Made by a program: the position numbers and the translations under genes
Notes under the pieces: generated by a model
What the model was told of the DNA's origin: nothing
The model's input: the letters and a program-made list of their open reading frames with translations, nothing else
The model's database searches: none
Shown: in pieces, positions 1 to 37,195 of the stretch
How the letters are laid out: each line of letters opens with the position of its first letter
Position numbering within the stretch: position 1 is the first letter of the stretch
Assembly: GCA_028817665.1 (NCBI GenBank)
Contig: JAPPPF010000047.1
Coordinates: forward strand, 1 to 37,195
Reading direction: 5' to 3'
Length of the DNA stretch: 37,195 bases
Origin: Magnetovibrio sp.
Lineage (GTDB): Bacteria > Pseudomonadota > Alphaproteobacteria > Rhodospirillales > Casp-alpha2

Positions 1-6
1 GCTTGA

Positions 7-189
7 TCCAGTCGGGAACTCCTCGACTGGATCAAGCTTCTGATGGTCGAGGACATCCCCGCGGAGGCGCTGCGCTCCAACGACACCAAGGACCTGATCC
101 CGCCCTTGTACGGCGCGCTCCTCAAGAACGAGCAGGACGTCCACCTCTTGGAACGCCTCGCCTTCCTGAACCGCCGCGAGGGGCGCTAG
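7..189 (+). CDS. 3' end of an unidentified protein (partial; ...DWIKLLMVEDIPAEALRSNDTKDLIPPLYGALLKNEQDVHLLERLAFLNRREGR*)
   Basis: Open frame running from the window edge to TAG at 187-189 with alphaproteobacterial-like codon use; a TGA at 4-6 and a 13-bp inverted repeat at 2-36 suggest the first ~23 nt may not belong to the gene. Confidence 0.5.
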   Translation, partial: SSRELLDWIKLLMVEDIPAEALRSNDTKDLIPPLYGALLKNEQDVHLLERLAFLNRREGR

Positions 190-276
190 GGCGGCGAGCC
201 CTGAGCGGCCATAGCCGCCGCACCATCCGGATGCGCGCCCCTACCGGACTGCTGACTGATAGCGGATACTCCACTC

Positions 277-364
277 GTCATTGCCGGGCTTGACCCGGCA
301 ATCCACGACTTTGCCCGGTGCCGTCCTTGAAGTCGTGGATGCCCGGGTCAAGCCCGGGCATGAC
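277..364. repeat. REP-like palindromic element (copy 1)
   Basis: gtcattgccgggcttgacccggcaatccacgactt ... aagtcgtggatgcccgggtcaagcccgggcatgac; long imperfect inverted repeat whose arms each also form a hairpin; second copy at 19864-19956. Confidence 0.85.
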
Positions 365-435
365 AAATATTGTCGACGCGGTCGGGTCGGCGAAGGGCGT
401 TCGCCAATCAATTTCGAAGATATTGAGAAAACGGG

Positions 436-924
436 CTAGCCGGTGTCGCGCCGGCTCATGCGGCGGCGGTCGAGGCGGCGGCGGTCGGCGGCGCGGCGGT
501 CCTCGTCGCTGGGGCCGTCCGCGTCGGCCTCGCTGGCGATCAGGTCATCGACGTTCTTGATCAGGAGCGCCGCGATCTCCGCGTTGGCGCGCAGGTGCTC
601 CTGCTCGACCCGGGTGAAGTCGAACTTGGCCAGGATGTCGTCCCAGAGGATCAGTTCGTTGACGTCGTAGTGGCGGTCCGTGTTGGCCAGGATCAGCAGT
701 TCCATGGCGACGGCGAGCTGCGCTTTGCGGCTGTCGAAGATGGAGAAATCCACCGGCTTGCCCTTGCCGCGGAGCGGGTTGTCGCCGGCCAGGCCCGATT
801 CGCCGATCAACGCGTTCAGGTAGTCGACCTCGGACTCGGAGATCACCTTGTCGGCGGCGATCATCCGGGCGGCGAGGGCGAACAACCCGCGTTTCTGGGT
901 TTCGTCCAGGTGGTGAAGAAACAT
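436..924 (-). CDS. TerB-like (tellurite resistance TerB family) protein with Arg/Asp-rich C-terminal tail
   Basis: ORF with likely start ATG at 924 (MFLHHLDETQKRGLFALAARMIAADKVISESEVDYL...); helical TerB-like pattern; family assignment by eye. Confidence 0.55.
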   Translation of the reverse strand: MFLHHLDETQKRGLFALAARMIAADKVISESEVDYLNALIGESGLAGDNPLRGKGKPVDFSIFDSRKAQLAVAMELLILANTDRHYDVNELILWDDILAKFDFTRVEQEHLRANAEIAALLIKNVDDLIASEADADGPSDEDRRAADRRRLDRRRMSRRDTG

Positions 925-1152
925 GACGGCGTCCCCATGGCCCTGTAAGGCCTTCACTTTACGCAGATTTCCGGCCTTTGGCCAAGCGGCGTCGTCGGCC
1001 GGGCGGTTTGCGCTCAACGCGTTGATCTTCGCCGGCGAGGCCGGGGCCGGCGGTTCCGCCGCGTTCCTGCGGTGGCGCGCGGACGGCGGCTGGCGTATCC
1101 TGGGCGCCAAGAGGCAATCGCCATCGGGGGACACGTGGATCAACTTCTCGAC

Positions 1153-2483
1153 ATGGAGGCCTGGCGGGCGCGGCTCGAGCAATATCTGAGCTGGATTCAA
1201 AACGAAGTGCTGGTGCCGAGCACGGCGCTTCAGGCGGTCGTCGTCCTCGCCGTCTTCGTCGCCGCCTGGCTATCCGCGCCGAAGGCGAAGGCGCTGTTGG
1301 AAAAGCCGATCGACAGGGCCTGGTTCCAGCGCTTCGTCCGGCCGGTGGTCTCGGCCCTGGTGCCGCTGACCCTGCCGGTGATCTGGCTGGCCGGCCAGTG
1401 GTTCTCGGTGATCGCCGCGCAGAACGCCGGTTGGCCGCACCACCTGATCGAGATCGTCGTCAGCCTGCTCACCGCCTGGGTGGTGATCCGCCTCGCCGCG
1501 ACCCTGATCCGCGACAAGACCTGGTCGGCGGCGATCACGGTGATCGCCTGGACCATCGCGGCGCTCAACATCCTGGGCCTGCTCGATCCGACCATGGCCG
1601 TGCTCGACAGCATGGCCCTGCAGCTGGGGCAGGTCCGGATCTCGCTGCTCGGGGTGATCAAGGCGTTGATCGCGCTCGGCGTGCTGCTGTGGCTCGCCGG
1701 CTTCGCCTCGAGCCAGTTCGAGCGCCGCATGCAGGCCATTGCCAGCGTCACGCCGGCGGCCGGCGCCCTGTTCGGCAAGCTGTTCCGGATCGCCGTCTAC
1801 ACCGTTGCCGTCATCGTCGGCCTGCAGAGCGTCGGCATCGATCTCACGACCCTCGCGGTGTTCTCCGGGGCGATCGGCCTCGGCATCGGCTTCGGCCTGC
1901 AGAAGGTGTTCTCGAACCTGATCAGCGGGTTGATCCTGCTGATGGACCGCTCCGTCAAGCCGGGCGATGTGATCGCCATTGGCGAGACCTTCGGCTGGAT
2001 CAACTCGCTCGGCGCGCGCTACGTCTCGGTGATCACTCGCGACGGCACCGAGCATCTGATCCCGAACGAGGAACTGATCTCGCAGCGGGTCGAGAACTGG
2101 TCGCACTCCAACGAACTGGTGCGCCTCAAGCTCGACATCGGCATCGCCTACGAGGCCGACGTGCGCAAGGCCATGGACCTGGCCGTCGAGGCGGCCGGCG
2201 AGGTGGCGCGCGTCCTGGAGAACCCGAAGCCCGTGTGCCGGCTGATGGAGTTCGGCGCCGATTCCGTCAACCTGCAGCTCCGCGTCTGGATCCGCGACCC
2301 CCGGGGCGGCGTCGTCAACGTGACCAGCGAGGTCCTGCTGCTGATTTGGGATCTCTACCGGGAAAACGGCATCGATTTCCCCTTCGCCCAGCGCGACCTG
2401 CACATCAAGAGCGCCGTGCCGGTGCCCGTGCGGATCGCCGACGGCTTCACCGTGGAGAAGGGCGCCGACCCCGGCGCGCCGGA

Positions 2484-2487
<4 letters not shown>
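1153..2487 (+). CDS. mechanosensitive ion channel family protein (MscS-like)
   Basis: Multiple TM helices followed by the MscS core (GIDLTTLAVFSGAIGLGIGFGLQKVFSNLISGLILLMDRSVKPGDVI...ARYVSVITRDGTEHLIPNEELI). Confidence 0.93.
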
Positions 2488-5948
<3,461 letters not shown>

Positions 5949-6062
5949 GGCGTCGGTCCCCTGACGGTCATCGTGGCGGCGCCCCTGTCATAGTTCCTTT
6001 GGGCGGGACTTGAAAGCATAGTTCGAGGCTGACAGGACGCGCGAGCGTTGTATGCTGGGCCC

Positions 6063-7235
6063 ATGTTCATCGATTTCTTCCTCAAGCTCCGGGACGCCAA
6101 GGTCCCGGTCTCGCTGCGCGAGTACCTGACCCTGGTCGAGGCGGTCGACGCCGGGCTGGCCAATTACGACGTGCTCGATTTCTACTATTTGTCGCGCTCG
6201 ACCCTGGTCAAGGACGAGCGCAACCTGGACAAGTTCGACCGCGTCTTCGGCGAGGTCTTCAAGGGGATCGAGCCCGAGCCCGGCGAGGCCCACGAGATCC
6301 CCGAGGAATGGCTCAGGAAGCTCGCCGAGAAGGTCCTGACCGAGGAGGAGAAGGCCGAGATCGAGGCGCTGGGCGGCTGGGAGAAGCTGATGGAGACCCT
6401 GAAGCAGCGCCTCGAGGAGCAGAAGAAGCGCCACCAGGGCGGTTCCAAGTGGATCGGCACGGCCGGCACGTCGCCGTTCGGCGCCTACGGCTACAATCCC
6501 GAGGGCGTGCGCATCGGCCAGGACGACAACCGCAACTTCTCCGCCGTCAAGGTCTGGGACAAGCGCGAGTACAAGAACCTGGACGGCGACGTCGTCCTCG
6601 GCACCCGCAACATCAAGGTCGCCCTGCGCCGGCTCCGCAAGTTCGCCCGCGAGGGCGCGCCCGAGGAGCTCGACCTCGCCGACACCATCCGGGCCACGGC
6701 GAAGAAGGGCTGGCTCGACATCAAGATGGTGCCGGAACGCCACAACGCGGTGAAAGTGCTACTGTTCCTCGACGTCGGCGGGTCCATGAACCCGCACGTG
6801 AAGACCCTGGAGGAGCTGTTCTCGGCGGCCCGCGCCGAGTTCAAGCACCTGGAGTACTTCTACTTCCACAACTGCCTCTACGAGCGGGTCTGGAAGGACA
6901 ACCGGCGCCGCCACACGGACACCACGCCGACCTGGGAGGTGCTGCACACCTACCCGCACGACTACAAGGTGATCTTCGTCGGCGACGCCTCCATGAGCCC
7001 CTACGAGATCGTCTATCCGGGCGGCAGCGTCGAGCATTGGAACGAGGAGGCGGGCGCCGTCTGGATCGAACGCCTGACCCGGATCTACGAGCACGCCGTC
7101 TGGATCAATCCGATCAAGGAGGCCTGGTGGGACAACACCCAGAGCGTCGGCATGATGAAGCAGCTGATGGGCGACCGCATGTACCCGCTGACCATCGACG
7201 GCCTCGACCGGGCGATGCGCGAACTGAGCCGGTAG
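6063..7235 (+). CDS. vWA domain-containing CoxE-like protein
   Basis: MFIDFFLKLRDAKVPVSLREYLTLVEAVDAG... with MIDAS-like LFLDVGGSMNPHVKTLEELFSAARAEFKHLEYFYFHNCLYERVWKDNRRR. Confidence 0.85.
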   Translation: MFIDFFLKLRDAKVPVSLREYLTLVEAVDAGLANYDVLDFYYLSRSTLVKDERNLDKFDRVFGEVFKGIEPEPGEAHEIPEEWLRKLAEKVLTEEEKAEIEALGGWEKLMETLKQRLEEQKKRHQGGSKWIGTAGTSPFGAYGYNPEGVRIGQDDNRNFSAVKVWDKREYKNLDGDVVLGTRNIKVALRRLRKFAREGAPEELDLADTIRATAKKGWLDIKMVPERHNAVKVLLFLDVGGSMNPHVKTLEELFSAARAEFKHLEYFYFHNCLYERVWKDNRRRHTDTTPTWEVLHTYPHDYKVIFVGDASMSPYEIVYPGGSVEHWNEEAGAVWIERLTRIYEHAVWINPIKEAWWDNTQSVGMMKQLMGDRMYPLTIDGLDRAMRELSR

Positions 7236-7245
7236 GACGGGCGGC

Positions 7246-8301
7246 GTGAAGAGCTATCGGATCACCGAGTATGGCGCGCCTCTCGCCGGCCAGGACGACG
7301 CGACCCCGGTGCCCGAAGGCGGCGAGGTCCTGATCGAGGTCGCCGGCTGCGGCGTTTGTCATTCCGACGTGCATATCTGGGAGGGCTACTTCGACATGGG
7401 CGGCGGCAGGAAGGCGGACCTCTCCCGGGCCCACCAGCTGCCGTTCACCTTGGGCCACGAGATCGCCGGCACCGTCGCCGCGGTGGGGCACGGCGCGACC
7501 GCGACGCTCGGCGAGCAGGTCGTCGTCTATCCGTGGATCGGCTGCGGCGCCTGCGACGTCTGCCGGGCCGGCGACGAGAACCTCTGCGCCCAGCCCCGAA
7601 ACCTCGGCGTGCACCTGAACGGCGGTTACGCGACCCACGTCGTCGTCCCCGACGCCAGGTACCTGTTCCCGGTCGGCGACGCGCCCCTGGAACTGGCGGC
7701 GACCTACGCGTGTTCCGGGATCACCGCCTTCGGCGCCTTGAAGAAGGTGCGAGCCAAGGCCGAGGGCCGGCAGCTCCTGATCATCGGCGCCGGCGGCGTC
7801 GGGCTGGCCGGCCTGATGATCGCGAGCGCGATGATGGAGACCGAGATCATCGTCGCCGACATCGACCCGGCGAAGCGAGAGGCGGCGCTGGCCGCCGGCG
7901 CCGCCCACGCCGTCGACCCGGCCGACAAGGAGGCGCGCAAGCAGATCGTCAAGCTGACCGGCGGCGGCGCCCCGGCGGCGGTCGACTTCGTCGGCGCCGA
8001 CAAGACCGTGGCCTTCGGTTTCGGCGCCCTGGCGACGGCCGGTCAATTGGTGGTGGTCGGCTTGTTCGGCGGCGCCGTCGAGCTCTCGGTGCCCCTGTTC
8101 CCGCTGAAGAGCCTCACCGTCATGGGTTCCTACGTCGGCACGCCCAAGGAGATGGGCGAACTCATGGACCTGGTCGCCACCGGCAAGGTCGCGCCGCTGC
8201 CCATCGCCACCCGGCCGCTGGCCGAGGCCGGCCAGACCCTGGCCGACCTGGCGGCGGGGAAGATCGTCGGCCGGGTCGTGCTGACGCCCGAGGGCGGCTG
8301 A
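7246..8301 (+). CDS. zinc-dependent alcohol dehydrogenase (MDR superfamily)
   Basis: GTG start; GCGVCHSDVHIWEG, GHEIAGTV, structural-zinc cysteines (GCGACDVCRAGDENLC), Rossmann GAGGVGLAG. Confidence 0.93.
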   Translation: MKSYRITEYGAPLAGQDDATPVPEGGEVLIEVAGCGVCHSDVHIWEGYFDMGGGRKADLSRAHQLPFTLGHEIAGTVAAVGHGATATLGEQVVVYPWIGCGACDVCRAGDENLCAQPRNLGVHLNGGYATHVVVPDARYLFPVGDAPLELAATYACSGITAFGALKKVRAKAEGRQLLIIGAGGVGLAGLMIASAMMETEIIVADIDPAKREAALAAGAAHAVDPADKEARKQIVKLTGGGAPAAVDFVGADKTVAFGFGALATAGQLVVVGLFGGAVELSVPLFPLKSLTVMGSYVGTPKEMGELMDLVATGKVAPLPIATRPLAEAGQTLADLAAGKIVGRVVLTPEGG

Positions 8302-8307
8302 GCGGGC

Positions 8308-8865
8308 CTAGTTCTTGACGTCCGCGGCGACCTGCATGCGGATGATCTTGTCGGGATCGTCGACGGCGCCGCTCGGGCCGGAGCCGCGCTTCAGCTTGCC
8401 GACGAACTGCATGCCCTCGGTGACGCGTCCCCAGACCGTGTACTGGCCGTCCAGGTGGCGGGCCCGCGCGTAGACGATGAAGAACTGCGAATCGGCGCTG
8501 TCGGGATGGAAGGCGCGGGCCATGGAGACGGTGCCGCGCTCGTGCGGCTCGTCCGAGAACTCGGCCGGCAGGTTGGTCCCGGAGCCGCCGGTGCCGTTTC
8601 CCTTGGGGTCGCCGCCCTGGGCCATGAAGCCGCCGATGACGCGGTGGAAGGTGAGGCCGTCGTAGAACTTCTGGCGCACCAGTTCCTTGATCCGGGCGAC
8701 GTGCTTGGGCGCCAGGTCGGGCCGCATCTCGATGACCACGCGGCCGTATTCGAGGTCGAGGAAAAGGGTGTTTTCCGGGTCTCCGGCGTCGGCGGCGGGT
8801 GCGGTCATGAGGATTATTCCAATGGCAAGGGCGATGAGGCGAAGGCGGGCGGCGAACGGGCGCAT
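8308..8865 (-). CDS. peptidylprolyl isomerase, cyclophilin type, with signal peptide
   Basis: Start ATG at 8865 (MRPFAARLRLIALAIGIILMTAPAADAG); cyclophilin motifs FHRVIGGFMAQGGDPKGNGTGG, SMARAFHPDSADSQFFI. Confidence 0.93.
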   Translation of the reverse strand: MRPFAARLRLIALAIGIILMTAPAADAGDPENTLFLDLEYGRVVIEMRPDLAPKHVARIKELVRQKFYDGLTFHRVIGGFMAQGGDPKGNGTGGSGTNLPAEFSDEPHERGTVSMARAFHPDSADSQFFIVYARARHLDGQYTVWGRVTEGMQFVGKLKRGSGPSGAVDDPDKIIRMQVAADVKN

Positions 8866-8965
8866 GGAGTGGTCTCCGGTAACAGTCAACGGGCGGATCG
8901 GAGGGGTCTCATAGCATGCCGGGCGGAGCCCAGACAATGGCCGGACCGCCGCCCGGGCGCGATGA

Positions 8966-9967
8966 TCAGGTGATTCCGAGCTTTTCCAGGATGGACCGGG
9001 CCGCGGCGGCGGGGGACAGCTCGCCCAGGCGCACCGCGTCCTCCAGCGCGCCGATGGCGGCGCGTGCCGCGGCGTTGCCCCGGACCTCGGCGAGCAGCGA
9101 GTCGGTGACCTCGTCCCACATACAGCGCGCCGCCTGGTCGGCCCGGCGCCGGGCGAGCCGGCCCGAGGCCTCGCCGGTGGCGCGGAACTCGCCGGTCGCC
9201 GCCCAGACCTCGGCGATGCCCTCGCCGGCCAGCGACGAGCAGGTCATCACCTTCGGCTGCCAGTCACCGGGCGGCGGGCGCAACAGGTGCAGGGCGGCGG
9301 CGTAGTCGCGGCGCGCGCGCTCCGCCGCCGGCAACAGGTCGCCGTCGGCCTTGTTGACGACGATCAGGTCGGCGAGCTCGACGATGCCCTTCTTGATGCC
9401 CTGCAAGTCGTCGCCGGCGCCCGGCGCCAAAAGCAGCAGGAACATGTCGGTGAGCTCGGCGACGGCGGTCTCCGACTGGCCGACCCCGACCGTCTCGACG
9501 ATGATCATGTCGAAGCCGGCGGCCTCGGCGATCAGCATCGCCTCGCGGGTCCGCCTGGCCACGCCGCCCAGCGTGCCGCCCGACGGCGAGGGGCGGATGA
9601 AGGCGTCCGGGTGCCGGGAAAGCTCTTCCATGCGCGTCTTGTCGCCGAGGATGGAGCCGCCGGTCCTGGGGCTCGACGGGTCGACGGCGAGTACCGCCAC
9701 CCGGTGGCCGAGCCCGACGGCGTGCAGGCCGGCGGCCTCGATGAAGGTCGACTTGCCGACCCCGGGAACGCCGGAAATGCCGAGCCGGAACGATTTTGCC
9801 GTATCCGCCAACAGTTCCGCCAGCAGCGCCTCGGCCGCGGCCCGGTGGTCGGCGCGGCTCGATTCGATCAGCGTGATGGCCCGCGCCAGGGCCCGCCGTT
9901 CGCCGGCGCGGACGCCGTCGGCGAGGCGGCGGGTGTCGCCGTCCTTGATCGCGGATCCGCCTTCCAC
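8966..9967 (-). CDS. meaB: methylmalonyl-CoA mutase-associated GTPase MeaB
   Basis: [16 protein letters not shown] (P-loop), [42 protein letters not shown]: diagnostic ArgK/MeaB motifs. Confidence 0.95.
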
Positions 9968-9971
9968 GCCC

Positions 9972-10421
9972 CTAGTCTCCGGTCTTGGTCTTCAAGGCTT
10001 CCATGGCCATGACGTAGAGCTTCTCGCGGGAATCCTCGTCGAGGTCGTCGAGGACGTGTTTCTTGGCGCTGTGGATGGCCATCGCCTGGTCGATCAACGC
10101 CTGGCGCTCCGGGCTCGCCGGCGGCCGGCTCTTGCGGCGGCCGAGCTCCGCCTCGGCGCTGTCCAAGGCCTGGCGGATCAGCAGTTCCGGGTCGTCGTCG
10201 CCGGCCGGCGGCTGGGCGGCCGGCGGTTTCGGCGCGGTCGGCGGCTTGGCGCCGGGTTCGGGGATCATCCGCGGGATGTCCAAATCGGAGCCCGGCTCGT
10301 CCGTCGACGGCTCGTCGGCGGCCTTCGGCTGCTTCGACTCGCGCACCGAGTTAAACTTCGCCCGCGCTTTCTTGTCCATGACCACCGACAGCAGGGCATT
10401 GGAGACGAACTTCTTGATCAT
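9972..10421 (-). CDS. hypothetical protein with Pro/Ala-rich linker
   Basis: 149-aa ORF immediately upstream of meaB on the same strand ([29 protein letters not shown]...). Confidence 0.65.
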
Positions 10422-10602
10422 GGAGCGCGGTTCCGCATTGGCGCCGTTCGCCGGATCGACCGTTGGCGCGTTAACAAGGTTGCAACGAACTTAAGATACA
10501 ACAGCCTGTGCCGGTGCAACAGGGTTAGCCGAATTTTGTCGGATTTCCGGGTGCATCGAAATTTGTTGGCCAAATCAAGAACTTACCCTTAATGTCCAGG
10601 CT

Positions 10603-12018
10603 ATGAGACGTTTCAGAAAGGCCAAGATCGTCGCCACTTTGGGCCCGGCGACCTCGGACGAGGCCGCCATCGCGCGCCTGTTCGAGGCCGGCGCCGACGT
10701 GTTTCGGCTGAACTTCAGCCATGGCGCCCACGAGGACCACGCCGAACGGGTGACGACCATCCGCCGCCTCGAGGAGACCTTCCGCCGCCCCATCGGGATC
10801 GTCGCCGACCTGCAGGGCCCGAAACTCAGGGTCGGCGAATTCGCCGAGGGCAGCGTCCGGTTGAAGACTGGCGGTGCCTTCCGGCTCGATCTCGACGCGG
10901 CGCTCGGCGACGCCGGCCGGGCGCCGCTGCCGCATCCCGAGATTTTCGCCGCCCTCGAGCCGGGCATGGGGTTGTTGATGGACGATGGGCGGATCCGCCT
11001 CGAGGTCACCGAGGCCGGCGCCGACTTCGCCGACACCCGGATCGTCACCGGTGGCGATCTCTCCAACCACAAGGGCGTCAACGTGCCCGACGCGGTCCTC
11101 GACCTGTCGCCGCTGACCGAGAAGGACCGGACGGACCTGCGCTTCGCCCTGCAGGTCGGCGTCGACTGGATCGCGCTTTCCTTCGTGCAGCGGCCCGAGG
11201 ATATCGCCGAGGCCCGCAAGCTGATCGCCGGCCGCGCCGCGGTGATGGCGAAGCTCGAGAAGCCGATGGCGCTGAACAGCCTCGAGGAGATCGTCAGCCT
11301 GTGCGACGCGATCATGGTGGCGCGCGGCGACCTCGGCGTCGAGATGCCGCCCGAGGAGGTGCCGATCCAGCAAAAGCGGATCGTCGCCGCGTGCCGGGCC
11401 GCCGGCAAGCCGGTCATCGTCGCCACGCAGATGCTCGATTCCATGGTCCACGCGCCGAGCCCGACCCGGGCCGAGGCCTCCGACGTCGCCACCGCCGTCT
11501 ACGACGGTGCCGACGCGGTGATGCTGTCGGCGGAGACGGCGGTTGGCGATTTCGCCCCGGAAGCCGTGACCATGATGGAGCGGATCATCGCCCGGGTCGA
11601 GAAGGACGACCATTACGCCAAGCAGCTCGAGGCCTCGCGCCTGCCGCCGGAGGCGACCGCCGCCGACGCGATCACCACGGCGGCGCGGCAGGTCGCGCAA
11701 ACGATCTCAGCGGCGGCCATCGTCACCTTCACCTCGACCGGATCGACGACCCTCAGGGCGGCCCGCGAACGCCCGACCGTGCCGATCCTCGGCCTGACGC
11801 CGCGGAAGGACACGGCCCGCCGCCTGGCGCTCGCCTGGGGCGTGCATTCCGTCGAGACCGAGGACCTGCACACCTTCCGCGACATGGTCGTCCGCGCCAT
11901 CGCGGTCGCCAAGCGAGAGGAAATGGCGGAAATCGGCGAAGCCATGGCGATCACCGCCGGCGTGCCCTTCGGCACGCCCGGCGCCACCAACATCCTGCGC
12001 ATCGCCTGGATCGAGTAG
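10603..12018 (+). CDS. pyk: pyruvate kinase
   Basis: RKAKIVATLGPATSDEAAIARLFEAGADVFRLNFSHG; MVARGDLGVEMPPEEVPIQQKRI; MLDSMVHAPSPTRAEASDVATAVYDGADAVMLSAETA. Confidence 0.97.
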   Translation: MRRFRKAKIVATLGPATSDEAAIARLFEAGADVFRLNFSHGAHEDHAERVTTIRRLEETFRRPIGIVADLQGPKLRVGEFAEGSVRLKTGGAFRLDLDAALGDAGRAPLPHPEIFAALEPGMGLLMDDGRIRLEVTEAGADFADTRIVTGGDLSNHKGVNVPDAVLDLSPLTEKDRTDLRFALQVGVDWIALSFVQRPEDIAEARKLIAGRAAVMAKLEKPMALNSLEEIVSLCDAIMVARGDLGVEMPPEEVPIQQKRIVAACRAAGKPVIVATQMLDSMVHAPSPTRAEASDVATAVYDGADAVMLSAETAVGDFAPEAVTMMERIIARVEKDDHYAKQLEASRLPPEATAADAITTAARQVAQTISAAAIVTFTSTGSTTLRAARERPTVPILGLTPRKDTARRLALAWGVHSVETEDLHTFRDMVVRAIAVAKREEMAEIGEAMAITAGVPFGTPGATNILRIAWIE

Positions 12019-12099
12019 GGGGCATTGCCGGCCTGGCGCCGGGCCTCTATACCGAAACATCGCCGGATCATCGCATTCGCCGCCTCGGGGGACGCCCGC

Positions 12100-12981
12100 G
12101 TGCTCGTTCAGATCTTCGCCGTCATCGCTCCGGTCTTCGCCTGCGCCGCCGTCGGCTTCGCCTGGGCGCGAATGCGGGTTCCCTACGAGACCGCCTTCGT
12201 CACCCGGCTGGTCACCAACGTCGGGTTCCCGTGCCTGATCTTCTCGTCCCTGCTGCGCGCCGAGATCACCCCGGAAACGCTCGGCATCATGGGGTTCGCG
12301 GCGCTGGCCACGACGGCGGCCTTCGCCGCCATCGGCGCCCTCGTGCTGTCGCTCTGCCGGATCGAGCTCCGCGCCTTCCTGAATTCCATGATCTTCGCCA
12401 ACACCGGCAACATGGGCCTGCCGCTCTGCCTGCTGGCCTTCGGCGAGGAGGGCCTGGCGCTCGCGATCGCGTACTTCACCGTTAACGGCACACTCACCTT
12501 CATCGTCGGCCCGGCCATCGCGTCGGGAAACGCCGATCCCCGCGAAGTGCTGAAGATCCCCATGGTCTGGGCGACCCTGGCGGGGCTGGCGGTGAAGCTG
12601 GCCGCGGTGCCGGTTCCCGAATGGGCGATGAAGACGCTGTTGCTGATCGGCGGGTTCCCGATCCCGCTGATGCTGATCACCTTGGGCGTGTCGCTGGCCG
12701 GGCTCAGGGTCGCGCACCTCGGGCGCAGCACCGGCCTCGCGCTGTTGCGCCTGGTCATGGGGTTCGGGGTGGGCTGGCTGGCCGCCGAGATGCTTGGCTT
12801 CGAGGGCGCGGCGCGCGGCGTCGTGATCATCGAGTGCGCCATGCCGGTGGCGGTCTTCAACTTCCTGTACGCGCAGATGTACGACAACCGCCCCGACGAG
12901 GTCGCCGGCACCATCGTCGTCTCGACGGTCCTTTCCTTCGCGACGCTGCCTTTGTTACTTTGGTACGTGATGGGAGGATGA
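12100..12981 (+). CDS. AEC family (auxin efflux carrier-type) transporter
   Basis: Likely GTG start at 12100; ~10 hydrophobic segments; NSMIFANTGNMGLPLCLLAFGEEGL and C-terminal MPVAVFNFLYAQMYDNRPDEVAGTIVVSTVLS. Confidence 0.9.
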   Translation: MLVQIFAVIAPVFACAAVGFAWARMRVPYETAFVTRLVTNVGFPCLIFSSLLRAEITPETLGIMGFAALATTAAFAAIGALVLSLCRIELRAFLNSMIFANTGNMGLPLCLLAFGEEGLALAIAYFTVNGTLTFIVGPAIASGNADPREVLKIPMVWATLAGLAVKLAAVPVPEWAMKTLLLIGGFPIPLMLITLGVSLAGLRVAHLGRSTGLALLRLVMGFGVGWLAAEMLGFEGAARGVVIIECAMPVAVFNFLYAQMYDNRPDEVAGTIVVSTVLSFATLPLLLWYVMGG

Positions 12982-12997
12982 AGGCGGGAGTGCGGCG

Positions 12998-13984
12998 ATG
13001 AAGATCACCTTGTTGGGGACCGGCACCCCGCATCCGTCGCTGAAGCGCGCGTGCTCGGGCTACATGATCGAGGTCGGCGACGACCTGATCGTCATGGATC
13101 ACGGGCCCGACGCGCACTGCCGTCTCTTGGAGAGCCCGCGCGCGCCGACCGAGGTCACCCACGTCTTCATCAGCCACCTGCACTACGACCACTGCCTCGA
13201 CTACGCGCGCCTGGTGCTGCAGCGCTGGGACGTCGGTGCCGGCAAGATCCCCGACCTCAAGGTCTACGGGCCGGCGCCGATCGCGCGCATGAACGACCTC
13301 CTGTTCCGCGAGGACGGCGTCTTCGGACCCGACGTCACGGCCCGCACGGAGCACGAGCTGAGCCTCGACATCTACAAGCTCCGGGGCGGCGTCCTGCCCC
13401 GCGCCCGCCCGGCGCCCGCGGTGACCGAGGTCCGGGTCGGCGACGTCGTCGAGGGCGGCGACTGGCGCGTCACCGTCGGCTACGCCTCGCACGTGCAGCC
13501 CTACCTCGCCTGCCTCGCCTTCCGCCTCGACGGGCCCGGCGGCTCCATGTGCTATTCCGGCGATTCGGGCGGCGAATGCGAGGAGATCATCGCGCTGGCG
13601 AAGGGCTGCGTTTTCGACGACGACCCCCAGATCCTGAAGCTGGTCACCCTGCTGCTCGAGCAGGCCGGTCACGAGGTCGTCGCCAGTTCCGCCGCCGACC
13701 AGGCGACCGGGATCGTCGTCACCCAGCTTCCCGACGTCGTCATCACCGACCGGATGATGCCGGGACGTGATGGGCTCGACGTGGTCCGGCGGCTGCGCCG
13801 GCGCAAGGAGCTGACCGGCCTGACGATCATTCTGATGTCCGTCGACAGCAGCGACGACGCGCGCTGGCGCCGCGAGGCGAAGGCCGCCGGCGCCGACGAT
13901 TTCATCGGCAAGCCCTTCGAGCTTGAAACCTTCGCCGGGAAGGTCGAGGACATCGCCCAGACGCGGCGTGGCGGCGGCGCCTAG
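12998..13984 (+). CDS. fusion: N-terminal metallo-beta-lactamase fold domain (C-terminally truncated) + C-terminal response regulator receiver domain
   Basis: MBL motif SHLHYDHCLDY, later His (ASHV), SGDSGG; abrupt switch after EEIIALAKGC to receiver domain FDDDPQILKLVTLLLEQAGHEV...PDVVITDRMMPGRDGLDVV...IILMSV...GADDFIGKPFE. Confidence 0.9.
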   Translation: MKITLLGTGTPHPSLKRACSGYMIEVGDDLIVMDHGPDAHCRLLESPRAPTEVTHVFISHLHYDHCLDYARLVLQRWDVGAGKIPDLKVYGPAPIARMNDLLFREDGVFGPDVTARTEHELSLDIYKLRGGVLPRARPAPAVTEVRVGDVVEGGDWRVTVGYASHVQPYLACLAFRLDGPGGSMCYSGDSGGECEEIIALAKGCVFDDDPQILKLVTLLLEQAGHEVVASSAADQATGIVVTQLPDVVITDRMMPGRDGLDVVRRLRRRKELTGLTIILMSVDSSDDARWRREAKAAGADDFIGKPFELETFAGKVEDIAQTRRGGGA

Positions 13985-15396
13985 AGCGCCGGGACCGGCC
14001 GGGCCATCTCCGGAATATCCGCGAACACCGCCTCCAGGGCCTTGGCGGCCCTGAGCACCTTGGCGTCGCCGCGCCTCGGCCCGACGATCTGGAAGCCGAA
14101 GGGCATGCCTTCCTCGTCGACCCCGCAGGGCAGGCAGACGACCGGGTTGCCGGTCGTCGAGAGGGCGTTGGTGAGCCCCGCCCAGGCGACGTAGGTCGGC
14201 TGTTCGACGCCGTCGACGGCGGCGACGTAGAGATCCTCCTTGGGAAACGGCGACACCGTGGCGCCCGGGCAGATGAGGACGTCGTAGGCGCCGAAGAAGC
14301 GGTCCATCTCGCGGTGCAGGTCGCCGTGCTCGGCGAACGCCCAGACGACGTCGTCGACCTCCAGTTCCAGGGCCTGCTCGTAGTTGAGGCGCACGTTCGG
14401 GCCGAGCTTGTCTCGGTGCTCGGCGTAGTGCCGCTTCTGGCTGCCGAGGTACTGGAGTCCCCGGATCACCCAGTTGACGCGGGCGGCGGTGCCCAGGTCC
14501 GGGTGCGCGACCTCGGCCTCGGCGAACAGGCCGGCCATGCGGCCGACGCGGTCGTCGAAGACCCGGCGGATCGCCCGGCTGGTCGGCGCGAAGCCGAGGT
14601 CCGGCGAGAAGGCGACGCGGAGGCCGCCGAGGTCGGCGGGCGTGATCCCGAGGAAGGCGCGCGGGTCGCGCGGATAGCTCATCGGGTCGATGGAGTGGTC
14701 GCGGGCCATGGCGGCCGCGAGCAGGCCGACGTCGTCGACGCCGCGCCCCATGGGGCCCTGGAGCTGGAACGGCCAGTAGGGATAGGTGCGGCGCTCGAAG
14801 GGGATCAGGCCGGGCGTCGGCTTCAGGCTGGCGACGCCGCAAAAGGTCGCCGGCACGCGTAGGCTGCCGCCGGTGTCCGAGCCCGTCGCGATCGGCACCA
14901 TGTCGCAGGCCAGCGCCGCCGCCGACCCGCCGGACGAGCCGCCGCTGGTCCGCGCGTGGTCGAAGGGATTGACCGTTGGGCCGAACACGGCGTTGGTGGT
15001 GTTGTTGCCGGCGCCGAACTCGGTGGTGTTGGTCTTGCCGCAGATCACGGCGCCCGCGTCACGCACGAACCGGACCACAAGGTCGTCTTGGTCGGGAACG
15101 AAATCGGCGTAGATGGGCGAGCCGAAGGTGGTGCGGAGCCCCCTGGTCAGGCTCATGTCCTTGATCGCCAGCGGCAGTCCGGCGAGCAGGCCCATGTCGT
15201 CGCCGGCCATCAGCCCGGCCTCGATCTCGCCGGCGCGGGTTCTGGCTTCGTCGAAACAGGTCGCGGTGAAGGCGTTGATCGCCGGGTCGGCGGCCTCGAT
15301 CCTCCGGATGTAGGCGTCCAGCACCTCGCGGGGGGAGACCTCCTTGGCGCGCATCATCCGGCCCAGTTCGACGGCGCTCCGTTCGATCAGTTCCAT
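13981..15396 (-). CDS. amidase (amidase signature family)
   Basis: LAGLPLAIKDMSLTRGLRTTFGSPIYADFVPDQDD, GKTNTTEFGAGNNTTN, TSGGSSGGSAAALACDMVPIATGSDTGGSLRVPA. Confidence 0.95.
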   Translation of the reverse strand: MELIERSAVELGRMMRAKEVSPREVLDAYIRRIEAADPAINAFTATCFDEARTRAGEIEAGLMAGDDMGLLAGLPLAIKDMSLTRGLRTTFGSPIYADFVPDQDDLVVRFVRDAGAVICGKTNTTEFGAGNNTTNAVFGPTVNPFDHARTSGGSSGGSAAALACDMVPIATGSDTGGSLRVPATFCGVASLKPTPGLIPFERRTYPYWPFQLQGPMGRGVDDVGLLAAAMARDHSIDPMSYPRDPRAFLGITPADLGGLRVAFSPDLGFAPTSRAIRRVFDDRVGRMAGLFAEAEVAHPDLGTAARVNWVIRGLQYLGSQKRHYAEHRDKLGPNVRLNYEQALELEVDDVVWAFAEHGDLHREMDRFFGAYDVLICPGATVSPFPKEDLYVAAVDGVEQPTYVAWAGLTNALSTTGNPVVCLPCGVDEEGMPFGFQIVGPRRGDAKVLRAAKALEAVFADIPEMARPVPAL

Positions 15397-15532
15397 GTCC
15401 CCATCCTCCCGTTCCACCGCCGTTCATGATCCGCCGATCGCGGTCGGGGTCAAGGGGAACCGGCGCGCATGGGCCGATGCACGGCGGCGACGGCGGCTTG
15501 CCCTGGCGCCGGGCTCGGGTATGATCCCGGTC

Positions 15533-15775
15533 ATGAGCAAGGACCAAGTCGAACGCTACATCACGCTTCTCGAGGATCCGGCGCATCTCGATGCCGCCGG
15601 CTTCGACGACCCGGACCCGGCCGACGTGGTCGCCGCGGCGGCCCGCGATCACGGCCTGAGCTTCAGCGAGGCCGACCTGAAGAGCGCGCTGAACACGCGC
15701 ATCTGCGACGCCCGCAGCCTGCCCCGGCCGTGGGGCTGGCCGCTGGCCCGCAAGCTCGGCCTGGTGCGCAGCTAG
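15533..15775 (+). CDS. small Nif11-like protein (Nif11-like leader peptide type)
   Basis: MSKDQVERYITLLEDPAHLDAAGFDDPDPADVVAAAARDHGLSFSEADLKSALNTRICDARSLPRPWGWPLARKLGLVRS; pattern matches Nif11 domain by eye (short ORF, ATG start). Confidence 0.7.
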   Translation: MSKDQVERYITLLEDPAHLDAAGFDDPDPADVVAAAARDHGLSFSEADLKSALNTRICDARSLPRPWGWPLARKLGLVRS

Positions 15776-16548
15776 CCGATCCAGCCCAATCCGGCCATGC
15801 CGTCCCAGACCAGCTTGCCGCCGGAAACGAACAGCAAAACATAGATCAACCGGTAGAACAGCGCCTGCGACAGCACCTGGTTGAGGCGCCAGCCGAGCCA
15901 CACGCCCAGCGGCACCAGCGGTGCCAGCACCAGCGAGGTCGTCAAGTTCTCCGCCGAGAACTGGCCGAGCCACAGATACGGCCAGATCTTGATCTGGTTG
16001 ATCAGGAAGAAGAACACCACGTGGGTGCCGACGAACACCCGCTTGTCGAGGCGTTGCGGCAGCAGGTAGAACTTCATCGGCCCGCCGCCGGCGTGGGCGA
16101 CGAAGCTGGTGAAGCCCGACAGCGCCCCGCAGAAGCCGCCGAGCGCCTTCGAGCGGGCCGAGCCCGTGGCCATGGGTGCGCGCTGCACGAAGTAGCTCAT
16201 GGCGAAGATCAGGATGATGACGCCGAGCAGAAGCCGCACCGTGTGCTCGTCGACGTAGCGGTAGGTGGCGGCGCCGACGGCGATGCCGACGACGGCGCCA
16301 GGAACCATCACCGCGACGTTGCCGCGGTGCCAGTCCTTGCGGTAGGCCCAGATGTTGAACAGGTCGATCAGGCAGAGGATCGGCAGCATGATGGCGGCGG
16401 CGGCCAAGGGCGAGATGAAGATCGCCATGGCCGGCACCGAGAGCTGGCCCATGCCGCCGCCGAGCCCGCTCTTCGAGATGCCGGTCAGGATCACCGCCGG
16501 GATGGCGACGGCGTAGAACAGCGGCGTGAAGGCGAACAGCTCGCTCAC
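15772..16548 (-). CDS. TSUP family transporter (TauE/SafE sulfite exporter-type)
   Basis: Polytopic; GISKSGLGGGMGQLSVPAMAIFISPLAAAAIMLPILCLIDLFNIWAYRKDW; GALSGFTSFVAHAGGGPMKFYLLPQRLDKRVFVGT. Confidence 0.92.
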   Translation of the reverse strand: MSELFAFTPLFYAVAIPAVILTGISKSGLGGGMGQLSVPAMAIFISPLAAAAIMLPILCLIDLFNIWAYRKDWHRGNVAVMVPGAVVGIAVGAATYRYVDEHTVRLLLGVIILIFAMSYFVQRAPMATGSARSKALGGFCGALSGFTSFVAHAGGGPMKFYLLPQRLDKRVFVGTHVVFFFLINQIKIWPYLWLGQFSAENLTTSLVLAPLVPLGVWLGWRLNQVLSQALFYRLIYVLLFVSGGKLVWDGMAGLGWIG

Positions 16549-16570
16549 GGCCCGGACCCGGTTGGCCGGC

Positions 16571-17125
16571 TCAGGCGGCGTCCAGGCGGGCGTTCGAATC
16601 CTCGAACAGTTGCAGGTTGCCCTCGATGTCGTAGGGCTGCTCGGTCAGGGTTTCCGGGTCCCACTCTGAGCGCCCGTCGCCGAAGAAGTCGCCGCCGTAG
16701 ACATGCAGCGCGCCGGTGAGGCGGGGCAGGGGATTGGTCACCGAATGGACCACGTCGCGCCCCAGGGGCGCGCAGTCGCCGGTGCCGAGCGCCTCGGCGC
16801 CGGCCGCCTCGATGCGGTTCGGCTCGTCCTTCAGCTTGCGCCAGAAGATGTTGTCCTCGCGGCCCGTGTAGATGCCGATCACCGCCCACATCTTATGATC
16901 GTGGGGCTTCAGGGTCATCATCGGCCCCCAGACCAGGTTGAGGACCGTCAACTTGTCGGAGACGAACAGCCGGTTGACGCCGGCCCGGGTCGGCTCGCCG
17001 AGGCCCTTGAGCACCGCCGCCGGATCGCTGACCGCGCGCTCGACGATCTGCTTCACCGCCATGTGGCTGTCATTCTCGGCCACGGCGGCCTGGCATTCCT
17101 CGATCAATCTGTCGGCGTCGAACAT
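16571..17125 (-). CDS. cupin-fold metal-dependent enzyme, cysteine dioxygenase-like
   Basis: Likely start ATG at 17125; LTVLNLVWGPMMTLKPHDHKMWAVIGIYTGREDNIFWRK with cupin His motif and VVHSVTNPLPRLTGALHVYGGDFF. Confidence 0.8.
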   Translation of the reverse strand: MFDADRLIEECQAAVAENDSHMAVKQIVERAVSDPAAVLKGLGEPTRAGVNRLFVSDKLTVLNLVWGPMMTLKPHDHKMWAVIGIYTGREDNIFWRKLKDEPNRIEAAGAEALGTGDCAPLGRDVVHSVTNPLPRLTGALHVYGGDFFGDGRSEWDPETLTEQPYDIEGNLQLFEDSNARLDAA

Positions 17126-17255
17126 CGTTTGGGCTCCCGTCGGTGGTGTCGTTGGATCGGCGTTGGACGCATGCAATTTACGGAATGTTTCCGTGGTTTC
17201 CAAGCCGCGCCGCGCGCGATAGAGTTTCGGCGCCCCGGAAACCCGAGAAACCGAG

Positions 17256-18143
17256 ATGTCCGAGACCCGATCCGACTTCCTGCCCGCCGTCGACGTGCCC
17301 GGCGTGCTCGCCCGATATGATCCCGCCGGCGAGGCGCTGCCGCTGATGCTCGATTCGCCGCACAGCGGCAACGTCTACCCCGACGACTTCGGCCACGCCT
17401 GCCCGCGGAGCGCCATCCTGTGGGGCGAGGACGCCTTCGTCGACGAGCTGTTCGCCCACGCGCCCGGCCACGGCGCGTGGTTCCTGGCCTGCCGGTTCCC
17501 GCGCACCTACATCGACCCGAACCGGGCGCTCGTCGATCTCGACGCCGGCATGATCGAGGGCGGCTGGCCCGACCCGGTGGAGGTCACCGAGAAGACGGCG
17601 CGCGGGATCGGCCTGATCTGGAAGCGCGCCGACGACACCCACGAATTCTACGACCGGTTGCTCGGCCCCGGCGAGGTGCGCCGCCGCATCGATGAGTATT
17701 GGCGGCCCTACCAGGAGCAGATGGATCACATGGCTGACGCCATCCAGACGCGCTGGGGCCGGCGCTGGCACATCAACTGCCATTCCATGTACTCGCCGGC
17801 CTACGCCAAGCAGCTCAACAACCCCTACGCGCCCTCGACCGACATCATCCTCGGCGACCGCGACGGCACCACCTCGGGGCCCGACTTCACCAACGCCTTC
17901 TCAGACGCGCTGAAGCGCCAGGGGCTGTCCGTCGCCATCAACGACCAGTTCAAGGGCGTCGAGCTGGTCCGCCGCTACGGCGACCCGGCGAACGGCTGTC
18001 ACAGCGTGCAGATCGAGATCGACCGCGGCCTCTACATGGACGAGTGGAAGATGACCCGGAAGCCCGGCTTCCAGGCGCTCCGCGAGACCCTCGACAAGGT
18101 GCTGGCGGAGCTCGCCGATTACGTCCGCTCGGAGATCGCCTGA
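17256..18143 (+). CDS. N-formylglutamate amidohydrolase family protein
   Basis: LPLMLDSPHSGNVYPDDF, FPRTYIDPNRALVDLDAGMI, INCHSMYS, LGDRDGTTSGPDFTNAF. Confidence 0.92.
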   Translation: MSETRSDFLPAVDVPGVLARYDPAGEALPLMLDSPHSGNVYPDDFGHACPRSAILWGEDAFVDELFAHAPGHGAWFLACRFPRTYIDPNRALVDLDAGMIEGGWPDPVEVTEKTARGIGLIWKRADDTHEFYDRLLGPGEVRRRIDEYWRPYQEQMDHMADAIQTRWGRRWHINCHSMYSPAYAKQLNNPYAPSTDIILGDRDGTTSGPDFTNAFSDALKRQGLSVAINDQFKGVELVRRYGDPANGCHSVQIEIDRGLYMDEWKMTRKPGFQALRETLDKVLAELADYVRSEIA

Positions 18144-18233
18144 GCCCGGCCCGCGACTTTTGAGCGCCGCTCACAGCATTTGATCCGGCCCGCCGGCTTG
18201 TTGCGGACACCCGCCTTCGCCTAGGCTGTTGCC

Positions 18234-19070
18234 ATGGCCGAGACATCCGAGACGCGCCCGCCGACCGACGTCGCCACGGAACTGAGCTTCTTCGTGCCCG
18301 ACGGCGCGAGGCCCAGGGTGCTGATGTCCGCCGCCTACACCGGCGAGAACCGGCGCAGCGGCACCTTCCGCGACGAACCCGTGACCATCCACGACGCGCG
18401 CCGCGCCCAGCCGCCGCCGAGGCTCGAGCGCGAGGGCTTCGAACTGGTCGACTTCGCGAGCGATTGCGCCGACTTCTACGACGCGGCCGAGGTCGAGGCC
18501 CGCCATTACCCGGAGATCGAGGCCTTCCTGAAGGCGCACACGGGCGCCGGCCACGTCCACATCTTCGATCACACGCTGCGCGTCCAGGACGACGCGGTCC
18601 GTGAGGCGAACGACACCCGGGGCCCGGTCCTGACCGTGCACAACGACTACACCGAGACCTCCGGGCCGAGGCGGGTCCGCGACCTGCTCGAACCGGACCT
18701 GGCGGCGAAGTTTCTGGCCGGGCGCTTCGCCCTGGTCAACGTCTGGCGCTCCATCGGCGAGAGCGCCGAGCGGCTGCCCTTGGCCATCGCCGACGCGCGG
18801 ACCATGCGCATGGACGATTTCGTCGCCACCGACCTGGTCTACGAGGACCGCACCGGCGAGATCTACCAGATCGCGCACAGCGCCGGCCAACGCTGGTCCT
18901 ATTTCCAGGGGCTCGAACCCCACGAGGCGGTGCTCCTGAAGTGCTTCGACAGCGCCACCGACGGCCGCGCGCGCTACACCGCGCATGGCGCCTTCGAGAA
19001 CCCCAACGCCCAACCCGGCACGCCGCCCCGCGCCTCCATCGAGGTGCGGACGCTCTTGGGCTTCGTCTGA
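18234..19070 (+). CDS. CmcJ/NvfI family oxidoreductase-like protein
   Basis: VHIFDHTLRVQD, GPVLTVHNDYTETSGPRRV, FALVNVWRSIGESAERLPLAIADARTM, HEAVLLKCFDSATDGRARYTAHGAFENP: typical of CmcJ/NvfI family. Confidence 0.85.
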   Translation: MAETSETRPPTDVATELSFFVPDGARPRVLMSAAYTGENRRSGTFRDEPVTIHDARRAQPPPRLEREGFELVDFASDCADFYDAAEVEARHYPEIEAFLKAHTGAGHVHIFDHTLRVQDDAVREANDTRGPVLTVHNDYTETSGPRRVRDLLEPDLAAKFLAGRFALVNVWRSIGESAERLPLAIADARTMRMDDFVATDLVYEDRTGEIYQIAHSAGQRWSYFQGLEPHEAVLLKCFDSATDGRARYTAHGAFENPNAQPGTPPRASIEVRTLLGFV

Positions 19071-19121
19071 ACCGCCGTTTTCCCGGCCCGCCGGCCGGCC
19101 AAATCCCCGCCAGGAGGCATC

Positions 19122-19772
19122 ATGTTCTACCGCACCACCGACGACCACGGCCTCAGGTTCAACCCGTTCAAGGCGCTGGTGGCGCCGCGCCCGATCGGCT
19201 GTATCTCCACCGAATCCGCCGATGGGGCCGCGAACCTGGCGCCCTATTCGTTCTTCAACGGCGTTTCCGACAGCCCGCCGATGGTCATGTTCTGCCCTAA
19301 TGGCACCCACGTCGAGGGCGGCGCCAAGGACACGCTGGCCAACATCCACGCCACCGGCGAGTTCGTCTGCAACCTGTCCAACTGGGCGCTCCGCGACGAG
19401 ATGAACGTGACGTCGAGCTCGACGGCGCGCGGCGTCGACGAGTTCGAACTGGCCGGCCTCGAGACCGAGCCCGCGGAACTGGTCGCCGTGCCCCGCGTCA
19501 AGGCGAGCCCGGCGCACCTTGAGTGCCGGCACTTCCAGACCATCACGCTGCCCTCGACCAAGGCTGAGGGCACCAACAACATGGTCATCGGCGAGGTCGT
19601 CGGCGTGCATATCTCGGACGCCGTGATCAAGGACGGCCTCATCGACATGGCGGCCTTGAGGCCGATCGCGCGCCTCGGCTACTTCGACTACACCGTCGTC
19701 AACGAGGTCTTCGCCATGCACCGCCCCGGCAAGGCCGACCCGGACGCGGCGCAGACGCTGGTGAAGACCTGA
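19122..19772 (+). CDS. flavin reductase family protein (FMN-binding split barrel)
   Basis: FNPFKALVAPRPIGCISTESADGAANLAPYSFFNGVSDSPPMVMFCPNG. Confidence 0.93.
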   Translation: MFYRTTDDHGLRFNPFKALVAPRPIGCISTESADGAANLAPYSFFNGVSDSPPMVMFCPNGTHVEGGAKDTLANIHATGEFVCNLSNWALRDEMNVTSSSTARGVDEFELAGLETEPAELVAVPRVKASPAHLECRHFQTITLPSTKAEGTNNMVIGEVVGVHISDAVIKDGLIDMAALRPIARLGYFDYTVVNEVFAMHRPGKADPDAAQTLVKT

Positions 19773-19863
19773 GGCGGGTGGCGGATTTCGGACCCCGCCG
19801 CAGTCACCACGCATTTTCTCTCACCGTCATCACCGGTCCCTGACCGTCACCACTGCCCCAACC

Positions 19864-19956
19864 GTCATCACCGGGCTTGACCCGGTGATCCACGACTTCG
19901 CTCGACGAGCCGAGGTGGGGAAAGTCGTGGATGCCCGGGTCAAGCCCGGGCATGAC
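19864..19956. repeat. REP-like palindromic element (copy 2)
   Basis: gtcatcaccgggcttgacccggtgatccacgactt ... aagtcgtggatgcccgggtcaagcccgggcatgac; right arm identical to copy 1 (330-364). Confidence 0.85.
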
Positions 19957-19989
19957 GAAAGAGGAGGGGCGACGGAGGGGGCTTGCGCG

Positions 19990-20361
19990 CTAGAGCGGCC
20001 GCGGCGTGAACTCGGGCGTCTCCTGATCGCCGATGGGCACGTAGTCGTAGGCGCCGACGCCTTGCACATTCAGGAACCGGATCGTCGCGTCCGTCGGGTT
20101 GTGCGCCAGGTGCGCCTTCCGCGCCGGCACCAGCACGCGCTCCGCCGGCATCAACCGCGTCACCTCGAGCGGCATCTTTACATGCACGTCGACAACACCC
20201 GTCACCCCGATGAACAGATCGTCCGTCTCCGGATGCATGTGCCACGGCACGCACTCGCCGGGCGCCAGGACGACCTCCAACACGCGCAGATCGGCGCCCT
20301 GCATGAGGATGTCGATTTTTTCGACGGAGAATTCCGTTTCCCAGGGGCGGAAGGTGACCAT
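19990..20361 (-). CDS. cupin domain-containing protein
   Basis: Start ATG at 20361 (MVTFRPWETEFSVEKIDILMQGADLRVLEVVLAPGECVPWHMHPETDDLFIGVTG...). Confidence 0.88.
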   Translation of the reverse strand: MVTFRPWETEFSVEKIDILMQGADLRVLEVVLAPGECVPWHMHPETDDLFIGVTGVVDVHVKMPLEVTRLMPAERVLVPARKAHLAHNPTDATIRFLNVQGVGAYDYVPIGDQETPEFTPRPL

Positions 20362-20464
20362 GGTGCAACCTAACTCAAGCGCCCGTGGGATGGCCGGCAA
20401 GGCACGGGCGTCGGCGGGCGACGGATACTGCGAACATGATAACCCGTTGCGCCCTTTCCCATCG

Positions 20465-20734
20465 CTACTTCCGCGCCAGCAACACCGTGGCGCCCTCGGC
20501 GCCGGTCCGTTCGGTGTGCAGTGTGCCCGCCGGCACCTTGCGGGTCTCGCCCGCCCGGTGGGTTTCGGCGCCGGCCTCGGTGACGACGGTGAAGGCACCA
20601 TCGACGACGAAGGCGAACACCGAAATATCGTGAGTGTGCAAGTCCTTGCCCGGATGGTTGGACGGATACACTCGCCGCTCGGGCTCTGCGTAGCCCTCGG
20701 CCTGCACTTGCTGCCTGAATTCGGCTTCGTCCAT
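20465..20734 (-). CDS. small cupin domain-containing protein
   Basis: Start ATG at 20734 (MDEAEFRQQVQAEGY...HPGKDLHTHDISVFAFVVDGAFTVVTE...RKVPAGTLHTERTG). Confidence 0.85.
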   Translation of the reverse strand: MDEAEFRQQVQAEGYAEPERRVYPSNHPGKDLHTHDISVFAFVVDGAFTVVTEAGAETHRAGETRKVPAGTLHTERTGAEGATVLLARK

Positions 20735-20881
20735 GTGCAACACCTCTATCGAAATTGATCAAATCGACACGAGCCGCCAATTCTACCCCACATACCCCCA
20801 TCCTCTACAGCCCCTTCACGCCGCGCCCGGTTCCCCGTAAGCTAGGTCTCAGTTGCAGACCCGAGCCTGAGGAGCCCGCCC

Positions 20882-21139
20882 ATGTCCGATGATCTGAACC
20901 AGTCCGAACCGAATTGCGCCCAGAAGGGCCCTTACGAAGAAGAGGTGATCGAGGGGCGGCCGTATTTTTGGTGTACCTGCGGGCATTCGCAGACGCAGCC
21001 GTTCTGCAACGGCACGCACCGCGCGACCTCATTCCTGCCGATGGTCTACAACGCCGAGAAGACTGGCACCGTCTACTTCTGCGGCTGCAAGAAAACCAAG
21101 ACACCGCCGTTTTGTGACGGGACTCACAATTCCCTTTAA
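20882..21139 (+). CDS. CDGSH iron-sulfur domain-containing protein (two CDGSH motifs)
   Basis: CTCGHSQTQPFCNGTHR and CGCKKTKTPPFCDGTHN (C-X-C-X2-S/T-X3-P-X-C-D/N-G-X-H). Confidence 0.95.
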   Translation: MSDDLNQSEPNCAQKGPYEEEVIEGRPYFWCTCGHSQTQPFCNGTHRATSFLPMVYNAEKTGTVYFCGCKKTKTPPFCDGTHNSL

Positions 21140-21163
21140 ATCGCGGAGCGATTTAAAGGGAAT
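21129..21163. terminator. perfect 16-bp stem / 3-nt loop hairpin overlapping the CDGSH stop codon
   Basis: ATTCCCTTTAAATCGC-GGA-GCGATTTAAAGGGAAT, located between two convergent genes. Confidence 0.6.
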
Positions 21164-21178
21164 CGGTATTTGAACGGA

Positions 21179-21203
21179 CCCTCAAGCGCGACGCGCTTGA
21201 GGG
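21179..21203. terminator. second perfect hairpin (11-bp stem, 3-nt loop) between convergent genes
   Basis: CCCTCAAGCGC-GAC-GCGCTTGAGGG, followed by atttaatta; lies just beyond the stop (21210) of the minus-strand gene. Confidence 0.6.
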
Positions 21204-21209
21204 ATTTAA

Positions 21210-22991
21210 TTAGAGCTTCCAATCATGCGCCGCGCCGTAGGAGAAATCGGCGGGGAGGATGCCCGCGCCCGCGCCGACGCTGACGCCGAAGCCCTGGACG
21301 TCCTTGAACTCCTCGTCGATGGCGATGCCGATGCCGCCCGAGACGATCTTGAACGGCCCGCCGGCCAGCGCGAAGCTGTGGCCCCATCCGGCGAAATCAT
21401 CCAGGGACGCCTTCGGATAGAAGCCGATGTCGAAGCTGGCGCCGCCGGCGACGTTGGTGATGATGCCGGGGCCGATGCCGATGAAGGCGCCGATGTTGTC
21501 GCGGTAGTCGGTGGCGACCGTGAAGGTGAATGAGCCGCCGATCACGGCGCCGGCCGACGCGGTGATCCCGTAGGTCATGTAGAAGTGCCCGTCGGCGGCA
21601 TTGGCGGACTTGATGAACAGGTTCTCCAGGATGCCCGCCTTCTTGAAGGTCTTCTCGGGCTTCAGCTTGAGCTTGGCCAGCTGGCTTTTGCGCTGCGCCG
21701 GGGTCATGGTGCAGAACTTCTCGTTGGAGAAGATGTTGATGAACGTCTTCACATTCTTGGCCGACTGCCGGCCGATCGCCTCGACCTCCTTCAGGGTGTC
21801 GCCGTAGGGACCGATCTGCTTGCTCACCAGATTGATGAAGTCGTTCTTGGCCTTCTTGGAGTTGAAGGCCTTGCCCGCCTTCTTCGCCGCCTCTCCGGCC
21901 AGTTTGCCGAGCCCGTCGAAGTTGGGCACCACCTTCTTCACCTGCTTGGCGATCTCGCCGACTTTCTTGCCGGCCTTCAGCACCCGCACGGCGGTCAGGC
22001 AGATCGCCGTGTTGGTGGGGATGCACTTGTTGGCGATGAAGTCCTCGGCGAGGCCCTTGTTGAACGACGGCACCCGTTCGACGATCAGGCAGGGCCGCTG
22101 GTTCTTCTTGCCGCACTCGTTCTTCTTGTAGCATTTGCCGCGCACGTCGACGTTGCCCGAATCGCAGGCCTTGCCGACGTTGATGGTGCAGGCCGCCTTG
22201 TGGGTGACCGGGTTGGCGTTGCGGAAGTAGTCGGACGGGCACGACCAGCATTCGCCGCCCTTGCGGGGATCGAAGAAGCTGCCCTTCTTGCAGCCGAACT
22301 TGCCCTTGTATTCGGCCTTCATCAGGGCCGCCTTGGTGACCTCCTCGCAGGCCTTGGACGAGGTCACGGAGAATACCGTCCGCTTGGCCCCCGAACAGGT
22401 CCAGTACTCACCGCCCTTGCGCGGGTCGACGAAGGCGCCCTTCGGTTTCGGCGCGTCGACCTTGCCCAGGTACTCGGCCTTGGAAAGCTTCTCGCCGATG
22501 ATGTTCTTGGTCGCGCAGGCGCGCTTGTCGGTGACCGCGTAGGCGGTGCGCCTGGGCCGGTTCTTCGGGCAACGCCACCATTCGCCGCCCTTGCGCGGGT
22601 CGTGGAAGGCGCGGCTGGGCTTCGGGTTCTTGGTCTTGCCGAGATACTTGGCCTTCGAGAACTTACTCGAGGCCCGGCGCTCGCAGGCCTTCTTCTCGTT
22701 GACGGGGAAGATCGTGCGGTGCGTGCCCGACGGGCATTACCAGCATTCGCCGCCCTTGCGGGGATCGAAGAAACTGCCCTTGGGACAGGCGTTCTTGACG
22801 AACGTGGCCTTCTCCGTGGTGCAGATCTTCTGGCCCTTGCCGCCGCAATTCGGCGTCGCCGCCGCCGCCGGGCCGGCGGAAAGGGTCAACGCGAACAAGA
22901 GGCCGGCGAGGCCGGCCACGGACATGGACAACCCAGGCACGAAAAAACGACGCGGAAAACGAATTTTGTGTACTCCCCAATTCATCCCCAA
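21210..22991 (-). pseudogene. secreted DPRKGGE-W-C repeat protein interrupted by one in-frame TAA (22737-22739)
   Basis: Signal peptide (SVAGLAGLLFALTLSAGPAAAA), then four KG(S/A)FxDPRKGGE(C/W/Y)W repeats in one frame; only the TAA separates ORF 22737-22991 from the rest, which ends at 21210 with a Gly-rich domain. Confidence 0.7.
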
Positions 22992-23169
22992 ACATGACCC
23001 GGCGCCCGAACGGGCGGGCGCCTTTGGCGTGTATTTTCAAATCAATGCCGCGGCCGCGCAAGACAAAGATTTTCCGAGGCCGGCGCCGTGACGCCTCGGT
23101 AACATGGCTCGGACGGATCGCTTCGCCGTACCATGCTTTGGAAAGCTCGGCATACGGGCGCCCCGTCGA

Positions 23170-26100
23170 CTACTCCGCCGCTTCGCGCGCGCCGCCGTCG
23201 CGGAATGCCGCCATCAGGCTTTCACCGCGCTCCGCCGCCCGCACGCGGTTCGCTTCTTTCACGTGCCCGAAGCCGCGAACGGCCAAGGGAAGTTCGGCGA
23301 TCTCAACGGCGGTCTCGTGGTTGGCGGCAGTGAGGCCGGCGGCAAGCGTCTCGAGTGTGTCGGCGTAGTCGGCAATCTCCCGCCGTTCGGCCTTGCGTTC
23401 GGCGAGGTAGCCGAAGGGATCGAAGGCGGTGCTGCGGAGCCCTTTGAGGGCGGCGAGGGCGCGCAGCGCCGGCAGCACCCAGGCGCCGTATTCCTTCTTC
23501 CGCAACCGGCCGGTGCCCGGGTCGGTCTCGGCGAACAGTGGCGGCGCCAGGTGGAAGGAGAGCTTGGCCCCGTCCTCGAACTGTTCGCGGAGCGCGCGCG
23601 CGAAACGGCCGTCGGTGTAGAGCCGGGCGACCTCGTACTCGTCCTTGTAGGCCATCAATTTGTGGAGCGCCCGAGCGGCGGCCTCGGCGAGCCCCGTCTC
23701 GCCCGGCGCCTTCGCCTGCTCGGCGGCTGCGACGCGCCCGACGGCGTCGCGGTAGCGGGCCGCATAGGCGGCGTTCTGGTAGGCCGTCAGGTCGGCGGCC
23801 CGATGCTCGACCAGGGCGTCGAGGTCCTGGCCGCCGCCGCCGGCCGGCGCGGCGGCGCCCGCGGATTCGCGGACGAGGACGGCCTCCACGGCGGCCATGT
23901 CGTGGGCCGCGCGGCGGCCCCAGAGAAGGGCGCGTTTGTTGAAGTCGGGGGCCACGCCGTTGAGCTCGATGGCGGCGTGCAGCGCCGCCTCCGACACCGG
24001 CAGCCAGCCCTTCTGGTAGGCGTAGCCGACGATGAAGAGGTTCGCCCCGATGGTGTCGCCCATCAGGGCCTTCGCCAGTTCCGTGGCCTCGACGAAGTCC
24101 AGTGCGCCGCCGCCCTCGGCGGCCGCGTCCGCCGCGCCGACCACGGCGGTGCGGATCGCCTTGGCGAGGCGGCGCTCGGGGAAGTTCAGGTCCGGGTCGC
24201 GGGTGAAGTCGGCGGTCATGGTCTGCTGGCCGTTGACCACCGCCTTGGTCCGTCCCGCCTGCAGCTTCGACAGCGTCTCGTAGCTCCCCGAGACGACCAT
24301 GTCGCAGCCGAGCATGACGTCGGCGCCGCCGGCGGCGAGGCGGACGGCGTGCAGCTTGTCCGGGTCGTCGCAGATCCGCACGTGCGAATAGACGGCGCCG
24401 TTCTTCTGCGCCAGCCCGGCGACGTCGAGCACGGTGACGCCCTTCTTCTCCATGTGCGCGGCCATGGCCAGGAGCGCGGACACGGTGACCACGCCGGTGC
24501 CGCCGACGCCGGCGATGACGATGCCGTAGGGATCGGCGGCGTCCGCCGGGACCGGGTCGGGCAGCGCCGGGAAGGGGACTTCCGTCGCGCCCGGGGCCAC
24601 GGTCTTCGGTTTGCGGGGCTCGGCGCCGTGCACGGTGACGAAGCTCGGGCAGAAACCGTCGATGCAGGTGTAGTCCTTGTTGCACGAGGACTGGTCGATG
24701 GCCCGCTTGCGGCCGAAGCCGGTCTCCTTCGGCGTGATCGAGACGCAATTGCTGGCGGTGCCGCAATCGCCGCAGCCCTCGCACACCAGCTCATTGATGA
24801 AGGCGCGCCGGGGCGGGTTCGGGAAGGTGCCGCGCTTGCGGCGCCGGCGCTTCTCGGCGGCGCAGGTCTGGTCGTAGACGATCACCGAGACGCCGGGCCG
24901 CTCGCGGAAATCGCGCTGCACGGCGTCCAGGTCCTTGCGGTGGTGACGGGTGACGCCGGGCGCCCACTGGGTGCCCATGGGGTACTTGTCGGGCTCGTCG
25001 GAAACCAGCGCGATGTGCTTGACGCCCTCGGCCGCCATCTGGCGGGTGATCATCGCCGGGTCGAGCGGCCCGTCCATGGGCTGGCCGCCGGTCATGGCGA
25101 CGGCGTCGTTGTAGAGGATCTTGTAGGTGATGTTGACGCCCGACGCGATGGCGGCGCGGATCGCCAGGATGCCGGAGTGGAAGTAGGTGCCGTCGCCGAT
25201 GTTGACGAAGATGTGCTCGCGCTCGGTGAACGGGGCCTGGCCGATCCAGTTGGCGCCCTCGGCGCCCATGTGGGTGAAGGTCTCGGTGTCGCGGTCCATC
25301 CAGATGACCATGTAATGGCAGCCGATGCCGGCCGCCGCCTTCGAGCCTTCCGGGACCTTGGTGGACGTGTTGTGTGGACAACCCGAGCAGAAATAGGGGA
25401 TGCGGGTGATGTCAGTGTCGAGCTTGGCGAGGTCGGCCTCCTTGGCGTCGAGGAACTTGAGGCGCGCGTCGATGGACGGCGTCTCGCCGTAGGCCTTGAG
25501 GCGTTTGGCGATGACCCGCGCGATCCGGGCCGGGGTAAGCTCGCCGGCGCTCGGCAGGATCCACTCGTTCGCCTCGTCGAACTTGCCGATCACCCTGGGC
25601 CGCACGTCGGCGCGCCAGTTGTAGAGCTGCTCCTTGACCTGGTTCTCGATGACGGCGCGCTTCTCCTCGATCACCAGGACCTCGTCGAGACCCTCGCAGA
25701 AGTGCCGGACGACCTCCTTCTCCAGCGGCCAGGGCATGCCGATCTTCAAGAGCCGGAAGCCGAGGCGCTCGGCCTCGGCGGCGTCGATGCCGAGATCGTC
25801 GAGGGCCTGCAGGGTGTCGAGGTAGGACTTGCCCGTCGAGATGATGCCGATGCGCGGGTTCTTCGAATCCATGGTCACCCGGTTCAGGCCGTTGGCCCGG
25901 GCGAAGGCCAGCGCCGCATAGACCTTGTGCCTGTGGAGCCGCATCTCGGCGTCCATGGGCGGGTCCGGCCAGCGGATGTGGAGGCCGCCTTCCGGCATCT
26001 CGAAATCCGTCGGCGTGACGATCTGGACGCGCGCCGGATCGACGGAGACCGAGGCGGAGCTGTCGATGTTGTCGGTGATGCACTTCATGCCGACCCAGCA

Positions 26101-26697
26101 GCCCGAATAGCGCGACATGGCCCAGCCCAGGATGCCGTAGTCCAGGACCTCCTGGGTGTCGGCCGGATGCAGGAGCGGGATCTGGGCGTCTATGATCGCG
26201 TGTTCGGACTGGCTCGGCACCGTCGAGGACTTGCAGGCTGGGTCGTCGCCGGCGAGCGCCAGGACGCCGCCGTTGGGGGCTGTCCCGGCCAGGTTGGCGT
26301 GGCGGAAGACGTCGCCGGAGCGGTCGACGCCGGGACCCTTGCCGTACCACATGCCGAAGACGCCGTCGTACTTGGCGGCGGCGTCGAGGTTGGCCTGCTG
26401 GGTGCCCCAGATGGCGGTCGCGGCGAGGTCCTCGTTGACGGCGGGGTGGAACTTCACGTGGTGTTCGGCCAGGTGGCGGGCGGCGGCGCCGAACTCGCGG
26501 TCCATGCCGCCCAAGGGCGAGCCCCGGTAGCCGGTGACGTAGCCCGCCGTGCTGAGGCCGGCCGCCAGGTCGCGGCGGCGCTGCATCAGGGTCAGGCGGA
26601 CCAGCGCCTGGGTGCCGTTCAGGTAGATTCGGCCCTCGTCGAGGGTGAACTTGTCATCCAACGAGACGTCGAGCAGCGGGGATCGCGCGCCATCCAT
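23170..26697 (-). CDS. indolepyruvate ferredoxin oxidoreductase family protein (fused alpha/beta-type)
   Basis: GYVTGYRGSPLGGMDREF, PYFCSGCPHNTSTKVPEGSKAAAGIGCHYMVIWMDR, NIGDGTYFHSGILAIRAAI, INELVCEGCGDCGTASNC, GIVIAGVGGTGVVTVSALLAMAAHMEKKGVTVLDVAGLAQKNGAVYSHVRI. Confidence 0.95.
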   Translation of the reverse strand: MDGARSPLLDVSLDDKFTLDEGRIYLNGTQALVRLTLMQRRRDLAAGLSTAGYVTGYRGSPLGGMDREFGAAARHLAEHHVKFHPAVNEDLAATAIWGTQQANLDAAAKYDGVFGMWYGKGPGVDRSGDVFRHANLAGTAPNGGVLALAGDDPACKSSTVPSQSEHAIIDAQIPLLHPADTQEVLDYGILGWAMSRYSGCWVGMKCITDNIDSSASVSVDPARVQIVTPTDFEMPEGGLHIRWPDPPMDAEMRLHRHKVYAALAFARANGLNRVTMDSKNPRIGIISTGKSYLDTLQALDDLGIDAAEAERLGFRLLKIGMPWPLEKEVVRHFCEGLDEVLVIEEKRAVIENQVKEQLYNWRADVRPRVIGKFDEANEWILPSAGELTPARIARVIAKRLKAYGETPSIDARLKFLDAKEADLAKLDTDITRIPYFCSGCPHNTSTKVPEGSKAAAGIGCHYMVIWMDRDTETFTHMGAEGANWIGQAPFTEREHIFVNIGDGTYFHSGILAIRAAIASGVNITYKILYNDAVAMTGGQPMDGPLDPAMITRQMAAEGVKHIALVSDEPDKYPMGTQWAPGVTRHHRKDLDAVQRDFRERPGVSVIVYDQTCAAEKRRRRKRGTFPNPPRRAFINELVCEGCGDCGTASNCVSITPKETGFGRKRAIDQSSCNKDYTCIDGFCPSFVTVHGAEPRKPKTVAPGATEVPFPALPDPVPADAADPYGIVIAGVGGTGVVTVSALLAMAAHMEKKGVTVLDVAGLAQKNGAVYSHVRICDDPDKLHAVRLAAGGADVMLGCDMVVSGSYETLSKLQAGRTKAVVNGQQTMTADFTRDPDLNFPERRLAKAIRTAVVGAADAAAEGGGALDFVEATELAKALMGDTIGANLFIVGYAYQKGWLPVSEAALHAAIELNGVAPDFNKRALLWGRRAAHDMAAVEAVLVRESAGAAAPAGGGGQDLDALVEHRAADLTAYQNAAYAARYRDAVGRVAAAEQAKAPGETGLAEAAARALHKLMAYKDEYEVARLYTDGRFARALREQFEDGAKLSFHLAPPLFAETDPGTGRLRKKEYGAWVLPALRALAALKGLRSTAFDPFGYLAERKAERREIADYADTLETLAAGLTAANHETAVEIAELPLAVRGFGHVKEANRVRAAERGESLMAAFRDGGAREAAE

Positions 26698-26965
26698 GCA
26701 TTCGACTGTAATACGGGTCCGCATGGCGGACAATCCGCGGCCACGCGGCTGTGAAGAATTCGCAAGGATCGTGCGGTCGGGCGCCCGGGCGGGCGTCGAT
26801 GGTTGCGCGGCGGCGCCGCCGGCGAACCATAAAATTACCGGTCGCCGGGCGACGTGACGGGGTGCTTTTTCCGCCGGAAGGGGGTATACGGAAGCGGCCG
26901 TCGCGGTCTGGGCGCGGCGGTCACGCACAGGAAATAGCCGCGCTCACGCGCTCGGGGACCCATCC

Positions 26966-27946
26966 ATGCCCATCCTCATCACCGGCGTCGCCGGGTTCAT
27001 CGGCTTCCACCTCGCCGAGGTCCTGCTGGGCCAGGGCCGCCAGGTGATCGGCGTCGACAACCTGAACGACTACTACGACCCGGCGCTCAAACAGGCGCGG
27101 CTGGAGCGGCTTACGGCCGACGCCAATTTCCGTTTCCACAAGATCGACATCGCCGAGCGCGTCGCCGTCGAGATGCTGGCCGCCGAATACCGGGACATCA
27201 CCGGCGTCGTCCACTTGGCCTCGCAGGCCGGGGTCCGGTACTCGCTGGTCAATCCCTACGCCTACACCAACGCCAACGTCGAAGGACACCTGGTCCTGCT
27301 GGAGGCGGCGCGGCGCCTGCCGGATCTCAAGCACTTCGTCTATGCGTCGTCGTCGTCGGTCTATGGCGCCAACACCAAGCTTCCGTTCGCCGTCACCGAC
27401 CGCACCGACAATCCGGTGTCGCTCTACGGCGCCACCAAGAAGACCATGGAGGTGATGAGCGACAGCTACGCCCGCATGTGGAACCTGCCGCTGACGGGCT
27501 TGCGCTTCTTCACCGTCTACGGGCCCTGGGGCCGGCCTGACATGGCGGCTTTCATCTTCATCCGCAAGATCCTCGCCGGCGAGCCCATTCCGGTCTTCAA
27601 CAACGGCGACATGATGCGCGACTTCACCTACATCGACGACATCGTCGCCGGTGTCGTCGCCTGCCTGGACAGGCCGCCCGAACCGTCCAATTCGGAACCG
27701 CCGCACCGCCTCTACAACATCGGCAACAACAACTCGGAGCCGTTGATGCGGTTCATCGAGATCCTCGAGGACGCGCTGGGACGCAAGGCCGAGTACGATT
27801 TCCTGCCGATGCAGCCGGGAGACGTGCGGGCCACCTACGCCGATATCGAGGCGACGCGGCGCGACTTCGGTTTCGAGCCGTCGACGCCCATCGACGTCGG
27901 ATTGCCGCGCCTGGTGAACTGGTACCGCGACTACTACGGAGCGTGA
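26966..27946 (+). CDS. NAD-dependent epimerase (UDP-glucuronate epimerase-like)
   Basis: ILITGVAGFIGFHLAEVLLGQGRQVIGVDNLNDYYDPALKQARLERL; YASSSSVYGANTKLPF; SLYGATKKTMEVM; FFTVYGPWGRPDMAAF. Confidence 0.95.
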   Translation: MPILITGVAGFIGFHLAEVLLGQGRQVIGVDNLNDYYDPALKQARLERLTADANFRFHKIDIAERVAVEMLAAEYRDITGVVHLASQAGVRYSLVNPYAYTNANVEGHLVLLEAARRLPDLKHFVYASSSSVYGANTKLPFAVTDRTDNPVSLYGATKKTMEVMSDSYARMWNLPLTGLRFFTVYGPWGRPDMAAFIFIRKILAGEPIPVFNNGDMMRDFTYIDDIVAGVVACLDRPPEPSNSEPPHRLYNIGNNNSEPLMRFIEILEDALGRKAEYDFLPMQPGDVRATYADIEATRRDFGFEPSTPIDVGLPRLVNWYRDYYGA

Positions 27947-28836
27947 GCGTGGGCCCGGCCCCGGCCCGCGACGTGTTTTGGCTGATCACCCTGGCACTGA
28001 TCTGGGGGTCTTCCTTCGCCGCCATCAAGGTCGCCGTCGCCACCATGCCGCCGATGACCATGGTCGCGGTCCGCGTCGTCATCGCCGTCGCCATCCTCGG
28101 TGCGATCATGGCCTGGCAGGGCGCGCGGCTGCCCCGCGACCGGCGGAGTTGGGCCATGGGCTTCGTGCTCGGCGTGTTCGGACTGGCGCTGCCGTTCTTC
28201 CTGATCGGGTGGGGCGAGGAACGGGTGTCGAGCGGCCTCGCCGCGATCCTGATGGCGGTGATGCCGCTGACCACCATGGTTCTGGCGCATTTCTTCAACG
28301 AGGGCGACCCGCTGAACGGCGCCAAGCTGGCCGGCGTCGGCATCGGGTTCGTGGGCGTCGTCATCCTGATCGGCCCGGAGGCGCTGAAGGGGCTGGGCGG
28401 CGAACTGCTGCACCAGCTGGCGGTCGCCGGCGGCGCGTGCTGTTACGCCGTCAACGCGACCTTGACCCGCAACCTGCCGCACGGCCCGCCGGGCACGCCG
28501 ATGATCGGCCGCGCCGTCATGGTGATGAGCTGCGGCGCCGTGATTTCGGTGCCGTTGGCGCTCGCCGTCGACGGGCCCGGCGCGCTGGTGGCCGTCAGCG
28601 CCGACGCGTGGCTGGCGGCGCTCTATCTCGGCGTCCTGCCGACCGGCCTGGCGACCCTCATCTACTTCTACCTGATCGAGGCCCGGGGTGCCTCGTTCTT
28701 CTCCTTCGTCAATTACCTGAACCCGGTGTTCGGCGTCCTCTGGGGGGCGTTGCTGCTGGCCGAGGTCATCGGCCTGCAGGCGCTGTTCGCCCTCGCCCTG
28801 ATCCTCGCCGGGGTTGCCGTGGCGAGCCGGCGCTGA
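27943..28836 (+). CDS. EamA/DMT family transporter
   Basis: Two EamA halves, e.g. DVFWLITLALIWGSSFAAIKVAVATMPPMTMVAVRVVIA; NYLNPVFGVLWGALLLAEVIG. GTG start overlaps upstream stop (GTGA). Confidence 0.93.
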   Translation: MSVGPAPARDVFWLITLALIWGSSFAAIKVAVATMPPMTMVAVRVVIAVAILGAIMAWQGARLPRDRRSWAMGFVLGVFGLALPFFLIGWGEERVSSGLAAILMAVMPLTTMVLAHFFNEGDPLNGAKLAGVGIGFVGVVILIGPEALKGLGGELLHQLAVAGGACCYAVNATLTRNLPHGPPGTPMIGRAVMVMSCGAVISVPLALAVDGPGALVAVSADAWLAALYLGVLPTGLATLIYFYLIEARGASFFSFVNYLNPVFGVLWGALLLAEVIGLQALFALALILAGVAVASRR

Positions 28837-28930
28837 TTTTTTCCACAGCTGTGCGGATTGTCACACAACTTTTTACGCCACAATGTTACCCAGGTTCATA
28901 CACCAACAACTTTCAACATAGGGAAACATC

Positions 28931-29974
28931 ATGAAATTGGGTCATCTAGGGATTGGCGGGCTGACGCTTGCCGGAGCGATCGCCGTGGGGGCGGCCATCG
29001 ACGCGACGCCGGCGCACGCGCAGGCGCAGAACTGCCCGGCGGCGGTCGCCACGGTCATGAAGACGTTGCGGATTTCGCCGAAGGCGGTTTTGCCGCGCGA
29101 CATCCGGCTCGCCTGCATCCGCACCGGCGGCAAACCGGCGTTGGCGAGCCGCAACCTGCTCGGCGGCTTCATCGGCAAGATGAAGATCCAGCCGGGCCCG
29201 CTGGCCATCGGCGATTGCGTCGACGCGCTGCTCTACACCTCGGCCACGGCCGGCCTGCCCGCAGCCTACGCCAACCTCAAGGATATCGCGACGGCGTGCC
29301 AGCGCGCCAAGGATCGCCCGGCGCTGGCGTCGCGCAACTTCTCGCACCGCTTCGTCGTCACCAACAAGCTTGAAGCGGCGCCGGCGGCACCGGCCGATCT
29401 GGCGAAGATCTGCACGGGCCGCGTCACCGCCATCTCCAAGGCCTTGAAGCTCAATCCGAAATTCGCCAACGCCAAGGACATCGCGACGGCATGCAAGCTC
29501 GGCAAGGGACGCCCGGTGCTGACCATGCGGAACTACCTCGACCGCTTCGTCGTCGCCGCGAAGATCGCGCCGAGCGTGCGCAAGCCGGCCGCGCCCGCGA
29601 AGCCGCCGGCCTGTCCGGTGGTCCTGACCAACGTGTCGAAGACGTTGGCGCTATCTCCGAAGTTCGCCAACAAGAAGGACATCGGCACCGCCTGCCAGCG
29701 CGCCAAGGGCCGCCCGGCCCTGGCCACGTCGAACGTCCTGAACCGCTTCGTCGCGACCTTCAAGATCACGCCGGACAAGCCGAAGCCGGCGCCCGCCGCC
29801 GTCGCCAAGAGCTGCGTCGGCAAATTGACCGAGGTGACCAAGCTGCTCCGGATCGATCCGAAGTTCGCCAACGCCAAGGACATCGCGAAGTCGTGCCGCC
29901 TGGCCAAGGGCAAGCGGGCGCTGGCGTCCCGCAACTTCACGGGCCGCTTCGTCAAGGCCGCCGGGATCAAATAG
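28931..29974 (+). CDS. putative secreted repeat protein: five ~60-aa two-cysteine repeats
   Basis: ATG start, signal peptide (LTLAGAIAVGAAIDATPAHAQA), repeats such as CTGRVTAISKALKLNPKFANAKDIATACKLGKGRPVLTMRNYLDRFVVAAKI. Confidence 0.85.
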   Translation: MKLGHLGIGGLTLAGAIAVGAAIDATPAHAQAQNCPAAVATVMKTLRISPKAVLPRDIRLACIRTGGKPALASRNLLGGFIGKMKIQPGPLAIGDCVDALLYTSATAGLPAAYANLKDIATACQRAKDRPALASRNFSHRFVVTNKLEAAPAAPADLAKICTGRVTAISKALKLNPKFANAKDIATACKLGKGRPVLTMRNYLDRFVVAAKIAPSVRKPAAPAKPPACPVVLTNVSKTLALSPKFANKKDIGTACQRAKGRPALATSNVLNRFVATFKITPDKPKPAPAAVAKSCVGKLTEVTKLLRIDPKFANAKDIAKSCRLAKGKRALASRNFTGRFVKAAGIK

Positions 29975-30000
29975 ACCGGGGCCCCGATATCAAGTGGATG

Positions 30001-30027
30001 AACCCCGCCTTCCGAGGCGGGGTTTTT
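30001..30027 (+). terminator. Rho-independent terminator
   Basis: aaccccgcct-tccg-aggcggggtt followed by ttt, directly after the stop at 29974. Confidence 0.9.
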
Positions 30028-30123
30028 CCTTGTCCGGAAGTCAAATGCCGGTGAGCGACGGCCTCGGGCGCTCGTGTCAGCGGCGCGAAACGGGTAGAAT
30101 CGGGCGGCTTCTGTTCGGGGGGA

Positions 30124-32052
30124 ATGATGAGCAAGGTAATTTCGGCCGCCGACGCCGTCGAGCTGATCCAGGACGGCGACGTCATCGCGATCTCGGGGTA
30201 CGGCACCAACGGCGTGCCCGAGAAACTGCTGGCCGGGTTGGAGGAACGGTTCACGGAGACCGGGGCGCCGGGCGACCTGACGCTCATGTTCGCCGGCGGC
30301 ATCGGCGACGGCAAGGAGCGCGGCCTCAACCGGCTCGGCCATGAGGGCCTGTTGAAGCGGGTCATCGGCGGGCATTACGGGCTGATCCCGAAGATCGAGA
30401 AACTGGCCGTCGATAACCGCATCGAGGCCTACAATTTCCCCGAAGGCGTGATCACCAACCTCTACCGCAACATCGCGGCGGGTAAGAGCGGCGTGCTGTC
30501 GCACGTTGGCCTCGAGACCTTCGTCGACCCGCGGCTGGAAGGCGGCAAGGTCAACGCCGCCGCGGAGGAAGACCTGGTCGAGCTGCTGCAGTTGAACGGC
30601 GGCGACGTTCTCTACTTCCGCGCCGATCCCATCAACATCGCCTTCATCCGCGGCACCACCGCCGGTCCGGATGGCAACATTTCCCTGGAGCGCGAGGCTC
30701 TGAGTTTGGAGAACCTGGCCCTGGCCATGGCGGCGCACAATTCCGGCGGCATCGTCATCTGCCAGGTCGAACGGATCGCGCAACTCAACTCCATCGACCC
30801 GCGCCACGTCCGCATCCCCGGTTTCATGGTCGATTGCGTGGTTCTCGCCGAGCCGGAGTTTCACATGCAGAACTACGCCGAGCATTACAACCCCGCGCTC
30901 TCCGGTGAGATCCGGGTGCCCCTGGAAAGCCTGCCGCCCATGGATCTCGACGAGAAGAAGGTCGTGGTCCGGCGCGCCGCCATGGAGCTGACGCCGCGCG
31001 CCATCGTCAATCTCGGTGTCGGCCTGGCGTCCAGCGTCGGCAACATCGCCGCCGAGGAGAAGATCTCCGATCGGATCATGCTGACCGTCGATCCAGGCGT
31101 CTACGGCGGGGTGCCGCTGGACGGCTACGGTTTCGGCGCGTCACTCAACTTCACCGCTTCCATTGATCACGCCTCGCAGTTCGATTTCATCGACGGCGGC
31201 GGCCTCGACATCGCGTGCCTGGGCTTCGCCGAGTGCGACGGCGCCGGCAACGTCAACGCCAGCCGGTTCGCGTCCAGGGTCTCGGGGTGCGGCGGCTTCA
31301 TCAACATCTCCCAGAACTCGAAGAAGGTGGTGTTCGTCGGCACCTTCACCTCGGGCGGCCTGGCGGCGCGCATCGAGGACGGCGAGCTCCGCATCGAGAC
31401 CGAGGGCAAGTACCGGAAGTTCGTCGACGCCGTCGGTCAGGTCACTTTCGCCGGCGCCTGCGCGGGGCGCGAGAGGCGGACGGTTCTCTACGTCACCGAG
31501 CGCTGCGTGTTCCAACTCCGCGAGGACGGGCTCGAACTCACCGAGGTCGCGCCCGGCGTCGACCTGCGGACCCAGATCCTTGATCTGCTGCCGTTCAAGC
31601 CGATCGTCTTCGATCCGAAGCCGATGGCGGCGGCGCTGTTCCAACCCGCCGTCATGGGGCTGCGCGAGCGGATGTCGGACATTGGCATCGAGGACCGCAT
31701 CGATTACACGCCGCAGACCAACACGCTTTTCCTGGATTTCGCCGGCATGCGGGTCCAGACCGCCGATGACCTGGTCCGCATCAAGGACGCCGTCGAGGCG
31801 GTCCTGGAGCCGATCGGCAAGCGCGTCAACGCGATCGTCAATTACGATTCCTTCTGGGTTAACCCCGACATCGCCGACGCCTATCTCGACCTCGTCCGCC
31901 ACGTCGAGGAGTCCTACTACTTCAAGGTCTCTCGCTACACCACCAGCGGCTTCATGCGGATCAAGCTGTCGCGCGGCCTCGAGGACCGCCAGGTGACCTC
32001 GGACGTGGCCCACAGCTACGTCGACGCGGCCAGGTCGCTCAGCGACGATTAG
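30124..32052 (+). CDS. acyl-CoA:acetate/3-ketoacid CoA-transferase family protein
   Basis: N-terminal AADAVELIQDGDVIAISGYGTNGVPEKLLAGLEERF; second half MELTPRAIVNLGVGLASSVGNIAAEE...LTVDPGVYGGVPLDGYGFGASLN. Confidence 0.92.
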   Translation: MMSKVISAADAVELIQDGDVIAISGYGTNGVPEKLLAGLEERFTETGAPGDLTLMFAGGIGDGKERGLNRLGHEGLLKRVIGGHYGLIPKIEKLAVDNRIEAYNFPEGVITNLYRNIAAGKSGVLSHVGLETFVDPRLEGGKVNAAAEEDLVELLQLNGGDVLYFRADPINIAFIRGTTAGPDGNISLEREALSLENLALAMAAHNSGGIVICQVERIAQLNSIDPRHVRIPGFMVDCVVLAEPEFHMQNYAEHYNPALSGEIRVPLESLPPMDLDEKKVVVRRAAMELTPRAIVNLGVGLASSVGNIAAEEKISDRIMLTVDPGVYGGVPLDGYGFGASLNFTASIDHASQFDFIDGGGLDIACLGFAECDGAGNVNASRFASRVSGCGGFINISQNSKKVVFVGTFTSGGLAARIEDGELRIETEGKYRKFVDAVGQVTFAGACAGRERRTVLYVTERCVFQLREDGLELTEVAPGVDLRTQILDLLPFKPIVFDPKPMAAALFQPAVMGLRERMSDIGIEDRIDYTPQTNTLFLDFAGMRVQTADDLVRIKDAVEAVLEPIGKRVNAIVNYDSFWVNPDIADAYLDLVRHVEESYYFKVSRYTTSGFMRIKLSRGLEDRQVTSDVAHSYVDAARSLSDD

Positions 32053-32172
32053 GCCCGGCCGGCGCCGGCGATCAGCCGCCGCGATCCGAGACATCACGAT
32101 TTCGAATTTCCCCGCGCCGGCGAATGCTGCTAAGGGTGGCGCCGTCGGTCCATTTCAGCCGGGAGCATCACC

Positions 32173-33069
32173 ATGTTCGAGGGTTTCGAAACCCACCGCG
32201 TCACCACGTCGGAAACGGAGATTCACCTCCGTGCCGGCGGTGACGGGCCGCCGGTGCTGTTGATCCACGGCTACCCGCAAACCCACGTCTGCTGGCACGC
32301 CGTGGCGACCCGGTTGGCCGAGCGGTTCCGCGTCGTCGCGCCGGATCTCCGCGGCTACGGCGACAGCGCGGCGCCGGCCAGCGATCCCGGCCACGAGGCC
32401 TATTCGAAACGGACCATGGCGAACGACCTGGTCGAGGCCATGGCGGCGCTCGGCCACGCGCGTTTCGCCGTCGTCGGTCACGACCGGGGCGCGCGGGTCG
32501 CCTACCGCATGACCCTCGACCACGCAGAGCGTGTCGAGCGCTTGGCCAGCCTCGACGTGGTGCCGACCCTCGACATGTGGGAGAGCATCGACAAGGCGCG
32601 CGCCATCGGCGGTTTTCATTGGGCCTTCCTGGCCCAGGCGGCGCCGTTCCCCGAGATCCTCATCGGCCATGCGCCGGAGCTATTCCAGGATACCCTGATG
32701 GCCAACTGGGCGGCACCCGGCTTCCGCTTCGACGCCGCCGCCACGGAAGCCTATCACGCGGCGTTCCGGAACCCCGACATGATCCGCGCCACCTGCGAGG
32801 ACTACCGGGCCGGCGCCACTGTCGACGCTGAGCACGACGCCGAGGACCGGGCCGCCGGCCGGCGCATCGGCTGCCCGGTGCTGTTCCTGTGGGGCGGCGT
32901 GCGCGGCTTCGGCGGACCGCAAGGCGGCGCCGACCCGCTCGGGGTGTGGCGCGCCTGGGCCGACGACGTCGAGGGGGGCGCGCTCGATTGCGGCCATTTC
33001 CTGCCCGAGGAGGCGCCCGAGCAGGTGGTCGAACGGTTGCAGGCGTTCCTCGGCGGGGTGCCGGCCTAG
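32173..33069 (+). CDS. alpha/beta hydrolase, haloacetate (fluoroacetate) dehalogenase-like
   Basis: LLIHGYPQTHVCWHAVA, DLRGYGDSAAP, VVGHDRGARVAYRMTLDHAERV, GGFHWAFLAQAAPFPEILIG, ATCEDYRAGATVD, DCGHFLPEEAPEQV. Confidence 0.88.
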   Translation: MFEGFETHRVTTSETEIHLRAGGDGPPVLLIHGYPQTHVCWHAVATRLAERFRVVAPDLRGYGDSAAPASDPGHEAYSKRTMANDLVEAMAALGHARFAVVGHDRGARVAYRMTLDHAERVERLASLDVVPTLDMWESIDKARAIGGFHWAFLAQAAPFPEILIGHAPELFQDTLMANWAAPGFRFDAAATEAYHAAFRNPDMIRATCEDYRAGATVDAEHDAEDRAAGRRIGCPVLFLWGGVRGFGGPQGGADPLGVWRAWADDVEGGALDCGHFLPEEAPEQVVERLQAFLGGVPA

Positions 33070-33954
33070 GTGTCCGCCCAGCCGCCTCAGAATCTGGGGA
33101 AGGGGATCGCCTTCTTCGTCGCCGCCTGGGCCATCGTCCCGGGCATGGATGCCTGCGCCAAGCTCCTCGGTGACATGGGCTATCCGGTGTTGATGACGGT
33201 CTGGGGCCGGTTCGCCTTCAGCGTGCTGCTGCTGCTGCCGCTGCTGGCGACGCGCCGCCACCGCCGCGCCTTTAGCTGGCCGCGCGAGCCGATGACCCAA
33301 TTCCTGCGCGGGCTCTTCCTGGTCGCCGCCACGTTCGGTTTCTACATGGGGCTCCGGACCCTGCCGCTCGCCGACGCGCTGGCGATTTACCTGGTCTATC
33401 CGTTCCTGGTCACCGCCCTGTCGCCGCTGGTCCTGGGCGAGATGCCGGGGCTCAGGCGCTGGGCCGCCATCTGCGTCGGCTTCACCGGGTCCGTGCTGAT
33501 CATCCGGCCGGGCTTCGGCACGGTGCCGCCGGGCACACTCTACGTGCTCGGCGCCGCCGCCGCGTTCGCCGGCTACAACTTGCTGACCCGGCGTATCGCC
33601 GGCCGCGCCGACCCGTGGCAGACCCTGGTTTTCCAGGCCGCCGTCGGCACCGCGATAACGACCCTGACGCTGCCCATCGCCTGGCAGACGCCGGACCTCC
33701 TGGGATTGGCGTTGTTTTGCGGCATGGGCCTGACCGCGACGGCGGGCCACTATCTCTTGATCCGCGCCTACGACAACGCCCCGGCGCCGGTGCTGGCGCC
33801 CTTCGGCTACGTCGAGATCATTTCGGCGACGGCGCTCGGTTTCTTCATCTTCGGCGATTTCCCCGACGCCCTGACCTGGGCCGGCGTTGCGGTGATCTCG
33901 GCCAGCGGGGTCTACATCGGCTTCCGCGAACGGCGGCCGCGGGCCGAGGGCTAG
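33070..33954 (+). CDS. EamA/DMT family transporter
   Basis: GTG start directly after preceding stop; ~10 TM; FLRGLFLVAATFGFYMGLRTLPLADALAIYLVYPFLVTALSPLVLGEMPGLRRWAAICVGFTGSVLIIRPGF. Confidence 0.93.
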   Translation: MSAQPPQNLGKGIAFFVAAWAIVPGMDACAKLLGDMGYPVLMTVWGRFAFSVLLLLPLLATRRHRRAFSWPREPMTQFLRGLFLVAATFGFYMGLRTLPLADALAIYLVYPFLVTALSPLVLGEMPGLRRWAAICVGFTGSVLIIRPGFGTVPPGTLYVLGAAAAFAGYNLLTRRIAGRADPWQTLVFQAAVGTAITTLTLPIAWQTPDLLGLALFCGMGLTATAGHYLLIRAYDNAPAPVLAPFGYVEIISATALGFFIFGDFPDALTWAGVAVISASGVYIGFRERRPRAEG

Positions 33955-34400
33955 CCGGCGCGGGACTTCTGCAGGGGATCCGATTCCAGCGAGGCACGGA
34001 CGTCGGGCGGGACCTCGATGGTCTCGCGGGTGCCCGTATGGAAGAACACGTTGACGCTTTCCGCCGTGGCCACGCACTCCCCGTCCTTGAACAGCCCGTA
34101 GCCGGTGGTCATCGACTTGCGGCCGAGTTTCAGGATCCGCGTGCCGATCTCCATGACGCCGGGGTAGTGCGCTTCCTTCAGGTAGTTGACGGCGACCCGC
34201 GCCAGGATGAAGTCGATGCCCGGGTATTTCTCCGGGTCCAGGAAACCGCCGAGGAACCGGACCCGGCCGGCTTCCACGTAGGCGACGTAGCTGCAGTTGT
34301 TGATGTGACCGAGCTCGTCCTGGTCGGAATAGCGGACTGTGACGTCGGTGAAGAAGGCGAAGTTGGCACGGTCGGTGAGGTCGATGGCGTCGTCGGTCAT
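33951..34400 (-). CDS. acyl-CoA thioesterase (4HBT/YbgC-like hotdog fold)
   Basis: FTDVTVRYSDQDELGHINNCSYVAYVEAGRVRFL...VAVNYLKEAHYPGVMEIGTRILKLGRKSMTTGY. Confidence 0.9.
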   Translation of the reverse strand: MTDDAIDLTDRANFAFFTDVTVRYSDQDELGHINNCSYVAYVEAGRVRFLGGFLDPEKYPGIDFILARVAVNYLKEAHYPGVMEIGTRILKLGRKSMTTGYGLFKDGECVATAESVNVFFHTGTRETIEVPPDVRASLESDPLQKSRAG

Positions 34401-34407
34401 GGGTTGT

Positions 34408-35202
34408 TCAGCATCCCTTGAAGTTGGGCGGGCGTTTCTCGGCGAAGGCCTTCTGGCCCTCGATGTAATCCTCGCTCTCGTCGCAGGCGGCGACGAGCCG
34501 CTGGCAGAGCTCGCGGTCCTGCTCGGCGGCGGCCTTGACCGCCTCGTGGACGGTCAGTTTCGCGGCCTTCACCGACAACGGCGCGTTGGCGGCGATCTCG
34601 ACGGCGTAGGCGTCGACGGTGGCGTCCAGTTCGCCGGCCGCGACGACCCGGTTAACGAGCCCCCAGCGGAGCGCGTCGGCGGCCGGGAAGCGCCGCCCTG
34701 TGAACAGGATCTCCTTCGCCACCTTGGCCGGCACGTTGCCGGTCAGCAGCATCACGTCGTCAAGCTTGTAGCCGAGCCCGAGCTTCGCCGGGGTGACGCC
34801 GAAGGTCGCGTCCTCGGCGGCGATCTGCAGGTCGCAGAGCTGCGCCAGTTCCAGTCCCCCGCCGATGCAGAACCCGGCGACGCGCGCGATGGTCGGCGTG
34901 GCGATGTCCCTGAGCGCCTTGTAGGCGCGCTGGGTGATCTCGTGGTAGCGGGCGACGCCGGCGGCGTCGGCGCGCAGGGTCTTGAACTCGGAGATGTCGT
35001 TGCCGGCGCAAAAACACGCGTCGCCGGCGCCGCGCACCACGATCACCCGCACCGCGGGGTCGTCGGCCCAGGCCTCGAAGACGTCGCCCATGCGCGCCCA
35101 CATGGCCAGCGACATGCAGTTGCGCTTGGCCGCATTGTTGATGGTGAAGCGGCCGACGCCGTCCGCGACCTCGGCCAGAATCTTTTCGTCGCCGGTACTC
35201 AT
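34408..35202 (-). CDS. enoyl-CoA hydratase/isomerase family protein
   Basis: Start ATG at 35202; VIVVRGAGDACFCAGNDISEFKTL, PTIARVAGFCIGGGLELAQLCDLQIAAEDATFGVTPAKLGL. Confidence 0.93.
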   Translation of the reverse strand: MSTGDEKILAEVADGVGRFTINNAAKRNCMSLAMWARMGDVFEAWADDPAVRVIVVRGAGDACFCAGNDISEFKTLRADAAGVARYHEITQRAYKALRDIATPTIARVAGFCIGGGLELAQLCDLQIAAEDATFGVTPAKLGLGYKLDDVMLLTGNVPAKVAKEILFTGRRFPAADALRWGLVNRVVAAGELDATVDAYAVEIAANAPLSVKAAKLTVHEAVKAAAEQDRELCQRLVAACDESEDYIEGQKAFAEKRPPNFKGC

Positions 35203-35284
35203 GACATCCTCCCCGCCGTCCGCCCGTTCGCCGAAATGTAGCGCCACCGGGCCGGGATGCAAAGTCGCGGGAGGGGAGGAGGAG

Positions 35285-35326
35285 GCGGCGGGGCCGGGAC
35301 AACCGCCCCGGATGTGTCCGGCCCCG
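35285..35326. terminator. GC-rich hairpin (possible terminator, no clear U-tract)
   Basis: GGCGGGGCCGGGACA ... TGTCCGGCCCCGCC, near-perfect inverted repeat in the short gap upstream of enoyl-CoA hydratase and downstream of the aminotransferase stop. Confidence 0.4.
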
Positions 35327-35355
35327 CCGTGGCCGAGCGGTGGGCCGCCAGAGGC

Positions 35356-36582
35356 TTATTCGGCGGCCGCCGCCAGGGATTCGGATGCCAGGATCTGGCG
35401 GGCCGCCAGGGTCCCATCGCCCAGGTCGGCCAACCCCTGAAGATGCAGTGCCATTTCGACGCCCTGCAGGGTCGCCAGGGTCATCAATTCGCTGCAGTGG
35501 CCCATGTGGCCGATGCGGAAGGCGCGGCCCTGGAACCGGGCCAGCCCGCCGCCCAGCGTCAGGCCGAATTCCTCGCGCGCCACGTCGCGGAACGCCTCGA
35601 CGTCGTGACCGTCGGGATACAGGACCGCGGTCACTGAATCGCTGAGTTCGGCGTGGTTCGCGCAGATCGTCTCGAAACCCCAGGCGTCGACGGCGGCGCG
35701 CGTCGCCAAGCCGAGGCGGCGATGCCGGGCGAAGATGTTCTGCAGGCCCTCGGCGAACATCATGTCGAGGGACTCGCGGAGTCCGTAGAAAAGGTTGATG
35801 GCCGGGGTGAACGGGAAGAAGCCGTCGGCGTTGTTCTCGCGCATCCATTCCCAATCCCAGTAGAAGCGGGGCAGGGTCGCGGTTTTCGACGCCTCGCGGG
35901 CCTTTTCGCTGACCGCGCAGAAACCGAGGCCCGGCGGCAGCATCAGGCCCTTCTGCGAGCCGCTGACGGCGACGTCGACGCGCCAGTCGTCGTGACGGTA
36001 GTCCATGCAGCCGAGCGAGGACACGGTGTCAACGATCAAGAGCGCCGGATGCAGCGCCCCGTCGATGGCCTCGCGGATCTCCGGGATTCGCGCGGTGACG
36101 CCGGTCGAGGTCTCGTTGTGGACGACGAATACCGCCTTGATGCCGTGGCCGCTGTCCTCGATGAGCGCGCGTTCGATCTCGTCGGGGCAGGGCGCGCGCC
36201 GCCAGTCGTTCTCGATGACCTGGACGTCGAGGCCGAATTGGCGGGCCATCTTGATCCACAGCTTCGAGAACTGGCCGCTGTCGAACATCAAGATGCCGTC
36301 TCCGGGCGAAAGCGTGTTGACGAGCGCCGCTTCGCCGGCGCCGCTGCCCGACGAAGGCAGGATGAAGACCTCTTGGTCGGTGCGGAAGACCTTCTTCAAA
36401 TCGGCGAGCAGGCCGAGGGTGAGTTCGGCGAAGGCCGCGCCGCGGTGATCCGTGGCCGGCCGGTGCATGGCGCGGAGCACGCGCTCGGGAATGTTGGTCG
36501 GTCCCGGCAATTGCAGGAAATGGAACCCCGTGTCGGCGGTGCCGGGCGCGGGCGGCGCGGACGGTCGCGTCGATATGGTCAT
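35356..36582 (-). CDS. class V aminotransferase, serine/alanine--glyoxylate aminotransferase-like
   Basis: LPGPTNIPERVLRAMHRPATDHRGAAF; ALLIVDTVSSLGCMDYRHDDWRVDVAVSGSQKGLMLPPGLGFCAVS (PLP-Lys SGSQKGLM). Confidence 0.95.
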   Translation of the reverse strand: MTISTRPSAPPAPGTADTGFHFLQLPGPTNIPERVLRAMHRPATDHRGAAFAELTLGLLADLKKVFRTDQEVFILPSSGSGAGEAALVNTLSPGDGILMFDSGQFSKLWIKMARQFGLDVQVIENDWRRAPCPDEIERALIEDSGHGIKAVFVVHNETSTGVTARIPEIREAIDGALHPALLIVDTVSSLGCMDYRHDDWRVDVAVSGSQKGLMLPPGLGFCAVSEKAREASKTATLPRFYWDWEWMRENNADGFFPFTPAINLFYGLRESLDMMFAEGLQNIFARHRRLGLATRAAVDAWGFETICANHAELSDSVTAVLYPDGHDVEAFRDVAREEFGLTLGGGLARFQGRAFRIGHMGHCSELMTLATLQGVEMALHLQGLADLGDGTLAARQILASESLAAAAE

Positions 36583-36827
36583 GGACTCCCCCCGGAGATC
36601 TAATGAACCAAGAGCCCCAGGAGCCTACAGCGGCACCGCCGTCGCCGCCCACACCCATAAGGTGGTGGCATGCGAAACAAGTGGGTCGGCAAAAAACCAT
36701 CCGGAAGGGTTGGTGCAATCGTGGCGCTACGGATTGCTCCGAGCGGGCGCCGCGCCGTATATTGAGGTCCGCCCACCGGACCGGCGAACGGACACAGGCC
36801 GGCCGGGGCGACAGGGAGGAGAGGGTC

Positions 36828-37195
36828 GTGGAACTCAACGAACGAACGGCGGCGGACCTCGCCGCCGCCATCGCCGATGGCGCGGCGACGTCGGAACAAG
36901 CCGTCGCCGCGTGCCTGGCCCGTATCGAGGCGCGCGAGGATACGGTCGGGGCCTGGGCGCACCTGGCGCCTGACCTGGCGCTGGCGCAGGCCCGCGACCG
37001 CGACCGCGCGCAGGCCGCCAGCGGGCCGCTGGGACCGCTGCACGGCGTGCCCGTCGGCATCAAGGACATCATCGACACCGCCGACCTGCCGACCGAGAAC
37101 GGGTCCGACCTGTTCCGCGGCCGCCGGCCGGTCCACGCCGCCACATGCTTGGCGCTGCTGCGCGCCGCCGGCGCGGTGATCATCGGAAAGACCGT
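36828..37195 (+). CDS. amidase (5' part, truncated by window end)
   Basis: GTG start after AGGGAGGAGAGG; VELNERTAADLAAAIADGAATSEQAVAACLARIEARED...GPLHGVPVGIKDIIDTADLPTENGSDLFRGRRPVHAATCLALLRAAGAVIIGKT. Confidence 0.9.
   Translation, partial: MELNERTAADLAAAIADGAATSEQAVAACLARIEAREDTVGAWAHLAPDLALAQARDRDRAQAASGPLGPLHGVPVGIKDIIDTADLPTENGSDLFRGRRPVHAATCLALLRAAGAVIIGKT

Follow-up and report, generated by a model that had tools for sequence, protein, structure and literature searches.

Positions 12998-13984 of the window (the whole stretch of 37,195 nucleotides analysed here, from a Magnetovibrio sp. draft genome) read as the first two thirds of a gene for an ordinary metal-dependent hydrolase of the metallo-beta-lactamase (MBL) type, followed in frame by an equally ordinary, complete response-regulator receiver gene, and we consider that this fusion probably arose by a recent in-frame deletion that disabled the hydrolase and kept the receiver readable. 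The frame contains no internal stop, and both halves exceed their Pfam gathering scores, with Lactamase_B at residues 18-200 (38 bits against a cut-off of 22.7) and Response_reg at residues 205-313 (74.8 bits against 30.2). The in-frame MBL-receiver fusion claimed in the preliminary description is thus real as sequence; both matches lie far above chance, and the real question is that of the frame's origin. The features concerned are:

12025..12981, + strand: AEC-type permease gene (Mem_trans), the next gene upstream of the fusion (Pfam)
12998..13984, + strand: fusion ORF, 328 aa plus stop (ORF reading, Pfam)
12998..13606, + strand: RNase Z/arylsulfatase-like MBL, first 203 residues (Pfam, alignments, relatives' loci)
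13601..13615, + strand: junction AAG GGC TGC GTT TTC, K202-G-C-V-F206 (codon comparison with orthologs)
13601..13981, + strand: CheY-like receiver, complete apart from the lost start codon and perhaps 1-2 residues (Pfam, ortholog in a sister genome, model)
13981..15417, - strand: amidase-like ORF, convergent, with a 4 bp overlap with the fusion's stop (ORF reading)

The MBL half shares its LGTGTP start, HxHxDH motif, H165 and D189 with RNase Z/arylsulfatase-like MBL-fold hydrolases (Lactamase_B, Lactamase_B_2; PDB 8gyg, 6kns, 1y44), and is about 45-71% identical over residues 1-203 to uncharacterised MBL orthologs, mostly from Alphaproteobacteria. The nearest NCBIfam models, the RNase Z and NF041851 equivalogs, score far under their cut-offs (56.3 against 292.95 bits and 57.8 against 400 bits, respectively); the intact MBL of a sister genome of the same genus, G003, is under them too (92 and 82 bits). 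The ligands H60, H62, D64, H65, H165 and D189 are all kept, with the HxHxDH motif, third histidine and bridging aspartate of the MBL fold in place, and are invariant in alignments A3 and A5. Unlike the known hydrolases, however, the fusion lacks the C-terminal ~97 residues, with their conserved histidines including the last metal ligand, so that the complete alpha-beta-beta-alpha fold is not present and receiver sequence follows residue 203 instead. The statement that such MBL domains normally run on to their own C-terminus is confirmed, since a match to this conserved region is carried by 54 of 54 relative MBL loci (L009-L018, L020-L044 and L107-L125, some of these being one genome represented twice). 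The same C-terminus, used as a query, was found in seven other genomes serving as controls and nowhere in the window's genome (G000); because the latter is a draft assembly of 312 contigs with 85.67% completeness and 3.3% contamination, the 3' part of the MBL gene could be unassembled or unbinned. As the strands of the second half and the last histidine ligand are gone, the MBL encoded here is most likely inactive or crippled as a hydrolase.

The retained part of the MBL shows no sign of decay. It departs at one of the 39 columns that are invariant in 36 relatives (G47P) and at one of another 23 columns with at least 90% conservation, i.e. at two of 62 in total, where intact relatives depart at 0-6; relative-rate tests found no excess change on its branch. 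Given this lack of accelerated change and the six ligands kept, the comparison points to one of three situations: the truncation is recent, this half remains under constraint, or the real genome does not have the truncation.

The receiver half (approximately residues 202-325) has the phosphorylation pocket given in the preliminary description, which is confirmed as the acidic pair D207/D208, the phospho-acceptor D251, S281 and K305, and which it shares, together with a full predicted fold, with short stand-alone CheY-like receivers (Response_reg). For AlphaFold2 modelling, separate alignments (A5 and A2) were used, mixed rows of MBL and receiver sequences being misaligned and left out. With receiver relatives, the model predicts a full (beta-alpha)5 set with beta1 at 202-206 (elements 202-206, 210-222, 226-230, 233-243, 247-251, 259-267, 276-282, 287-297, 301-305 and 309-325), with mean pLDDT over 10-residue blocks of 93-97 from 201 to 320, except for 79 at 281-290, and a target TM of about 0.9 against solved receivers. 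With MBL relatives, most of residues 21-165 are modelled with confidence and pLDDT drops below 50 beyond residue 203; in neither model are the two halves well treated together. The suggestion that the receiver might complete the MBL fold accordingly finds no support, the receiver being predicted as a complete domain of its own.

A close receiver ortholog was found only in G003 (59% identity), where it is a separate 127-aa gene with a TTG start two codons past an in-frame TAG (protein MKFCIFDGDQ...). From this start and the predicted fold, the earlier view that both domains are clipped holds for the MBL, cut at residue 203/204, but not for the receiver (K-G-C-V-F-D...), which keeps everything except its start and is missing little more than the initiator. 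In contrast to stand-alone receivers, it has lost its own start codon and forms the C-terminal end of a longer frame; if translated, it would most likely still work as a response regulator of one domain, to which a bulky stub is attached at the N-terminus. From the sequence, an in-frame ATG at residue 184 (13547) is another possible start, and would give a 145-aa receiver preceded by a short leader. In the G003 receiver glycine stands in place of the pocket's second acidic residue (D-G-D). Like the receiver at L101:13199-13582, further short receivers of the order (L147, L148, L149) open with K-[FL]-[CFY]-[ILV] at the very first codon.

Gene order bears on which of the two halves is at its original place. 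Upstream of the fusion, the window and G003 have in common the order mscS-like channel, vWA-domain protein, alcohol dehydrogenase, peptidyl-prolyl isomerase, meaB-like GTPase, pyruvate kinase (pyk) and AEC permease (named from sequence reading, AEC by Pfam). After AEC come a GST gene and then the receiver in G003, and the MBL part and then the receiver in the window; a receiver after pyk-AEC was seen only in these two genomes. The G003 receiver (pyk-AEC-GST-receiver) is on contig 150, and the intact MBL, of 300 aa from ATG, is on contig 25, with a LysR-like gene and an ABC transporter next to it. Given the synteny, the receiver is in its native place in the window; the MBL is the newcomer or has moved. 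Separate intact genes in relatives, as expected if two genes had been joined, do therefore occur in G003, but on different contigs and not adjacent to one another. Beside relatives' MBL genes there were no AEC, pyk, GST, amidase or receiver genes, one 28%-identical amidase excepted, and so there is no direct witness of the order before a deletion. The amidase-like ORF of the window is not at the matching place in G003, and the LysR gene flanking the G003 MBL is matched only in part in the window's genome, at 43% identity or less. Across the order, pyruvate kinase followed by the AEC-type permease (window 10603-12981) is a conserved gene pair. In two relatives (L099:9360-16703 and L102:4369-11029), the intact MBL gene lies beside genes read from their sequence as a LysR-like regulator, a taurine/sulfonate-type-like ABC transporter and a TauD-like dioxygenase, and such neighbours hint at the substrate class.

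At the joint itself, the window reads CTG GCG AAG GGC TGC GTT TTC GAC, the MBL orthologs L108 and L109 have GGC TGC GAC GTG at this position, and the G003 receiver begins TTG AAA TTT TGC ATA TTT GAC. The junction thus resembles MBL orthologs through ...GGCTGCG and receiver orthologs from TGC on, TGC being common to both at the switch point, and TGCG too if the receiver's next codon began with G at that time, as it does today. We propose that the lineage probably once had a full MBL gene with the AEC permease gene on one side and a short stand-alone receiver gene on the other, and that a deletion running from MBL codon 203/204 to about receiver codon 2-4 would have removed the last ~97 codons of the MBL, any intervening DNA and the receiver's start codon. 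The breakpoint may perhaps lie at the shared TGC(G), although a match so short can arise by chance. The receiver, with its pocket intact, would still be translated as the tail of an MBL stub. A joint at the first codons of the receiver is what microhomology, or selection for a readable receiver, would give, and one deletion would account for both the joint position and the synteny, given that the MBL already lay between AEC and the receiver. No genome with an intact MBL in that place was found, the site being taken in G003 by the GST gene, and this intermediate stage is one that we infer. Of the three origins offered in the preliminary description, a recent deletion joining two genes is the best supported, because both genes are intact in G003 and no decay is seen in the MBL half.

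When the whole protein was used as query, residues 1-204 were matched many times (up to 71% identity) and so was the receiver, but no match spanned the two together among 297 genomes of the order (28 with a match), 385 of the class (13 with a match), the relatives, the GTDB contig scan or the plasmids; nothing on point was found in the literature on MBL-receiver fusions. This single occurrence, the fragmented draft and the undecayed MBL half would each fit an artefact of assembly or strain mixing, in which the true MBL and receiver genes are intact and the DNA separating them was omitted or misjoined during assembly. We regard such a chimera as a serious though less likely reading, by some way the stronger of the alternatives. 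The junction is unrepeated in the assembly (the next best match is 21 bases), and the apparent shared word TGC/TGCG is far shorter than an assembly k-mer. Because the receiver is in its syntenic place after AEC, a join from elsewhere would need two misjoins; otherwise, one misjoin within an AEC-MBL-receiver arrangement would have to occur at a shared word a few bases long. Furthermore, the join preserves both frame and strand and falls precisely on the first codons of the receiver, which also makes a chimera less likely than the deletion.

The novel MBL-receiver protein envisaged earlier found no support in these searches. In a working protein, phosphorylation of the receiver would control an MBL-type hydrolase, or the MBL stub would bind a metal or ligand for the receiver; the open frame, the six remaining MBL ligands, the intact receiver pocket and the absence of relaxed evolution in the MBL half are all compatible with this. 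Nevertheless, none of the homologs recovered has the architecture, the C-terminal strands of the MBL and its last histidine ligand are gone, and a receiver predicted to be complete on its own does not supply what is missing, so that we consider such a protein improbable. Still more remote is a newborn response regulator, fixed in the species, with the half MBL as a metal- or protein-binding module under receiver control.

An in-frame deletion (or an assembly error) can thus yield a chimeric frame that mimics a new domain architecture in a draft genome. Should the joint be real and be kept in other strains, it would illustrate how a fused signalling protein is born in nature; if not, the frame represents either a broken gene or an artefact, and serves as a warning where databases of architectures draw on draft assemblies. 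Elsewhere in the window, a gene for a Cys-rich repeat protein ending at 21210 has an in-frame TAA at 22737-22739 (- strand), where GGECW*CPSG stands against GGECWSCPSD in a later repeat; because the signal-like start belongs to the portion upstream of this stop, that gene also looks interrupted in the assembly.
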